Below, piece by piece: positions 1-64,000 of a DNA stretch of 64,000 nucleotides; position 1 is the stretch's first letter, and each line of letters starts with the position of its first letter. The notes below the pieces were generated by a model that saw only the letters and a list, made by a program, of their open reading frames with translations, did not search any database and was not told the DNA's origin. A program made the position numbers and the translations under genes. This DNA is from Sphingopyxis sp. H115 (GTDB lineage: Bacteria > Pseudomonadota > Alphaproteobacteria > Sphingomonadales > Sphingomonadaceae): NCBI RefSeq assembly GCF_001468465.1, contig NZ_LNSA01000007.1, forward strand, positions 62,001 through 126,000. The letters run 5' to 3'.

Positions 1-2
1 TT

Positions 3-749
3 ACCGCAAACCAGGCGGCGACCAAGGTGACCAAGCTCGACCTGATGCTCGTCGTCGACACGACGGGCAGCATGGGCGACGAGATCAATTACCTTCAGTC
101 CGAACTGCGGTCGATCATCAGCGCGATCACAGCAAAGCACCGCGATCTCGACATTCGCATCGGCTTTGTCTTCTATCGCGACCTGGGCGACGATTATGTT
201 ACGCGGACGGTGGCGTTCGATCGCGACATCGGGCGCGTGCAGGGCGCGCTGGCACGGCAGAATGCCAATGGCGGCGGTGATTATCCCGAAGCGATGGACC
301 AGGCGATGATCCGCGCGGTCGGGCAGGACTGGCGCCCCGATGCGGTGAAGTCGCTGCTGCTCGTCGCCGATGCGCCGCCGCACGACGACCGGTTCGGGCG
401 GACATGGGCCGCAGCGGAAGCGGCGCGCGCGAAACGCATCCATATCACCCCCGTCGCGGCCTCGGGCGTCGCCGACAAGGCCGAATATGCGATGCGCGCG
501 ATGGCGGCCGCAACCCAGTCGCGCTACCTGTTCCTCACCGACGACAGCGGGGTGGGCAATCCGCACGCGCCGCCGGCGGTCGACTGCTATCTGGTCACTC
601 GCCTTGACGCCCTCGTCCGCCGCTTGATCGACAGCCAGATCAGCGGCCGCCGGATCGAGCCCGAGGATCGGGAGATCATCCGCAGCGTGGGCAAATATGA
701 TGCTGGGAAATGCGTTTTGCCTGCCGACTTCAACTGGCAGAACGGCTAA
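3..749 (+). CDS. vWA-domain protein, 5' end outside window
   Basis: The reading frame is open from base 3 through the window edge, so the N-terminus is probably missing; the first possible start inside is a GTG at 27, which lies directly before the domain and is unlikely to be the true start. A von Willebrand factor A domain begins at once: strand LDLMLVVD followed by the MIDAS motif DTTGSM, which in this fold coordinates a divalent metal for ligand binding. The domain appears to fill most of the visible 240 residues. No membrane segment is visible in this part. A strong hairpin follows the stop. The specific ligand and partner cannot be deduced; the role in protein-protein contact is a family-level inference. 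Confidence 0.75.
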   Translation, partial: TANQAATKVTKLDLMLVVDTTGSMGDEINYLQSELRSIISAITAKHRDLDIRIGFVFYRDLGDDYVTRTVAFDRDIGRVQGALARQNANGGGDYPEAMDQAMIRAVGQDWRPDAVKSLLLVADAPPHDDRFGRTWAAAEAARAKRIHITPVAASGVADKAEYAMRAMAAATQSRYLFLTDDSGVGNPHAPPAVDCYLVTRLDALVRRLIDSQISGRRIEPEDREIIRSVGKYDAGKCVLPADFNWQNG

Positions 750-776
750 CGCGTTGACGTCACGGCCTTGACATGA

Positions 777-801
777 CCCCCGCATCTGGCCGATGCGGGG
801 G
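777..801 (+). terminator. Hairpin after the vWA gene
   Basis: Perfect 10-bp stem (CCCCCGCATC, 777-786; GATGCGGGGG, 792-801) with a 5-nt loop, 28 bp after the stop codon of the vWA gene. There is no T-run after it on the plus strand, so it could be a factor-assisted terminator or only an mRNA 3' stabiliser. Confidence 0.55.
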
Positions 802-878
802 CGTGGGTTGCTTCGATAACTCCCTTTTCCGGTCGGATGGGTCGACCGGCGGGGCGGGGAGTCGGAGGGGGAAGACCC

Positions 879-1877
879 ATGAGAAAACTGTTAGTGGGCA
901 TCGCCGTGGTCGCGATGCTGGCACAGCCCGCCGCCATTGCTGCCAAGGAAAAAGAACCGGTCAAGATTTCCGGGCCGTCGAACGCGAAAGGCGTCACGAC
1001 GGTTGCGATTGGTGCGTTCAACGTCGGCTTCATCTTCGAATCGACCGACAGCAAGGCCGCCACCGGCGGGTTGATGGGCGCGTTTGGCGGGGCAACCAAG
1101 GCGAAGAGCGAACTTGTCGGCGTGACGCCATCGATGATGCAATCGATCGCCGATGCCGCCTATGCCGACTTTGTCGGGCAATTGGCGGCGCAAGGCTTTG
1201 CGGTGCAGCCGCCCGACGCCTTGTTCGGCCACACCGCTTTGGCAAAAACAAAATCGCTCGACGTGCCGCTGGAGCTTTCGGTCCAGCTCGAAAAGGGCAG
1301 CAAGGGCAAGGCGACCTATTTCAAACCTTCGGCGCTACCTTCGCTATTGATGATCCCAGGTGACCATTCGGGCGGCGGCGGCTTTGGCGGGATCGGCATG
1401 AACATGTCGATCGGGCAGGCCAGCATGGCGCTGACCAACTATGCCAGGGATGCGGGCGTTGGCGTGATCGACGTGACCTATCTTATCGACTTTTCGAACC
1501 AGAAACGTCCGGGCGCCTTCAGTTTCGGCGGCGGGATCGAGGTCAACAGCGGCCTGTCCGTCACCGCCGACTATTCGCGCGTGACGCTGATTGCCCCGAA
1601 CGGGAAGCAATCGATCATCACGGTCAAGGCGCCGGTCGCGGTCGAGGGCGAGTTTGTCGAAAAGGCCGACGCCTCAACCGGCACCGAGAAGGCGGTGCAA
1701 TCGACGGCGAATGTTGTAGGCGGACTTGCGGCCGCCGCCAATATCGGGTTGCCGCGCTTCGGAAAGACGCGCAAATTCCAGTTCACCGCCAAGCCCGAGG
1801 CTTATGAAGCCGGCGCGGTGAAGGCCGCGAGTCTGGCAAATACATTGCTGATCGGACAGCTCGGCGCGCTTCGCTGA
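879..1877 (+). CDS. Exported protein of unknown function
   Basis: The 332-aa product starts at ATG 879, preceded by a G-rich Shine-Dalgarno (GGAGGGGGA); an upstream in-frame start at 837 has no such signal and would bury the signal peptide. Residues 1 to about 22 form a signal peptide (MRKLLVGIAVVAML, cleavage near AIAA), so the protein is periplasmic or outer-membrane associated. The mature part has several glycine-rich stretches, one around HSGGGGFGGIG, and a region IDFSNQKRPGAFSFGGG that could be beta-rich. I do not recognise a family. A stem-loop follows the gene, suggesting a single-gene transcript. Confidence 0.75.
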   Translation: MRKLLVGIAVVAMLAQPAAIAAKEKEPVKISGPSNAKGVTTVAIGAFNVGFIFESTDSKAATGGLMGAFGGATKAKSELVGVTPSMMQSIADAAYADFVGQLAAQGFAVQPPDALFGHTALAKTKSLDVPLELSVQLEKGSKGKATYFKPSALPSLLMIPGDHSGGGGFGGIGMNMSIGQASMALTNYARDAGVGVIDVTYLIDFSNQKRPGAFSFGGGIEVNSGLSVTADYSRVTLIAPNGKQSIITVKAPVAVEGEFVEKADASTGTEKAVQSTANVVGGLAAAANIGLPRFGKTRKFQFTAKPEAYEAGAVKAASLANTLLIGQLGALR

Positions 1878-1890
1878 GGTCTGGTCGGGC

Positions 1891-1930
1891 GCGGACGCCC
1901 TTTGGCCTTGACGGGCCGCAGGGCGTCCGC
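1891..1930 (+). terminator. Long stem-loop after the exported protein gene
   Basis: Perfect 11-bp inverted repeat (GCGGACGCCCT, 1891-1901; AGGGCGTCCGC, 1920-1930) around an 18-nt loop that itself contains a GGCC/GGCC pairing. It begins 13 bp after the stop at 1877. No poly-T tail follows, so termination is inferred from position and stem strength only. Confidence 0.5.
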
Positions 1931-1969
1931 AAAATCCAACCCGATATCGGGGTATGGGGATCGGGCTAC

Positions 1970-2638
1970 GTGCAGTTCGAGGCGTCATTGCTGGTTCCGA
2001 CCCTGCGCCGGTCATGGGGCATCGTCTCCGTCATGCCGGTCACCGTGCTGATCGCATGGCTGTTGATGACATTGATCGGCATCCTCTCCGATATCGGGAT
2101 CGAACGTGCCAACGACAGTGGATCGGTTGTACTCATTTTCTATGGCATCGCCATCACCTTCGTGCAGGTTTGGTTGACGCGCGAAGTATTGGAACGCGCG
2201 GGCGTTGTGCCGAGAGTGTCGATCGTCAATTCGCTGACCGTCTATCTTCAGGGCCTTTTCATCGGATTGGGCATTCTCGTCGGCCTGCTTTTGCTTGTTC
2301 TACCGGGCCTCTATCTGTTCGCGCGCTGGTATCTCGCCAGCGTTATCCTGATTCGCGATGGGGGCGGGCGCCGGGCGGCGATGGCGCGTAGTTGGGAAAT
2401 GCTAGAGTCGCATTGGCCCGCTGCGCTCGGCGTCGGCGCGATTCTGTTTGCGATGTCGGCGGCGCCGCTGGCCCTCGACCTCTACCGACCGTCATTCACC
2501 AACGGTCATGAGTTCGCTTGGCTGACGATGATCAACCTCCTGTCGAGTGCGGGGCAAGTGGGCAGCTATCTGGCGGCGGTCGCGCTGCTCTTGAATATCG
2601 AGCAGCCCGCATCGACCTTGCAGGAAATTTTCAGTTGA
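1970..2638 (+). CDS. Integral membrane protein, YciC-like
   Basis: A 222-aa protein starting at GTG 1970, with about five hydrophobic segments (near residues 18-40, 50-66, 92-118, 150-170 and 200-215). The stretch LFARWYLASVILIRDGGGR followed by AMARSWEML resembles the cytoplasmic loop of bacterial multi-pass proteins related to YciC (UPF0259) or glycerophosphodiester phosphodiesterase membrane domains, where an Arg-rich helix precedes a Ser-Trp motif. That assignment is by eye and tentative. It sits 66 bp upstream of topA on the same strand, and the gap (2639-2704) shows no terminator, so read-through into topA is possible. Confidence 0.75.
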   Translation: MQFEASLLVPTLRRSWGIVSVMPVTVLIAWLLMTLIGILSDIGIERANDSGSVVLIFYGIAITFVQVWLTREVLERAGVVPRVSIVNSLTVYLQGLFIGLGILVGLLLLVLPGLYLFARWYLASVILIRDGGGRRAAMARSWEMLESHWPAALGVGAILFAMSAAPLALDLYRPSFTNGHEFAWLTMINLLSSAGQVGSYLAAVALLLNIEQPASTLQEIFS

Positions 2639-2704
2639 CGCACAGCACGGCGGCGCCACCCTCGCGCGTACGTACGTAAGAGTTTTCGGGGAACGAATTT
2701 TTCA

Positions 2705-5257
2705 ATGCAATTGGTAATTGTGGAATCGCCTGCAAAGGCGAAGACGATCGAGAAATATCTCGGACGCGATTTCAAGGTCCTGGCGAGCTATGGTCATGTC
2801 CGCGACCTGCCGCCCAAGGACGGCTCGGTCGATCCCGACGACGGCTTTGCGATGCAGTGGCAGCTTTATCCCGACAAGGCGAAGCGGCTGAAGGAAATTT
2901 CGGACGCCGCAAAGGGCGCCGACCGTCTGATCCTCGCGACTGACCCTGACCGCGAGGGCGAGGCGATCAGCTGGCATGTTCAGGAATTGCTGCGAAGCAA
3001 GAAGGCGTTGCCGCAGTCGGTCGATCGCGTGACCTTCAACGCGATCACCAAGCAGGCAGTGACCGACGCGATGGCGCATCCGCGCGAGCTCGATACCGAC
3101 CTGATCGACGCCTATCGCGCGCGCCGCGCGCTGGACTATCTTGTCGGCTTCACCCTGTCGCCGGTGCTGTGGCGCAAGCTGCCCGGCGCCAAATCGGCGG
3201 GGCGCGTGCAGTCGGTCGCACTGCGGCTGGTGGTCGAGCGCGAGCGCGAGATCGAAGCCTTTGTCGCGCAGCAATATTGGTCGGTGACCGGCCTGTTCGA
3301 GATGGGCGGCACGCCGTTCAAGGCGCGGCTGTCGCGGTGGAAGGGCGACAAGATCGAGCGGTTGTCGATCACGAACGAAGCCGATGCCCGCGCCGCCGAA
3401 GCCGATGTGATGGCGGGCCATTTTACCGTCGACACGGTGGAGACCAAGCCGCTGACGCGCAACCCGCCGCCGCCCTTCACCACTTCGACGTTGCAGCAGG
3501 AGGCGGCGCGCAAGCTCGGATTCTCGGCGAGCCACACGATGCGGATCGCGCAGGCGCTCTACGAGGATGGCGCGATCACCTATATGCGGACAGACGGGGT
3601 CCAGATGGACGGCAGCGCGATCAGTGCGGCGCGCAAGGCGATCGCGACACGCTACGACGGCGGCTATGTTCCCGACCAGCCGCGGCAGTATCAGACCAAG
3701 GCAAAGAATGCGCAGGAAGCGCACGAAGCGATCCGCCCGACCGATTTTTCGAAGGATAAGGCGGGAAGCGGCGACCACGCGCGCCTCTACGAACTGATCT
3801 GGAAGCGCGCGCTGGCGAGCCAGATGGCGTCGGCGCGGCTCGAACGCACGAGCGTCGATCTTTCGGACGGCACCGGCAAGACGGTGATGCGCGCGACCGG
3901 GCAGGTGGTGAAATTCCCCGGCTTCCTTGCGCTCTATGACGAGGGCCGCGACGATAGCGCGGAAGACGACGACGCGCGCCTGCTCCCCGCGATGGCGAAG
4001 GGCGATGCGCCGGCGAAGACCGGCGTCGAGGTCGAAAGCCACGAGACGCAGCCGCCGCCGCGCTATTCGGAAGCGAGCCTCGTCAAGAAGATGGAGGAGC
4101 TCGGCATCGGGCGCCCGTCGACCTATGCCTCGATCCTGCAGGTACTGAAGGACCGCGCCTATGTGACGGTCGAGAAGAACCGCTTTATTCCCGAAGAAAG
4201 CGGACGCTTGCTCACGGCTTTCCTCGAGCGCTTCTTCGAACGCTATGTCGGTTATGATTTCACCGCGGGGCTCGAGGAAGAACTCGACGACGTCTCGGGC
4301 GGCCGCGCGCAGTGGCAGGCGGTGCTCGAACGCTTCTGGCGCGATTTCAAGCCGCGTACCGGCGAGGTGATGGAACAAAAGCCGTCGGAGATCACCGCGG
4401 CGCTCGACGAATTTCTCGGCCCCTATCTTTTCCCCGACAAGGGCGACGGCAGCGACCCGCGTCTCTGCCCCAATTGCGGCACCGGGCGGCTCGCGCTGCG
4501 CGGCGGCAAATTCGGCCCGTTCATCGCGTGCAGCAATTATCCCGACTGCAAATATACGCGCAAATTCGCGCAGCCGGGTGGCGGTGACGGCGCCGATACA
4601 GGACCCGAGACACTCGGCAACGATCCCGAAAGCGGTCTGGAAGTCACAAAGCGCAGCGGGCGTTTCGGTCCCTATATCCAGCTCGGCGACGGCAAGGAAG
4701 CGAAGCGCTCGTCGATCCCCAAGGATATTCCGGGCGAGGATTTCGATCTCGATTATGCGCTGCGGCTCTTGAGCCTGCCGCGCGAAGTCGGCGTGCATCC
4801 CGAAAGTGGCAAGCCGATCATGGCGGGGCTGGGGCGCTACGGTCCTTATCTGCTCCACGACGGCAAATATGCGAAGCTGACGGGCACCGCCGAGATTTTC
4901 GACATCGGAATGAATGCCGCGGTCGTCCGCATCGCCGAAGCCGCGGCGGGCGGTGGGCGCGGGCGGACCAAGGCCGAACCGCTCAACACCTTCGGCCCGC
5001 ACCCGACGAGCGGCGGCGAGATGAAGCTGATGGAAGGGCGCTTCGGTCCCTATGTTACCGACGGCACGACCAACGCGACACTGCCCAAGACCGCCGATCC
5101 GGCGACGTTGACGCTGGAAGAGGCGATCGCGCTGATCGACGCGCGCGCCGCCAAAGGCCCGGCAAAGGGCAAGAAGAAGGCCGCGCCGAAAAAGAAGACA
5201 CCCGCGAAAAAGCCAGCAGCCAAGAAGGCGCCAGCGAAGAAGAAGGCCGCCGAATAG
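2705..5257 (+). CDS. topA: DNA topoisomerase I (type IA)
   Basis: An 850-aa type IA topoisomerase, which relaxes negative supercoils by transient single-strand cleavage. The N-terminal TOPRIM domain starts MQLVIVESPAKAKTI and carries the Mg-binding motif DPDREGE at residues 80-86. The catalytic tyrosine is Tyr293 in ITYMRTDG. A four-cysteine zinc finger (CPNC...CSNYPDC) starts near residue 587, followed by three GRFGPY/GRYGPY-type C-terminal repeats and a lysine/alanine-rich tail over the last 30 or so residues, a common alphaproteobacterial feature thought to bind DNA. All catalytic motifs are intact and the length is normal. It is convergent with the peptidase gene at 5441. Confidence 0.98.
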   Translation: MQLVIVESPAKAKTIEKYLGRDFKVLASYGHVRDLPPKDGSVDPDDGFAMQWQLYPDKAKRLKEISDAAKGADRLILATDPDREGEAISWHVQELLRSKKALPQSVDRVTFNAITKQAVTDAMAHPRELDTDLIDAYRARRALDYLVGFTLSPVLWRKLPGAKSAGRVQSVALRLVVEREREIEAFVAQQYWSVTGLFEMGGTPFKARLSRWKGDKIERLSITNEADARAAEADVMAGHFTVDTVETKPLTRNPPPPFTTSTLQQEAARKLGFSASHTMRIAQALYEDGAITYMRTDGVQMDGSAISAARKAIATRYDGGYVPDQPRQYQTKAKNAQEAHEAIRPTDFSKDKAGSGDHARLYELIWKRALASQMASARLERTSVDLSDGTGKTVMRATGQVVKFPGFLALYDEGRDDSAEDDDARLLPAMAKGDAPAKTGVEVESHETQPPPRYSEASLVKKMEELGIGRPSTYASILQVLKDRAYVTVEKNRFIPEESGRLLTAFLERFFERYVGYDFTAGLEEELDDVSGGRAQWQAVLERFWRDFKPRTGEVMEQKPSEITAALDEFLGPYLFPDKGDGSDPRLCPNCGTGRLALRGGKFGPFIACSNYPDCKYTRKFAQPGGGDGADTGPETLGNDPESGLEVTKRSGRFGPYIQLGDGKEAKRSSIPKDIPGEDFDLDYALRLLSLPREVGVHPESGKPIMAGLGRYGPYLLHDGKYAKLTGTAEIFDIGMNAAVVRIAEAAAGGGRGRTKAEPLNTFGPHPTSGGEMKLMEGRFGPYVTDGTTNATLPKTADPATLTLEEAIALIDARAAKGPAKGKKKAAPKKKTPAKKPAAKKAPAKKKAAE

Positions 5258-5440
5258 TCAAGTCTGAAGCGGCTCGTCCTCTAAATTCGTCATTCCCGCT
5301 TTCCCGAGCGCACCATTGTTATAATTCGCTTGAAATTTCGATTTATGGCGAAAAGATCCCTTGCTTGGCGGGTTCGTTTTATGTGTTGTAAACAAGCCGT
5401 AACTCGTCGAACGGTTTTGTGGGTGTTCCCCTGACGCTGG

Positions 5441-7435
5441 TCAGTCGGGCGGGTTATGCTTGGCGAGGAAGCGTTCGATCGACGTGAGCAATGTCATCCG
5501 GTCGGCTTCCCGCGTAAAATAATGGTCGGCAAGCGGGACCGAGACAAATTCGACAGCCTTGCCGGCCTTCGTCATAGCGGAATACATACGTGCCGACTGA
5601 GCATGGTCGACCGTCACGTCCTTCTTTCCATGGATCAGCAGCAGCGGAGCTTTGATCCGCGCTATGGCGTTGATCGGGGAAACTGCCGCGAAGTCGGGGG
5701 TCATTTTCTGCCACTGCCCGCGATAGAGACGCTTGCGTATCATGCCGCCGAAGTCGTTGACTTCGCGGCGGAGGTTGGCGACGCCGTTGATCGAGACCGC
5801 GCAGCGATAGAGGTCTGGGTCCTTCGCGATCCCCCACATCGCAGCGTAGCCGCCATATGAGCCGCCGACGATACAGACGCGTTTGGGATCGGCGATCCCT
5901 TCTGCAACAGCCCAGCGCACGCCGTCGGTAATGTCGTCCTGCATCGCGAAGCCCAGCTGTCCCTGGCCGGCCTTTTCGAAGGCAATTCCGTAACCGGTCG
6001 ATCCCCGGAAATTGGGCTGGAGTACAGCGTAGCCGCGCTCGGCAAGAAATTGGGCCCAATAATCGTAGGTCAGCGTGTCATGCGCCCAAGGCCCGCCATG
6101 CGGCATGACGACGAGCGGTAGATTTTTGCTGTTCCGGCCGCGCGGCATCGTCAGCACGCCTTCGATCTCCAGCCCATCGCGTGCCTTGTACTGGATCATC
6201 TTTGCCCGCGAGAGACGCTTGCCGTCGAGCGTATCGTTCATCGCTGCCAGCTTGATAAGGTCGCCGGTCACCGCATCGAAATAAAAGAGCAGGCCCGGAT
6301 TGTCGGGCGTGCTGAACCGGACGAGCAACTTTTTTTGATCGTCGCTGAAGCTTTCAACCCGCACGACCGAATTCGGCGATGCCGCTTCAAGCGTCTTTTG
6401 ATGAGCGGCCATCGCAGGATCGAGCCAGCGCAGCGGCGTATCCCGATCGCTTGTGCTGACCCCGAGCAGTTTTGATCCGTCGGACGCCATCAAAACGCGT
6501 TCGACATCCGCTTCGTCATCGGCATAAACCGTTCGCACATCCTTACCGGTCGGAATGTCGATCTCGACAACTGCTGATCGACCGCTTGCGTTCTCCTTGA
6601 TTACGAAGCCGCGATTGCTGTCGGGGACGAAGTAAAAGGGAATGGTCAGTTCCTCTTCGTCACCGAGCTTTGCGCTGTCGATGACGCGCAACGCGCGTTC
6701 GCCGCTCGATCGGAAGAGCAGGGTCGATTTGGTCGTCGTATCGCGATAGCCGATGCCGAAACGCACGCGGCCGAGATGATCGGCGCCCCAGTCGACGACA
6801 TCGGCCCGGCCCTTTTCGACTACACGTTTGCGCCCGGTCGCCACGTCAACCCGGTAAACCGCCGGCCAGAAGCCAGGGATGTTGCTGTAGATCGAGCTTT
6901 GAGCGGCAACGAGTATCTCCTTGCTGCCATCGGCTGGTATCCACAGAACATCAGAAGCATTCTGCCCGCCAAGGTCCCACAGGAGCTTGGTTATCTTTCC
7001 GGTGCTGCGGTCGATGCCGATCAGGCGCGATATATACCAGCGATCGGTCTCGACCGGCAAAAGCGCGGATAGGCCCACGATGACGTTGTCGTTGCCAACC
7101 CAGCGAATCCAGGCAACCTGAGTCTGATCCGGAACAGCGATCATGACCCCCTTGGACCTGTCGCCGACGATAGGCATCATCATGATGCGCTGCTCGCCTC
7201 CGATCCCAAAGAGCCCCGCCAACTGGGTGCCGTCGGGCGATAGCTCCACATCTTCGACAAAGGGAAGTTCGGCAAAGGCACTCGTCGGCAGGGGAGTAAA
7301 GTTACTGGATTCCGTCGGTTTCGTATTGTCTGCGAGCGCTGGCGTGCCGCAGGCGGAAAAGAAAAGCGCGGATAGAATTATCTTGCATCGAGTTCGCGTG
7401 GTCGCGTGAAATCGTTGCCCCGTTTTACACCGCAT
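5441..7435 (-). CDS. S9 family (prolyl oligopeptidase-type) peptidase
   Basis: A 664-aa serine peptidase of the S9 family (acylaminoacyl-peptidase/DPP4-like). The N-terminus has a basic stretch then a hydrophobic segment (IILSALFFSACGTPALA), so it is probably exported; the cysteine is not in a good lipobox. Residues about 60-400 form a beta-propeller-like region, and the C-terminal alpha/beta-hydrolase domain carries the nucleophile Ser526 in GGSYGGY, the acid in HGKKDVTVDH and the histidine in ADHYF. The start at ATG 7435 is the only ATG before the signal peptide. It is divergent from the lipase-like gene at 7698, and likely processes short peptides in the periplasm. Confidence 0.92.
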   Translation of the reverse strand: MRCKTGQRFHATTRTRCKIILSALFFSACGTPALADNTKPTESSNFTPLPTSAFAELPFVEDVELSPDGTQLAGLFGIGGEQRIMMMPIVGDRSKGVMIAVPDQTQVAWIRWVGNDNVIVGLSALLPVETDRWYISRLIGIDRSTGKITKLLWDLGGQNASDVLWIPADGSKEILVAAQSSIYSNIPGFWPAVYRVDVATGRKRVVEKGRADVVDWGADHLGRVRFGIGYRDTTTKSTLLFRSSGERALRVIDSAKLGDEEELTIPFYFVPDSNRGFVIKENASGRSAVVEIDIPTGKDVRTVYADDEADVERVLMASDGSKLLGVSTSDRDTPLRWLDPAMAAHQKTLEAASPNSVVRVESFSDDQKKLLVRFSTPDNPGLLFYFDAVTGDLIKLAAMNDTLDGKRLSRAKMIQYKARDGLEIEGVLTMPRGRNSKNLPLVVMPHGGPWAHDTLTYDYWAQFLAERGYAVLQPNFRGSTGYGIAFEKAGQGQLGFAMQDDITDGVRWAVAEGIADPKRVCIVGGSYGGYAAMWGIAKDPDLYRCAVSINGVANLRREVNDFGGMIRKRLYRGQWQKMTPDFAAVSPINAIARIKAPLLLIHGKKDVTVDHAQSARMYSAMTKAGKAVEFVSVPLADHYFTREADRMTLLTSIERFLAKHNPPD

Positions 7436-7526
7436 TCATGCCCCCAATTTATTGCTCGCAACAAATTCCCTATCACCAACCACTGGAATGGAAAGACCCG
7501 GTGCGTTACTGGCGCACCGAAAATAT

Positions 7527-7541
7527 GATCATTGGATGATC
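7527..7541. promoter_or_regulatory. Perfect dyad between peptidase and lipase-like genes
   Basis: GATCAT-TGG-ATGATC is a perfect 6-3-6 palindrome in the 262-bp divergent region 7436-7697. A second, looser repeat (GGTGCG...CGCACC) lies about 10 bp before it. Either could be an operator for one or both divergent genes; no regulator gene is adjacent, so this is position-based inference. Confidence 0.35.
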
Positions 7542-7697
7542 TGGATAGGGGCGGCACTAGCTTGTCGAGCAACCCTCATAGTTATTGTATCGGTGCCCTC
7601 AAGTTCGCGGGAATGACGAAGCTTGGGGAGGGATGACTCCCGGCGTTTCAGACTTCCCGAACCCGTGATAAAGGGGTGACATCGGGGAGATACGTCC

Positions 7698-8822
7698 ATG
7701 CGCCACCTCTTTGCTGCCGTCCTGCTCGGCATCGTGTCCACGCTAGCCCTGCCCGCCACGGCGCAGCAGACCGGCTATCTGATCTCCGCCCAGCCGATGC
7801 CCGACACGCCGCCCGGCACACAGGCGTGGCGCGTGCAATATTGGACGACGAACGGCAACGGCCAGCGCTTTGCGGTCACCGGCATCGTCGCCGCCCCGAT
7901 GGAGGCGATCCCGGCGCGGCCGCGTCGTGTCATCGCCTGGACGCACGGCGCGTGGGGCGTCATGGAGAAATGCGCGCCGTCGCTCAGCCCCAGTTTCTTC
8001 GAATATTCGGCGGGGATGGATGCGGTGCGCAGCGGTTATGTTGTCGTTGCGCCCGACTATATCGGACTCGGCAGCCCGACGATGCACCCGTTTCTCGTCG
8101 GCCCGGATACCGCCAATGCGGTGCTCGACGCGGTGCGCGCTGCACGCGAAATTCCCGGTGCGGCTGCGGGCGGCGATTTTGCCGTCTGGGGCGAATCGCA
8201 GGGCGGCCATGCGGCGCTGTGGACCGCGATCTCGGCGCGCAGCTACGCGCCGGACCTGACGCTCGTTGGCACCGCGGCGGCGGCGCCGCCGACCGATCTC
8301 GGCGCCAATTTGCGCGAAGGCAGCGACAAGAATGCGCGGGCGCTGCTGCTCTCCTTCGCGCTGCACAGCTGGTCGACGCTCTACGGCTTTTCGCTTGATC
8401 CGATTGCCAACCGAACGAACCAGGGCGTCATCAACCGGCTGGCGCAAAATAATTGCGTCGAATTTCACAAGAAGCCGAAGCTCCGCACGATCCTCGGCAT
8501 CCTGACCGTCGCCCGCGCGACAAAGGGCAAGGATATCGAAAAGATCGAGCCGTTTGGCTCGTTCGAACGCGCCAACAGCGTCGATCCGGCGCGGGTGCCG
8601 GGGCCGCTGCTGATCGCGCAAAGCAGCAAGGATACGATCGTCGCGCCCGCGGTCACACGCAAGTTCGCGAAGGCCGTGTGCCGGCGCGGAACGCCGACGC
8701 GCTGGATCGACATGACCGGCGATCATGGCGCGAGCGCGAAGGACAGCGCGCAGGAAACGATCGGCTGGATCACCGCGCGCTTCGACGGCAATCCGCCGCC
8801 GAACGACTGCCGGCGGATTTAG
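7698..8822 (+). CDS. Secreted lipase-like alpha/beta hydrolase
   Basis: A 374-aa protein with a clear signal peptide (MRHLFAAVLLGIVSTLALPA, cleavage near ATAQQ). The mature part follows the secretory lipase (LIP, PF03583) pattern: oxyanion-side motif AWTHGAWG, strand VVVAPDYIGLG, nucleophile elbow GESQGG with Ser167, acid in SSKDTIV and histidine in TGDHGAS. It should hydrolyse esters of small or medium acids outside the cytoplasm; the substrate cannot be told. The start ATG 7698 follows a GGGGAGA ribosome-binding site. Its stop codon interlocks with that of era on the opposite strand (4-bp overlap at 8819-8822), leaving no room for a terminator between them. Confidence 0.88.
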   Translation: MRHLFAAVLLGIVSTLALPATAQQTGYLISAQPMPDTPPGTQAWRVQYWTTNGNGQRFAVTGIVAAPMEAIPARPRRVIAWTHGAWGVMEKCAPSLSPSFFEYSAGMDAVRSGYVVVAPDYIGLGSPTMHPFLVGPDTANAVLDAVRAAREIPGAAAGGDFAVWGESQGGHAALWTAISARSYAPDLTLVGTAAAAPPTDLGANLREGSDKNARALLLSFALHSWSTLYGFSLDPIANRTNQGVINRLAQNNCVEFHKKPKLRTILGILTVARATKGKDIEKIEPFGSFERANSVDPARVPGPLLIAQSSKDTIVAPAVTRKFAKAVCRRGTPTRWIDMTGDHGASAKDSAQETIGWITARFDGNPPPNDCRRI

Positions 8823-9712
8823 TCGACCCAGTCGAGCCCCATGTCGCGATAGACGCTACGGTCCTCGTCCCAATTTTCCTTGACCTTGACGTGCAGGAAC
8901 AGGTGAACCTTGCGGCCCATCAACTCGGTCAGCTCGGCCCGCGCGCGCGCGCCGATTTCCTTGATGCGCGCGCCTCCCTTGCCGAGCACGATCGCGCGCT
9001 GGTTGTCGCGCGCGACAAAAATCTGCTGGTGGATTTCGGCGCTGCCGTCGGGACGAGTCTTGAACAGCTCGGTCTCGACCGTCGACTGATAGGGCAATTC
9101 TTCGTGAAGCTGGCGATAGAGCTGCTCGCGCGTAATTTCGGCCGCCAGCATCCGTTCGGGCGCGTCGCTGACCTCGTCCTCGGGGAAATGCCAAGGCCCC
9201 TCGGGCATCAGTTTGGCAAGATGCGCCTTGAGTTCGGGAACGCCGTCGCCGCTGCTGGCCGAAATGAAGAAGGTTTCGTCGAAGGCGACGCGGCCGTTGA
9301 GATCGGTCGCGATCGTGAGCAGCTTGTCCTTCTTGGTCAGGTCGACCTTGTTCAGCACCAGATATTTCTTCTCGGGCCGGTTCGCGATACCCTCGATCAC
9401 GCGCTCGACGCGGCCGGTCAGCTTGGCAGCGGCATCGACCATGACGAGAATCGCCTCGGCTTCTTCGAGACTGCCCCAGGCGGCGGCGACCATCGCACGG
9501 TCTAGGCGGCGCGTCGGGGCGAAAATGCCGGGCGTGTCGATCAGGACGATCTGCGCCTCGCCCTCCATCGCGACGCCCATCAGGCGCGTCCGCGTCGTCT
9601 GTGCCTTGGGGCTGACGATCGCGACCTTCTGGCCGACGAGCGCGTTGACGATCGTCGACTTGCCCGCATTGGGCGCGCCGACGACGGCGACGAAACCGCA
9701 GTGGTGGGTCAT
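8819..9712 (-). CDS. era: GTPase Era
   Basis: A 297-aa Era GTPase, which binds 16S rRNA and assists 30S subunit assembly. The G1 loop GAPNAGKST is at residues 12-20, G3 is DTPG and G4 is NKVD; the C-terminal KH domain carries [11 protein letters not shown]. All expected motifs are present at normal length. The start ATG (9712) overlaps the rnc stop by 4 bp (ATGA), so it is translationally coupled to rnc, as in many proteobacteria where lepB, rnc and era are co-transcribed. Confidence 0.98.
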
Positions 9713-10389
9713 GGCTTCATTCCTTCAAGTTCGGCAAGCAGCGCCGCCGCCGCGGCCTTCTCGGCCGCCTGTTTCGACGCGCCCTCGGCTTCGGCGCGGG
9801 CGAGCTTGCCGACGCTCACCGCGACGCGAAAACGCGGTGCGTGGTCAGGTCCTTCGCGCGAGACGATCTCATATTCGGGCGGGCGGCGTTTGCGTGCGAG
9901 CGCCCATTCCTGCAGCGCCGCCTTGGGATGTTTGGGCGCGGCCAGCTGGCCGTCGATCATCTCGCCCCAGTGCGCGAGGATGAAACGGCGCGCGGCATCG
10001 GCGCCCTTGTCGAGCCAGAGCGCGCCGATCAAGGCCTCCATCGCATCGGCGGCGATATTGTCGCTGTAGCGCCCGCCATCGTTGCGGGCCTGCGCGCCGA
10101 ACCGAATGAGCGCGGTGAGGTCGAGCTTGCGCGCGACCGCGGCGCAGGTCGCGCCCGACGCCAGCACATGCAACCGCGACGACATTTCGCCTTCGCTGGC
10201 GGCGGGGAAGCGTGTGTAGAGTTCTGCCGCGATCACGAGCCCGAGCACGCGGTCGCCGAGAAATTCGAGCCGCTGATAATCGGCGCGTCCAGTGCTTCCG
10301 TGCGTCAGCGCCAGATCGTAGAGCGCCGGATCGCCCGGAGCGCCGCCGATGATTCCGGCGAGCGCCCCGGTGTCGAGGGGATCGTTCAA
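9709..10389 (-). CDS. rnc: Ribonuclease III
   Basis: A 226-aa double-stranded RNA endonuclease for rRNA and mRNA processing. The signature [12 protein letters not shown] contains Glu42 and Asp46 of the Mg-binding site, and a second acidic pair lies in [16 protein letters not shown] near residues 113-120. A C-terminal dsRNA-binding domain spans about residues 155-225 ([17 protein letters not shown] onward, ending in the [10 protein letters not shown] helix). Start and stop both overlap neighbouring genes by 4 bp (lepB upstream, era downstream), which marks a tightly coupled operon. Confidence 0.98.
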
Positions 10390-11279
10390 AAACCGTCCCC
10401 GATGCGGCTCCAGCGGGCGGCGGTGAACCAGCTGATCGGGTTGATCCAGCTGGCCGACCCGTCGGTCGAGAACATGCCGACAAGAGCATGGCCGACCAGA
10501 TTCTCTTCGGGGACAAGGCCGATGCCCTGATTTTCCATCGCGGGGAAACGGCTGTCGGCGCTGCGGTCGCGGTTGTCGCCCATTAGGAACAAATGGCCAG
10601 CGGGAACGGTGACGAGCGGCGTATTGTCCTCGGGAATGTTGGTGATGTCGAGGATCGCATAGCTTTTGCCGCTGGGCAGCGTTTCCCTAAACTGCTTGTA
10701 GCGGCACTGGCGCTGGCCGTCGGCGGAGATTTCCTCGAATTCGGGCGAATAACAAGGCAGCGTGCCCGTCGCCCGCGATGCGTCGATCATGTTCTGCGTC
10801 ACCGGAATGACGAGGTCGGGCATCGCCTCGCGTTTCAGGGGCTTGCCGTTCAGCCAGACGATGCCGTCCTTTACCTGCACGCTGTCGCCGGGCAGGCCGA
10901 TGACGCGCTTGATATAATCATTGTCGTTGACCGGCGGCGCCTTAAACACGACGACATCGCCGCGTTCGGGCGTGCGCGGGAAAATGCGACCCGGGATCAG
11001 CGGAACGCTGAACGGCAGGCTGTATTTCGAATAGCCATAGGCCATCTTGTTCACGAGCAGATAGTCGCCGATCAGCAGGCGCGGCTGCATGGATTCCGAC
11101 GGGATGTTGAAAGGCGACAGGAAAAAGCTGCGGAAGATCAGGACCGCGATCGCGAGCAGCGCGAGGAAGCGGACGGTGTCGACGGCTTCTTCCTTCGCGG
11201 ACACCGGCGCCGGGGTCGGGGCGGACGGCGCGGGTTCGGTCGGAGGCGTCACATCGGCGGTAAAGCTGGCGTTGGTCAT
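10386..11279 (-). CDS. lepB: Signal peptidase I
   Basis: Leader peptidase that cleaves signal peptides at the periplasmic face of the inner membrane. I use ATG 11279 (MTNASF, 297 aa); a GTG at 11309 and an ATG at 11288 are also in frame and none has a clear Shine-Dalgarno. After a Pro/Ala-rich cytoplasmic stretch there is one transmembrane helix (about residues 37-53), then the nucleophile Ser63 in IPSESM, the general-base lysine in [11 protein letters not shown], and the conserved box [17 protein letters not shown]. It is the first gene of the lepB-rnc-era operon. Confidence 0.96.
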
Positions 11280-11394
11280 GCCGCGCATTGGCGATGAATA
11301 GGTTGCCACGTCAAGCGAATATCGGCGGACGGCACTGGCGTGCGAGGAAGCGCGGGCTTAGAGAAAGCCGGAAGATTCACTCCTTCGAGGACAT

Positions 11395-12906
11395 ATGCGC
11401 ATGAAGACCGCCGCTCAGGCCTGGCAGGCCCTTTCCGACTGGCAGCCGCAAAGGCTGACCGAGCTGGTCGCCGCCGATCCCCAAAGGCGGTTGCAGGCGC
11501 TCGTGCGAAGCGTCGCCGATATCCGCTTCGATTTCGCCAAGACGCATCTCGACGACGCTGCAATCGCGACGCTGTCGGATCTTGCGGCGGCGCAGGATTT
11601 CCAGGGGCGCCGCAAGACGCTTTTTGCCGGGGGCATCGCCAATCCGACCGAGGGACGCGCGGCCGAACATAGCGCCGAACGCGGCGACGGGGCGCCGGAA
11701 TCGGTGCATGTGGCGCAGGCGCTGCACCAGCGAATGCGGATGATGATCGATGCGATCGAAGCGGGGGCGTTCGGTGAGATCCGCCATTTGCTTCATATCG
11801 GCATCGGCGGATCGGCGCTCGGCCCCGACCTGCTCGTCGATGCGCTCGGCCGTCATAGCGACCGCTATGACGTCGCGGTGGTGTCGAACGTAGACGGCGC
11901 CGCGCTCGACGAAGCCTTTGCAAAGTTCAGCGCCGAACATACGCTGGTTGCCGTCGCCTCCAAGACCTTCACCACCACCGAGACGTTGCTCAACGCCAAT
12001 TCGGCGCTGCAATGGCTCGACGAGGCGGGGGTCGAGGATCCGCTCGGCCGGTTTGTCGCGCTGACCGCCAAGCCCGAGCGCGCGATGGAGTGGGGGATCG
12101 ACGAAACGCGCATCCTGCCCTTCAGCGAAACCGTCGGAGGGCGCTATTCGCTCTGGTCGTCGATCGGCTTTCCTGCGGCGCTCGCATTGGGCTGGGACGC
12201 CTTCGCCGACTTGCTCGAAGGGGCGGCCGAGATGGACCGCCATTTCCGCCTCGCCGACGGCGCTGACAATATCTGCCTTCTCGCGGCCTTCGCCGATCAG
12301 GTTTACACGAACCGGCTTGGTTGCCAGACGCGCGCGGTCTTCGCTTACGATGAACGATTGCGCCTGCTTCCTGACTATCTCCAGCAACTCGAAATGGAAT
12401 CGAACGGCAAGTCGGTAACTTTCGATGGCCAGCCGCTCGCGCAACAGACCGCGCCGATTACCTGGGGCGGTGTCGGCACCGACGCGCAGCATGCGGTGTT
12501 TCAGCTGCTCCATCAGGGGACGCATCTGACCCCGGTCGAATTTGTCATCGCGCGCGAGCCCGACCACCTGCTCGACGATGCGCATCACGAGACGCTCGTT
12601 GCCAATTGTATCGCGCAGGGGGCGGCGCTGATGGCGGGGCGTGCAAGCGAGGACGGCGCCCGCAACTACCCGGGCGACCGCCCCTCGACGACGATCCTGC
12701 TCAATCAGGTGACACCGCGCAGCCTCGGCGCGCTGATCGCTTTCTACGAGCATCGCGTCTTCGCCAACGCCGTGCTGCTTGGCATCAACCCGTTCGACCA
12801 GTTCGGGGTCGAGCTGGGCAAGGAAATGGCGAAAGGACTTGCCGAAGGAACGGTCGAGTTCGACGCCGCGACGCAGGCATTGATGCAGGCGGCGCTCGGC
12901 GATTGA
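11395..12906 (+). CDS. pgi: Glucose-6-phosphate isomerase
   Basis: A 503-aa phosphoglucose isomerase interconverting glucose-6-phosphate and fructose-6-phosphate. The family signatures are visible: IGIGGSALGPDL in the phosphate-binding region, ASKTFTTTET, VGGRYSLWSSIG, and the QQLEMESNGKSV stretch with an active-site glutamate. ATG 11395 and ATG 11401 are both possible starts; the CGAGGA site at about 11386 is 5 nt from the first and 11 nt from the second, so two residues are uncertain. It is somewhat shorter than the E. coli enzyme, as usual in alphaproteobacteria. It stands alone, divergent from lepB. Confidence 0.97.
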   Translation: MRMKTAAQAWQALSDWQPQRLTELVAADPQRRLQALVRSVADIRFDFAKTHLDDAAIATLSDLAAAQDFQGRRKTLFAGGIANPTEGRAAEHSAERGDGAPESVHVAQALHQRMRMMIDAIEAGAFGEIRHLLHIGIGGSALGPDLLVDALGRHSDRYDVAVVSNVDGAALDEAFAKFSAEHTLVAVASKTFTTTETLLNANSALQWLDEAGVEDPLGRFVALTAKPERAMEWGIDETRILPFSETVGGRYSLWSSIGFPAALALGWDAFADLLEGAAEMDRHFRLADGADNICLLAAFADQVYTNRLGCQTRAVFAYDERLRLLPDYLQQLEMESNGKSVTFDGQPLAQQTAPITWGGVGTDAQHAVFQLLHQGTHLTPVEFVIAREPDHLLDDAHHETLVANCIAQGAALMAGRASEDGARNYPGDRPSTTILLNQVTPRSLGALIAFYEHRVFANAVLLGINPFDQFGVELGKEMAKGLAEGTVEFDAATQALMQAALGD

Positions 12907-13012
12907 GCGCGCATCGCTGACACTGAGCGCAAATTTCGATTGGCAAGCCGCGCCGGTGTAACCACATAGGCGCCGGGCACGAATGCCTGCCTGTCCAATT
13001 CAGGGGTTATAC

Positions 13013-14359
13013 ATGAGTGATTTCGACTATGATCTCTTCGTTATCGGCGCCGGTTCGGGCGGGGTCCGCGCGTCGCGCATCGCGGCATCGCACGGCGCGC
13101 GCGTTGCGGTGGCCGAAGAGTATCGGGTCGGTGGGACCTGCGTGATCCGCGGCTGCGTGCCCAAGAAATTGCTCGTTTACGGCGCTCATTTCGCCGAAGA
13201 TATCCACGACGCGCGCAAGTTCGGCTGGGATGTCCCCGACTGCAAGTTCGACTGGCCGGTGCTGCGCGACAATGTGCTTGCCGAGGTCGACCGGCTCGAA
13301 GGCCTCTACGGCCAGACGCTCGACAATCACAAGGTGACCGTCCTCCGGACGCGCGCGACGGTCGCCGGGCCGCAGAAGGTGCGCCTCGCCGACGGGACCG
13401 AGCTTACCGCCGAACGCATCCTGATCGCGACAGGCGGCTGGCCGCACGTCCCCGAATTTCCGGGCAGCCAGCATGCGATCACGTCGAACGAGGTCTTCCA
13501 TCTCGAAACGCTGCCGAAGCGCATCATCATCGCGGGCGGCGGCTATATCGCCAACGAGTTCGCCGGCATCTTCAACGAATTCGGCAGCAAGGTGACGATC
13601 GTCAATCGCGGCGACACGATCCTGCGCGGCTATGACGAACAGATCCGCGACCGGCTGCTCCAGATTTCGATGACCAAGGGGATCGATTTCAAGTTTAACG
13701 CACCGTTTCAGTCGATCGAGAAGAATGACGATGGGTCGCTGACGGTGATGCTCGAAGGCTGCGAACCGATGCAGGCCGATGCGGTGCTCGTCGCGGCGGG
13801 GCGGGTTCCCAATAGCCGCGGGATCGGGCTGGAAGAGGCCGGCGTCGAGCTCGACGACAAAGGCGCGATCAAGGTCGACGAGCGGAACCAGTCGTCGGTG
13901 CCGAGCATCTTCGCGGTCGGCGACGTTACCGACCGGATCCAGCTGACCCCCGTCGCGATCCGCGAAGGACAGGCCTTTGCCGACACCTTTTATGGCGGCA
14001 AGCCGACGGTGGTCGATTATCAGAATGTGCCGAGCGCGGTGTTCAGCCACCCCCCGATCGGCGCGGTCGGCATGACCGAGGCGGAGGCGCGCAACAAGCT
14101 CGGCTCGGTCCGTGTCTACACCAGCGATTTCCGCGCGATGAAGAATGTCCTCGCCGGCCGCAACGAGCGCGCGCTGTACAAGATGATCGTCAACGCCGCG
14201 ACCGACCAGGTTGTCGGCCTGCACATGATCGGCCCCGATGCGCCCGAAATATTGCAGGCGGCGGCCGTTGCGGTAAAGGCTGGGCTGACCAAGGCCGATT
14301 TCGACAACACCGTCGCGCTGCACCCGAGCATGGCCGAGGAACTGGTGCTGCTGAAATAG
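13013..14359 (+). CDS. gor: Glutathione-disulfide reductase
   Basis: A 448-aa flavoprotein reducing glutathione disulfide with NADPH. The start ATG 13013 (MSDFDYDLF) puts the FAD-binding GAGSGG at residues 12-17; a start at 12983 in the same frame would add ten residues with no role. The redox pair is Cys43/Cys48 in GGTCVIRGCVPKK, typical of glutathione reductase rather than lipoamide dehydrogenase. The C-terminal dimer interface ends LHPSMAEELVLLK with the active-site His-Pro. The NAD(P) domain GGGYIANEFAG sits mid-protein. The enzyme maintains the cytosolic thiol pool. Confidence 0.95.
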   Translation: MSDFDYDLFVIGAGSGGVRASRIAASHGARVAVAEEYRVGGTCVIRGCVPKKLLVYGAHFAEDIHDARKFGWDVPDCKFDWPVLRDNVLAEVDRLEGLYGQTLDNHKVTVLRTRATVAGPQKVRLADGTELTAERILIATGGWPHVPEFPGSQHAITSNEVFHLETLPKRIIIAGGGYIANEFAGIFNEFGSKVTIVNRGDTILRGYDEQIRDRLLQISMTKGIDFKFNAPFQSIEKNDDGSLTVMLEGCEPMQADAVLVAAGRVPNSRGIGLEEAGVELDDKGAIKVDERNQSSVPSIFAVGDVTDRIQLTPVAIREGQAFADTFYGGKPTVVDYQNVPSAVFSHPPIGAVGMTEAEARNKLGSVRVYTSDFRAMKNVLAGRNERALYKMIVNAATDQVVGLHMIGPDAPEILQAAAVAVKAGLTKADFDNTVALHPSMAEELVLLK

Positions 14360-14369
14360 CCGCCGTGAT

Positions 14370-14420
14370 CCCCGGCGACAGCCGGGGCCTTGCGCTCGAT
14401 GGACCCTGGCTTTCGCCGGG
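14370..14420. repeat. REP-like palindromes after gor
   Basis: A perfect stem CCCCGGC-GACA-GCCGGGG lies at 14370-14387, and a second unit CCCTGGCTTTCGCCGGGG follows at about 14403-14420. The core CCGGCTTTCGCCGGGG recurs at 15500-15514. Such dispersed extragenic palindromes are frequent in sphingomonads; here they can also act as the 3' stem-loop of gor. Confidence 0.55.
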
Positions 14421-14466
14421 GCGCACGCAATGCTAAGCTGACTCCCGAAAATCGCGGGAGGGACGC

Positions 14467-15483
14467 ATGGCGGGAACGGCTTTGGTCACAGGGGGTAGCG
14501 GCTATATCGCGGGCTTCCTGATCCGGCAGCTGATCGCGAACGGTTGGACCGTTAAGACGACCGTCCGCAGCCTGAAGCGCGAAGCCGAGGTTCGCGGCTG
14601 GCTAACGGTCGACGATGGCAAGCTGGATTTCTTCGCCGCCGATCTGGAAAATGACGCCGGTTGGCAGGAGGCGATGGCGGGGTGCAGCCATGTCGCGCAT
14701 GTCGCGTCGCCCTTTCCGCTCGACGTTCCGAAACATGCCGACGAACTCGTGATCCCGGCGCGCGAGGGCGCGCTGCGCGCGCTGCGTTTCGCCAAGGGGG
14801 CAGGGGTGAGGCGCTTCGTCCTCACCTCGTCGATGGCGGCGATCGCCTATGGGCATGGCACGGGGCGTGATCTTTACAACGAAGCCGACTGGACCAATCT
14901 CGATAACCCCGGCGTCATGCCTTACCCGCGATCGAAGACGGTTGCGGAGCAGGCCGCGCGTGACTGGGCGCGCGCCGAGGCGCCCGAAATCGAGTTCGCC
15001 TCGGTCAATCCCGCCGCGGTGTTCGGGCCGCTGCTTTCCGACGATCTATCGACATCGATTGAAGTCGTGAAACAGCTGCTCGAAGGCAAGGTACCGATGT
15101 GCCCCGATGTCGGCTTCGGCATCATCGACGTGCGCGACGTCGCCGACATGCATTATCGGGCGCTGACCGCCGAGGGGATCAAGGACGAGCGCTTCGTCTG
15201 CTCGGGGCCGTTCCTGAAGTTCATCGACGTCGCCAATATCCTGAAGGCCAATCTGGGCGAACAGGCGCGCAAGGTGCCGACGCGGCGGATGCCCGACTGG
15301 CTGCTCAAGGCACTGGCAGTCTTCCGCCCCGAACTCAAGCAGGTCGTCGCCGAACTTGGCAATGTCCGCGGCGGCGACAGCCGCCATGCGATGCAGCGGC
15401 TCGGCTGGAGGATGCGGCCGCCCGAGGAGGCGATCCTCGCAACGGCGCATGGTCTGATCGAGCGGGGGATTGTGAAGGTCTAG
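14467..15483 (+). CDS. NAD-dependent epimerase/dehydratase family reductase
   Basis: A 338-aa extended short-chain dehydrogenase. The Rossmann motif GGSGYIAG lies at residues 9-16 and the active-site pair is the Tyr and Lys of YPRSK, preceded by the catalytic-serine strand LTSSMAAIAYG. The overall pattern (VNPAAVFGP, VRDVADMHYRAL) is that of dihydroflavonol-4-reductase/cinnamoyl-CoA-reductase-like enzymes, which in bacteria reduce assorted aldehydes and ketones with NADPH. The natural substrate cannot be read from the sequence. ATG 14467 follows GCGGGAGGGACGC, a good ribosome-binding site. It is convergent with the SDR gene at 15523. Confidence 0.88.
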   Translation: MAGTALVTGGSGYIAGFLIRQLIANGWTVKTTVRSLKREAEVRGWLTVDDGKLDFFAADLENDAGWQEAMAGCSHVAHVASPFPLDVPKHADELVIPAREGALRALRFAKGAGVRRFVLTSSMAAIAYGHGTGRDLYNEADWTNLDNPGVMPYPRSKTVAEQAARDWARAEAPEIEFASVNPAAVFGPLLSDDLSTSIEVVKQLLEGKVPMCPDVGFGIIDVRDVADMHYRALTAEGIKDERFVCSGPFLKFIDVANILKANLGEQARKVPTRRMPDWLLKALAVFRPELKQVVAELGNVRGGDSRHAMQRLGWRMRPPEEAILATAHGLIERGIVKV

Positions 15484-15488
15484 CAATA

Positions 15489-15522
15489 TTTGTGAATCCC
15501 GGCTTTCGCCGGGGTTCACAAA
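15489..15522. terminator. Bidirectional hairpin between two convergent genes
   Basis: A 15-bp stem with one G-T wobble (TTTGTGAATCCCGGC, 15489-15503; GCCGGGGTTCACAAA, 15508-15522) and a TTTC loop fills the 39-bp gap between the epimerase stop and the SDR stop. A/T-rich ends on both sides make it a plausible two-way terminator. Its core is a copy of the CCCGGCTTTCGCCGGGG repeat seen after gor. Confidence 0.7.
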
Positions 15523-16308
15523 TTACGCAATCGTCGGCACGATCCCGCCCTCGGCGCGGATCGCGGCGCCGTTGGTGGCGGCGGCAAGCGGGCTGGCGAG
15601 ATAGGTCACCATTGCGCCGATTTCGTCGGCGTCTATCAGACGGCGGATCAGCGACAGCGGGCGCAGTTCCTTGAAGAACGCCTGTTCGCGTTCGACCTCG
15701 GCGGCATCGGGGTTCGAGACGACCGACTTGATGAAGTCGGTGATGCCTTCCGAACGCGTCGGCCCCGGCAGCACGCTGTTGACGGTAACGCCGCTGCCTT
15801 TGGTCTGCTCGGCGAGCCCGCGCGCGATGGTGAGCTGCGCGGTCTTGGTCATGCCGTAATGGATCATCTCGGCGGGCGGCAGCAGGCCGCTTTCGCTCGC
15901 GATGAAGATCACACGGCCCCAGTTCTTCTCGAGCATTTTCGGGAAATAGTGCCGCGACAGCCGCGCGCCGCTCACGACATTGACCTCGAAGATATGGTGC
16001 CAGTCGGCGTCGCTGATCTCGGCAAAGGGTTTGGCCTCGTAAATGCCCAGATTGTTGACGAGGATGTCGGTCGAAGGAACGGCGGCGATCAGCGCTTCGG
16101 CGCCTTCGGCGGTCGCCGGATCGGCGAGAACCGCGCGGATCGTGCCCGATTTCGCCAGTTCGGCGGCGGCTTCGTCCAGCTTCGCCTGGTTACGTCCGGT
16201 GATGGCGACCTCGACGCCTTCCTCGGCGAGGCGTTTGGCGATCGCGAAGCCGATGCCCGCGGTCGATCCGGTGACGATGGCGGTCTTGCCCTTGAGTTTC
16301 AGGTCCAT
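15523..16308 (-). CDS. SDR family oxidoreductase
   Basis: A 261-aa classical short-chain dehydrogenase. I chose ATG 16308 (MDLKLKGKTAIVTGS) because AAGGAG precedes it by a few bases; the frame extends 28 codons further upstream through the LysR promoter region, which is unlikely to be coding. The cofactor motif GSTAGIG, the NNLGIYEAKPF stretch, a catalytic serine in IASESG and YGMTK (Tyr-x3-Lys) are all present. The substrate is unknown. The divergent LysR-type gene 16417 probably controls it, a frequent LTTR arrangement. Confidence 0.9.
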   Translation of the reverse strand: MDLKLKGKTAIVTGSTAGIGFAIAKRLAEEGVEVAITGRNQAKLDEAAAELAKSGTIRAVLADPATAEGAEALIAAVPSTDILVNNLGIYEAKPFAEISDADWHHIFEVNVVSGARLSRHYFPKMLEKNWGRVIFIASESGLLPPAEMIHYGMTKTAQLTIARGLAEQTKGSGVTVNSVLPGPTRSEGITDFIKSVVSNPDAAEVEREQAFFKELRPLSLIRRLIDADEIGAMVTYLASPLAAATNGAAIRAEGGIVPTIA

Positions 16309-16369
16309 GATGCGTCTCCTTCGGGTGGAAGCAATTTCGATGGGCCGAACATAGCGCCGTAGCCGATTG

Positions 16370-16392
16370 TTGATTAGAATGCCGCTTATCAA
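16370..16392. promoter_or_regulatory. Candidate LysR-type operator between SDR and LysR genes
   Basis: The 108-bp divergent region contains TTGAT-N13-ATCAA (16370-16374 and 16388-16392), an interrupted dyad of the kind bound by LysR-type regulators (T-N11-A class, slightly longer spacer here). It lies 24 bp before the LysR start and 61 bp before the SDR start, suitable for auto-regulation and divergent control. Inferred from position and symmetry. Confidence 0.45.
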
Positions 16393-16416
16393 TTCAGAAG
16401 TGATTCAAATTCAGTA

Positions 16417-17316
16417 ATGGCGATGGACAATCGGTTCGGCGATATCGAGACCTTTCTTGCGGTGGCGAGCGGCGGCAGCTTTGCCGCCGCGGCCAAGGCT
16501 CTGCGGCTGACCCCGTCGGCAGTCAGCCGCAGCATCGCGCGGCTGGAGCAGCGGCTGGGCATCATCCTGTTTCGCCGCACGACGCGCTCGCTCGCGCTGA
16601 CCGCCGAAGGCCTCACCTATCGCGACCGCATGAGCCTGTTGCTCGCCGAGATCGAGACGGTGGAGGCCGGGCTCGGACGGGACAGCCAGGGGCCGCGCGG
16701 GCTGCTCCGCGTCAACGCCTCGCCGTCGATCGGGGTGCCTTTGCTGCCGGTGCTGCCGAAATTCACCACGCGCTATCCGGAAATTATCCTCGACCTCGCG
16801 CTGTCCGACGCGATCGTCGACCTGGTCGAGGAGCGCGCCGACATCGCGATCCGCATCGGGCCGCTGCGCGACACCAGCCTGCGCGCGAAAAAGCTGGGCC
16901 GCAGCCGCATGGCGCTCGTTGCCAGCCCGGCCTATCTTGCGCGGCGCGGCACGCCGCAGACGCCTGACGATCTGGACGCGCACGATTGCCTGCGCTTCAG
17001 CTTCCGCCGCTCGATCGACAGCTGGCCGTTCCGTATCGGCGGCCGCGTCGTGCATCGCCCGGTGCACGGCAGCTTCTTCGGCAATTCGGGCGAGCTGGTG
17101 CGCCAGATGGCGGTCGCCGGCGGCGGCATTTCGCGCCACGGCCATTTTCATGTCGCGGCAGATCTGGCCGCGGGGCGGCTGGTCGAGGTGCTGACCGATC
17201 ATCATCCCGGCGATGGTGAGGATATCCATGCGCTCTACGCGCCCGAGGACCGGGCTGCCGCGCGCATTCGGGCGTTCCTCGATTTCCTCGACGAGGAACT
17301 GGTGATCGCGCCCTAA
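16417..17316 (+). CDS. LysR family transcriptional regulator
   Basis: A 299-aa LTTR. The N-terminal winged helix-turn-helix covers about residues 5-63 (FLAVASGGSFAAAAKAL, then TPSAVSRSIARLEQRLG), followed by the linker helix and a two-lobed inducer-binding domain of periplasmic-binding-protein type (VNASPSIGVPLLPVLPKF onward). The start could be either ATG 16417 or ATG 16423. It probably senses a small molecule linked to the divergent SDR. Its stop codon interlocks with that of pccR (CTAA at 17313-17316), so the two transcripts must overlap at their 3' ends. Confidence 0.93.
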   Translation: MAMDNRFGDIETFLAVASGGSFAAAAKALRLTPSAVSRSIARLEQRLGIILFRRTTRSLALTAEGLTYRDRMSLLLAEIETVEAGLGRDSQGPRGLLRVNASPSIGVPLLPVLPKFTTRYPEIILDLALSDAIVDLVEERADIAIRIGPLRDTSLRAKKLGRSRMALVASPAYLARRGTPQTPDDLDAHDCLRFSFRRSIDSWPFRIGGRVVHRPVHGSFFGNSGELVRQMAVAGGGISRHGHFHVAADLAAGRLVEVLTDHHPGDGEDIHALYAPEDRAAARIRAFLDFLDEELVIAP

Positions 17317-18722
17317 CCGATCCGGTACGGCACGACGTCGCGCCGGTCGGGATCGACAAGGATCGGGCGGTCGCTCGGCGGGAAGGCGCGTTGGTCGCAG
17401 TCGTCGCGCGGACAAATGCGGCACGACAGGCCGATGCGCGTCGCCGCCTGCGGTGCACTCACATCGACCCCGTCGGCATAGACGAAATCGGCGGCATATT
17501 GCGCCTCGCACCCGAGCGCGACGGCGTAGCGGCGCGGTGAGCGGGCGTAGCTGCCCGACGGTTTGACCAATCCCTTCGCCATCGACACATAGCGCAGGCC
17601 ATCGGGCGTCTCGGCGAGCTGGAACAATATCCGGTCGGGGATCGCCGCGGCCTCATGGACGATCCACAGCGGGCAGGCGCCCCCGAAGCGCGCGAATTGC
17701 AGCCGCGTCGCGCTGTGCCGCTTGGTGATGTTGCCCGCCATGTCGACGCGGCAGAAGAACATAGGAATCCCGCGCGCGCCGGGGCGCTGGAGGGTCGAGA
17801 GGCGGTGGCAGGCTTGTTCGAAACTCACGCCATATTCGAGGCGCAGCCGGTCGATGTCGTGGCGTACCGCGCGCGCACTGGCGCGGAATGGGGCGTAGGG
17901 CATGAGGACGGCGCCTGCGGCGTAATTGGCGAGGCCGACGTGGAGCAATTGGCGTGCGGCGGCGGTGCGCAGCGGGCTGGCCTCGACCACCGCCGCAATC
18001 TCGCGTGCCAGCGCCAGCGCGGCGAGCTGGTGCGCGAGCTGGAAACGGCGGCTCTCGGCGGGCTGCGATGGGTCGATCACCAGATGGCGCATCGTCGCGT
18101 CGAAATCGCGCAGGCTTTGCGTTTGCGTATAAACGATTGAGATGCCGAGCGCGTCGCGCAGCCGCCGCTCGATCGTCTCGATCGCGGGCGAGGGGGCCTT
18201 GCCGCGGAGCTGCGCGGCGAGCGCCTCGGCGGCGCGATCGATGCTGTCGACATAATTGCCCGCGTCGTGGAACCAGTCGCGCACCTCTTCCCATGGCAGG
18301 CGGCTGCCCTCGGCGGTGCCGCCGGTCAGCGCCTCGTCGATGATCTGCAGCCGCTGTCCCGCACGGCGGTAGGCGGCGTGGAGCGCGACGAACTGGTCGG
18401 CGAGTTGCGGCTGCTGGAGCGCGGCGCGTTCGAGCTGCTCGGGGGGCAGGGGGGATGCGGCGAAGAGCGGATCGGCGGCGGCTTCGCGGAGCGCACCCGC
18501 GCGGCGGTCGCCCGTTTCCGCGGCGACTTCCTCCCATTCGAGCGGGAACAGCTTTTGCAAGCGGTCGAGCAGCGCGGGGGTCAGCGGGCGATCGTCATGC
18601 TCGATCTGGCTGAGATAGGAGGCCGAGATGCAGAGCCGCGCGGCGAAGTCGGCCTGGCGGATCGCGCGGGTTTCCCGAAGTTGGCGAAGTTGCCGCCCAG
18701 CGTAGAGTCGGGTTTGCACCAT
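17313..18722 (-). CDS. pccR: ScfR/RamB/PrpR-type regulator of propionyl-CoA genes
   Basis: A 469-aa XRE-type regulator. I take ATG 18722 ([14 protein letters not shown]); an upstream in-frame start at 18758 would place coding sequence over the operator array. An XRE helix-turn-helix is at about residues 8-62 ([23 protein letters not shown]), followed by a M78-like middle region ([17 protein letters not shown]) and the C-terminal domain of short-chain fatty acyl-CoA regulators ([20 protein letters not shown], with cysteines [16 protein letters not shown] near the end). Family members RamB, PrpR and PccR of Rhodobacter control acetate or propionate genes by sensing acyl-CoA. Divergent placement beside pccB and TTTGCAAA boxes supports the same role. 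Confidence 0.9.
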
Positions 18723-18736
18723 CCGCGCGATGCTAC

Positions 18737-18781
18737 TTTGCAAACTTGCACTTTGCAACTTTGCAAATTCGCATTTGCATC
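18737..18781. promoter_or_regulatory. TTTGCAAA operator array, pccR-pccB divergent region
   Basis: The 110-bp region between pccR (start 18722) and pccB (start 18833) carries TTTGCAAA at 18737-18744 and 18760-18767, TTTGCAAC at 18752-18759, TTTGCATC at 18774-18781, and weaker CTTGCACT and ATTCGCAT between them. This octamer is the reported recognition element of ScfR-type regulators (RamB, PrpR, PccR). The copies follow each other every 7-8 bp rather than as two boxes with a short spacer. Confidence 0.8.
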
Positions 18782-18832
18782 GACTGTGCGAGCAAGGCAG
18801 ACGGCGCTGTCGCCATTGTTGAAGGGGTTCGC

Positions 18833-20365
18833 ATGTCCGCCAATATCGCCGAAATGGAACGCCGCCGTGCCGCCGCCCGCCTGGGCGGGGGGCAAAAGCG
18901 CATCGATGCGCAGCATGCCAAGGGCAAGCTGACCGCGCGCGAGCGGCTCGACGTGCTGCTCGACGAAGGATCGTTCGAGGAACTCGACACCTATGTCGAG
19001 CATGACTGCGTCGATTTCGGCATGGAAAAACAGAAGATCCCCGGCGACGGCGTTGTCACCGGATCGGGTACGATCAACGGCCGTCTCGTCTATGTTTTCA
19101 GCCAGGATTTCACCGTGTTCGGCGGGTCGCTGTCGAAGCGCCATGCCGAAAAGATCTGCAAGGTGATGGACAAGGCGATGCTCGCGGGCGTGCCGGTCAT
19201 CGGGCTCAATGACAGCGGCGGCGCGCGCATCCAGGAGGGCGTCGCGAGCCTCGGCGGCTATGCCGACGTGTTCCAGAAGAATGTGCTGGCGTCGGGGGTC
19301 GTGCCGCAGATCAGCCTCATCATGGGGCCGTGCGCGGGCGGGGCGGTTTACAGCCCGGCGATGACCGACTTCATCTTCATGGTGAAGGACAGCAGTTATA
19401 TGTTCGTCACCGGCCCCGATGTTGTCAAAACGGTGACGAACGAGGTGGTGACGCAAGAGGAGCTGGGCGGCGCGATCACGCACACGACCAAGAGCTCGGT
19501 CGCCGATATCGCGTTCGAAAATGATATCGAGACGCTGCTCGCGACGCGCGATTTCTTCGATTACCTGCCCGAAAACAACCGCAGTGGCGTGCCCGTCCGC
19601 CCGACCAGCGATCCCTATGACCGCGAGGACAAGAGCCTCGACACGCTGATCCCGCCCAATGCGAACCAGCCATACGACATGCACGAGCTGATCCGCAAAA
19701 CGGTCGACGAGGGCGATTTCTTCGAAGTGCAGCCGGCACATGCGGCGAATATCATCTGCGGCTTCGGGCGCATCGAGGGGCGGACGATCGGCATCGTCGC
19801 GAACCAGCCGCTGGTGCTCGCGGGCGTGCTCGACATCAATTCGTCAAAGAAGGCGGCGCGTTTCGTGCGCTTCTGCGACGCGTTCGAAATCCCGATCATC
19901 ACCTTCGTCGACGTCCCCGGCTTCCTGCCCGGCACGAGCCAAGAATATAACGGCATCATCAAGCATGGCGCGAAGCTGCTGTTCGCTTACGCCGAGGCGA
20001 CGGTGCCCAAGATCACGGTGATCACGCGCAAGGCCTATGGCGGCGCTTATGACGTGATGGCGTCGAAGCATCTGCGCGGCGATCTGAACTATGCCTGGCC
20101 AACCGCCGAGATCGCGGTGATGGGCGCGAAGGGCGCGGTCGAGATCATCTTCCGCAAGGACATCGGCGATCCCGAAAAGATCGCCGAGCGGACGAAGGAA
20201 TATGAGGAGCGCTTCGCCAACCCCTTCGTGGCGGCGTCGCGCGGCTATATCGACGAGGTGATCTACCCGCACTCGACGCGGCGACGGATCGCGCTGGGAC
20301 TAAGGAAGCTCAGAAACAAGAGCCTCGAGAATCCTTGGAAAAAGCATGATAATATTCCGTTGTGA
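18833..20365 (+). CDS. pccB: Propionyl-CoA carboxylase beta subunit
   Basis: A 510-aa carboxyltransferase subunit that moves CO2 from carboxybiotin (on PccA) to propionyl-CoA, giving methylmalonyl-CoA. Start ATG 18833 ([12 protein letters not shown]) follows GAAGGGG; an earlier in-frame ATG at 18746 lies inside the operator array and is not credible. The crotonase-like N-terminal half has the acyl-CoA and oxyanion glycines ([24 protein letters not shown]) and the C-terminal half has the biotin-site strand [14 protein letters not shown] and [11 protein letters not shown]. The end [18 protein letters not shown] is family-typical. It is first gene of the propionate operon. Confidence 0.97.
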
Positions 20366-20374
20366 GGTAATGCG

Positions 20375-20878
20375 ATGTCCCGGCTGGCAGTGCAAATAGT
20401 GATCGGCCTGATCTTCTTTGGGATCGTTTTGTTTCTATTTCAGAACGCAAGATCGAAAGCCTCGTTGGAAAAAATTGAGATCGACAAGCAAGAGGAAAAA
20501 AAAGAAGAAATCAGAATGATGTCTCGCTGGTTGGAAGCCTTTGTTGGATATTACGAGCTTGGCAATATGAACGAGTTTTTCGGTGAAATGAGAATTGGCG
20601 AGTCTGACACGCCAATTGAGAATGTTTACATTGCCTTGGAAGAAGTTGGTGCAGGCGCCATCGTTCCGCCGCTTAGAACGGCAGCGTATGCCTGCATTCA
20701 ATTTCATGAGAAGGTTGATGAACTGGACCATGAAAATGATGCAGAAGTGGTCCGCGTAGCGGAAAGCGAATATCGCCGCGTGACCAATCAATCTGACATG
20801 GAGATCAAGAAGCTGGGTATCAGCGTGTATGACCTCCTCAACGAATTTCGCGCAAAGAATATCGAGATTTTTCAATGA
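20375..20878 (+). CDS. Low-GC membrane-anchored protein of unknown function
   Basis: A 167-aa protein: one transmembrane helix near the N-terminus (VQIVIGLIFFGIVLFLF), a charged coiled-coil-like stretch (KIEIDKQEEKKEEI), then a helical soluble region with many Glu residues. It starts at ATG 20375 after TGAGGTAA. Base use is clearly different from its neighbours: the gene is A/T-rich with codons such as AAA, GAA, AAT and TTT where the flanking genes use GC-ending codons. It lies 9 bp after pccB and overlaps mce by ATGA, so it has been fitted into the operon. No family recognised; recent acquisition is likely. Confidence 0.8.
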   Translation: MSRLAVQIVIGLIFFGIVLFLFQNARSKASLEKIEIDKQEEKKEEIRMMSRWLEAFVGYYELGNMNEFFGEMRIGESDTPIENVYIALEEVGAGAIVPPLRTAAYACIQFHEKVDELDHENDAEVVRVAESEYRRVTNQSDMEIKKLGISVYDLLNEFRAKNIEIFQ

Positions 20879-21315
20879 AGTTAGGCCGCCTCAACCATAT
20901 CGGCGTCGCGACGCCGTCGATTGCCGACAGCGTCGTCTTTTACCGCGACGTGATGGGCGCGACGAAAATCCACGAGCCCTTCGACCTACCCGAGCAGGGC
21001 GTCAAAGTCTGCTTCGTCGATACGCCCGGCACCGACGGCGCGCTGAACGGCACGCAGATCGAACTGGTCGAGCCGTTGCCCGGCAACACCTCGATCGCGG
21101 GCTTCCTCGAGAAGAACCCGGCGGGCGGGCAGCATCATATGTGCTACGAAGTGCCCGACATCTACGCCGCCAAGGCCGCATTCGAGAGCATGGGCAAGCG
21201 CGTGCTCGGCGAGCCGCGGATCGGGGCGCATGGGACTTTGATCTTCTTCCTGCACCCCAAGGATATGGGCGGGGTGCTGACCGAGATTATGGAGACGCCG
21301 AAGGAGGCGCATTGA
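20875..21315 (+). CDS. mce: Methylmalonyl-CoA epimerase
   Basis: A 146-aa vicinal-oxygen-chelate protein converting (S)- to (R)-methylmalonyl-CoA, the isomer used by the mutase. The start KLGRLNHIGVATPS supplies the first metal-ligand histidine; later motifs are GTQIELVEPL, GGQHHMCYEVPDI and a C-terminal LIFFLHPKDMGGVLTEI, the usual sequence of the epimerase family. Length is normal. The gene overlaps the preceding low-GC gene by 4 bp, so it may depend on that gene's translation. Confidence 0.96.
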   Translation: MKLGRLNHIGVATPSIADSVVFYRDVMGATKIHEPFDLPEQGVKVCFVDTPGTDGALNGTQIELVEPLPGNTSIAGFLEKNPAGGQHHMCYEVPDIYAAKAAFESMGKRVLGEPRIGAHGTLIFFLHPKDMGGVLTEIMETPKEAH

Positions 21316-21319
21316 TAAA

Positions 21320-21497
21320 CCTTCTCCCCTTGAGGGAGAAGGATAGGGAGGCTTGTGAGCGCAGCGAACTAGCCGGACTTGGATGAGGGGTTGCGAGCGA
21401 AGCTCGCGCGGTCCTGTGGACCGCATACCCCTCACCCAGCTTCAACTAGGCAGCGAGCTGCCTAGTTTTCGCAACCCTCTCCCTCAAGGGGAGAGGG
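21320..21497. repeat. MITE/REP-like structured element between mce and scpA
   Basis: Outer inverted arms of 23 nt (21320-21342 and 21475-21497) share the CTCCCCTTGAGGGAG core. Inside are a perfect 10-bp hairpin (AACTAGGCAG-CGAG-CTGCCTAGTT, 21444-21467), GCGAGC-GAA-GCTCGC, and GGTCC-TGT-GGACC. The element fills almost all of the 198-bp gap within an otherwise tightly packed operon. It carries no reading frame worth noting and looks like a non-autonomous repeat of the type scattered in alphaproteobacterial genomes; a processing or attenuation role is possible. Confidence 0.7.
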
Positions 21498-21513
21498 GAT
21501 TAGGAAATGAATT

Positions 21514-23661
21514 ATGACCGACAAACCCACGCTCGACCAATGGACGGCCGCCGCCGAGAAGGAAGTCAAAGGCAAGGACCTGACCTGGCACACGCCCGAA
21601 GGGATCGACGTCAAGCCGCTCTATACGGCGGAGGATGTGACAGTCGACCCCGGCCTGCCCGGTTTCGCGCCCTTCACCCGCGGCGTTCGCGCGTCGATGT
21701 ATGCGGGGCGGCCGTGGACGATCCGGCAATATGCAGGCTTTTCGACCGCCGAGGAGTCGAACGCTTTCTATCGCCGCAACCTTGCCGCGGGGCAGAAGGG
21801 GCTGTCAGTCGCCTTCGACCTTGCCACGCACCGCGGCTATGATAGCGATCATCCGCGCGTCGTCGGCGACGTCGGCAAGGCGGGCGTGGCGATCGACAGC
21901 GTCGAGGATATGAAGATCCTGTTCGACGGCATCCCACTCGACCAGATGTCGGTGTCGATGACGATGAACGGCGCGGTGATCCCCATCCTCGCCTTCTTCA
22001 TCGTCGCGGGCGAGGAGCAGGGGGTCGACCGCAAGCTGCTCGACGGGACGATCCAGAACGACATCCTCAAGGAGTTCATGGTCCGCAACACCTATATCTA
22101 TCCGCCCGAGCCGAGCATGCGGATCATCTCGGACATTTTCGGCTACACCAGCCGCGAGATGCCGAAGTTCAACAGCATCTCGATCTCCGGCTATCATATG
22201 CAGGAAGCCGGCGCGACGCAGGTGCAGGAGCTGGCCTTCACGATTGCCGACGGGGCGGAATATGTCCGCTACGGCGTTGCGTCGGGCCTCGACATCGACA
22301 AGTTCGCCGGACGCCTCTCCTTCTTCTTCGCGATCGGCATGAATTTCTTCATGGAGATTGCGAAGCTGCGCGCCGCGCGCGTGCTGTGGCACCGGGTGAT
22401 GACCAACCTTGGCGCCAAGGACGAGCGCAGCAAGATGCTGCGCACGCATTGCCAGACATCGGGGGTCAGCCTGACCGAGCAGGACCCGTACAACAATGTC
22501 ATGCGCACGACGATCGAGGCGATGGCGGCGATGCTGGGCGGCACCCAGTCGCTGCACACCAACGCGCTCGACGAGGCGATCGCGCTGCCGACCGATTTCT
22601 CGGCCCGCATCGCGCGCAACACGCAGATCGTCATCCAGGAAGAAACCGGGATGACCAAGGTCGTCGATCCGCTGGGTGGTAGCTATTATGTCGAGGCGCT
22701 GACGCAGGAGCTGGTCGACAAGGCGTGGGAGATTATCGAGCGCGTCGAGAAGGAAGGCGGCATGGCGAAGGCCGTCGCGGCGGGCTGGCCCAAGGCGATG
22801 ATCGAGACCGCGGCCGCGGCGCGGCAGGCGCGCGTCGACCGCGGCGACGACGTGATCGTCGGGGTGAACAAATATCGGCTGAAGGACGAGGACCTGCTCG
22901 AGACGCTCGAGGTCGATAACACCAGGGTCCGTGAGGCGCAGATCGCGCGCATCAACAAGACCAAGGCGGGCCGCGACGAAGCGGCGTGCCAGGCGGCGCT
23001 GAAGGCGCTGCGCGATGCGGCGGCGGGCGAGCAGTCGATCGAGAATAATTTGCTCGCGCATGCGGTCGAGGCCGCGCGCGCGCGCGCGACGCTCGGCGAG
23101 ATTTCGTCGGCGATGGAGGAAAGTTTCCAGCGCTATGCGACGCAGCCAACCCCGGTGAAGGGCGTTTACGCCGCGCCCTATGAAGGCGACGATCGCTGGC
23201 AGCAGGTGCTCGACGGCGTAGAGGCGGTCGAACGCCGCATGGGACGCAAACCCAAACTGCTCGTCGCCAAGATGGGGCAGGACGGACACGACCGCGGCGC
23301 CAACGTCATCGCCTCGGCGTTCGGCGACATGGGGTTCGATGTCGTGTCGGGGCCTTTGTTCCAGACGCCCGAGGAGACAGTCGTGCTGGCGCTCGAAAAC
23401 GAGGTCGACGTCGTCGGCGCGTCGAGCCTGGCGGCGGGGCACAAGACACTTATCCCCGAACTTATCCACAAGTTGAAGGAAGCGGGGCGCGGCGACATCA
23501 AGGTGATCGCGGGCGGGGTGATCCCGCCGCAGGATTATCAATATCTGCGCGACGCGGGGGTGCAGGGGATTTACGGCCCCGGCTCGAACGTCGTCGAATG
23601 CGCGGCCGATGTGCTGCGCTTGCTGGGGCATAATATGCCGCCATTGGAGGATGCAGCATGA
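21514..23661 (+). CDS. scpA: Methylmalonyl-CoA mutase, single-subunit type
   Basis: A 715-aa adenosylcobalamin-dependent mutase making succinyl-CoA from (R)-methylmalonyl-CoA. The catalytic TIM-barrel half includes the [20 protein letters not shown] stretch and a later [25 protein letters not shown] region (positions near 22618-22680). The C-terminal B12 domain has GQDGHDRG with the cobalt-ligand histidine (D-x-H-x2-G). Both halves are in one chain, as in the homodimeric bacterial enzyme. Start ATG 21514 follows AGGAAATGAATT. The usual GTPase chaperone gene is not present in this window. Confidence 0.98.
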
Positions 23662-24458
23662 GCCTTGCGCTCGCCCTGTTATTGGCGACTGCCCCGGCGG
23701 CCGATGCGCCGCCGGTCAAGAAGGCGCCGCAGCCATCGGTGCGGCTGTCGCTGCGTTCGATCACTCGAGACGATGCGATCATTAGGCCCGCAGCGCCGCG
23801 ATCGGCGCCGCATGGTTGGGTGAGCGACGCCGACTATCCGGTGGATAAACTGCCCGGCGAGTGGCTGGTCACAGACGTCGATATCGACATCGCGGTGGCG
23901 GAGGACGATAGCGTCGCCGGCTGCACCGCCACCGTTTCACGAGTGAAGGATCGTGGCGGGGCGGCTCTGGGTGAAGAAGCGCGCGCGCAGGCCGAGACGT
24001 TGCTTGCGGCGCGCGCTTGCCGGATTGTCCGTGAGCGTGGAGGTTTTCGCCATGCCATCGATGCCGAAGGGGTGCCGCACCTTGCGAAGGTGGCGATGCG
24101 GATGAGCTTTTCCGCCGTGCCGGTTCTTGTCAGGGCGGCGGCGCGCGACCCGCAACCCCGCCCCTATCGCACGATGGCGCGGCCGCTCGACGCGACTATT
24201 CTCAATTTTCGGGGCGATCCGGGGCAGCAGGTCGATTCCAGTCGGCTTCGCGCACCGGCCGCCGAACTTTCGATTGACGCTGAGGGGCGCGTTGCGCGCT
24301 GCCGCGTTGCCGTCTCGACGGGCAGCGACAATGGTGACGCCGCGATGTGCCGCCAGCTTCGCGCCGCAGCGTTCGAACCCGCGCGCGACCGGGCGGGCAA
24401 CGGATTGCCCGACGGATATTATTTTGCAGCCATGACGATCGGAGTCTCTTCCAAATGA
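23658..24458 (+). CDS. Exported protein with two TonB_C-like domains
   Basis: A 266-aa protein overlapping the mutase stop by ATGA. A short signal peptide ([17 protein letters not shown]) leads to two similar domains: residues about 45-150 ([20 protein letters not shown], then an A-x-L-x-C-R-I motif) and about 180-266 ([20 protein letters not shown], then [14 protein letters not shown]). The pattern 'D-x-x-G-x-V-x-x-C-x-V-x-x-S-G ... F-x-P-A' is that of the TonB C-terminal domain, seen in many sphingomonad envelope proteins. There is no TonB membrane anchor or Pro-rich spacer, so it is probably a soluble periplasmic protein. Its link to propionate use is unknown. Confidence 0.7.
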
Positions 24459-25474
24459 CCGGTGAATTTTCTGTCGAAACCGCACCACGCACCGACTGGA
24501 CGCGCGAGGAAATCGCTGAACTGTTCGACCTGCCGTTCGACGAGCTGATGTGGGAGGCGCAGGGCGTCCACCGCCGTTTTCATGCGCGTGGCGAGGTGCA
24601 GCTTTGCACCCTGCTTTCGATCAAGACCGGCGGCTGCGTCGAGGATTGCGGCTATTGCTCGCAGTCGAAGAGCGCCGACAGCGGTTTGAAGGCGACCAAG
24701 CTGATGGACGTGCGCGCGGTGCTGCAGGCGGCGGCGCAGGCGAAGGATGCGGGGTCGAAGCGCTTCTGCATGGGCGCTGCGTGGCGCAACCCCAAGGACC
24801 GCGACATGCCCGCGATCGTCGAGATGGTCGAGGGCGTGCGCGCGATGGGCATGGAAACCTGCATGACGCTGGGGATGCTGAGCAAGGAGCAGGCGCAGAC
24901 GCTCGCGGTCGCGGGGCTCGATTATTATAACCACAACATTGACACCTCGCCGGAAAATTACGGCAATGTCATCACGACGCGGACTTTCCAGGAGCGGCTG
25001 GATACGCTGGAGGAAGTGCGCGCGGCGGGGATCAACGTGTGCAGCGGCGGTATCGTCGGCATGGGCGAGACGCGCGCCGACCGCGTCGGCTTCATCCATG
25101 CGCTCGCGACCCTGCCCGAACATCCGGGCAGCGTGCCGATCAACGCGTTGGTGCCGGTGAAGGGGACCGTGCTCGGCGACATGCTGGCGGACACGCCGCT
25201 CGCAAAGATCGACGATATCGAATTCGTCCGCACGATTGCGGTCGCGCGCATCACTATGCCGATGAGCATGGTGCGTCTGTCGGCGGGCCGCGAGAGCATG
25301 TCGGAGGCGACGCAGGCGCTCTGCTTCATGGCGGGCGCGAACAGCATCTTCACGGGCGACAAGCTGCTGACGACGGCGAACGCGGGCGACAATGCCGACG
25401 CGGCGCTGTTCGCGAAGCTGGGGCTGCGGCCGATGGAGAGCGAAGAGCCGATGCGGATGGAGGCGGCGGAGTGA
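24455..25474 (+). CDS. bioB: Biotin synthase
   Basis: A 339-aa radical-SAM enzyme inserting sulfur into dethiobiotin. The true start is ATG 24455 ([12 protein letters not shown]), overlapping the upstream stop by ATGA; the frame extends upstream only as a shadow. The radical-SAM cluster ligands Cys61, Cys65 and Cys68 are in [20 protein letters not shown] and GGIVGMGET are further family signatures, as is [22 protein letters not shown] with the arginine of the [2Fe-2S] site. Its presence inside the operon supplies cofactor for the biotin carboxylase PccA. The rest of the bio pathway is not in this window. Confidence 0.97.
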
Positions 25475-25842
25475 AAAGGACCAGGGTGTTCTGGCTTGTC
25501 GTATTGATCGCTGGAAGTTTGCAGGCGACGGAAGCGGCAGCATGTATTCCGAACTCGTTGGAAGAGACCAAGAAGTTCAGCGACGTTATCGTTGAAGGCA
25601 CTTTCATCGTGGATTCCAAGGTCCGTGGCGAAGGCCATATTGTGGCGGCGCGGACGCTAAAGGGAACTCGTGAGAAGATGTACGCAGTTCGCTGGAACCC
25701 TGAGCTTTTGCCCGAAAGCCTTCCCGATTGTGGAGTGGAGATACCGGAATCTGGCTTATTTGAGGGCCTGAGCCTGAGGGAGCGGGAGGATGGAACGTAC
25801 CAGCTTACCGGTCGATGGCAGCCCGCAAAGAAGGATCGCTAA
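25471..25842 (+). CDS. Small exported protein of unknown function
   Basis: A 123-aa protein starting at GTG 25471 inside the bioB stop codon region (GTGA overlap). A signal peptide ([15 protein letters not shown], cleavage near EAAAC) is followed by a short domain with a possible beta-rich fold ([37 protein letters not shown]). Two cysteines in the mature part could pair. Base composition is lower in GC than bioB and pccA. The stop overlaps the pccA start (TAATG). I recognise no family; coupling on both sides suggests the cell needs it made with the operon, or that it is a neutral insertion. Confidence 0.7.
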
Positions 25843-27848
25843 TGTTCAAGAAAATCCTGATTGCCAATCGCGGCGAAATCGCTTGCCGCGTCATCAAGAC
25901 CGCGCGGCGCATGGGCATCGCGACCGTTGCCGTCTATTCGGATGCCGACGCGCGCGCGCCCTTTGTGCAGATGGCCGACGAGGCGGTGCATATCGGGCCG
26001 TCGCCGGCGTCCGAATCCTATCTGATCGCCGACAAGATCATCGCCGCGTGCAAGGCGACCGGGGCCGAGGCGGTGCATCCGGGCTATGGCTTCCTGTCGG
26101 AGCGCACCAGCTTTGCCGAGGCGCTCGCGAAGGAAAATATCGCCTTCATCGGCCCGCCGGTGAACGCGATCGCCGCGATGGGCGACAAGATCGAGTCGAA
26201 GAAGCTTGCGAAGGAAGCGGGGGTCAATGTCGTCCCCGGCTTCGTCGGCGAGATTCGCGACACAGAACATGCGGTCGAGATTTCGAACGAGATCGGCTAT
26301 CCGGTGATGATGAAGGCGTCGGCGGGCGGCGGCGGCAAGGGGATGCGCCTCGCCTATGACGAAAAGGACGTCCGCGAAGGCTTCGAGGCGACGAAGCGCG
26401 AGGGGCTCAACAGCTTCGGCGACGACCGCGTCTTTATCGAGAAGTTCATTCTCAATCCGCGCCACATCGAGATCCAGATCCTCGGCGACCAGCACGGCAA
26501 TATCCTTTACCTCAACGAGCGCGAATGCAGCATCCAGCGGCGGCATCAAAAGGTCGTCGAGGAGGCGCCTTCGCCTTTTGTGACCGAGAAGATGCGCAAG
26601 GCGATGGGCGAACAGTGCGTCGCGCTGGCGCGCGCGGTCGGCTATTATAGCGCGGGCACGGTCGAGCTGATCGTGTCGGGCGCCGACCCGACGGGCGAGA
26701 GCTTCTACTTTCTCGAGATGAACACGCGACTGCAGGTCGAGCATCCGGTGACCGAGGCGATCACGGGCATCGACTTGGTCGAGCAGATGATCCGCGTCGC
26801 CGCGGGCCAGAAGCTCGGAATGACGCAGGACGATATCAAGATCGACGGCTGGGCGATCGAGAACCGCGTCTATGCCGAGGATCCCTATCGCGGCTTCCTG
26901 CCCTCGACCGGGCGGCTGGTGCGCTATCGCACCCCGGTTCCCGCGTGGGAAGGCGATGAGCGCGGGGTCGATGGCGTGCGCGTCGATGCGGGGGTTGAGG
27001 AGGGGGGCGAGGTGTCGATCTTCTACGACCCGATGATCGCCAAGCTGGTGACATGGGGCGAGACGCGCGACGCGGCGGCGGACTTGCAGGTTGCGGCGCT
27101 CGACCGCTTCGAGATCGAGGGGCTGGGCCACAACATCGACTTCGTCTCGGCGATCATGCAGCATCCGCGCTTCCGCTCGGGCGAACTGACGACGGGCTTC
27201 ATCGCGGAGGAATATCCCGAGGGCTTCCACGGCGCGCCGACCGACGCGAAGATCACGCGCGCGCTTGCGGCGATTGCGGGCTTCATGGCGTCGGCCGAGG
27301 CGGATCGCGCGCGCCGCACCGACGGCCAGCTCGGCGACAGGCTCGAACCGCCGGCCAAGTGGCAGGTGTCGATCGATGGCGCCCCGCACAAGGTCAAGAT
27401 CGGCGAAAAGCATATCAAGGTCGAGGGCGACCGGATCGACATCGCGCTCGAATATACGCCGGGCGACCGGCTGGTGGTCGCCGAGATCGACGATAGCGAG
27501 CTGGCGGTGAAGGTCACGAAGACGCGCACCGGCTGGAAGATGACGACCCGCGGGGCCATTCACGACGTGCGTGTGCTGCCCTGGCGTATCGCGTCGCTTG
27601 CGGGTCACATGATCGAAAAGATTCCGCCCGACCTGTCGAAATTCCTCATCTGCCCGATGCCGGGCCTGCTCGTCGCGCTGCATGTCGGCGAGGGCGACAA
27701 GGTCGAGGCGGGCCAGCCGCTCGCGACGGTCGAGGCGATGAAGATGGAGAATATCCTGCGCGCCGAAAAGGCCGGGACGGTGAAGACCGTCAACGCGGCG
27801 CAGGGCGATAGCCTCGCGGTCGATGCGGTGATTCTGGAGATGGAATGA
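25842..27848 (+). CDS. pccA: Propionyl-CoA carboxylase alpha subunit (biotin carboxylase + BCCP)
   Basis: A 668-aa protein that carboxylates biotin with ATP and bicarbonate. Start ATG 25842 ([17 protein letters not shown]) follows AAGAAGG. The biotin-carboxylase part covers about residues 1-450: ATP-grasp glycine loop KASAGGGGKGMR, HIEIQILGDQHGN, RECSIQRRHQK and EMNTRLQVEHPVTE. A middle BT domain links to the biotinyl domain with Lys634 in VEAMKMEN, the biotin attachment site. Partner of PccB; its separation from pccB by five genes is notable but both are in the same operon. Confidence 0.98.
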   Translation: MFKKILIANRGEIACRVIKTARRMGIATVAVYSDADARAPFVQMADEAVHIGPSPASESYLIADKIIAACKATGAEAVHPGYGFLSERTSFAEALAKENIAFIGPPVNAIAAMGDKIESKKLAKEAGVNVVPGFVGEIRDTEHAVEISNEIGYPVMMKASAGGGGKGMRLAYDEKDVREGFEATKREGLNSFGDDRVFIEKFILNPRHIEIQILGDQHGNILYLNERECSIQRRHQKVVEEAPSPFVTEKMRKAMGEQCVALARAVGYYSAGTVELIVSGADPTGESFYFLEMNTRLQVEHPVTEAITGIDLVEQMIRVAAGQKLGMTQDDIKIDGWAIENRVYAEDPYRGFLPSTGRLVRYRTPVPAWEGDERGVDGVRVDAGVEEGGEVSIFYDPMIAKLVTWGETRDAAADLQVAALDRFEIEGLGHNIDFVSAIMQHPRFRSGELTTGFIAEEYPEGFHGAPTDAKITRALAAIAGFMASAEADRARRTDGQLGDRLEPPAKWQVSIDGAPHKVKIGEKHIKVEGDRIDIALEYTPGDRLVVAEIDDSELAVKVTKTRTGWKMTTRGAIHDVRVLPWRIASLAGHMIEKIPPDLSKFLICPMPGLLVALHVGEGDKVEAGQPLATVEAMKMENILRAEKAGTVKTVNAAQGDSLAVDAVILEME

Positions 27849-27852
27849 CGCG

Positions 27853-28224
27853 ATGCACGTCAATCACGACCCGGATGCGGCCGCAGCGGCGGCGATCGGC
27901 TTCGACGATTTCCTCCGCGTCGACATCCGCGTCGGCACGATCGTCGAGGCCGCGCCTTTCCCCGAGGCGCGCAAGCCGGCGTTCAAGCTGACGATCGATT
28001 TCGGCCCCGCGATCGGGGTTAAGAAGAGCAGTGCGCAGATCGTCGACCGTTATGCGCTGGAAGAGCTGGCGGGGCGACAGGTCGCCGCGGTGGTCAACTT
28101 CCCGCCGCGCCAGATCGGCAAGTTCATGTCCGACGTGCTGACGTTGGGGTTCGCCGACGAAGAAGGCGCAGTAATCCTGTTCGCGCCCGACCGACCGGTG
28201 CCGAACGGATCGCGCCTTTTCTGA
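27853..28224 (+). CDS. csaA: tRNA-binding domain protein, CsaA-like
   Basis: A 123-aa single OB-fold protein of the EMAP II/tRNA-binding family, closest in size and sequence style to CsaA, a putative export chaperone. Motifs visible are DFLRVDIRVGTIVEAAPFPEARKPAFKL (first part) and IVDRYALEELAGRQVAAVVNFPPRQIGKFMSDVL (given here by region, residues about 60-95). The ending VILFAPDRPVPNGSRLF is family-typical. It begins 4 bp after the pccA stop and is probably expressed from the propionate operon, though no functional link is known. Confidence 0.88.
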   Translation: MHVNHDPDAAAAAAIGFDDFLRVDIRVGTIVEAAPFPEARKPAFKLTIDFGPAIGVKKSSAQIVDRYALEELAGRQVAAVVNFPPRQIGKFMSDVLTLGFADEEGAVILFAPDRPVPNGSRLF

Positions 28225-28282
28225 TCTATCGCCGACCTCGCTTGGTGACTAAGCTGGTTACGGGAATAGGGGGAGATGGATC

Positions 28283-28690
28283 ATGACATTACCGGTTACC
28301 TCGTTCGTCGCCGCCGTTTGCGCGCTGCTGCTGCTCGTCACCGCGATCGATACCGTGCGCCAGCGGCTGCGGCTGAAGGCTGCCTTTGGCGATCATGGCG
28401 ACCCGAAGCTGATCAGCGCAAGCCGCGCGCACGGCAATCTCGCCGAATATGCGCCGATCACGATCATCCTGCTCGGTCTGCTCGAAACCGCGCGCGCCAG
28501 TCATATGGCGTTGATGGTCATCGGCGCGGTGTTCCTGATCGGCCGCGTCGGACATATCATCGGTCTCTATACGCCGTCGGAGCCGGGCAAGGCGCCGCTA
28601 GGGCGGCAGGTTGGGGTCGTCGCGACCTTTGGCACGCTGCTGGCGCTGTCCGGATGGACGCTCTGGATTCTCTTCACCAAAAATCTCTGA
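28283..28690 (+). CDS. MAPEG family membrane protein
   Basis: A 135-aa protein with four hydrophobic helices and the MAPEG pattern RAHGNLAEYAPI (Arg-x-His-x-Asn-x2-Glu) between the first and second; the later GRVGHIIGLYTPS also fits. MAPEG proteins are membrane-bound glutathione-linked enzymes in eukaryotes; bacterial members are mostly uncharacterised. ATG 28283 follows GGGGGAGATGG. An imperfect hairpin (CCCTTCG...CGAAAGGG, about 28692-28711) in the gap to the next, convergent gene may terminate the long upstream operon. Confidence 0.88.
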   Translation: MTLPVTSFVAAVCALLLLVTAIDTVRQRLRLKAAFGDHGDPKLISASRAHGNLAEYAPITIILLGLLETARASHMALMVIGAVFLIGRVGHIIGLYTPSEPGKAPLGRQVGVVATFGTLLALSGWTLWILFTKNL

Positions 28691-28713
28691 TCCCTTCGCC
28701 ATGCCGAAAGGGC

Positions 28714-29478
28714 TTAGTCGATCAACGCCACGGCCCTGATCCACCCCGCGCTCGCGCGCTCGATCTTCACCGGGAAGCAGCTGAACGTGAAACCCGTCGC
28801 GGGAATTGCGGACAGGTTGGTCAGCTTCTCGATCTGGTAATAGGGCCGGATGCGTCCGGCCTTATGGCCTTCCCAGATGATCGACGGATCGCGCGTTTCG
28901 GCCCAGCGCTTCGCGGTATGACTGAACGGCGCGTCCCAGCTCCACGCGTCGGTGCCGACGACCTGCACGCCGCGCTCTGTGAGGTACAGCGTTGCCTCGG
29001 CGCCCATGCCGCAACCCTGATCGGTGAAATTGTCGGTACCGTAGATCGCGCCCGACTGGACGAGGACGATGTCGAGCGGCTGGAGATCGTGGCCGATGCG
29101 CGCGAGTTCGGCCTCGACCTCGGCGGCGCTGACGACATGGCCGTGGGGGCGATCCGAAAAATCCAGTTTCACGCCGGGACGGAAGAAGAGATCGAGCGGC
29201 GCCTCGTCGATGGAGGGGGCGCGCGTAGCGCCGCTGTCGGTGGTCGAATGATAATGCCAGGGCGCGTCCATATGCGTGCCGTTGTGCGTGCTCAGCGACA
29301 GCATCTCGACCGCCCAGCCTTCGCCGTCGGGCAGGTCTTCGCGTGTAAGTCCGGGGAAGAACATCGCGATCTGCTCCCATGTATTTTCATGGGTCATATA
29401 GGTGATGTTCGGGCGCATCACCGGTGGGTCGGAGACGACGTCGTTGGTGATCGGGATCGAAAGGTCGACGAACTGCAT
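28714..29478 (-). CDS. Cyclase family protein (kynurenine formamidase-like)
   Basis: A 254-aa metal-dependent hydrolase of the cyclase family (PF04199). ATG 29478 (MQFVDLSIP) is preferred over ATG 29487 because AGGA lies 9 nt before it. The metal-binding motif HNGTHMDAPWHY is intact, and LSIPITNDVV plus QSGAIYGTDNF, LTERGVQVVGTDAWSWD match the family. Bacterial members hydrolyse N-formylkynurenine or cyclic amides or isatin; which applies here cannot be told. No tryptophan catabolism genes are nearby. It is divergent from the MHS transporter, hinting at a shared substrate. Confidence 0.88.
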   Translation of the reverse strand: MQFVDLSIPITNDVVSDPPVMRPNITYMTHENTWEQIAMFFPGLTREDLPDGEGWAVEMLSLSTHNGTHMDAPWHYHSTTDSGATRAPSIDEAPLDLFFRPGVKLDFSDRPHGHVVSAAEVEAELARIGHDLQPLDIVLVQSGAIYGTDNFTDQGCGMGAEATLYLTERGVQVVGTDAWSWDAPFSHTAKRWAETRDPSIIWEGHKAGRIRPYYQIEKLTNLSAIPATGFTFSCFPVKIERASAGWIRAVALID

Positions 29479-29587
29479 GGCCGCCATCCTGCCACCGGAA
29501 AGACGCTACGCCAAGAAGGCTTGCGCACCGGCGCTTGCCCGGTAGAGAAGGGCGAAAGCCCCATGCAATGGGGCGGGGGAGAGCCTG

Positions 29588-31210
29588 ATGACCGAGAGTG
29601 CCGCCGCCGGAAACGGGGCCGTTTACGAACCGACCGCAAAGGACATCCGCATGGTCATCGCCGCGTCGTCGGCGGGCACGGTGTTCGAATGGTATGATTT
29701 CTTTATCTACGGCACATTGGCAGCGATCATCGGCAAGGCCTTTTTCCCCAGCGACAATGCCACGCTCGAAATATTGCTCGTGTGGGCGGGGTTCGCGGTC
29801 GGCTTCGGTTTCCGGCCGCTCGGCGCGGTGCTGTTCGGCTTTCTCGGTGACCGGCTCGGGCGCAAATATACCTTCCTCGTCACCGTCACGCTGATGGGCA
29901 TCGCCACCGCAGGTGTCGGCATGATCCCGTCGGCGGCGTCGATCGGCATCGTCGCGCCGATCATCGTCATCCTGCTCCGCGTGCTGCAAGGGCTTGCGCT
30001 CGGCGGCGAATATGGCGGCGCGGCGGTCTATGTTGCAGAACATTCGCCGCCCGGAAAGCGCGGTTTCTATACCAGCTTCATCCAGGCGAGCGTCGTCGGC
30101 GGCTTCGTATTGAGCCTGATCGTCGTGCTCGGATGCAAGGCGCTGATGTCCGACGCGCTCTGGGAAAGCTGGGGCTGGCGCGTGCCCTTCCTGCTGTCGC
30201 TGATCCTGCTGGCGATTTCTCTGTGGATGCGGCTCAAACTGTCCGAAAGCCCGGTGTTTCAGGCGATGAAGGCCGAGGGCGAACTGGCCAAGAACCCGCT
30301 CAAGGAAAGCTTCACTTACCCCGGCAATCCGCGCCGCATCTTCATCGCGCTGTTCGGTATCGCCGCGGGCCTGACCGTGATCTGGTATACGGCGATGTTC
30401 TCGGGCTTGTCGTTCCTGAAAGGGCCGATGAAGGTCGAGGATACTGCCGCCGAAATCATCGTCGGCGTCGCCGCAGCGGTCGGGATGGGCTTTTTCATCT
30501 GGGCGGGACGCCTGTCGGACCGGATCGGGCGCAAGAAACCGATCGTATGGGGCTATGCCGCGACGCTCGTGCTGCTGTTCCCGCTATTCTGGTCGATGGG
30601 CAGCGTCGGCAATCCGGCGCTGTCGGCTGCCGCCGAACGCGCGCCGGTGACGGTCACCGGTTCGCGGTGCAGCTTCGACCCGTTCGCGCAGAAACAGGAA
30701 ACCGCCTGCGGCAAGACGCTGGGCGAGCTGACAAAGCTCGGCGTGCCCTACACCGTCGCCGAAACCGACGGCGGTTTCGACAGCGTGAAGATCCGCATCG
30801 GCGAGCGCGAGGTCGCGAGCGAGGATCCCGCGCTGCTCCAGCCGGCGCTCGAAGCGATGGGCTATGATTTCGCGAAGCAGGTTCCCGACACCGGCAGCAT
30901 TTTCATCATCTTCCTTGCGCTGCTCGGGCTCAGCGCACTGTCGGGCTTTACCTATGGGCCGGTCGCGGCGCTTTTGTCCGAAATGTTCCCGCCGCATGTG
31001 CGCTATTCGTCGCTGTCGATCCCCTATCATATCGGCACGGGCTATTTCGGCGGTTTTCTGCCGCTGATCGCCAGTTTCATCATCGCGAAGACCGGCAATG
31101 CCTATGCGGGGCTTTGGTATACTTGGGTTGTCGTGCTCGTCGCCTTCCTCGTCACGGCTTTCATGTTGAAGGATCCGGTCGAGGGGCAATGGGACAAGCC
31201 CGCCGCTTGA
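29588..31210 (+). CDS. MFS transporter, metabolite:H+ symporter (MHS) type
   Basis: A 540-aa transporter with 12 predicted helices. MHS features are the N-terminal SSAGTVFEWYDFFIYGTLAA, the loop DRLGRKYTFLVTV, RVLQGLALGGEYGGAAVYVAE and a repeat LSDRIGRKKPI in the second half. MHS carriers import organic acids, betaines or proline with protons. It is longer than typical (about 430-500) owing to a roughly 90-residue hydrophilic insert after the seventh or eighth helix (region 30600-30890), with two cysteines, which should face the periplasm. Start ATG 29588 after GGGGGAGAGCCTG. Divergent from the cyclase-family gene. Confidence 0.92.
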   Translation: MTESAAAGNGAVYEPTAKDIRMVIAASSAGTVFEWYDFFIYGTLAAIIGKAFFPSDNATLEILLVWAGFAVGFGFRPLGAVLFGFLGDRLGRKYTFLVTVTLMGIATAGVGMIPSAASIGIVAPIIVILLRVLQGLALGGEYGGAAVYVAEHSPPGKRGFYTSFIQASVVGGFVLSLIVVLGCKALMSDALWESWGWRVPFLLSLILLAISLWMRLKLSESPVFQAMKAEGELAKNPLKESFTYPGNPRRIFIALFGIAAGLTVIWYTAMFSGLSFLKGPMKVEDTAAEIIVGVAAAVGMGFFIWAGRLSDRIGRKKPIVWGYAATLVLLFPLFWSMGSVGNPALSAAAERAPVTVTGSRCSFDPFAQKQETACGKTLGELTKLGVPYTVAETDGGFDSVKIRIGEREVASEDPALLQPALEAMGYDFAKQVPDTGSIFIIFLALLGLSALSGFTYGPVAALLSEMFPPHVRYSSLSIPYHIGTGYFGGFLPLIASFIIAKTGNAYAGLWYTWVVVLVAFLVTAFMLKDPVEGQWDKPAA

Positions 31211-31256
31211 TCGCCCCCCATTGGCGGCGCGCGCCAAGCCGTATAGGGGCTGGGGA

Positions 31257-32306
31257 ATGATCGCCGTCCCTTCGCCGCTCCGCCTTCGCCTTTCATCCGA
31301 AGCCCTCGTCTCCAACTGGCGCTGGCTCGCCAAGCAGAGCGGTTCGGCGGCATGCGGCGCGGCAATCAAGGCCGATGGCTATGGGCTCGGGGCCCGCGCG
31401 GTAATGCGGCATCTCGCTGCCGCAGGATGCCGCGACTTCTTCGTCGCGACCTGGGTCGAGGCGGCGGCGCTGATGCCGCTTCCTGACCATATTTCACTGT
31501 CGGTCCTGCACGGGGCGGGGGACGCCGACATGGTCGCCGCACGCACGATCCCCGCCCGCCCGGTCCTTTGCAGCATCGAGCAGGTCCGGCGATGGCGGCA
31601 GATGGGGGAGGGGCAGCCGTGCGACGTGATGGTCGATACCGGCATGAGCCGGCTCGGGCTCCGTCCCGAAGAGACGGCGGACGGCGCGCTCGACGGGCTG
31701 ACGATCGAAACCCTGCTCAGCCATCTTGCCTCGGCCGATGAGGATAGCGAGCAGAATGCTCGTCAGTTGGCGGCTTTTTGCGCGATCGCGCAGGTCGTCC
31801 GCGCGGGTCGATACAGCCTTGCGAACAGCGCGGGCGTCTGTCTGGGCGCCGATTATGCTTTCGACCTGACGCGTCCCGGTATCGCACTCTACGGCGGCAC
31901 GCCGCGCGCCGAGGCGGCGGGGCATTTGCGCCAAGTGGCCTTTCCCGAAGCGCGCATCCTCCAGGTGCGCAGCGTGCGCGAGGGCGAGACCGTCGGCTAT
32001 GGCGCGACATGGACCGCTCGGCGCGACAGCCGGATCGCCGTCGCCAATCTGGGTTATGCCGACGGCTATCTGCGATGCCATGCCGGGACGAGCGCGGGCG
32101 GAAGCTGGCAGGGCCATGCCTTTCCGCTGATCGGCCGCGTGTCGATGGACTTGACTGCATTCGATGCGAGCGACGCGGACGCGGTCGGCGAAGGCGACTG
32201 GATCGCGCTCGATTATGATTTGCCGTCGGTGTCGGTGGCGAGCGGATTGTCGCAATATGAATTGCTGACAGGTCTCGGATCGCGCTTCGAGCGATATTGG
32301 ACCTGA
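31257..32306 (+). CDS. alr: Alanine racemase
   Basis: A 349-aa PLP enzyme providing D-alanine for peptidoglycan. Start ATG 31257 (MIAVPSPLRLRL) follows GGGGCTGGGGA; an in-frame ATG at 31221 lies too close to the upstream gene and lacks a site. The PLP lysine is Lys38 in AAIKADGYGLGA, and the catalytic tyrosine of the other monomer is in VGYGATWTARRD. DTGMSRLGLRP and LANSAGVCLGADYAFDLTRPG are further signatures. Active residues are intact. It is a little shorter than E. coli Alr, as often in alphaproteobacteria. Confidence 0.95.
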   Translation: MIAVPSPLRLRLSSEALVSNWRWLAKQSGSAACGAAIKADGYGLGARAVMRHLAAAGCRDFFVATWVEAAALMPLPDHISLSVLHGAGDADMVAARTIPARPVLCSIEQVRRWRQMGEGQPCDVMVDTGMSRLGLRPEETADGALDGLTIETLLSHLASADEDSEQNARQLAAFCAIAQVVRAGRYSLANSAGVCLGADYAFDLTRPGIALYGGTPRAEAAGHLRQVAFPEARILQVRSVREGETVGYGATWTARRDSRIAVANLGYADGYLRCHAGTSAGGSWQGHAFPLIGRVSMDLTAFDASDADAVGEGDWIALDYDLPSVSVASGLSQYELLTGLGSRFERYWT

Positions 32307-32377
32307 CCGGCGCGCGAGGGCGAACGGCCGGAGTTCGGTCGTTCGCTGCGCTATTTCGTTTGATAGCCCAAGAAAAA

Positions 32378-32403
32378 GGGCCCCGAACTTGCGTTCGGGG
32401 CCC
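32378..32403. terminator. Strong terminator between alr and the TonB-dependent receptor gene
   Basis: A perfect 11-bp stem (GGGCCCCGAAC, 32378-32388; GTTCGGGGCCC, 32393-32403) with a TTGC loop. On the minus strand the stem is followed by TTTTTCT, a proper U-tail for the receptor gene; on the plus strand GATTTTC follows, so it can also stop alr transcripts. Confidence 0.85.
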
Positions 32404-32427
32404 GATTTTCCGTCCAATCCCTGCGGA

Positions 32428-35409
32428 TTAGAACTTGAACGACGCGTTCGCGAAGAAGGTGCGACCGCGATAGTCGTAACCCGAGTACAGCGGCGCGTTG
32501 CCGATGGTCGTGTAGCCGACTGCCGAGATACGCGGCGGCTTCGTGTCGAACAGGTTCTGCACGCCGACCGTCAGTTCATACTTCTCTTGGATGTTGAACT
32601 GGACCGAAGCCGAATGCAGGAAATAGTCCGCCGCTTCGAGATAATAATCATCGCGATAGGACTGAACCAGATCCGGATCCGAAACGCCGGTGAGTTCGTC
32701 ATAGGCAAAGAACTCGTAGGTCTTGTTGCGGTCGCCATCGATCCAGTCGAGGCCATAACGCAGCGTCACATTGTTGAAGCGATAGGTCGCGTCAAAGCTG
32801 CCAACCCAGTCGGGGTTCACAACCGTACCGTTCGAGTCGGTCAGGAACTCTTCGGGGAAGAGGCGGCTCGACTGTTCAGTGTACTTGGTAACGTTCGCGT
32901 TCAGCGTGAAACGGCCGCCGAACAGGTCGCGAGCGTAACGACCGTTGAACTCGAACCCCTTGCGGATGTCTTCCGACAGGTTGACGAAGCTGCTGGTCAC
33001 GGTGAGCGCATTGTTCGCATTGCGCTCGACGAAACGGCAGAAGCCTTCGTTGGGGTTGAAGTTCGCGTCGCCGTAGCAACGATTCAGGATCGTCGTCGCA
33101 TCGAGATCGGCAACGCCGTTATCGACCTTGATGTCGAAATAATCGAGCGACAGCGACAGCTGACCGACCGATTCGGGCAGGACCGGACGAACGACGACAC
33201 CCACCGACCAGTTCTTCGAGGTTTCGGCCTCGAGACCCGCATCGGCACCGCCGACGCGGAAGGTGGTGATGCCGCTGGTCTGCTGGAAGTCCGCCGGCAG
33301 GCCGATCGAGGCGCAGTTCGCCGCGATGATCTGCTGGTTCGGGCTCTGATCTGCCGGCGGCGGCAGATCGTCGCACGGATCGAGCGTGCTGCCGAGGAAG
33401 CCGCTGGTCGCGCCAAGGAACTGCTCCGCAAGCGCCGGGGCGCGATAGGAAGTGCCATAGCTGGCGCGGACGCCGAAGCCGCGGATCGGTTCCCATTCGC
33501 CCGCAATCTTGAACGTCGTGTCCGAGCCATAGGATTTATAATCCGTATAGCGGGCCGACGCCGTCAGGTTGAGGCGATAGAAGCCGGGCGTGTCGGCGAG
33601 GATCGGGACGAAGATTTCGCCATAGACTTCCTTCACGCTGTCCTTGCCGACCGTCGGCGTGCCGGCGGTCAGGCCGAGCAGGTTGCCGCTGATCGAGTTC
33701 GGATCGGGCTGGTCGTTGATGCTCTGCTTGCGATATTCGGCGCCCAGCGCGAGCTGGACATCGCCGCCGGGCATTTCGAACAGCGGACCGTCGACGTTGA
33801 ACGCGAAGGTCGTCTCGCGGAACTTGGTCTTGCCGATCGTGTTGACGAGGATCCAGTCCTTGAAGTCCTGCGGCAGGCGGCCCGCGATGACGTCGGCCGA
33901 AAGCGCCGGTGCGGCAACGCAGTTCGGGTTGGTCGCGGCGCTGGCGCAGCTGAAGGTGCCGTCGCCGTTGTCCACCGCATCGAGCGACTGTGCAAGGCGA
34001 TCGGTCAGGAAGGATTCGATCTCATAAGTGCCGTCGTTCCACGACTTGCCGACATAGGCGTCATAGCGCCACTGCGGCAGGAAGAAATCGCCGCGAATAC
34101 CACCCGATACGCGGGCATAGTCGACTTCCTGACGCGAGTCGGTAAGGCCGAAGCCGATGAAGCCGCGTGCGGCGACGAGACGGCCACCCGAGGTCGGGTT
34201 AGGATTGAGGAACGCTCCGTTACGAAGGTCGGCGGGAAGCAGCGGGCTGCCCTGGACATAGTCGAGCGAAAGCTGACGATACAGCGGCGAAGCGGACTTG
34301 CGGCGCGTGACAAGCACTTCGCCATAGATTTCGGCGTCACCGAGGATGTCGGTGCTGTAGGTGCCCGACAGATAGCCGGTGTAGATTTCGGCTTCGGTGA
34401 TCAGCGGCTCTTCTTCCTGGATCGGATCGAGCGTGTCGCGGTCATAGAAACCGACACCCAGATAGCCAGGGAACGGGCCCGTCGTCTGGCCCGGGGCCGG
34501 AACGAAACGGTTGAAGTTGCCAACCGTGCCGCTGGTGCGGCCGATCGCAGCACGCGTCGGCAGGCCGAGCGTGTTAATCGTCACGCCGCCATTGTCGAGC
34601 GTGAAGCAGGAGGTGCCATCGAAGCCGACGCCGTCGCCCGAACCGAATTCGGTGCCTTCGCCGGTCAGGAAGCCGCCGACCGGGCAGTCGAGCCACGACA
34701 CGTCGTTACGCGCCAGCTTGTCGCGCTTGCGATATTCGAGCGAGCCGATGATGTTCAGGCGGTCGCTTTCGAAACCGAACGAGGCCGCGACGCGCCGATC
34801 GACGCCCGCGCCGACTTCCGGCACGTTGACCTGCGCTTCGATGTTCAGACCGCGCAGCTTGTTGTCGGTGATGATGTTCACAACGCCGGCGACGGCGTCC
34901 GAACCGTAAATCGACGAAGCGCCCGACTTCAGCACTTCGATGCTGCTGACGATCGCGGTCGGAAGGACGTTAAGGTCGGCTGCGAGGACCGAACCGCGCG
35001 TACCGCCCGGCGCCAGGCGGCGACCGTTGAGGAGGATCAGCGTGCGGCTGGGGCCAAGGTTGCGCAGGCCGAGCGTGTTCGCGCCGGTACCGCCGTCGGT
35101 AACGAAGCCACCGTAGAAGTTGTTGATCTGGCCCGAACCCTGGGTCACGGCGTTGCTCTGCAACGCGTCGGCCGCGCTGTTGAAGCCCGCCTGGGTGATT
35201 TCTTCGGCGGTCACGACGGTGATCGGTTCGGCGACCGAGAATTCGTCGCGGCGAATGCGCGAGCCGGTGACGACGATCGCGTCGGTCGTGGCGGTATTCG
35301 TCGTGGTTGCTTCGTCCGCCGGAGCGGCGTCCTGGGCAAGCACAGGCTGGCTCACGGAAATTGCTACTGCAAAGGCAGCAGCACCCACAAGCAGGTGCGT
35401 CTTCATCAT
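32428..35409 (-). CDS. TonB-dependent outer-membrane receptor
   Basis: A 993-aa receptor for energised uptake across the outer membrane. I use ATG 35409 (MMKTHLLVGAAAFAVAIS) after GGGGAGTTACCT; the frame runs upstream into non-coding leader. A signal peptide ends near VLAQ, then a TonB-box-like stretch DAIVVTGSRIRRDEFSV, the plug domain (AEEITQAGFNSAADALQ, RTLILLNGRRLAPGG, SSIEVLKSGASSIYGSDAVAG) at about residues 60-180, and a long beta-barrel ending in ASFKF with a terminal aromatic. The large loops and the LNGRR motif fit the sphingomonad class often linked to plant polymers or peptides; the ligand is unknown. Confidence 0.95.
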   Translation of the reverse strand: MMKTHLLVGAAAFAVAISVSQPVLAQDAAPADEATTTNTATTDAIVVTGSRIRRDEFSVAEPITVVTAEEITQAGFNSAADALQSNAVTQGSGQINNFYGGFVTDGGTGANTLGLRNLGPSRTLILLNGRRLAPGGTRGSVLAADLNVLPTAIVSSIEVLKSGASSIYGSDAVAGVVNIITDNKLRGLNIEAQVNVPEVGAGVDRRVAASFGFESDRLNIIGSLEYRKRDKLARNDVSWLDCPVGGFLTGEGTEFGSGDGVGFDGTSCFTLDNGGVTINTLGLPTRAAIGRTSGTVGNFNRFVPAPGQTTGPFPGYLGVGFYDRDTLDPIQEEEPLITEAEIYTGYLSGTYSTDILGDAEIYGEVLVTRRKSASPLYRQLSLDYVQGSPLLPADLRNGAFLNPNPTSGGRLVAARGFIGFGLTDSRQEVDYARVSGGIRGDFFLPQWRYDAYVGKSWNDGTYEIESFLTDRLAQSLDAVDNGDGTFSCASAATNPNCVAAPALSADVIAGRLPQDFKDWILVNTIGKTKFRETTFAFNVDGPLFEMPGGDVQLALGAEYRKQSINDQPDPNSISGNLLGLTAGTPTVGKDSVKEVYGEIFVPILADTPGFYRLNLTASARYTDYKSYGSDTTFKIAGEWEPIRGFGVRASYGTSYRAPALAEQFLGATSGFLGSTLDPCDDLPPPADQSPNQQIIAANCASIGLPADFQQTSGITTFRVGGADAGLEAETSKNWSVGVVVRPVLPESVGQLSLSLDYFDIKVDNGVADLDATTILNRCYGDANFNPNEGFCRFVERNANNALTVTSSFVNLSEDIRKGFEFNGRYARDLFGGRFTLNANVTKYTEQSSRLFPEEFLTDSNGTVVNPDWVGSFDATYRFNNVTLRYGLDWIDGDRNKTYEFFAYDELTGVSDPDLVQSYRDDYYLEAADYFLHSASVQFNIQEKYELTVGVQNLFDTKPPRISAVGYTTIGNAPLYSGYDYRGRTFFANASFKF

Positions 35410-35934
35410 AGGTAACTCCCCGGTTGGCCCGCTCGTAAATTGAAAAATGAACGGATTGCGTCGTAGAAAGACGGAAAAAATCGCCAGCACAAGCCCCGCG
35501 TGGCAATTTTGTGTCAGACGTCTTTCATGACAGTGGCTGTGTGCCATTTTGGCAACAGTGCGGTGCGCAAGTGCGAGCTGGCGTCCGATAATTTGCTTAT
35601 GTCCCGGCGATATGAATCGCTCTCCAAATCGTTTCTCAACGACGATAGTTTCGTTTGAAACATTCTGGTTGAAATTAAATTGCGTTCGGGGGTTTTCGGG
35701 CAACGAGTGAGCGGCGCGAGCGAAGGTCGACGAGCCGAGCCATCTCGCGCGGCGAAGTGAGGGGGCTTTCGGTACGCGAAAGCCTGAACGGCAAGCGAAT
35801 CGCCCCCGCGCCCGCCCGGCGGGGTGAGCGAATGCGGCGATTGTTGCGACGCATCATAATTTGGTGCTAATGCGCTCCACTGTCCGGCGCGGCGCGGTCG
35901 CCAATGTCCCGGGATGCAAGGAGCGCAGGTCAAG
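35410..35934. other. 525-bp intergenic region between the TonB receptor gene and phaR
   Basis: No gene is supported here. It holds the A/T-rich 5' leader of the receptor gene (about 35440-35690), a palindrome GTTTC-GTTT-GAAAC at 35648-35661, and a hairpin GCTTTCG...CGAAAGC near 35768-35786. The phaR-proximal part is GC-rich with no clear promoter box visible. Short frames on both strands lack start signals and normal codon use. Confidence 0.6.
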
Positions 35935-36474
35935 ATGGCGAAGTCCAAGGCGGCGGCGGATAATGACGTCGTCACGATCAAGAAATATGCCAACCGGCGG
36001 CTCTACGATACCGAGCGCAGCTGCTACATCACGCTGGAAGATCTCGGCGCGATGGTACGCGACGGCCGCGAATTTCGCGTCGTCGATGCGAAGAGCGGCG
36101 AGGATATTACCCACAATGTGCTGACGCAGATTATCATGGATGAGGAAACTCGCGGCGAAACCCTGCTGCCGGTGAATTTCCTGCGCCACCTGATCGGCAT
36201 GTATGGCGACAAGATGCAGTCGATGGTCCCGCAATATCTTGAGGCCTCGATGACGGCGTTCCGCAAGAACCAGCAGGATGTCCGCTCGGCGCTCGAAGGC
36301 GCGCTCGGATCGAACCCGCTGGCGGAAATGACCCGGCGTAACATGGAAATGTTCCAGCAGGCGGCGGGGGCGTTCATCCCGGGGGCCGGCGGCAGCAAGG
36401 CCAAGGATGCCGAGATTGCGGCGCTGAAGGCCGAAATCGCCGAGCTCAAGTCGGAACTCGCCAAAAAGAAATAA
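35935..36474 (+). CDS. phaR: Polyhydroxyalkanoate synthesis regulator PhaR
   Basis: A 179-aa PhaR. ATG 35935 (MAKSKAAADND) is chosen over ATG 35914 because the AAGGAG at about 35918 then serves as ribosome-binding site. The N-terminal PHB/PHA accumulation regulator domain (VTIKKYANRRLYDTERSCYI, residues about 12-75) binds DNA and PHA; a second domain covers about 80-130, and the C-terminus ends in a coiled coil (AEIAALKAEIAELKSELAKK). PhaR represses phasin and its own gene until it is titrated by polymer granules. No phasin or synthase gene is in this window. Confidence 0.94.
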   Translation: MAKSKAAADNDVVTIKKYANRRLYDTERSCYITLEDLGAMVRDGREFRVVDAKSGEDITHNVLTQIIMDEETRGETLLPVNFLRHLIGMYGDKMQSMVPQYLEASMTAFRKNQQDVRSALEGALGSNPLAEMTRRNMEMFQQAAGAFIPGAGGSKAKDAEIAALKAEIAELKSELAKKK

Positions 36475-36511
36475 GCGGGGCGCCCGCCCCAGTGACGGAA
36501 AAATATATATC

Positions 36512-38038
36512 ATGGTCAAACATGCGCTCAGCGTAACCCGTCAGGCCGACTTCGCGGCCTGGTATCAGGATGTCATTGCCGAAGCCGACCTCGCTGAGGA
36601 ATCGGGCGTGCGCGGCTGTATGGTCATCAAGCCGTGGGGTTATGGCATATGGGAACGCATCCAGACGGTGATGGACGCCGCGATCAAGGAGGCCGGGGTC
36701 CAGAACGCCTATTTCCCGCTGTTCATCCCTTTGAGCTTCTTTGAGAAGGAAGCCGACCATGTCGATGGTTTTGCAAAGGAAATGGCGGTCGTCACGCACC
36801 ACCGGCTGATCGCGGACGGCAAGGGCAAGCTCGTTCCCGATCCCGAGGCGAAGCTCGAAGAACCGCTGATCGTCCGCCCGACGTCCGAAACGGTCATCGG
36901 TTCGGCGATGAGCCGCTGGGTGCAGAGCTGGCGCGACCTGCCGCTGAAGGTCAACCAGTGGGCCAATGTGGTGCGCTGGGAAATGCGCACGCGCATGTTC
37001 CTGCGTACGAGCGAGTTTCTGTGGCAGGAAGGCCATACCGCGCACGCCGACAAGGACGACGCGATGGCCGAGACGCTGCGCGCGCTCGAAATGTACCGCG
37101 CCTTTGCCGAGGATGTGCTCGCGATGCCGGTGATCGCGGGCGAGAAGCCCGAAAATGAGCGTTTCCCGGGCGCCGTCGCGACCTATTCGATCGAGGCGAT
37201 GATGCAGGACGGCAAGGCGCTGCAGGCCGGCACCTCGCATTACCTCGGCACCGGCTTCGCCGAGGCGGCGAACATCCGTTACCAGGACAAGGATGGCGGC
37301 CACAGCCTGTGCCACACGACGAGCTGGGGCACGTCGACGCGCATGATCGGCGGCGTCATCATGACGCACGGCGACGATGACGGGCTCCGCTGCCCGCCGC
37401 GCATCGCGCCGCACCAGGTCGTGATTGTGCCGATGCTGCGCGACAATGAAGAGGATGCCGCGATCATCGACTATTGCCGCGATCTCGAAACGCAGTTGAA
37501 GGCGCTCGACGCCTTTCGCGAGCCCGTGCGCGTCCTGCTCGACACGAGCGGGGCGAAGGCGCAGACCAAGCGGTGGGGATGGGTCAAGAAGGGCGCGCCG
37601 ATCATCGTCGAAATCGGCCCGCGCGACGTTGCCGGCGGCAATGTCGCGGTGATCCGCCGCGACCGGCTTTACAAGGCCGATGGCAAGCTCGACACGGCGT
37701 TCGTCGCAAAGGGCGATTTCGTTACCGGCGCGGTCGCAATGCTGGAGGATATCCAGTCGGGCCTTCACGCCGAGGCCAGGGAGCGGCTCCATGCCAATAT
37801 CCGACGCGACGTCACCGACCTCGCGGCGCATTTTGCCGGCGATGACAAGTTCGTCGGCTGGGCCGAAGTGCAATGGTCGCGGCCGACGGGCGAGCCGCTC
37901 GAGGGGATCGTTGCGCAATTGAAGGCGTTGAAGCTGACGATGCGCAACACCCCGCTCGATGCGGCGCCCGCCGATGGTGCCTGCTTCTTCACCGGCGAGC
38001 CGGCGGTGGAGCGCGTGCTGATCGGTCGGACCTATTGA
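36512..38038 (+). CDS. proS: Prolyl-tRNA synthetase, short (ProS type 3) form
   Basis: A 508-aa class II aminoacyl-tRNA synthetase. It has the eukaryote/archaea-like layout: catalytic core from the N-terminus (GVRGCMVIKPWGYGIWERIQ; motif 2 region VNQWANVVRWEMRTRMFLRT; motif 3 near WGTSTRMIGGVIM), an anticodon-binding domain from about residue 290 and a C-terminal extension ending in Tyr. It lacks the editing domain inserted between motifs 2 and 3 in the long bacterial ProS. Upstream is only a weak GGAA site. The stop overlaps the next start (TGATG). Confidence 0.95.
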   Translation: MVKHALSVTRQADFAAWYQDVIAEADLAEESGVRGCMVIKPWGYGIWERIQTVMDAAIKEAGVQNAYFPLFIPLSFFEKEADHVDGFAKEMAVVTHHRLIADGKGKLVPDPEAKLEEPLIVRPTSETVIGSAMSRWVQSWRDLPLKVNQWANVVRWEMRTRMFLRTSEFLWQEGHTAHADKDDAMAETLRALEMYRAFAEDVLAMPVIAGEKPENERFPGAVATYSIEAMMQDGKALQAGTSHYLGTGFAEAANIRYQDKDGGHSLCHTTSWGTSTRMIGGVIMTHGDDDGLRCPPRIAPHQVVIVPMLRDNEEDAAIIDYCRDLETQLKALDAFREPVRVLLDTSGAKAQTKRWGWVKKGAPIIVEIGPRDVAGGNVAVIRRDRLYKADGKLDTAFVAKGDFVTGAVAMLEDIQSGLHAEARERLHANIRRDVTDLAAHFAGDDKFVGWAEVQWSRPTGEPLEGIVAQLKALKLTMRNTPLDAAPADGACFFTGEPAVERVLIGRTY

Positions 38039-38649
38039 TGCTGCGAGCGGCGCTGAAGGACGGCTATCTTGGTCTGTTCCGTTTCAGTGGCCGCATGGCG
38101 CTGGGCCCGTTCTGGATCTACGCCGGCATCAACATGCTGTTCGGGGTGATCGCGCAGGCGATCCTCTTTGACCCCTATATGAAGCGGATGGCGGGCGAGG
38201 CGCAGCGCATCGCGCAGGAGCACCCGGACGATGTGACGATCCAGTCTGGTCCGGGCCATTATTCGGTCGAGATAAGAGGAAACCACTCCATCAATATGCC
38301 CGACATCGACATATATATGGCCGGTATGGCGCTGATCGGATTGATTTTTTTCCTGCTGATGGCCGCGGCGACCATGCGCCGTCTGCATGACAGCGATCGA
38401 CGTGGATGGTGGATTTTGTTACCTGTGCCTTTCGTGGTCGCCGCGGTCAGTCTCGCGCCATCTTTGTTGAACGGGTGGGGGATGGAAGCGACGGCGGCCA
38501 ATTCGGTTCCCGACTTCGGCCCCTTTCTGAAATTCGCGGCGCTGACCGGGGCTTATATGCTTTCGCTTGTCGTCCTGATGTTTCTCCTCGCTTTATCGGG
38601 GACCAAGGGACCCAATCGTTTTGGCGATCCGCCGCAAGGATCGGTTTGA
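38038..38649 (+). CDS. DUF805 family membrane protein
   Basis: A 203-aa protein beginning at ATG 38038, inside the proS stop codon. The sequence LFRFSGRMALGPFWIYAGIN is the N-terminal signature of DUF805 (G-R-x2-R/K-x2-F-W), followed by a hydrophobic helix, a hydrophilic insert of about 60 residues (HPDDVTIQSGPGHYSVEIRG), and helices including MRRLHDSDRRGWWILL, a typical DUF805 motif, and a final helix before GTKGPNRFGDPP. DUF805 proteins have no firmly known function. It is translationally coupled to proS and 2 bp before rnr. Confidence 0.92.
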   Translation: MLRAALKDGYLGLFRFSGRMALGPFWIYAGINMLFGVIAQAILFDPYMKRMAGEAQRIAQEHPDDVTIQSGPGHYSVEIRGNHSINMPDIDIYMAGMALIGLIFFLLMAAATMRRLHDSDRRGWWILLPVPFVVAAVSLAPSLLNGWGMEATAANSVPDFGPFLKFAALTGAYMLSLVVLMFLLALSGTKGPNRFGDPPQGSV

Positions 38650-38651
38650 GT

Positions 38652-40982
38652 ATGACGAAGCGCCCCAAACGCCCGCAGCCGGCTGGCCTGCCCAGCGCCG
38701 ATCAGATCCTTCGCTTCATCGAAGAGAGCAAGGACGCCGTCGGCAAGCGCGAGATTGCCAAGCATTTCGCGCTGCACGGGAATGACAAGATCGCGCTGAA
38801 GGCGCTGCTCAAGGACATGACCGACGAGGGGCTCATCGACCTGGCGCCGGGCCGCGCCTTCCACAAGCATGGCGGGCTGCCGCGCGTGACGGTGCTGCGC
38901 GTCGCTGCGATCGAGGGCAGCAACGTCTGGGCGGTGCCCGAACGCTGGGAAGCCGCAGGTCCCGCGCCGCGGTTGCGGGTGATCGAGCAGGGACGAAAAG
39001 GCGCGCTCGGCGTCGGCGACCGCATCCTCGCGCGGACCGAGGAACGCGGCAGCGGCCATGTCGCGCACCCGATGAAGCGCCTCCAGGCGAGCGCCGAGAT
39101 GGTGATCGGCGTGCTCGTCGAGGAGCAGTCACCCGGCGGCAAGCCGATGGTTTGGCTGCGTCCCGCCGACAAGCGCGCGCGGTACGACTTCACGGTAGCC
39201 GACAAGGGCGATGCCGAGATCGGCGATCTGGTGCGCGCCGAACTGACCGGGCGCGGCTCCGCGATCAAGGCGAAGGTGATTAACCGCATCGGCGACCCCT
39301 TCGCGCCCAGATCCTTGAGCATGATCGCGATCGCACGGCACGAAATTCCGCACGTATTCGACGGCGAAACGCTCGCCGAGGCCGAGAAAGCGGCGAAGCT
39401 GCCGCTCACCCCCGACGGCCGCGAGGATCTGCGCGATGTGCCGATCGTCGCGATCGATCCGATCGATGCGCGCGACCATGACGATGCCGTCTGGGCGATC
39501 CCCGACGACGATCCCGGCAACAAGGGCGGTTTCCGCGCCATCGTCGCGATCGCCGATGTCAGCTTTTATGTCCGCCCCGAGGGCGCGCTCGACCGCGAGG
39601 CGCGGCGGCGCGGCAACAGCGTCTATTTTCCCGACCAGGTGGTGCCGATGCTGCCCGAAACCTTGTCCGCCGGTGTCTGCTCGCTGAAAGCGGGCGAAGA
39701 TCGCGCCGCGATGGCGTGCCATCTCGTTATCGACAGGCACGGCAAGGTGACGTCATGGCGGTTTGCGCGCGCGCTCGTCCGGCTGCGCGCGAACATTGCC
39801 TATGAGCAGGCGCAGGCAGCCTTTGACACGAACGAGCCGCGTGCGGAATGGGACGCCGATGTGCTGCCTGCGCTGCGCAACCTCTGGGCCAGCTGGGCGC
39901 TGCTCGCCAAGTCGCGCGCCGCACGCGACCCGCTCGACCTCGATCTGCCTGAGCGGCAGGTAATTCTCGACGAGCAGGGTGGGATCGCTGAAATCCGCGT
40001 GCGCGACCGGCTCGACGCGCACCGGCTGATCGAGGATTATATGATCGCGGCCAACGTCGCGGCGGCGAAGGCGCTGGAGGCGAAGAAGTCGCCGGTGATG
40101 TACCGCATCCACGAGCCGCCGAGCCGCGAGAAGCTGGTCAGCCTCAAGGATTATCTCGAAACCTTCGAACAGAGCTTTGCGCTGGGGCAAGTCATCACGC
40201 CTGCGGTGTTCAACCGCCTGATCGACGGCTTTTCCGAAGACGACCGTCTGCCCGAAATCATGCAGGCGATTCTGCGCAGCCAGACGCAGGCCTACTACGG
40301 TCCAGCCAATGCGGGGCATTTCGGCCTCGCGCTCGGCTCTTATGCGCATTTCACTTCGCCGATCCGCCGCTACGCCGACCTGATCGTCCACCGCGCGCTC
40401 GTCGATTCGTACAAGCTCGAGGTGCCCGGCAAGGTCAGGGATCTGCCGGCGCGCACCGGGCTGGGCGAGGCCGACGCCAAGGGCCTGTCGCGCATCGGCG
40501 AGACGATCAGCGCGCTCGAACGCCGCGCGATGGAAGCCGAGCGCGAGACGATCGACCGCTATGTCGCGGCTTACCTCGCGACCAAGACGGGCGAAATCCT
40601 TGTCGCGCGCATCACCGGCGTCCAGCCCTTCGGCTTTTTCGCGACCGTCGACGGGCTCGGCGGCGACGGGCTGGTGCCGGTATCGACGCTGGGGAGCGAG
40701 CGTTTCTTCTATGATGAGGCGGCGCGCAGCCTAGACAGCGAGCATGGCCGGGTGAGCTATACGGTCGGGCAGCGGATCGAGCTGCGGCTGATGGACGCCA
40801 ATCCGATCAGCGGCGCGCTGCGCTTCGAATTGCCCGATGCGCCCGAGGGCGGCTTCCGCAATCGGCCGCCGCGGCGCGACGGGGTGAAAGCGAAGGGATC
40901 CATGAAGGACAAGGCCGGCAAGCACATGGTCGGTAAGCGCGGAAGGCCGGCGAATATCAAGCACAAGGGCAAGCGGCGCTAA
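38652..40982 (+). CDS. rnr: Ribonuclease R
   Basis: A 776-aa 3'-5' exoribonuclease of the RNB family. Start ATG 38652 (MTKRPKRPQPAGL); the frame extends upstream inside the DUF805 gene only as a shadow. Order: N-terminal helix-turn-helix-like RNase R domain (residues about 15-70), cold-shock domains, the RNB catalytic domain with VAIDPIDARDHDDAVWAI (four Asp residues for Mg binding) and ASPI-type FTSPIRRYADLIVHRAL, then an S1 domain (GEILVARITGVQPFGFFATV) and a basic tail (KGSMKDKAGKHMVGKRGR). It degrades structured RNA and trims rRNA and tmRNA. Confidence 0.97.
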   Translation: MTKRPKRPQPAGLPSADQILRFIEESKDAVGKREIAKHFALHGNDKIALKALLKDMTDEGLIDLAPGRAFHKHGGLPRVTVLRVAAIEGSNVWAVPERWEAAGPAPRLRVIEQGRKGALGVGDRILARTEERGSGHVAHPMKRLQASAEMVIGVLVEEQSPGGKPMVWLRPADKRARYDFTVADKGDAEIGDLVRAELTGRGSAIKAKVINRIGDPFAPRSLSMIAIARHEIPHVFDGETLAEAEKAAKLPLTPDGREDLRDVPIVAIDPIDARDHDDAVWAIPDDDPGNKGGFRAIVAIADVSFYVRPEGALDREARRRGNSVYFPDQVVPMLPETLSAGVCSLKAGEDRAAMACHLVIDRHGKVTSWRFARALVRLRANIAYEQAQAAFDTNEPRAEWDADVLPALRNLWASWALLAKSRAARDPLDLDLPERQVILDEQGGIAEIRVRDRLDAHRLIEDYMIAANVAAAKALEAKKSPVMYRIHEPPSREKLVSLKDYLETFEQSFALGQVITPAVFNRLIDGFSEDDRLPEIMQAILRSQTQAYYGPANAGHFGLALGSYAHFTSPIRRYADLIVHRALVDSYKLEVPGKVRDLPARTGLGEADAKGLSRIGETISALERRAMEAERETIDRYVAAYLATKTGEILVARITGVQPFGFFATVDGLGGDGLVPVSTLGSERFFYDEAARSLDSEHGRVSYTVGQRIELRLMDANPISGALRFELPDAPEGGFRNRPPRRDGVKAKGSMKDKAGKHMVGKRGRPANIKHKGKRR

Positions 40983-40995
40983 ATACTTTACCGAT

Positions 40996-41060
40996 GCCCC
41001 GTGAAGGCGGGGCCGCCGGACAGGTAACGCAAGGCTGATAGCGTCCCCGCCGTCGCGGGG
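40996..41060. terminator. Two GC hairpins between rnr and the XRE gene
   Basis: GCCCCG-TGAAGG-CGGGGC (about 40996-41013) and CCCCGC-CGTC-GCGGGG (41045-41060) sit in the 90-bp gap between convergent genes. Stems are strong but without T-runs. They look like REP-type palindromes doubling as transcript ends. Confidence 0.5.
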
Positions 41061-41072
41061 GGCGACGGGGGT

Positions 41073-41855
41073 TCAGTTACCCGCCATCGCCCGTAGCAGC
41101 GCCGCGCTCTCCGCATCGGCGGGGAAGAAGGCTTCGATCGCCAGTTCGGACAGCGTGATATCGACCGGCGTGCCGAAGATTGTGACGGTCGAGACGAAGC
41201 GGATCTGCCCCATCGGCGTGTCGAGGATCAGCGGCACCGCGATCCCGTTTGCCGCGCTTCTGTCATGCGCGCTCGTCGATGCGGGATAGCCGGCCAGTTC
41301 CTCGCGGAGCGCGATCAGTCCGGCGTCGGCGCTCGCATCGATCTGATGATCGAGCCGTTCGAGGATGTGCGCACGCCATTCGCCGTGATTGACGATATGC
41401 GGTGCGAGCCCTTCTGGATGCAGCGCAATGCGAAGGACATTGACCGGAGGTTCGAACAATTCGGGTGCCGCGAGCTGAGTCAACAGCGCCACCGCATTGT
41501 TCGCAGCGATCATGTTCCAGTGCCGGTCGACCGCGAGCGCCGGATAGGGTTCGTGCCCCCGCAGCACATGTTCCACGATGGCCTTCATGCCCGCCATCTC
41601 TTCGCTGTCGAGTGGGCGCTCCTGGAAATCGGGGGCGTAGCCTCCCGCGAGCAGCATCGCGTTGCGTGCGCGATGCGGCACCTCCAGACAGTCGGCGAGC
41701 CGCTGAAGCATCGCCGCGCTCGGCCTCGATCGACCCGTCTCGATAAAGCTGAGGTGACGCGTCGAAATCTCGCTGTCGAGCGCAAGGTCCATCTGGCTCA
41801 TCCGGCGCCTGACGCGCCATTCGCGAAGCTGCTCGCCGAGCGAAGCGGGTTTCAT
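41073..41855 (-). CDS. XRE regulator with MmyB-like ligand domain
   Basis: A 260-aa regulator. AAGGAG lies 7 nt before ATG 41855 (MKPASLGEQL), so this start is preferred to ATG 41861. The helix-turn-helix covers about residues 8-62 (RMSQMDLALDSEISTRHLSFIETGRS) and is followed by the MmyB-like transcription-factor ligand-binding domain (ERPLDSEEMAGMKAIVEHVL, WNMIAANNAVALL, VNVLRIALHPEGLAPHI). Such proteins often control a neighbouring gene; the divergent membrane protein gene 41974 is the likely target. The natural ligand is unknown (fatty acids have been suggested for relatives). Confidence 0.92.
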   Translation of the reverse strand: MKPASLGEQLREWRVRRRMSQMDLALDSEISTRHLSFIETGRSRPSAAMLQRLADCLEVPHRARNAMLLAGGYAPDFQERPLDSEEMAGMKAIVEHVLRGHEPYPALAVDRHWNMIAANNAVALLTQLAAPELFEPPVNVLRIALHPEGLAPHIVNHGEWRAHILERLDHQIDASADAGLIALREELAGYPASTSAHDRSAANGIAVPLILDTPMGQIRFVSTVTIFGTPVDITLSELAIEAFFPADAESAALLRAMAGN

Positions 41856-41973
41856 TGTCATTCTCCTTCGTAAGCGGAGCTATACCCCGGCCTTCGCTTT
41901 TTCCATTACCTCACGCGTAATCGACGCCATTCAATCCGCGGTCCAATCGGGGCGGGTCGAAAGGAGAATCATC

Positions 41974-42366
41974 ATGTCGATCCGCAACCTCAAGAATATC
42001 CTCGTTACCGATGCCGTCACCGCTGCGGCGGTCTGCATCGCCGGCCTTTTTGCCGCCGCGCCCGTGGGCGCGCTGTTCGGATTGCCGGCGAACATCGTCG
42101 CGGTGGGCGGCTGGATCTGTCTGGCGGCAGGCCTGCTGATGCTGGTCGCGGCCGCGCAGGCGGTGCCAAACGCCGCGCTGGTCAAGCTGATCGCGGTCGG
42201 CAATGTCGGCTGGGTCGCCGCCAGTTTCGCGGTGGTCGCCGTCTTTGCAGGACAGATGACGGCGATCGGGATCGCCGTCGTCATCGCGCAGGCGTTCGGC
42301 GTTCTAGGCTTCGCGATCCTCGAATGGAAAGGCGCGACCACGGGCGGCCACGCCGCCGCCGCCTAA
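41974..42366 (+). CDS. Four-helix membrane protein of unknown function
   Basis: A 130-aa, very hydrophobic protein with four transmembrane helices (about residues 12-34, 44-66, 70-92 and 96-118). It begins at ATG 41974 following GAAAGGAGAATC, a strong ribosome-binding site. No catalytic motif is visible. Divergent from the XRE-MmyB regulator, which probably controls it. Its stop interlocks with that of the universal stress protein gene (CTAA at 42363-42366). Confidence 0.85.
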   Translation: MSIRNLKNILVTDAVTAAAVCIAGLFAAAPVGALFGLPANIVAVGGWICLAAGLLMLVAAAQAVPNAALVKLIAVGNVGWVAASFAVVAVFAGQMTAIGIAVVIAQAFGVLGFAILEWKGATTGGHAAAA

Positions 42367-42815
42367 CTCAGCGCGTCGAGCCGGGCGACGTCGATCCCGC
42401 CCGGCACCAGCATCACCGGACAGGGGAGGGTTCCCGCATCCTGTCCGGTGAAATGCGCGACCAGCGGCCCCGGCGCCCCCGAGGCCGCCGTCGCGAGTAC
42501 AAGCGCGGCAATCTCGTCGCTTGCGCCGATCACCTCGCGGACCACTTCGGCGGGCTTGCCCGACTTGATCATATTCTGCGCCGTGACGCCTTCCTGCATC
42601 ACTGCATCGGCGGCCGTCGCCACAAGCTCCTCGGCATGTTCCCGCGCTTCGGCCTCGATCGTGGCCTGCACTCCGCCGAACGCGACAAAATCCTGCGGCG
42701 GGATGATCGCAAGGATGATCACGCCGCCCCCCGTACGCGCCGCGCGCCGCGCCGCAAAGCGAAGCGCCAGCGACGACTCCGGGCTGTCGTCGATCACCAC
42801 AAGATACGTCCGCAT
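42363..42815 (-). CDS. Universal stress protein family
   Basis: A 150-aa UspA-type protein. ATG 42815 (MRTYLVVIDDSPES) is used, after GAGGGGTCGGGGCG; the frame runs 15 codons further upstream without a signal. The fold starts with a beta strand ending in the conserved Asp of VVIDDS, and the C-terminal half has ALVLATAASGAPGPLVAHFTG and CPVMLVPGG. The usual ATP-binding G-x2-G-x9-G-S/T pattern is only partly kept (GAPGP...GQDAGT), so nucleotide binding is uncertain. Stress or energy-status signalling is a family-level guess. Confidence 0.88.
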   Translation of the reverse strand: MRTYLVVIDDSPESSLALRFAARRAARTGGGVIILAIIPPQDFVAFGGVQATIEAEAREHAEELVATAADAVMQEGVTAQNMIKSGKPAEVVREVIGASDEIAALVLATAASGAPGPLVAHFTGQDAGTLPCPVMLVPGGIDVARLDALS

Positions 42816-42974
42816 CGCCCCGACCCCTCTCGTTTTTGCTTGGCGCCGAGAGTGCGTCACATTCGTATGAAACGCAAGCTGGCCCGCTGGACCTTGACCG
42901 ATGCAGGGCTTATGGCGAGGAAGAATCCGTAGCGGCAGGCCCCGCCTGCAAGACTGACAGGGACACGCCTAGAC

Positions 42975-44273
42975 ATGCCAATCGAACTGAAAATGCCCGC
43001 TCTCTCGCCGACGATGGAGGAGGGCACCCTTGCCAAATGGCTGGTGAAGGAAGGCGATGAGGTCAAGTCGGGCGACCTGCTCGCCGAGATCGAGACCGAC
43101 AAGGCGACGATGGAGTTCGAAGCGGTCGACGAAGGCGTGATCAGCCAGATTCTCGTCGCCGAAGGCAGTGACAATGTGAAGGTCGGAACCGTGATCGCGG
43201 TGATCGCGGGCGAGGGTGAAGATGCGTCGAGCGCGACGGCCGCACCGACCCCGACCCCGGCACCGGCGCCTGCCGCTGAACCGAAGGCCGAAGCCCCGGC
43301 GCCTGCACCTGCACCTGCGGCGGCCCCCGCGCCGGCTCCGGCACCCGTTCCCGCTGCATCGGGTGAGCGCATCAAGGCAAGCCCGCTCGCAAAACGCCTT
43401 GCCGCCGAGCAGGGCATCGACCTCAAGGGCGTCACGGGCACGGGCCCCGGCGGCCGCATCGTCAAGGCCGATCTCGAAGGCGCGTCGACTGGCGCCGCGG
43501 CCCCTGTGGCCGCAACCGCCGCTCCGGTTCCTGCCGCGGCCGCTCCCGCCCCGGCAGCCGCCGGCGCAATCCCCGATTTCGGCATCCCGCACGAGGACGA
43601 GAAGCTCAGCGGCATGCGCAAGACGATCGCGCGCCGCCTGAGCCAGTCGATGCAGGAAGCACCACATATCTACCTGACCGTCGACATCCGCCTCGACGCG
43701 CTGCTCAAGCTGCGCGGCGAACTCAACGCCAGCCTCGAAAGCCGCGGGGTCAAGCTCAGCGTCAACGACATGCTGATCAAGGCGCTCGCGGTCGCGCTCG
43801 AGCGCGTGCCGTCGTGCAACGTCAGCTTCGGCGGCGACGTGATGCGCAAATATAGCCGCGCCGACATTTCGGTCGCGGTCAGCATCCCGGGCGGCCTGAT
43901 CACCCCGATCATCACCGACGCCGGCGGCAAGTCGATGTCGAAAATCTCGACCGAAATGGCCGAACTCGCGGGCCGCGCCAAGGAAGGCAAGCTGAAGCCC
44001 GAGGAATATCAGGGCGGCACCGCGTCGATCTCGAACATGGGCATGATGGGGATCAAGCAGTTCACCGCGGTGATCAATCCGCCGCAGGCGATGATCATGG
44101 CAATCGGTGCGGGCGAGAAGCGGCCTTATGTCGTCGACGATGCGCTGGCGATCGCGACGGTCATGTCGGCCACCGGCAGCTTCGACCACCGCGCGATCGA
44201 CGGCGCCGACGGCGCGCTGTTGATGAAGACCTTCAAGGAACTGGTGGAGAACCCGCTGGCGCTGGTGGCCTGA
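42975..44273 (+). CDS. pdhC: Pyruvate dehydrogenase E2 (dihydrolipoamide acetyltransferase)
   Basis: A 432-aa acyltransferase core of the pyruvate dehydrogenase complex, passing acetyl from lipoyl to CoA. One lipoyl domain has Lys43 in [11 protein letters not shown] long Ala/Pro-rich linker (about residues 85-130) leads to the peripheral-subunit-binding domain ([20 protein letters not shown]), a second linker, and the catalytic domain ending with the active-site motif [15 protein letters not shown]. The start [14 protein letters not shown] is standard for pyruvate-type E2. E1 genes are not in this window, which is unusual next to pdhC and lpd. Confidence 0.95.
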
Positions 44274-44286
44274 TCAGGGAAGGGCG

Positions 44287-44490
44287 ATGCGCTTCCTTCG
44301 ACAGCTTCTGCATTGGCTGGTCGGACTGCTCGGGCTCGCCATTCTGGCCGCCACGGCCAGTTGGATTTGGCCTGAAGATTCAAGACAAATATGGTTTCTC
44401 GCCTATGCGGCTATAGCCGCTTCCGTATTTTGGGAGTTGATCGACAAACTCCGCAACCGGAACGGCGAACAAGGAGATAATTGTGGCTGA
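44287..44490 (+). CDS. Small membrane protein between pdhC and lpd
   Basis: A 67-aa protein with one or two hydrophobic helices (LLHWLVGLLGLAILAATASW and IWFLAYAAIAASVFWELI) and a polar end (KLRNRNGEQGDNCG). It starts 13 bp after pdhC, preceded by AGGGAAGGGCG, and its last 8 bp overlap the lpd start. Codon use is less GC-biased than in its neighbours. No family recognised; it may be a facultative insertion in the operon. Confidence 0.65.
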   Translation: MRFLRQLLHWLVGLLGLAILAATASWIWPEDSRQIWFLAYAAIAASVFWELIDKLRNRNGEQGDNCG

Positions 44491-45880
44491 CACCAACTAC
44501 GACCTCATCGTTCTCGGCTCAGGCCCCGGCGGCTATGTCGCGGCGATCCGCGCGGCGCAGCTCGGGCTGAAGACCGCGATCGTCGAGCGCGAGAATCTCG
44601 GCGGCATCTGTCTTAACTGGGGCTGCATCCCGACCAAGGCGCTGCTGCGCTCGGCCGAAATCTATCATTATATGCAGCACGCGGGCGATTACGGCCTGAT
44701 CGCGCAGCAGATCAGCGCCGACATCGACGCGGTGGTGAAGCGCAGCCGCGGCGTCGCGAAACAGCTCAGCCAGGGCGTCGCCTTCCTGATGAAGAAGCAC
44801 AAGATCACCGTCCATATGGGCGAGGGCAAGCTGACCGCGCCCGGCAAGCTCGAAGTCAAAGGCGAGAAGGGCAGCGAAACGCTCACGGCCAAGAACATCA
44901 TCGTCGCGACCGGCGCCCGCGCGCGTGATTTGCCGTTCGCGCCCGCCGACGGCAAGCGCATCTGGACCTATCGCCACGCGCTCGTCCCGCCCGAAATGCC
45001 GAAGAAGCTGCTCGTCATCGGATCGGGCGCGATCGGGATCGAATTCGCGAGCTTCTACAGCGACATGGGCTGCGACGTGACCGTTGTCGAAATGCTCGAC
45101 CGCCTCGTCCCCGTCGAGGATGCCGATGTATCGGCCTTCCTCGAAAAGCAGCTCAAGAAACAGGGCATGACGATCTTCACCGGTGCCGGGGTCGAGGAAC
45201 TTAAGGCGACCGCGACCGGCGTCACCGCAAAGATCAAGACCAAGGACGGCAAGACCGAAAGCGCCGAATTCAGCCACGCAATCGTCGCGATCGGGATCGT
45301 CCCGAACACCGAGAATATCGGGCTCGAAGCGCTGGGCGTGAAGACGACCAAGGGCCATATCGACACCGACGCAATGTGCCGCACCAACGTCCCAGGTATC
45401 TGGGCGATCGGCGACGTCACCGCGCCGCCGTGGCTCGCGCACAAGGCGATGCACGAATCAGTGATTTCGGTCGAGGCGATCGCGGGCAATCACCCGCACG
45501 CGATGGACCCGCGCAACATCCCCGGCTGCACCTATTGCCGCCCGCAGATCGCCAGCGTCGGGCTGACGGAAGCGAAGGCGAAGGAGCTGGGTTACGAGGT
45601 CAAGGCCGGGACCTTCCCCTTCATCGGCAACGGCAAGGCGATTGCGCTGGGCGAGGCCGAGGGTTTCACCAAGACCGTGTTCGACGCCAAGACCGGCGAA
45701 CTGCTCGGCGCGCACATGATTGGTGCCGAGGTCACCGAGCTCATTCAGGGCTATACGATCGGCAAGACCGCCGAGCTGGTCGAGGATGACTTCATCGGCA
45801 CGGTCTTCCCGCATCCCACCTTGAGCGAAACGATGCACGAGGGCGTGCTCGCGGCGTTCGGGCGGCCGCTGCATATTTGA
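44483..45880 (+). CDS. lpd: Dihydrolipoyl dehydrogenase (E3)
   Basis: A 465-aa FAD disulfide oxidoreductase that reoxidises dihydrolipoyl groups of E2. GTG 44483 follows a near-perfect AAGGAGATAATT, which fixes the start. FAD site GSGPGGYVAA begins at residue 12, redox cysteines are Cys43/Cys48 in GGICLNWGCIPTK, the NAD site is GSGAIGIEFASFY, and the C-terminal HPTLSETMHEG carries the catalytic His-Glu. It follows pdhC, so this copy most likely serves the pyruvate dehydrogenase complex. Confidence 0.96.
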   Translation: MADTNYDLIVLGSGPGGYVAAIRAAQLGLKTAIVERENLGGICLNWGCIPTKALLRSAEIYHYMQHAGDYGLIAQQISADIDAVVKRSRGVAKQLSQGVAFLMKKHKITVHMGEGKLTAPGKLEVKGEKGSETLTAKNIIVATGARARDLPFAPADGKRIWTYRHALVPPEMPKKLLVIGSGAIGIEFASFYSDMGCDVTVVEMLDRLVPVEDADVSAFLEKQLKKQGMTIFTGAGVEELKATATGVTAKIKTKDGKTESAEFSHAIVAIGIVPNTENIGLEALGVKTTKGHIDTDAMCRTNVPGIWAIGDVTAPPWLAHKAMHESVISVEAIAGNHPHAMDPRNIPGCTYCRPQIASVGLTEAKAKELGYEVKAGTFPFIGNGKAIALGEAEGFTKTVFDAKTGELLGAHMIGAEVTELIQGYTIGKTAELVEDDFIGTVFPHPTLSETMHEGVLAAFGRPLHI

Positions 45881-45887
45881 CGATCTG

Positions 45888-46007
45888 ATCCTCCCTGTCG
45901 CGAAGCGATGGGGAGGGGGACCGCTCGCCGCAGGCGAGTGGTGGAGGGGCCCCTCCGTCGGCCCCTGCGGGACCGCCACCTCCCCATGGCGGCGCCACAG
46001 GGAGGAT
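45888..46007. repeat. REP-like palindromic element between lpd and PAP2 gene
   Basis: Terminal perfect inverted repeats ATCCTCCCTGT (45888-45898) and ACAGGGAGGAT (45997-46007) enclose nested palindromes (CACTCGCC/GGCGAG-type and GGGGCC/GGCCCC). The element has no coding capacity. Its right arm contains GGGAGG, 6 nt before the TTG start of the next gene, so the repeat appears to supply that gene's ribosome-binding site. Confidence 0.7.
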
Positions 46008-46011
46008 TTTC

Positions 46012-46632
46012 TTGCTTCGACGTTCCGGCTTTCCCGCGATAGCGGCGGCTCTCCTCCTCGCCGTAATCCTGATCGGCCTCGCCGTCGGCGCAGGCTGGAC
46101 CGAGAGCATCGACTGGCAAGTCTCGCACAGCTTCACGATCCGCATCGATGAAAGCGATCCCGCCTTCATATCCTTCATGCAAGGGGTAAGCTGGATCGGC
46201 GGCGGCATCCCGCGCTGGATCATCGTCATCCTGCTTTGCGGGCTGGTGTGGCACTGGTGCGGCCCGCGCTGCGCGGTCGCGCTCGGCGGCGCGTCGCTGC
46301 TGGCTAACCTGGCGTCGAGCCTGCTCAAGCTCGGCTTTGGCCGCGCGCGCCCCGACCTGATCGATCATCTCGATCATCAGACGAGCTTTTCCTACCCCAG
46401 CGGCCATGCGACGAGCGCCGCCGTCGTCTATCTGCTGCTCGCCCGGCTCGCGCCCCCGCGCTGGCGCCCCTTCGCCTGGACGCTGGCGGCGGCGATGATC
46501 GTCCTCAACGGCTTTTCGCGCATCATGCTAGGCGTTCATTGGGCAAGCGATATCGTCGGCGGCACGATGCTCGGCACCGCCTTTGCGCTGCTTGGCGCAT
46601 GGTGGGTCGCGAAACACCGGACACCCGCCTGA
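46012..46632 (+). CDS. PAP2 superfamily phosphatase
   Basis: A 206-aa membrane phosphatase with about five helices. The three phosphatase motifs are complete: KLGFGRARP, SYPSGHATS and SRIMLGVHWASDI, giving the lysine, two arginines, serine and two histidines of the acid-phosphatase-like site. Relatives dephosphorylate lipid phosphates such as undecaprenyl pyrophosphate or phosphatidic acid. The start is TTG 46012, 6 nt after GGGAGG in the preceding repeat; no ATG exists before the first helix. Confidence 0.9.
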   Translation: MLRRSGFPAIAAALLLAVILIGLAVGAGWTESIDWQVSHSFTIRIDESDPAFISFMQGVSWIGGGIPRWIIVILLCGLVWHWCGPRCAVALGGASLLANLASSLLKLGFGRARPDLIDHLDHQTSFSYPSGHATSAAVVYLLLARLAPPRWRPFAWTLAAAMIVLNGFSRIMLGVHWASDIVGGTMLGTAFALLGAWWVAKHRTPA

Positions 46633-46706
46633 CGCATTTTCCGCTGTCCTATTTTGCGGCGGTTTGCCATCACCATATCCGGGCATCAACAACAGGCGGA
46701 TCAAAC

Positions 46707-48041
46707 ATGCAATCGCGAGTGAAGTTCGGCAGTTTTCTGCGGGGAATCCTTTTCGGTTCGACGGCGTTTCTGGCTGGCTCGATTGCCCCTGCGATGGCGC
46801 AGGAAGCGACCGGCCAGACGGTGATCACCGCCGCGCGCTACATCGATGTGCTCACCGGCAAGACGGTTGAGTTTCCCGCTATCTTTGTCGGCGCCGACGG
46901 CCGCATCGCGAATATAGCCGATGCGCGCACGGTGCGCTGGGGATCGAACGTCAAGCATATCGATCTGGGCGACAAGACGCTGCTGCCGGGCTTGATCGAC
47001 ATGCACGTCCATCTCGACGGCCCCGCCGACATCGGCGGCTATCGCGGGCTGGAGTTCACCGACAGCTTCTGGGGCATGACCGCGGTCAAGAATGCCAACG
47101 ACATGCTCGGCGCGGGTTTCACCACCGTGCGCAACGTCGGGTCGAGCGACCGCAACGACATCGGGCTCAAGCAGGCGATCGACGCGGGCTATGCGACCGG
47201 GCCGCGCATCGTGCCCGCGGGCTATGCGCTCGGCGCGACCGGCGGGCATTGCGACAGCACTTTCCTGCCGCCCAGCCTTGAAAAGAAGGACGGCAAGGAA
47301 GAGGGGATCGGCGACACCCCCGACGAGCTGCGTTACCAGGTCCGCCGCCAGCGCAAATATGGCGCCGAGGTGATCAAGGTGTGCGCGACCGGCGGCGTCT
47401 TCTCGCGAAACACCGAGCCGGGGCAGCTTCAGGTGTCCGAAAAGGAACTCGCCGCGATCGCCGACGAGGCGCATCAATGGGGCCTGCGCGTCGCAGCGCA
47501 CGCGCATGGCGCCGAGGGGATTCGCGCCGCGATCGCCGCCGGGATCGACACGATCGAACATGTCAGCCTGGTCGATGATGAAGGCATCCGGATGGCCGTC
47601 GCGCGCAGGCAACCGGTGTGGTTCTCGATGGATATCTACAACACCGAATATACGCAGGCCGAGGGAGCGAAGAACGGCGTGCTCGAGGATAATCTGCGCA
47701 AGGACCGCGAGATCGCACAGATCCAGCGCGACAATTTCCGCAAGGCGGTGAAGGCCGGCGTGCGAATGGTGTTCGGATCGGACGCCGGCGTGATGCCGCA
47801 CGGCGAGGTCGGCAAGCAATTTCGCGTCATGGTCGAATATGGAATGACCCCGATGCAGGCGATCCAGGCGGCGACGAAGAATGGCGCCGAAGCGCTGGGA
47901 CGCGAAAAGGATGTCGGGGCGATCGCGGTCGGCCGCTATGCCGATATCGTCGCGGTCGACGGGGACCCGCTGGCCGACGTACGCCAGTTGGAAAGCGTCG
48001 ATGCGGTGGTGAAGGGCGGGGTGCTGGTGCGCGGCCAATAG
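46707..48041 (+). CDS. Exported amidohydrolase
   Basis: A 444-aa metal-dependent hydrolase of the amidohydrolase superfamily. ATG 46707 (MQSRVKFGSFLRG) starts a signal peptide ending near AMAQ; an earlier in-frame start lies inside the PAP2 gene. Metal-binding motifs: DMHVHLDGP, a possible carbamylated lysine in EVIKVCATGG, HAHG and IEHVSL, and the catalytic aspartate in VFGSDAGVMPHG. This set is typical of Xaa-Pro dipeptidase/imidazolonepropionase-like exported amidohydrolases common in sphingomonads and xanthomonads. The substrate is unknown; cleavage of peptides or lactam-like compounds is plausible. Confidence 0.92.
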   Translation: MQSRVKFGSFLRGILFGSTAFLAGSIAPAMAQEATGQTVITAARYIDVLTGKTVEFPAIFVGADGRIANIADARTVRWGSNVKHIDLGDKTLLPGLIDMHVHLDGPADIGGYRGLEFTDSFWGMTAVKNANDMLGAGFTTVRNVGSSDRNDIGLKQAIDAGYATGPRIVPAGYALGATGGHCDSTFLPPSLEKKDGKEEGIGDTPDELRYQVRRQRKYGAEVIKVCATGGVFSRNTEPGQLQVSEKELAAIADEAHQWGLRVAAHAHGAEGIRAAIAAGIDTIEHVSLVDDEGIRMAVARRQPVWFSMDIYNTEYTQAEGAKNGVLEDNLRKDREIAQIQRDNFRKAVKAGVRMVFGSDAGVMPHGEVGKQFRVMVEYGMTPMQAIQAATKNGAEALGREKDVGAIAVGRYADIVAVDGDPLADVRQLESVDAVVKGGVLVRGQ

Positions 48042-48044
48042 GCC

Positions 48045-48824
48045 CTAGACCACCAGCCGGTCAACCAGCGCCTCGCGCATCTCGGGTGTGAAGTTCAGCA
48101 CCGCATCGGCATAGCCCGGTATGTCGCCATGGTCGCGCCGTACCGTGGCGAGCGCGGCGTCGAGATAGGCGGGATTGACCGACATCAGCGCGCGGATCGC
48201 ATCGTCGTGAATCTCGGCGCCATAGCGCGAGCGGATATGCGCAGCGCCCTGCGCGATCCGTTCCTCGATCTTGCCCGCGGTGTTGGTCAGCAGATAATCG
48301 TGCATCAGATCATCCTCATGCACGCCGAGCAGCCGGTGGACGATCGCCACGGCAAAACCCGTGCGATCCTTGCCCGCGACGCAATGGACAAGGCTCGGCG
48401 CGTCATATTCGGCCAGCGCGGCGAGATAGAGCCGCAGCGTCGCGACCAGCGCAGGGCGATAGGGCATGCCAGCATAGGTATCGATCATCCGGTCGCGCGC
48501 CGTCGCGACGTCGATCGTCCCGCCCGCCGCCTGAAGGTGCGGTGCGAGGCCCGCGGTCACCCCGCCGGCGAACAGCACGCGCGCCGAGAAATTCTCGGAC
48601 CGGCGGCACGGGTGCAACTCGCGCTCGTCGTCGCCCCGGAGATCAATGACCGTTTCGAGGCCCAGCGCGTCGAGCGCGGCGAGGTCCTCGTCGGTTGCCG
48701 CTTCATGATGCGCCGAGCGCCACAGCGTCCCTTCGCGCAGACGTCCGCCGCCCTCGACGGCATAACCGCCATAGTCGCGGAAATTGTGGATACCGGACAG
48801 CGGCAGGACACGCTCGGCGAGCAT
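48045..48824 (-). CDS. Tyrosine-phosphatase-like protein (Y_phosphatase3 family)
   Basis: A 259-aa protein with the dual-specificity/lipid-phosphatase P-loop HCVAGKDRTG (Cys nucleophile and Arg of C-x5-R). The N-terminal GIHNFRDYGGYAVEGG is the family signature. Bacterial members include LipA of Listeria and MptpB of Mycobacterium, which act on phosphotyrosine and phosphoinositides. AGGAG lies 7 nt before ATG 48824, so this start is preferred over ATG 48830. It overlaps or abuts the enoyl-CoA hydratase stop, so the two are probably in one transcript. Confidence 0.88.
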   Translation of the reverse strand: MLAERVLPLSGIHNFRDYGGYAVEGGGRLREGTLWRSAHHEAATDEDLAALDALGLETVIDLRGDDERELHPCRRSENFSARVLFAGGVTAGLAPHLQAAGGTIDVATARDRMIDTYAGMPYRPALVATLRLYLAALAEYDAPSLVHCVAGKDRTGFAVAIVHRLLGVHEDDLMHDYLLTNTAGKIEERIAQGAAHIRSRYGAEIHDDAIRALMSVNPAYLDAALATVRRDHGDIPGYADAVLNFTPEMREALVDRLVV

Positions 48825-48826
48825 GG

Positions 48827-49630
48827 TCATTCTCCTGTAAAAATAGGGGTGCGCTTTTCGACGAACGCATTGATCGCCTCGCGGTTATCCGCGGTTTCGT
48901 GGACGATCGCCTGATAGGCTGCGCTCAGTTCCAAAATATCGCTCATCCGGCTGTGCTGCGCCTCGCGCAGCAAACGCTTCGTCAGGCGCAGCGCCCGGGG
49001 CGGGTTGCAGACGATCCGCTCGGCAATGGCGATCGCACGGTCGAGCAGCTCCGCATCGGGCACGACGTCCGTAACAAGACCATATTCCTTTGCCTGAGCC
49101 GCGTCAAAGCGGTCGCCGGTGAGGAACAGTTCGGCGGCGCGGGGGTAGCCGAGTATCTTCTGCAGCAGCCAGGCGCCGCCGTCGCCGGGGACGATCCCGA
49201 CCTTGATAAAGCTGCACGCGAATTTCGCGCTCTCGGCGGCGATACGGATGTCGCAGGTGCAGGCAAGGTCGGCGCCCAGCCCGATCGCATGGCCGTTGAC
49301 CGCGGCGATCATCGGCACTTCGCAGTCCATCAGCGCGCGGATCACCGCCTGTACGCCCTTGCGGTAATTGGCGCGGGTGGAATCGGGCTGGTCGAGCACG
49401 CCGATGCCGGTGCGGTCCTGCATGCCTTTGAGGTTGCCGCCGGCGCTGAACGCCTTGCCGCTGCCGGTCAGGATGATCGCGCTGACGCTGCGGTCGTCGC
49501 CAAGGGTGCGCAGCGTGTCGATGACATCCTGGCAATCCTCGTGGGTGCCGATGGCATTCATGCTCTCGGGCTTGATCATCGTCATGATCGCGATTTTGCC
49601 CCGCCGCTCGACACTCAAAAACTCGCCCAT
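48827..49630 (-). CDS. Enoyl-CoA hydratase/isomerase family protein
   Basis: A 267-aa crotonase-fold protein, usually adding water to a 2-enoyl-CoA in beta-oxidation. ATG 49630 (MGEFLSVERRG) is chosen; a TTG two codons upstream is less likely. The oxyanion-hole residues are in SAGGNLKGM and GHAIGLGADLACTCD, and IVPGDGGAWLLQKILG contains an acidic residue at the place of a catalytic Glu (Asp here), while the other Glu position is in ELFLTGDRF. This could alter activity (isomerase or thioesterase rather than hydratase). It is divergent from the acyl-CoA dehydrogenase at 49682. Confidence 0.9.
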   Translation of the reverse strand: MGEFLSVERRGKIAIMTMIKPESMNAIGTHEDCQDVIDTLRTLGDDRSVSAIILTGSGKAFSAGGNLKGMQDRTGIGVLDQPDSTRANYRKGVQAVIRALMDCEVPMIAAVNGHAIGLGADLACTCDIRIAAESAKFACSFIKVGIVPGDGGAWLLQKILGYPRAAELFLTGDRFDAAQAKEYGLVTDVVPDAELLDRAIAIAERIVCNPPRALRLTKRLLREAQHSRMSDILELSAAYQAIVHETADNREAINAFVEKRTPIFTGE

Positions 49631-49681
49631 CTTCAATTATCCTTTGCTGCCTAACCAAAGCTATTGCATGGCTGATGCGAC

Positions 49682-50821
49682 ATGCAAAGCTTCGCGCTCT
49701 ATCCCTTTGATCCGCCCGGCGACGTTGCCGCACTGCGCGCCGATTTGCGGGGCTGGCTCGCGGTGAACCAACCTGTCGACGATATCGTCGCCCGCGCGAA
49801 TTGCTGGGCGAGTTTCGACCCCGATTTCAGTCGCGCCCTCGGTGCTGCGGGCTATGTCGGCATGACGCTCCCGGCAATTTATGGCGGCGGCGATCGTCAC
49901 CCGCTCGAACGCTATGTCGTGATCGAGGAACTGCTCGCGGCGGGCGCACCCGTCGGTGCACACTGGATCGCCGACCGGCAGACCGGGCCGCTGATCCTGC
50001 GCTATGGCAGCGATGAACAGCGCGAGCGCTATCTGCCCGGGATTGCCAAGGGCGAGCTTTACGCCTGCATCGGGCTGTCCGAGCCTGGGGCAGGGTCCGA
50101 CCTCGCCGCTGTGCGGACGTCGGCGCGCGAGACCGCCGAAGGATGGCGCATCAACGGCCAGAAAATCTGGACCACCGGCGCACATTTTTCGCACATCATG
50201 CTCGCGCTCGTCAGGACGGAGGAAGGCAGCGAGCGGAATGCGGGGCTCAGCCAGCTGCTGATCGACCTTGACACGCCGGGCATCACGATCCGCCCGATCA
50301 TCGACATGGCGGGCAACCATGATTTCAACGAGGTTTTTTTCGACGACGTGCTCGTCCCGCACGGTGCGCTCGTCGGGACACGCGGGCAGGGGTGGAAGCA
50401 GGTCACCGCTGAACTCGGTCTCGAACGCTCGGGCCCCGAACGCTATCTGTCGAGCCACGCGCTGCTCGTCGCATTGATCGATGCGGCGGGGGCCGATCCC
50501 GAGCCCGCCATTGCCGGTGTGATCGGCAAGCTCACCGCGGAAATGTGGACGCTGCGCCAGCTCTCCATGTCGACCGCCGCGAAGCTCGCGGCAGGCGAAG
50601 ACCCGATGGTCGAGGCGTCGGTTGTCAAGGAACTGGGCAATGCGTTCGAACAGGATATGCCGCGCCGCGTGCAGGCGATCGTCGACTGCGCATGGGATGA
50701 CAAAGCGGACCTCGCAAGGCTGCTCCGCGCTCTCCTCATCGCCTCGCCGAGTTTCTCGCTGCGTGGCGGGACGCGCGAAGTGATCCGCGGTATCATCGCG
50801 CGCGGACTGGGCCTCAGATGA
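49682..50821 (+). CDS. Acyl-CoA dehydrogenase, larger subunit of a coupled pair
   Basis: A 379-aa acyl-CoA dehydrogenase with full N-terminal helical domain, middle beta domain (IGLSEPGAGSDLAAVRTSA; KIWTTGAHFSHIML) and C-terminal helical domain. The usual YEGT-type end motif is RGGTREVIRGIIARGLGLR here, without the tyrosine/glutamate of the common catalytic base, which is seen in heteromeric FadE pairs where the partner subunit completes the FAD site. The next gene overlaps by ATGA and encodes a short dehydrogenase-like protein, supporting an alpha2-beta2 enzyme. Such pairs act on bulky substrates such as sterol side chains. Confidence 0.9.
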   Translation: MQSFALYPFDPPGDVAALRADLRGWLAVNQPVDDIVARANCWASFDPDFSRALGAAGYVGMTLPAIYGGGDRHPLERYVVIEELLAAGAPVGAHWIADRQTGPLILRYGSDEQRERYLPGIAKGELYACIGLSEPGAGSDLAAVRTSARETAEGWRINGQKIWTTGAHFSHIMLALVRTEEGSERNAGLSQLLIDLDTPGITIRPIIDMAGNHDFNEVFFDDVLVPHGALVGTRGQGWKQVTAELGLERSGPERYLSSHALLVALIDAAGADPEPAIAGVIGKLTAEMWTLRQLSMSTAAKLAAGEDPMVEASVVKELGNAFEQDMPRRVQAIVDCAWDDKADLARLLRALLIASPSFSLRGGTREVIRGIIARGLGLR

Positions 50822-51531
50822 GCGCGGCGCGCGAGATGCTCTGCGATACCGCGCGGGCGGTTCTGGCCGGTGCCAGCGATATCGCGCCCGTCGAAGAGGC
50901 GGGTTTCGCGCTGCTGCTTGTCGCGGAGGAAGGTGGCGGTTTTGGCGGCGACTGGGGCGATGCGCATGCGGTCCTTCATATCGCGGGCATGTCGGCGCCT
51001 AACATTCCGGTCGCCGCCGTCATCCTTTCCGGTCTCGGCGACGTTTCCATGCCGCACCGTGCCGCTGCAACGGTCAGCCTGATGGCGGGCGCGATGGGGC
51101 AGGCGCTGGCGCTGTCGATCGACCATGTGAACACGCGCCAGCAATTCGGGCGCCCGCTCGGGAAATTTCAGGCCGTGCAGCAATCGCTCGCGGTGATGGC
51201 GTGCGAGGTTGCGGCGGTCGATGCGGCGGCGGCCGCGATGGCGGCGCGGCTCGATGCGTCGGGGTTCGACGCTGATGCGGCGGTTTTCGAGATCGCCGCC
51301 GCGAAACTGCGTGCCAATCGCGCGGTCGGTGTCGTGACGTCGATTGCACATCAGGTACATGGCGCGATCGGCTTCACCGAGGAATATGACCTGCACCGCG
51401 TGACGATCCCGCTGATGCGCTGGCGCGGCGAGCATGGCAACGATGCGCATTGGGCGCAGGCCCTCGGACGTCAGGTTGCCGTCCTCGGCGGGCGCGGCCT
51501 GTGGGAAAGCCTGACCGCGCGCGCCGGGTAA
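50818..51531 (+). CDS. Short acyl-CoA dehydrogenase-like subunit lacking the middle domain
   Basis: A 237-aa protein coupled to the preceding dehydrogenase (ATGA). The C-terminal helical domain is normal (SIDHVNTRQQFGRPLGKFQAVQQ, then HQVHGAIGFTEEYDLHR), but the chain passes from a shortened N-terminal helical part (ALLLVAEEGGGFG, IAGMSAPNIPVAAVILSG) directly to the C-terminal domain, skipping about 100 residues of the beta domain found in the similar subunit at 55996-57090. The frame is intact, so it is not a simple frameshift. It may provide only the FAD-contacting helical surface for its partner. Confidence 0.85.
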   Translation: MSAAREMLCDTARAVLAGASDIAPVEEAGFALLLVAEEGGGFGGDWGDAHAVLHIAGMSAPNIPVAAVILSGLGDVSMPHRAAATVSLMAGAMGQALALSIDHVNTRQQFGRPLGKFQAVQQSLAVMACEVAAVDAAAAAMAARLDASGFDADAAVFEIAAAKLRANRAVGVVTSIAHQVHGAIGFTEEYDLHRVTIPLMRWRGEHGNDAHWAQALGRQVAVLGGRGLWESLTARAG

Positions 51532-51535
51532 CGGG

Positions 51536-52666
51536 TCAGCGCAGCGCGCCGCTTTCGCGCAGCGCGGCAATGCCCGCGGCGTCATAGCCGAGCCCCGCCA
51601 GCACGGCATCGCCATCAGCGCCGACCGCAGGCGCCGCACGCGGCGTGTCGTTGACCGTCGCCGAATAGCGCGGCGCCGGGGCGGGCTGGATCGCGCCGCC
51701 GACTGTCAGGAAGGTTACGCGCTCGACATTGTGCGGGTGCTGCGGCGCCTCGGTCAGCGACAGGATCGGGGCGAAGCAAACATCGCTCATTTCCATGATC
51801 GTGCACCATTCGTCGCGCGTCTTCGTCTTGAACAGGACGGTGAGCTTGTCCTTGAGCGCACTCCATTTCGACGGGTCCATCTGCGCATCGAAATCGGGGT
51901 CGTCGGTCAGCCCGGTCTTTTCGCGCAACAGCGCATAGAATTGCGGTTCGATCGACCCGATCGAGATGAACTTGCCGTCGGCGCATTCGTAACTGTCATA
52001 GAAATGCGCGGCGCCGTCGAGCATGTTGACGCCGGCCTCGTCCTTGATCCGGCCTGCCGCGAGAAAGCCCCAGGTCATGCCGGCGAGCAACGCCGACCCG
52101 TCGGTCATCGCACAGTCGATCACCTGACCCTCGCCGGTGCGCGCGGCGTGGACGAGCGCGCTCGACATGCCGAAGGCGAGCATCATCCCGCCGCCGCCGA
52201 AGTCGCCGACATAATTGACCGGCGGAACGGGCTTTTCGCCCGCGCGGCCGATGCCGTGGAGAACGCCCGACAGCGAGATATAGTTGATATCGTGGCCTGC
52301 GGCCTGCGCATAGGGACCGAACTGTCCCCAGCCGGTCATGCGCCCGTAAACAAGCTTCGGGTTGTCGGCGAGCAGCACGTCGGGGCCGAGCCCCAGCCGC
52401 TCCATCACCCCGGGGCGATAGCCTTCGATAATCCCGTCGGCGCTCTTGCACAGTTCGCGGGCGATACGGACCGCGTCGGGATTCTTCATATCGAGAGCGA
52501 TCGAGGTGCGGCTGCGGCTCAGCGGATCGCGCGGATCCATGACGCCGCCGGGGCGATCGATGCGGATCACCTCGGCGCCGTGGTCGGCGAGCATCATGCC
52601 GCAGAAGGGGCCGGGACCGATGCCGGCAAATTCGATGATCCTGATGCCCTTCAGCGGCCCGGCCAT
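51536..52666 (-). CDS. Class III CoA-transferase (CaiB/BaiF family)
   Basis: A 376-aa family III CoA-transferase or alpha-methylacyl-CoA racemase-like protein. The start PLKGIRIIEFAGIGPGPFCG, the DRPGGVMDPRDPLSRSRTSI region and RMTGWGQFGPYAQAAGHDINY (catalytic Asp in GHDINY) match alpha-methylacyl-CoA racemase closely, which would invert the 2-methyl centre of a branched acyl-CoA before dehydrogenation. That fits a locus rich in acyl-CoA dehydrogenases. It is the last gene of the minus-strand operon that starts at 57090, convergent with the dehydrogenase pair at 49682-51531. Confidence 0.9.
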   Translation of the reverse strand: MAGPLKGIRIIEFAGIGPGPFCGMMLADHGAEVIRIDRPGGVMDPRDPLSRSRTSIALDMKNPDAVRIARELCKSADGIIEGYRPGVMERLGLGPDVLLADNPKLVYGRMTGWGQFGPYAQAAGHDINYISLSGVLHGIGRAGEKPVPPVNYVGDFGGGGMMLAFGMSSALVHAARTGEGQVIDCAMTDGSALLAGMTWGFLAAGRIKDEAGVNMLDGAAHFYDSYECADGKFISIGSIEPQFYALLREKTGLTDDPDFDAQMDPSKWSALKDKLTVLFKTKTRDEWCTIMEMSDVCFAPILSLTEAPQHPHNVERVTFLTVGGAIQPAPAPRYSATVNDTPRAAPAVGADGDAVLAGLGYDAAGIAALRESGALR

Positions 52667-52682
52667 GATGCTCTCCTGTTAT

Positions 52683-53933
52683 TCAGATACGTTCGATGAT
52701 GATCGCGGGCGCCATGCCGCCGGCGGCGCACATGGTGACGAGGCCATAGCGACCGCCCGAGCGTTCGAGCTCGTCGAGCGCAGTGCCAATCAGGATCGAG
52801 CCCGTTGCGCCGATCGGATGGCCGAGCGCCATCGCGCCGCCGTTGATGTTCACCTTATCGCGGGGCAAGTCGAGGTCACGGATGAACTTTTCGGCGACGA
52901 CCGCGAAAGCCTCGTTGATTTCCCAGACGTCGATGTCTTCCTTCTTGAGCCCCGCCTTTTCGAGCACCTTCTTCGCCGCCGGAACCGGCGCGTTCAGCAT
53001 CAGCGTCGGATCGTCGCCGATGTTCGCGTATGCGACCACGCGCGCGCGGGGCTTGAGGCCATGCTTGTCGGCATAGTCCTTCGATGTCAGCAGCAGCGCC
53101 GCGGCGCCGTCGACGACGCCCGACGAATTGCCGGCATGGTGGAAATGCTTGATTTCGAGATCGGGGTAGCGACGGTTGATCTGCTTGCGGAAGGTGAAGC
53201 CGCCGCCCATGTCGAAATCGGCGAGGCCCGCGAAGCTCGGCTTCAGCGCCGCGAGCCCTTCGGCGGTGGTTTCGGGGCGCGGAAATTCCTCACGGTCGAG
53301 CGCGACGCTGCCGTCGGGGTTGTGCACGGGCACGACCGACTTGTCGAAGCGGCCTTCCTTGATCGCGCGGTCTGCGCGCTGCTGGCTAACGAGCGCGAGC
53401 CCGTCGAGATCTTCGCGGCTGATCCCCTCGATCGTCGCGATCGCGTCGCCGCAAATGCCCTGATGCGATTGCGGGTGGAGTTCGTCGAGCGCGTCGTGAC
53501 CCGAGCCCATCAGGCGCGGCGGCAGGCCGGCATTCGCCTGTTCCGCGGCATGCGCGCTGGTGTAGCTCATCATTTCGGTGCCGCCCGCGATGACGCAATC
53601 TTCCATGCCGCTCATCACGCTGGCCGCGGCGAAGTTTACCGAGCTGATGCCGCCGCCGCAGAAGCGGTCGAGCGTCGTGCCGCTGGCCTTGATGTCATAA
53701 CCTGCCGACAGCGCTGCCATGCGGCCGAGGTCGCCGCCCTGCTTGCCGTTCTGGCTCGACGTCGACCAGACAATGTCGTCGACGGTCGCGGTGTCGAGAT
53801 TGTTGCGGTCGCGGATCGCGGCGAGCACCGTCGCGGCGAGATGCTGCGGATGGAGGTGCGACAACGCGCCCTTGCCGGGCTTGCCGATCCCGCGGGGGGT
53901 ACGAACAGCGTCGATGATATAGGCCTCGGCCAT
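52683..53933 (-). CDS. Thiolase (acetyl-CoA C-acyltransferase)
   Basis: A 416-aa thiolase cleaving a 3-ketoacyl-CoA. The nucleophile is Cys92 in DRFCGGG (the usual Asn-x-x-Cys context is changed to Asp-Arg-Phe-Cys), the second set is NEAFAVV and GGAMALGHPIGATG with the catalytic histidine, and the final cysteine is in CAAGGMA. All catalytic residues are there. The DRFCGGG variant is typical of thiolases acting on larger substrates. It is 16 bp from the CoA-transferase gene and probably part of one transcript with the SDR and the dehydrogenases upstream. Confidence 0.93.
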   Translation of the reverse strand: MAEAYIIDAVRTPRGIGKPGKGALSHLHPQHLAATVLAAIRDRNNLDTATVDDIVWSTSSQNGKQGGDLGRMAALSAGYDIKASGTTLDRFCGGGISSVNFAAASVMSGMEDCVIAGGTEMMSYTSAHAAEQANAGLPPRLMGSGHDALDELHPQSHQGICGDAIATIEGISREDLDGLALVSQQRADRAIKEGRFDKSVVPVHNPDGSVALDREEFPRPETTAEGLAALKPSFAGLADFDMGGGFTFRKQINRRYPDLEIKHFHHAGNSSGVVDGAAALLLTSKDYADKHGLKPRARVVAYANIGDDPTLMLNAPVPAAKKVLEKAGLKKEDIDVWEINEAFAVVAEKFIRDLDLPRDKVNINGGAMALGHPIGATGSILIGTALDELERSGGRYGLVTMCAAGGMAPAIIIERI

Positions 53934-53999
53934 GATGATATCCTTTCGTGGAGAGCTTCTAAGATAGCGGATCGATTGAAAAGCGGATTGGCGGGGAGG

Positions 54000-54782
54000 T
54001 TAGCGGGGGGCCATGCGAATGGCGCCGTCGAGGCGCACGGCTTGACCGTTGAAATAGGTGTTGCGGAGCATTTCCATCGCAAGGCTAGCGTATTCTTCGG
54101 CCTTGCCGAGCCGCTTGGGGAAGGGCACCGATGCCTCGAGGCTCTCCTTCACCTTTGGGTTCATATTGTTGAGGAGCGGCGTGCCGAATACGCCGGGCAT
54201 GATCGAATTGACGCGGATGCCAAGGTCCATCAGGTCGCGTGCCATCGGCAGGACAAGGCCGTTCACCCCAGCCTTGGCCGAACCATAAATGACTTGCCCA
54301 ATCTGCCCGTCCTGCGCCGCGACCGACGCGGTCAGCACGATTGCGCCGCGCTCGCCGTCTTCCATCTCGGGAAGGGTCGCAATGCCTTCGGCGGCGATCG
54401 ACGCGACGCGGTAGCTCGCGGTCAAAATGCCTTCGACGCCGAAGGCATAGTCGGCGGTGGGGGTACGGCGATAACTTCCGTTTTCCTTGTCATAGGCGAG
54501 CGTCTTGCCGCGGCGCGAGGTCATCGCGCAATGGACGCACACGCGTTCCTGCCCATGCATGGCGCGCGCTTTCGCGTAGCCGTCGAGGACCGATTGTTCG
54601 TCGGTAATGTCGACATGCACGAACAGCCCGCCGATCGACGCCGCGACATCTTCGCCAAGCGCGTCGTTGATATCGAAAATTGCGACCTTCACGCCCGATG
54701 CCGCGAGGGCCTCCGCTGTCGCGCGACCCAGGCCCGAGGCGCCTCCCGTGACAACGGCGGCGATGGTGGAATCGATCTTCAT
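54000..54782 (-). CDS. SDR, 3-hydroxyacyl-CoA dehydrogenase (HSD10-like)
   Basis: A 260-aa short-chain dehydrogenase. The cofactor loop is GGASGLGRATAEAL, and VLTASVAAQDGQIGQVIYGSAK contains the catalytic Ser and Tyr-x3-Lys (given in parts: SVAAQDG, YGSAK). The preference for NAD(H) is suggested by the Asp after the second strand (AIFDINDA). Similarity in pattern to HSD10/type II 3-hydroxyacyl-CoA dehydrogenase fits the step between hydratase and thiolase. Its 11-bp spacing to the dehydrogenase gene upstream shows co-transcription; 66 bp separate it from the thiolase gene. Confidence 0.9.
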   Translation of the reverse strand: MKIDSTIAAVVTGGASGLGRATAEALAASGVKVAIFDINDALGEDVAASIGGLFVHVDITDEQSVLDGYAKARAMHGQERVCVHCAMTSRRGKTLAYDKENGSYRRTPTADYAFGVEGILTASYRVASIAAEGIATLPEMEDGERGAIVLTASVAAQDGQIGQVIYGSAKAGVNGLVLPMARDLMDLGIRVNSIMPGVFGTPLLNNMNPKVKESLEASVPFPKRLGKAEEYASLAMEMLRNTYFNGQAVRLDGAIRMAPR

Positions 54783-54793
54783 GGGGAGGCTCC

Positions 54794-55999
54794 TCAGGCG
54801 GGAATCTGGTTGAAGGGGACGCCCTTGTCAGGGCGGTGGTCCTGCGGCAGGCCGAGGATGCGTTCGGCGATCGTGTTGAGCAACGTCTCGTCCGACCCGC
54901 CCGCGATGCGGCCCGTCGGCGCGTTGATCCAGCTCGATGCCCAATCGTCCTTGGGCGAGGCATGTTCGTCGAACAGGAAAGCGTCGGTGCCTTGCAGGTC
55001 GAGCGCGAGTTCGGACAGCTTCTGACGTGAGCGCACCGCGACGAGCTTGTTGAGCGAGCCTTCGGGCCCCGGAGTCATGCCTGCCTGCATCATCAGCCGC
55101 GCACGGCGATTGATCGAATCGAGCCCGGCGCGCATCGCATGGTTGCGCGCGATCTGCTGACGGATACGGCCATCCTCGATCGCGGGGCGACCGTTCAGCC
55201 GCACCTCTTTGGCGAGATCGACGAAGAGGTCGAGGTGCGGCCCGAAACCCGCGCTGTCGGTCGCGACATAGCGTTCGATCATCAGCGTCGCGAGCGCGAC
55301 CGCGAAGCCGCCGCCAACTGGCGACATGCGATGATCGTCGCTTACCTTCACATCGTCGAAGAAGACTTCGTTGACGTGGCTGTCGCCGCCCGCGAGCTTG
55401 ATCGGACGCACGGTGACCCCCGGCGCCTTCATGTCGACCCAGAAGTAAGTGAGACCCTTATGCTTCGCGACGGTCGGGTCGGTTCGCACGACGATGACGC
55501 CATAATCGCTATACTGCGCCCAGCTCGTCCAGACCTTTTGCCCGTTGATTTTCCACCCGTTGCCGTCGGTCTCGGCGCGCGTACGCAGCCCCGCAAGGTC
55601 GGTGCCGCCCGACGGTTCGGAGAAGAGTTGGCACCAGATTTCCTCGCCTTTCAGCGCCTTGACCACGCGTTCTTTCACGAACTCGCGATCGGACCCGAAT
55701 TGCATCAGCACGGGCACCGGCATACCGAGTGAAATGCCGAAATAGACGTTGGGGAAGCCGTGCTTCATTTCCTCGGCTTCGAAGGTGATCTTCTCGATAT
55801 GGCCGAGGCCTTGGCCGCCATATTCGACCGGCCAGTTGATGCCGGCAAAGCCCGCGTCGAACTTCGCCTTCTGATAGCGGCGGCCGAGCGCGAGATCCTT
55901 CTCGACGCTGAGCCCCTTGCGCGCCGCCTTCCCGAATGTGGGAACCATGGATTCGCACCATGCCGCGGCCTTGGCGCGATAGCTTTCGAGGTCGGTCAT
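54794..55999 (-). CDS. Acyl-CoA dehydrogenase, large subunit of second pair
   Basis: A 401-aa acyl-CoA dehydrogenase. ATG 55999 (MTDLESYRAKAA) overlaps the previous stop by 4 bp; the frame runs further upstream but as a shadow. The three domains are complete (GFAGINWPVEYGGQG; CQLFSEPSGGTDLAGLRTRA; KVWTSWAQYSDYGVIV; final AGGSDETLLNTIAERILGLP). The terminal GGSDET lacks the usual tyrosine-glutamate, again as in FadE heteromers of sterol or bile-acid pathways. It most likely forms an alpha2-beta2 enzyme with the product of 55996-57090. Confidence 0.92.
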   Translation of the reverse strand: MTDLESYRAKAAAWCESMVPTFGKAARKGLSVEKDLALGRRYQKAKFDAGFAGINWPVEYGGQGLGHIEKITFEAEEMKHGFPNVYFGISLGMPVPVLMQFGSDREFVKERVVKALKGEEIWCQLFSEPSGGTDLAGLRTRAETDGNGWKINGQKVWTSWAQYSDYGVIVVRTDPTVAKHKGLTYFWVDMKAPGVTVRPIKLAGGDSHVNEVFFDDVKVSDDHRMSPVGGGFAVALATLMIERYVATDSAGFGPHLDLFVDLAKEVRLNGRPAIEDGRIRQQIARNHAMRAGLDSINRRARLMMQAGMTPGPEGSLNKLVAVRSRQKLSELALDLQGTDAFLFDEHASPKDDWASSWINAPTGRIAGGSDETLLNTIAERILGLPQDHRPDKGVPFNQIPA

Positions 56000-57090
56000 G
56001 CGGCATCTCCTGCGAGGCGGTCGACGAGGATATCTTCCCAGAAGAAGCTGCTCCCCTGTTCGAGCGCGAGCGTTCGCGCGCGGCGCATGTGGAGGTGCAG
56101 GCCGATTTCCCACGTCACGCCGATCCCGCCATGGATTTGTATGCAATCGCGCGCTGCGGTGTCGTACGCTTCGGTCGCCGACAGGCGCGCGGCGGCGGCG
56201 GCCGTGACGAAATCATCCTGTCCTTCGCACGCGGCTGCGTGGATCGCATTGGCGCGCGCGAGTTCGACGAGGCCGTACAGTTCGGCGATGCGATGCTTGA
56301 TCGACTGGAAGGCGCCGATCGGCTGGCCGAACGCCTTGCGCGTCAGCGCATAATCGCGCGCGATCTCCATCAGGGCCTCGGCGCCGCCGGTCTGTTCGTG
56401 CGCGGTAACGACTGCTTGCAGCGAAAGGACATGGAGCGCGGCCGCGCGCGCGGCGTCGCCGGTGACGAGCGCTTCTGCCGGAGTCCCCGCGAACAGCAGG
56501 TCGGCAATGCAGCGGCTGTTGTCGAAGCTGTCGACGGCCCTGCGCTCAATACCGGCGAGATCGACGATCAGCAGCGTGCGGGTTCCACTGTCCTGCGCGA
56601 AAAGGATGGCGACATCGGCGAACAGTCCGCCCGATACGCCCGGAGCGGTCCCTTCGACCCGATCGGCCTTCCATGTCACCGACGGTGTCGCGGGCAGGGC
56701 ATCCGGTCCCGACGCAAATGCGATAGCGCCGATCGTTTCACCGCTCGCGAGGCCCGGAAGCCAGCGCGCCTTTTGCGCGTCGCTGCCGTAAATCTCGATC
56801 GCCTTGGCCGCGCCGAAACTCGAGGTGAGAAAGGGCGCGCCGCTGAGCGTCCGCCCGGCCTGATGCGCGATCAGCCCCAGCTCGACGAGGCCGAGGTCGA
56901 GGCCACCATAGGCCTCGGGAAGCGCGAGCGCAGTCCAGCCTTGCTCCTTCGCAGTGGTCCAGAATCCGTCATGATATTGGCCGCTGGTTTGGAGCAGCGG
57001 CAGCAGGTCTTCCTTGCTCACCCGCGCTTCGAGCGCACGGCGCGATTCGGTCGCGATCGCCTGCTGCCCTTCGTCGTACAAGATCGACAT
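55996..57090 (-). CDS. Acyl-CoA dehydrogenase, small subunit of second pair
   Basis: A 364-aa dehydrogenase-fold protein. N-terminal helical domain (QGWTALALPEAYGGLDLGLVE, in part), a weak beta domain without the usual FAD-contact motif, and a good C-terminal domain (RDYALTRKAFGQPIGAFQSI; QIHGGIGVTWEIGLHLHMRR). This profile matches the non-catalytic or FAD-sharing partner of heteromeric dehydrogenases. It is the first gene of the operon running to 51536; an 18-bp dyad lies 44 bp upstream of its start. Confidence 0.9.
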   Translation of the reverse strand: MSILYDEGQQAIATESRRALEARVSKEDLLPLLQTSGQYHDGFWTTAKEQGWTALALPEAYGGLDLGLVELGLIAHQAGRTLSGAPFLTSSFGAAKAIEIYGSDAQKARWLPGLASGETIGAIAFASGPDALPATPSVTWKADRVEGTAPGVSGGLFADVAILFAQDSGTRTLLIVDLAGIERRAVDSFDNSRCIADLLFAGTPAEALVTGDAARAAALHVLSLQAVVTAHEQTGGAEALMEIARDYALTRKAFGQPIGAFQSIKHRIAELYGLVELARANAIHAAACEGQDDFVTAAAAARLSATEAYDTAARDCIQIHGGIGVTWEIGLHLHMRRARTLALEQGSSFFWEDILVDRLAGDAA

Positions 57091-57133
57091 CGGCTCGGTT
57101 CCTCTTCCCTCGTATATTTCCGGCCATCATCCC

Positions 57134-57151
57134 GACGTTAACGTAAACGTC
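57134..57151. promoter_or_regulatory. Shared dyad operator, copy 1
   Basis: GACGTTAACGTAAACGTC is an 18-bp dyad with one mismatch between halves, 44 bp upstream of the dehydrogenase start at 57090. A near-identical copy is upstream of the next dehydrogenase gene (58421-58438). The 24-nt context CCCGACGTT-ACGTAA-CGTCAAG is conserved too. Confidence 0.7.
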
Positions 57152-57197
57152 AAGCGTTTTGACGCTACGGTTCGATGACCGTCAACTGTCGTCCCCG

Positions 57198-58379
57198 TCA
57201 GGCGCGCCCGGCTTTCCAGTCGCGCTTGATCTTCTTCGCGAGGCTCCATTTGTGAACCTCGGTCGGGCCGTCGTAGATGCGGAAGGCGCGCACCTCGCGG
57301 AACACCTGCTCGACGATCGTCCGGTCGGTGACCCCGGTACCGCCCATCACCTGGACGCAGCGATCGGCGATGCGCATCAGCGCCTCGGACACCGCGACCT
57401 TCGCCATTGAGCTCTCGACCGTGCCGAGCGATCCGGTGTCGAGCACGCCCGCGCACCAATCGATCATCAGTTCGGCCTGTTTCAGGTCGATCATATTCTC
57501 GGCGAGCATGAAGCCGACGCCCTCATGCTCGATCAGCGGCTTGCCGAACGCCTCGCGGCGGTTGGCATAGTCGGTCGCGATCTCGTGCGCGCGAATGCAG
57601 CAGCCGAGCCAGCGCATGCAGTGTGACAGGCGGGCAGGGGAGAGGCGCACCTGCGCGTAGCGGAAGCCTTCGCCGGCCTGCCCAAGCATCTGGTCGGCGG
57701 GAACGCGCAGATTGTCGATCGTCAGCGTCGCATGACCGCCGGGCATCGAGCTGTCGATCGTGTTCGGCACCTCGTCGATACGGATCGCTGGATCGGGCAG
57801 GTCGATAAGGAACATGCACGCGCCTTCGTCCGCCTTTGCCATCACGATGCCGACGCGCGCGCCCTGGGCGCCGGTGATGAAGGTCTTGCGGCCGTTTACC
57901 ACCCAATGATTGCCGTCGAGATGGCAGGTCGTCTTCATCATCGACGGGTCGGATCCCGCGCCGCCCTCATCGGCGGGCTCGGTCATGAAGAAGGCCGAAC
58001 GGACGCTGCCCTCGACCATCGGCTTCAGAAACCGTTCCTTGAGTTCGGGGCTCCCCTCCTTGCCGAGCAGGTACATATTGCCCTCGTCGGGCGCCATCGT
58101 GTTGCACGCGAGGGGGCCAAGCGGGGAGAGGCCGCTCTTGATCAGCACGACGGCGGTCCCGCGCTGGTTGAGGTGGCTGCCGTCGGACAGGATATGCGGG
58201 GTGAGCACACCCGCGGCGCGTGCATGGTCGCGCATCTCCATCACCAACTCGTCGGTCGGCGCGCCGTGATGGTCGCGGCGCGAATCGGCTTCATAGGGAA
58301 TGATCTTTTCGCGAACGAAGGTTTCGACCTTTTCCGCAATGGCGCGCGCCCGATCCGATATGCCTTCGTGCGCTGCCAT
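57198..58379 (-). CDS. Acyl-CoA dehydrogenase (ACAD11-like)
   Basis: A 393-aa dehydrogenase of complete domain structure: SPLGPLACNTMAPDEGNMYLL, FFMTEPADEGGAGSDPS (FAD contact), KTFITGAQGARVGIVMA and the C-terminal QVMGGTGVTDRTIVEQVFRE followed by YDGPTEVHKWSLAKKI, where YDGP-T-E takes the place of the YEGT catalytic-base motif. The pattern is that of ACAD10/11-type enzymes that take long or branched substrates. It is a single gene, with the second copy of the dyad operator 42 bp upstream of its start. Confidence 0.93.
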   Translation of the reverse strand: MAAHEGISDRARAIAEKVETFVREKIIPYEADSRRDHHGAPTDELVMEMRDHARAAGVLTPHILSDGSHLNQRGTAVVLIKSGLSPLGPLACNTMAPDEGNMYLLGKEGSPELKERFLKPMVEGSVRSAFFMTEPADEGGAGSDPSMMKTTCHLDGNHWVVNGRKTFITGAQGARVGIVMAKADEGACMFLIDLPDPAIRIDEVPNTIDSSMPGGHATLTIDNLRVPADQMLGQAGEGFRYAQVRLSPARLSHCMRWLGCCIRAHEIATDYANRREAFGKPLIEHEGVGFMLAENMIDLKQAELMIDWCAGVLDTGSLGTVESSMAKVAVSEALMRIADRCVQVMGGTGVTDRTIVEQVFREVRAFRIYDGPTEVHKWSLAKKIKRDWKAGRA

Positions 58380-58420
58380 CCCGATTCCCTTCGCTATCTA
58401 ACTATTTTCCTAGTCAACCC

Positions 58421-58438
58421 GACGTTGACGTAAGCGTC
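58421..58438. promoter_or_regulatory. Shared dyad operator, copy 2
   Basis: GACGTTGACGTAAGCGTC, an 18-bp dyad with two mismatches between halves, 42 bp upstream of the dehydrogenase start at 58379 and 62 bp upstream of the divergent nitronate monooxygenase start at 58501. It differs from copy 1 at two positions only. Confidence 0.7.
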
Positions 58439-58500
58439 AAGTTATTTCATGGACCGGAACGAAGATGCCGTAAGGGCATGAACACGCAGGAGGGATCGAG

Positions 58501-59481
58501 ATGGCTTTCAAGACACGCATTACCGAAATGCTGGGTATCGAACATCCGATCGTTCAGGGCGGAATGCAGAGCGTCGGCTATGCCGAGCTTGCGAGCGCGG
58601 TGTCGAACGCCGGCGGCCTTGGTATATTGACGGCGCTTACCCAGCCGACGCCCGAAGCCCTCCGTGCCGAAATCGAGCGGTGCCGCGCGATGACCGACAA
58701 GCCGTTCGGTGTGAACATGACCGTTTTCCCGACGATCAACGCACCCGACTACAAGGCCTATGCGCAGGCGATCATCGACGGCGGGGTCAAGATCGTCGAA
58801 ACTGCGGGAACGCAGGCGGTGCGCGAGATTTGGGAGATGCTGAAGCCCCACGGCGTCACCATCCTCCACAAATGCACTGCGGTGCGCCATGCGCTGTCGG
58901 CCGAGCGCGCGGGCTGCGACATCATCTCGATCGACGGTTTCGAATGCGCGGGCCATCCGGGCGAAGACGATATTCCCGGGCTGATCTTGATCCCCGCCGC
59001 CGCCGACAAAGTGCAGATTCCGATGCTGGCGAGCGGCGGCTTCGGCGACGGGCGCGGCCTCGTCGCGGCGCTGTCGCTCGGCGCTGAGGGGATCAACATG
59101 GGCACGCGCTTTTGCGCCACGAAGGAAGCGCCGATCCACGACAATGTGAAGCAGGCCTATATCGACAATGACGAGCGCGGCAGTTTCCTGATCTTCCGCA
59201 GCCTCAAGAATACCGCGCGCGTCGGCAAGAGCGCGGTGAGCGAAGAAGTGGTGCGCCGTCTGGCACAGCCCGACGCCACCTTCGCCGACGTCGCCGAACT
59301 GGTGAACGGCAAGGCGGGGCGCGAACTGCTCGAGACCGGTGACCTTAGCAAGGGTGTGTTCTGGGCGGGCATGGTGCAGGGGCTGATCCACGATATTCCG
59401 ACCTGCAAGGAACTGATCGACCGGATCATCGCCGACGCCGATGCGATCGTCGACAAACGGCTGGCGTCGATGCGCGGCTGA
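58501..59481 (+). CDS. Nitronate monooxygenase family protein
   Basis: A 326-aa FMN-dependent TIM-barrel enzyme of the 2-nitropropane dioxygenase family. EHPIVQGGMQSVGYAELASA at the start, PFGVNMTVFP, a segment DGFECAGHPGEDDIPGLILI containing the histidine often associated with catalysis, and LASGGFGDGRGLVAALSLGA with the FMN phosphate loop are visible. Related genes in beta-oxidation clusters may act as enoyl reductases or oxygenases rather than on nitronates. It is divergent from the dehydrogenase at 57198 and shares its promoter region and possibly the dyad operator. Confidence 0.9.
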   Translation: MAFKTRITEMLGIEHPIVQGGMQSVGYAELASAVSNAGGLGILTALTQPTPEALRAEIERCRAMTDKPFGVNMTVFPTINAPDYKAYAQAIIDGGVKIVETAGTQAVREIWEMLKPHGVTILHKCTAVRHALSAERAGCDIISIDGFECAGHPGEDDIPGLILIPAAADKVQIPMLASGGFGDGRGLVAALSLGAEGINMGTRFCATKEAPIHDNVKQAYIDNDERGSFLIFRSLKNTARVGKSAVSEEVVRRLAQPDATFADVAELVNGKAGRELLETGDLSKGVFWAGMVQGLIHDIPTCKELIDRIIADADAIVDKRLASMRG

Positions 59482-59593
59482 TGCCCTGGGCGCTGGCGCG
59501 CCGCAGCGGCTTTCGATATGATCCGATTCTTCGCAATTTGATCGCATCGAAGCCCGCCGGCGTCCGCGCCCGCCGGCGCGGCAAGGGGGATGT

Positions 59594-60676
59594 TTGAGCC
59601 ACATCGAATATAAGGGTTTCGGCGGCGTCGTGCTGGCGGCCGACATGCTCGGTGACGAAAATGACCCCGCGGTGCTGCTGGTGCCCGAGATCGGGCAGGG
59701 CCGCGCGGCATGGCGCGAGGTGGCCGAAGCCCTGGTCTTATCGGGCCGCCGCGTGGTGAATCTCGACCTTCGGGACGACGATGAACTCGCGTCGCATATC
59801 GAGGATCTGCGCGCGGTGCTCGCCCAGATGGGATCGCGCCCGGTCGTCGTTGCGGCAGGACGGGGCAGCTGGATCGCTACGCGCGCGCTGGGGCTCGACG
59901 GCGCGCATCTCGCCGCAGGCCTTGTGGTAGTCGACATGCCGGTCGATCAGGATGCAATCGAAAGCGGCGTCGCGGCGCGACTGGCGCTACCAACCCTCGT
60001 CGTGCGTGGCGGCTTCGCGCCTGCCCAGGGCAGCGCGGTGAGCGACGCGTTCAACGCCGCGCTGCCGTTCGGCGAGAGCGCCGACATCAACGAATGTGAC
60101 CTCGAACTCGCCTCCGACCGCAAGGAAGCACTGCTCGGGCAACTGCTCGAATTCCTCGAACGCCGTCAGCCGCGCGAGGCGATGGAGTTCAAGGCAGGGT
60201 CCGATCCGCGCACGCTGCGCGACGCGATGGGCTGTTTCGCGACAGGCATCACGATCGTGACGGCTCTAGATGCCAACGGCGCGCCCGTTGGTCTGACCGC
60301 CAACAGCTTTACCTCGGTATCGCTTGACCCGCCGTTGCTTCTCGTGTGCATTGCCAACACGGCGGGCACCGCGCCCGCGCTTCGCGAAGCCGGGCATTTC
60401 GGCGTCAACGTCCTTCAGATCGGCCAGCAACCGGCATCTAACCGGTTCGCGGCGAAGGGCGAGGACCGCTTCGCGGGCCAGCCATGGGCGCCGGGACAAA
60501 CCGGTGTGCCGCTGCTCGGCAGCTCGCTCGTTTCATTCGAATGCCAGCATGAATCGCTGCACGAAGCCGGCGATCATTTCATCCTCGTCGGACGCGTCGT
60601 GCGCGCGCAGTTCGAACCGCACCGCGATCCTCTGCTCTATTTTCGCGGGAAGTACCGGCGTTTGCACTTCGCCTGA
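59594..60676 (+). CDS. Fusion: degenerate alpha/beta hydrolase + flavin reductase
   Basis: A 360-aa protein starting at TTG 59594, 6 nt after AAGGGG. Residues 1 to about 190 look like an alpha/beta-hydrolase (NDPAVLLVPEIGQGRAAWREV; VVVAAGRGSWIATRALG), but the nucleophile elbow G-x-S-x-G is replaced by AAGRGS, so the serine is missing. Residues about 200-360 are a flavin reductase-like domain (AMGCFATGITIVTALDANG; TANSFTSVSLDPPLLLVC; FGVNVL; HFILVGRVV; LYFRGKYRRL), which reduces FMN or FAD with NAD(P)H to feed a monooxygenase. The upstream nitronate monooxygenase-like gene is a possible flavin partner. Confidence 0.85.
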   Translation: MSHIEYKGFGGVVLAADMLGDENDPAVLLVPEIGQGRAAWREVAEALVLSGRRVVNLDLRDDDELASHIEDLRAVLAQMGSRPVVVAAGRGSWIATRALGLDGAHLAAGLVVVDMPVDQDAIESGVAARLALPTLVVRGGFAPAQGSAVSDAFNAALPFGESADINECDLELASDRKEALLGQLLEFLERRQPREAMEFKAGSDPRTLRDAMGCFATGITIVTALDANGAPVGLTANSFTSVSLDPPLLLVCIANTAGTAPALREAGHFGVNVLQIGQQPASNRFAAKGEDRFAGQPWAPGQTGVPLLGSSLVSFECQHESLHEAGDHFILVGRVVRAQFEPHRDPLLYFRGKYRRLHFA

Positions 60677-61095
60677 CTTCGCCGGAGGCGCGGGCCTAAG
60701 GAAATGGCGGAGCGGGAGGTTTTACGATCCTAACCGCATGTATTTGATATGTTTTTTTTCAAATACTTGCTGCGGAATTCGGGTCCCACACGAGGCTCCC
60801 CGTGCGCCTGAATCCATGATTCAGTCCGTAGAAACTTTATGCCATTTTATCCGATTCTTGTCGATCCTTTTCGATGCAACGCCATAGCCAGATCGAGATT
60901 GCAAAGAGGGTCGGTGGCCGACAAACGATAAAGCAGTGAAATAGTCGGGTCGGGATTGCGCCTGATGTCGATCGTAAGCGAGCACAAAGCATCTGGCTGA
61001 AACCTGCCGTTCGCGACACCCGCTTGGACAGTGCGCTTCGCTTGTGGCCCGACTTTTCCGGGATTTCGGACACAGCGCAAACTTCGTGCTGCGCC
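60677..61095. other. 419-bp region with hairpin and a decayed minus-strand frame
   Basis: No intact gene is supported. A hairpin GTATTTGA...TCAAATAC (60740-60766) with a T-rich loop follows the fusion gene and may end its transcript. On the minus strand (about 61080 to 60847) a 77-codon frame reads as plausible protein near its end (RNPDPTISLLYRLSATDP), but it has no clear ribosome-binding site and mixed codon use; it may be a remnant. Base composition is lower in GC than the flanks. Confidence 0.45.
60740..60766 (+). terminator. T-rich-loop hairpin after the fusion gene
   Basis: GTATTTGA (60740-60747) and TCAAATAC (60759-60766) form a perfect 8-bp stem around an 11-nt loop made mostly of T. 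It lies 63 bp after the stop of the hydrolase-flavin reductase gene. Stem A/T content is high, so termination is only possible, not certain. Confidence 0.35.
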
Positions 61096-61620
61096 ATGGC
61101 CCTCGATTTAACCAGCGGGCGATACGCCCTGATCGAACGGGCCCATGATTCTACTCTTGTGCCCTGGCAGCCACTGCTTCAACGCCGAATTGGGCAGCCC
61201 GTTGCAGGCATCATGGGCAAAAGCGAGATCAACTGGAGTTTGGGGCGCACACCGCCACCGCATTTCGCGACCCAGTCCAATCGAATGAGCCCCACCGGCA
61301 TCCCGATGTTCTATGGCGCCTTCGATGCTGACACAGCGTGGGCCGAAAACTTCGACCCCGCCTTGCACGCAGGCCAGGTCGCGTCCGTCGGCACCTTCCG
61401 TCCGACCCGCGACCTCAAGGTGCTTGACCTCGCCCAGCTACCCCCGGTTCCAAGTATATTCGATAGCGAGCGGCGCAATCTGCTCAACACGCTGCGCTTC
61501 CTTCACCGGTTCGCCGATGATGTTTCGAAACCGATCGCGCGCGATGGGCGCGAACATATGCGCCGCGGCTCGATCGCGATGGCGACGGCATCGGTTGCGA
61601 GTGATGTCGCCCGAGTATGA
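61096..61620 (+). pseudogene. RES-domain protein fragment
   Basis: A 174-codon frame from ATG 61096. The central part (PPPHFATQSNRMSPTGIPMF, then YGAFDADTAWAE and SVGTFRPTRDLKVLDL) is typical of the RES domain, an NAD-degrading toxin fold. An intact protein would continue after the SKPIARDGRE region with a conserved Y-x-PTQV-type segment; here the frame ends in unrelated sequence (MRRGSIAMATASVASDVARV). The missing conserved end and the change of reading frame to an Excalibur motif downstream indicate a deletion junction near 61550, so the product should be inactive. Confidence 0.65.
61554..61604 (+). pseudogene. Excalibur-motif C-terminal fragment
   Basis: In a frame different from that of the RES fragment, codons from about 61554 to the TGA at 61602-61604 read RTYAPRLDRDGDGIGCE. 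D-x-D-x-D-G-x-x-C-E is the calcium-binding Excalibur signature that usually ends secreted nucleases or small exported proteins. Only the tail remains; its gene body is absent upstream, consistent with a deletion that joined it to the RES fragment. Confidence 0.6.
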
Positions 61621-61876
61621 ACTGTGGGCCTGCGCGCTCCACGTCGAGAAGAAGCACGGGGAGCGCGCGCCAGAGTTCATCGCCGAGCGGGTGCATACCT
61701 TGGCCATGACGGGCGACATCTTGGGCGTCGGGCGTTGGCGGGCCATCGCCGATAGATTCGATCAACTACAAGGGGCCATACGTTACCGCCTCAGTAGTCG
61801 GACAACTCGCATGCCGCCGAGGCAAAAAGCCCAAGACTCATGCGCGCAGATAAGCGTCGAGCCCTCCTCCGAGTAA
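61604..61876 (+). CDS. DUF6961-type small protein
   Basis: A 90-aa protein from ATG 61604. The first 60 residues (MSPEYELWACALHVEKKHG; PEFIAERVHTLAMTGDILG; VGRWRAIADRFDQLQ) match the DUF6961 pattern common as small orphan proteins in sphingomonads, often next to phage-like or accessory genes. The last 30 residues are polar and not typical, so the original end may have been lost. The start overlaps the Excalibur stop (TGATG-like arrangement) and lies within the RES fragment's last codons. No function is known for the family. Confidence 0.65.
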   Translation: MSPEYELWACALHVEKKHGERAPEFIAERVHTLAMTGDILGVGRWRAIADRFDQLQGAIRYRLSSRTTRMPPRQKAQDSCAQISVEPSSE

Positions 61877-62003
61877 AGCCCTCCGCCCTAGACAGGCACG
61901 GTGTAAACAAAGCGGCCGTTGCCGGAGAATGGCACCGAACGACACAGCAGCAAAGTGGAGACTTTGTTGCGGCAGCGTCCAACAAGGCTTAACAATTCCT
62001 GCA

Positions 62004-63332
62004 ATGGAGGGAAATCGAGCAAAATTCGGGAGGCGCGCGCGCGCGCGACTGTACAGGCGCAAATTGCGGCGGTTCGGATCAGCTCTGGCGACATGGGCTC
62101 GCCGATTGCCGAACAGTCGTGCGATCAGGGCCTGCCTCGGCCTTCCGCGCCATATCAAGGTCTCGCTGGCCTGCATCCTCTTGTGGAGCTTGGGGTTTGC
62201 CCCCAGCCTCGGCGCGCTGAAAAATGTCGATGACATCCTCTTCAAGTTCATCACCCCGCCGCTCGGCGAGGCCCATATGCGGCCCGTGCTGTTCATCGAC
62301 ATGGCACAAGGCACGGGCAGGTGCGCGGTCGATCCAGTCGCGCGGCGATCTTCCGCTGCCTGCATGGCAAGGCTCATTGCCGCGGCCGGCCGATACCGGG
62401 CCAGCGCGATCGTCATTGATATCGCGCTCTCGCCGCCTCATGCCTACCCATCCGCTGGCGATGCCGCCCTCAGAACCGCGATTTCGGAACAGCAAATCCC
62501 GGTCGTCGCGGTGCGTGACCCCGCCCGTCCGCCCGATGGCGAGCGTCGACCCCTGCTTGTGCCCACCTATCTGGACGATCTGGAACCTGACCATATCCAG
62601 TTTGCCAGCTTCGTGCTGACGGGCGATGCGGGCATGGTTGGCCGCTATTGGGGCGCGGTCCGCGGCAGCGATGGCACACTGTTGCCTTCGGTCCCGACCC
62701 TACTCACCGGTCGCCATCATGTCTTTTCCGGCGAGCCGGATCAACCGTTGCGCGCCGCGGGTGTACCGTTCGTCGCCGATGCGCGCTTTACGGGGCTAAA
62801 AAGCTTGGGCCAGAACCTGTTCGTAGCCGCTACACCCGAAGAGATACTGGAAGGGCAGCCAGTGGCCAATGCATCTCGCCGTGTCTGGATCATCGGAAAT
62901 TCACGCAGCGAAAGCGATAAGCATCCGACCGAAGGCAGTGGCGAAGAGCGCCCCGGTTCGGAACTGCTGGCCTATGCGGTCGCACAGCGCAGCCTGATCT
63001 ATTCGATGGCGCAATTTCCGACATGGCTATGGACCGCGATGGTGGCGCTAATCGCGCTGGGTTGCGCTTCGCTACTTCACGCGATCAAGGGCCGGATCGG
63101 CAACGAATTGTTGGCCGTGGCGGCAACCATCACGCTCAGCGCGCTGCTCATGCGCCCCTTGCCCTGGCTGTTTTCGACCTATACGCCAATGGCGGCTTGG
63201 CAGGCATCAGGGATAGCGCAGGAAGCAGGCCTCGTGACGCTGCTTTGCATATTGGCCTATTATCTCGTGGAGGGGGTGGAATGGCTCTATCATTCGATCC
63301 GCGACGCAAGTGCGTCCGGCTTATCGCGCTGA
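62004..63332 (+). CDS. CHASE2-domain membrane protein without cytoplasmic output domain
   Basis: About 442 aa from ATG 62004; an in-frame ATG at 61929 is also possible and neither has a good ribosome-binding site. After an Arg-rich N-terminus comes a transmembrane helix (IKVSLACILLWSLGFAPSLG), then a CHASE2-like periplasmic domain (RPVLFIDMAQG; YRASAIVIDIALSPP; RRVWIIGNS; RPGSELLAYAVAQRSL), and three C-terminal helices (WTAMVALIALGCASLLHAI; LLAVAATITLSALLM; AGLVTLLCILAYYLVEGVEW). CHASE2 normally precedes cyclases, kinases or Ser/Thr kinases, but here the chain stops right after the helices. The following exported protein overlaps it by 52 bp. Confidence 0.75.
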   Translation: MEGNRAKFGRRARARLYRRKLRRFGSALATWARRLPNSRAIRACLGLPRHIKVSLACILLWSLGFAPSLGALKNVDDILFKFITPPLGEAHMRPVLFIDMAQGTGRCAVDPVARRSSAACMARLIAAAGRYRASAIVIDIALSPPHAYPSAGDAALRTAISEQQIPVVAVRDPARPPDGERRPLLVPTYLDDLEPDHIQFASFVLTGDAGMVGRYWGAVRGSDGTLLPSVPTLLTGRHHVFSGEPDQPLRAAGVPFVADARFTGLKSLGQNLFVAATPEEILEGQPVANASRRVWIIGNSRSESDKHPTEGSGEERPGSELLAYAVAQRSLIYSMAQFPTWLWTAMVALIALGCASLLHAIKGRIGNELLAVAATITLSALLMRPLPWLFSTYTPMAAWQASGIAQEAGLVTLLCILAYYLVEGVEWLYHSIRDASASGLSR

Positions 63333-64000
63333 CCTGCGGGCTGTGCGCTGCGCCCTTGCCAGCGGCGGCGGCGCCCTATCGGGTCGAAGCGATCTCGCCG
63401 GTCACGGCCATCGTTTACGAGGTCGATGATCGAGCGAAATACCGGGTCATCATCGGCTCGACAGTCGAACAGCTGAGTGCGCTCCAGATTGCTGGCGATA
63501 CCGATACTGTCACCGTCCGCGATGTCCGGTCCGGCAAGGTCCAAAAGATCACGCGCGCGACCGTGCCTGCTGACAGTCGCTCACGCTGGCAGCGCGCATG
63601 GGCCCAGTTGGTCGACGTCTTCGCAATACAGCAGCGCAGTGGGAGCAGCCAAGGCCCGGCAACGGGCGCGGGAAAGGCCTGCCGCCCCGCCGATGTCTCG
63701 CACGAAGGAGCGGTCCCGGCACTGGCCGGTTCGTATCCGCAAAGTCTGCTGCTTGACGGTCTGCCTCTCCGCCTGCCCGTGGATACCCGCGAAACTCCTC
63801 TCACCGTCGAACTCGCGTCGGCGGGAGGCCGTGTTCTCCGGACCGATGCCCTCGCGAATGGCTTCTGGGCGCCCGACCTATCGAATCTTGCGGCCGGAGA
63901 CTATTTCGTCACGGTCCGCAGCCCGCACGGTGCCGCACTGACCACTTATCCGCTTAGCCTGACGAACGAGGCCCCGCCAAGGACGGGCACACCCTCAACC
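63281..64000 (+). CDS. Exported partner of the CHASE2 protein, 3' end outside window
   Basis: From ATG 63281, preceded by GGAGGGGGTGGA, the frame is open for exactly 240 codons to the window end. It lies in another frame over the last 52 bp of the CHASE2 gene, so translation is probably coupled. The N-terminus has a basic segment then a signal peptide (LIALTCGLCAAPLPAAAAPY). The mature part contains a region of alternating charged and hydrophobic residues (RYRVIIGSTVEQL is approximated by YRVIIGSTVEQLSAL) and a later beta-rich part (RLPVDTRETPLTVELASAGG). I recognise no family. It may be a periplasmic ligand or regulator for the CHASE2 domain. Confidence 0.7.
   Translation, partial: MALSFDPRRKCVRLIALTCGLCAAPLPAAAAPYRVEAISPVTAIVYEVDDRAKYRVIIGSTVEQLSALQIAGDTDTVTVRDVRSGKVQKITRATVPADSRSRWQRAWAQLVDVFAIQQRSGSSQGPATGAGKACRPADVSHEGAVPALAGSYPQSLLLDGLPLRLPVDTRETPLTVELASAGGRVLRTDALANGFWAPDLSNLAAGDYFVTVRSPHGAALTTYPLSLTNEAPPRTGTPST

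Follow-up and report, generated by a model that had tools for sequence, protein, structure and literature searches.

The closest described counterparts of the locus considered here are regulators of the ScfR family. In Rhodobacter (Cereibacter) sphaeroides one such protein, PccR, controls pccB (PMC12632250), and in Rhodobacter capsulatus pccR is required for growth on propionate (PMC10370305). PrpR of Mycobacterium tuberculosis (MtPrpR) recognises a site at prpD/prpR that reads TTTGCAAA-1-TTTGCgAA and lies within a 25-bp footprint (PMC3420887); the protein is a tetramer, binds CoA thioesters and has related sites in common with MtRamB (PMC6765138). The class 2 RamB of Paracoccus denitrificans is an activator that works through two near-identical boxes, both of them required (PMC10370305). 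Among sphingomonads, pccR of Rhizorhabdus has been named as a hypothetical regulator, and a pccB insertion mutant of Rhizorhabdus wittichii grows poorly on ibuprofen (PMC9195938); propionyl-CoA use is relevant to pollutant breakdown by this group. No operator of a sphingomonad pccR was recognised by title among the literature matches listed, in which subscription journals were sparsely covered, and one may already be in print. What follows is a base-by-base description of a candidate operator, for a regulator family whose described sites, in the available parts of these sources, mostly comprise two boxes with varying spacers.

The window analysed, a stretch of 64,000 nucleotides from Sphingopyxis sp. 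H115, carries pccR (17313-18722, minus strand) and its predicted target pccB, encoding the propionyl-CoA carboxylase beta subunit (18833-20365, plus strand; PF01039, E 8e-200), in divergent orientation across an intergenic region of 110 bp (18723-18832) bounded by ATG 18722 on the minus strand and ATG 18833 on the plus strand. The 469-residue product of pccR, the predicted binder, combines an XRE helix-turn-helix (PF01381/PF13560), an IrrE-like Peptidase_M78 domain (PF06114, E 3.2e-19) and a C-terminal ScfRs domain (PF09856, E 2.5e-64), and PF01381, PF06114 and PF09856, the domain set of the family, all score above their cut-offs. It aligns with the MtPrpR structures 6cz6/6cyy at E 1.3e-77 and keeps their CX2CX4C iron-sulfur ligands (CRICPRDDC against CKICNRTSC); its GGACPLW aligns with GGSCPLW of MtPrpR and may contribute the fourth ligand of the predicted cluster. 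Against the model for RamB of actinobacteria (NCBIfam NF038139) it scores 404.9 bits, under the equivalog cut-off of 700. Its domains place the protein in the ScfR family, as the first-pass annotation had proposed, whilst the name PccR comes from gene context, namely methylmalonyl-CoA pathway genes nearby and divergence from pccB, an orientation found at 134 loci.

Downstream of pccB lie, all on the plus strand, the genes for methylmalonyl-CoA epimerase (20875-21315; TIGR03081 above cut-off), which shares both pathway and strand with pccB, and methylmalonyl-CoA mutase (21514-23661; NF006944 above cut-off), then bioB, encoding biotin synthase (24419-25474, start codon uncertain; TIGR00433 above cut-off), biotin being the cofactor of propionyl-CoA carboxylase. 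Further along the same strand is a pccA-like gene for a biotin carboxylase/carrier subunit (25815-27848), which models match only below their cut-offs (best 25 of 53) and which takes its name from gene context. Between pccB and the epimerase gene is an open reading frame of 167 codons (20375-20878, plus strand) with 45% GC against 62-65% around it. It has neither a Pfam match nor a tblastn match in the 181 loci described below, 70 of them extending 2.1 kb beyond the start of pccB, and a search of 40 further related genomes gave nothing, the single hit among 41 being itself; it looks like an insertion within the pathway gene cluster.

The first-pass annotation had described the intergenic region as a regular six-copy array of octamers repeated every 7-8 bp. 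An exact sequence check of the window found every copy in place: TTTGCAAA at 18737-18744 and 18760-18767, TTTGCAAC at 18752-18759, TTTGCATC at 18774-18781, and the weaker CTTGCACT at 18745 and TTCGCATT at 18768. Of these copies, a one-mismatch scan of the window with TTTGCAAA recovers only those at 18737, 18752 and 18760. TTGCA occurs five times within the 110 bp, against 0.06 expected at the window rate, and TTTGC/GCAAA six times; when this stretch was resampled at first order, 91 of 20,000 sequences reached the latter count. Taken alone, TTTGCAAA shows no enrichment across the window (10 sites at up to one mismatch against 13.1 expected), so it is clustering and conservation that carry the weight. 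In this genome a 21-nt inverted repeat centred on 18752, 86% complementary, additionally spans 18730-18774, and a non-conserved gap word makes up part of one arm.

Conservation was assessed in the regulator upstream regions from the best 80 of 316 relatives' contigs, four of which (L026, L028, L032, L068) are placed at class or phylum level only, and from 100 further genome stretches, giving 181 loci with the window included. A pccB match was present in the fetched piece at 139 loci and absent from the piece at 42. Of the former, 134 were kept, in which pccB diverges from a PccR-type regulator of the sphingomonad kind, and five were dropped as belonging to other families (L096, L098, L099, L101) or to a more distant ScfR (L192). 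At a fixed spacing of A-7-B-0-C-0-D, 133 of the 134 loci score 25-32 of 32 positions against a consensus derived from the same loci that it scores, and 60 of them, the window included, score 32/32; the maximum in 2,680 resamples, which here as elsewhere are first-order random sequences and not exact shuffles, was 22/32. None of the five dropped loci has the full site, since they score only 22, 19, 23, 19 and 19 of 32 respectively. One of the 42 loci left out (L051), whose piece stops short of pccB, scores 32/32. The single exception among the 134, L190 (G338), has a divergent pccB yet reaches only 18/32 in the expected orientation; a weaker word lies on its opposite strand (23/32, with none of 100 resamples as good). 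Box B is no longer recognisable in L146, L148 and L150.

Because the two sources of loci overlap in species, columns were counted on distinct windows only, 126 in number. Between near-random flanks, conservation spans a block at 18734-18778. It opens with TA-n-TTTGCAAA-n-T, which a gap of low conservation separates from AC, and this is followed by TTYGCAAC TTYGCAAA TTCRCATT and finally TTTG or TTGG. Box A (18737-18744, no strand assigned), delimited by column information, is TTTGCAAA exactly in 109/126 windows and within one mismatch in 119/126, its palindrome extended by the flanking A18735 and T18746. Box B, TTYGCAAC (18752-18759, plus strand; exact in 93/126, within one mismatch in 120/126), abuts box C, TTYGCAAA (18760-18767, plus strand; 83/126 and 118/126), and box D, TTCRCATT (18768-18775, plus strand; 97/126 and 115/126), is a fourth box that has diverged and adjoins the predicted -35 element of pccB. 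The proposed six-copy array accordingly gives way to three octamers and one diverged box. Its period of 7-8 bp survives in the 8-bp steps from B to C and from C to D, but the step from A to B is 15 bp and the intervening copy is not conserved. This candidate box, CTTGCAC within the 7-bp A-B spacer (18745-18751, no strand assigned), was rejected: TYGCA occupies 18746-18750 in only 3/126 windows, where 5.6 would be expected from column frequencies and 0.2 from a neutral background, although the plurality bases there do tend towards TYGCA. The copy at 18774 was likewise set aside as a box. It reads TTTGC in 79/126 windows, and was reinterpreted as a -35-like element because TTGG replaces TTTG in 38/126, as would be expected of a -35 hexamer.

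Two readings in which the repeats have no regulatory meaning can be weighed at this point. That they are a chance cluster, or a tandem repeat born of slippage, would agree with the 8-bp and 23-bp periods reported by Tandem Repeats Finder and with the lack of enrichment of the octamer alone; yet spacing and sequence are fixed in 133/134 loci whilst the flanks and the distance from box C to the pccB start (49-259 bp) vary, and conservation of this order refutes the idea, leaving it a negligible probability. A coding role, with pccR (from 18758) or pccB (from 18746) starting at a TTG further upstream and running through the repeats, draws on open frames that do exist here. The distance from the block to the ATG of pccR is, however, very different among relatives (e.g. 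L007, L020), as is that to the pccB start; on this comparison of distances a common reading frame is unlikely, and this second reading is scarcely more credible than the first. The absence of the array from related pccR-pccB promoters, which the first-pass annotation had named as grounds for abandoning an operator, is not what the relatives reveal: the site is kept along with the regulator.

Set against the operators already described, the site is of a recognisable kind in an arrangement of its own. PccR of R. sphaeroides is, in the available part of the source, also an ScfR regulator at pccB, and the likeness reportedly extends to the boxes: Carter and Alber (2015) are said to have found two TTTGCAAA-type boxes upstream of R. 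sphaeroides pccB, spaced TTTGCAAA-X4-TTTGCAAA, whereas the order here is A-7-B-0-C-0-D. When spacing was left free, that X4 interval was not found, the A-B gap being 7 in 131/133 loci and the B-C gap 0 in 132/133. The abutment of B and C also sets the site apart from the 1-bp octamer spacing of MtPrpR, with which it shares a divergent regulator-target region, two successive octamers and a homologous regulator; the target there is the methylcitrate cycle, and no box A or D is mentioned in the part of the paper that was available (PMC3420887). Boxes B and C thus look like the MtPrpR double site minus its spacer, with D as an apparent extension to the -35 and A as a putative satellite 15 bp upstream. 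Paracoccus RamB is similarly an ScfR regulator with multiple boxes, but these are separated by an 18-bp spacer and serve a glyoxylate-cycle target (PMC10370305, in part). The 13-bp motif of Corynebacterium glutamicum RamB, AA/GAACTTTGCAAA, contains the octamer, but is a single motif, acting mostly in repression and at acetate genes (PMC4448153, in part). Since B, C and D are directly contiguous, the suggestion that the arrangement is denser than the published two-box operators holds for those operators as far as their sources were available. The site is real and well conserved, and its spacing of 7 and then 0 differs from that of the ScfR operators compared.

The position of the boxes relative to the two genes suggests how such a site might work. 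The predicted -35 element of pccB (18775-18780, plus strand), placed where 18774-18777 is kept as TTTG or TTGG, reads TTGCAT in the window and TTGGAC, at 18774-18779, in other genera. The predicted -10 element (18798-18803, plus strand) is CAGACG, whose A18799 is present in 119/126 windows at a constant distance from the operator, and in 51/51, 34/38 and 34/37 windows of three groups whose flanks otherwise differ. In sigma-70 promoters the -35 element lies 24 bp from position -11, and the pccB elements are placed at 18775 and 18798 because TTG 18775 is 24 bp from A18799. On the minus strand, the predicted -35 of pccR (18753-18758, TTGCAA) falls within box B at a 17-bp spacing from the TA at 18735-18734, the predicted -10 (18730-18735, TAGCAT) lying beside box A. 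T18734 is kept in 96/126 windows and A18735 in 105/126; this TA may be the -10 of pccR or may belong to an extended operator, given the symmetric placement of A18735 and T18746 around box A. A promoter scan on both strands returned no consensus promoter.

On its sequence, conservation, spacing and co-occurrence, and on the retention of C-D at most unlinked pccB genes, the site is most probably the operator of the divergent ScfR/PccR-type regulator and controls both promoters, C-D activating pccB and A-B limiting pccR. For this PccR site we infer binding, oligomeric form, promoter elements, direction of regulation and ligand as follows. PccR would bind B, C and D together with the satellite box A, probably in the form of a dimer of dimers as in MtPrpR. 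Loaded with acyl-CoA, PccR on C-D would recruit RNA polymerase to the pccB promoter, whose predicted -10 departs strongly from consensus, from a class-II-like position, which is suggested because C-D ends directly at the predicted -35. The same occupancy would limit expression of pccR, as A and B sit on its predicted -10/-35 region. Cooperative loading and a graded acyl-CoA response, both suggested in the first-pass annotation, may be added to this scheme as hypotheses. This combination of class-II-like activation with repression through A-B is proposed because Paracoccus RamB activates and R. capsulatus pccR is needed on propionate, so far as the available parts of the source go. Accumulation of propionyl-CoA would then lead to a rise of pccB and the epimerase, mutase, bioB and pccA-like genes. 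Most likely, then, PccR turns on propionate use and restrains its own production.

The B-C-D word, with at most two mismatches, was located at 38 places in 34 of 199 genomes of the family; a control word of reversed pattern was in none. All 34 fall within the 61 genomes that have a PccR-type regulator (60 at E below 1e-150 plus the partial match G316), an overlap with a hypergeometric probability of 6e-22 when kinship is ignored; in the remaining 27 of the 61 the word is absent at that threshold. These figures bear on whether the octamers are bound by another common regulator, such as a RamB-type paralogue, and not by PccR. The genome does encode a second ScfR protein, RamB-like (G000:C18), and MtPrpR and MtRamB have related sites (PMC6765138, in part). 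The region upstream of the paralogue has no TTTGCAAA, however, and B-C-D is confined to PccR-type genomes (34/34), with 31 of its 38 places adjoining pccR by coordinates; binding by another regulator is improbable on these grounds. Words resembling B-C or C-D elsewhere in the Sphingopyxis genome have 2-3 mismatches and no second site is claimed; the one inspected (C21:3149) has no box arrangement.

Genomes in which pccB and pccR are unlinked amount to natural dissections of the divergent promoter, and the family includes five (G361, G428, G439, G456 and G451). The unlinked pccB keeps C-D in the first four, scoring 16, 18, 18 and 17 of 18 respectively, with at most 2 in 1000 resamples as good, and the pccR promoters of these genomes have C-D at no more than 13/18, a chance level (66-504 in 1000 resamples). 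At pccB of G451 there is no site (C-D 10/18, 296 of 300 resamples as good), and the regulator match in that genome misses its first 56 residues, where the helix-turn-helix sits. As four of five unlinked pccB genes retain it, C-D mostly goes with the gene that it presumably controls. The A-7-B module at the unlinked pccR is clear in G361 (15/16, none of 1000 resamples as good), borderline in G428 (19/1000) and not significant in G456 (59/1000) and G439 (274/1000), so a tie between A-B and pccR is suggestive only. Many regulators bind their own promoters, and the site might mainly serve autoregulation of pccR, with pccB controlled otherwise and C-D kept by promoter proximity only; the overlap of A and B with the predicted pccR promoter fits this, as does the lack of a site at the unlinked pccB of G451. 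Against it stand the presence of C-D at pccB and not at pccR in four of the five unlinked genomes and its occurrence upstream of etfB (eight genomes) and of an aconitase-family gene, and we think the autoregulatory explanation unlikely.

With an operator of both promoters as the preferred reading, the remaining occurrences become candidate targets. Seven of the 38 B-C-D places are not beside pccR, one of them being the pccB of G456. In L231, L233, L235, L236 and L237 the site lies just behind a gene for succinyl-CoA synthetase beta and ahead of etfB, the gene for the electron-transfer flavoprotein beta subunit, the domains in these neighbourhoods having been verified by Pfam in L233 only. Of 72 listed places, 40 further pieces upstream of etfB were scored and three have the site (L259, L263, L273); among the 38 that come from PccR-type genomes it is absent from 35, and it is absent from both pieces from PccR-less genomes. 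The etfB promoter of the Sphingopyxis genome itself has no site (21/35, equalled in 8 of 100 resamples). A link to etfB therefore holds for a minority only, eight sphingomonads in all, in which the operator model predicts etfB as a second target. In L234 (G315:C1, about 563775-563801) a full-looking operator copy precedes a TonB-receptor-like gene and is divergent from a ferredoxin-NADP-reductase-like gene, both named by reading.

The model also predicts a move of the operator onto an aconitase-family gene in one genome. G331 has no pccB match at E<=1e-150, and its regulator, 56% identical, is divergent from that gene, which we take to be AcnD and which is followed by a PrpF-like frame named by reading (L241/L189). 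The spacer between them holds TTTGCAAA-14-TTCGCAAATCCACATTTGC, that is A-14-C-D with box B missing, and the C-D word scores 17/18, with none of 300 resamples as good. Taken further, the site may be a four-part operator that arose in sphingomonads and serves one regulator as two modules, in which C-D activates pccB and some etfB genes, A-B limits pccR, and the modules are separable along with their genes. This extension is tentative, and rather more likely wrong than right; if true, it would connect the carboxylation of propionyl-CoA with the electron-transfer flavoprotein serving the acyl-CoA dehydrogenases.

Other arrangements were noted outside the family, for the most part as impressions from reading. 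Several pccB promoters at class level had no boxes to the pattern used, L098 appears to have a 12-bp spacing, and TTTACAA-type boxes seem frequent among class-level ScfRs. The pccB promoters of G022 and G154 (L297, L298) carry, again by reading, two abutting-octamer TTTGC pairs about 40 bp apart.
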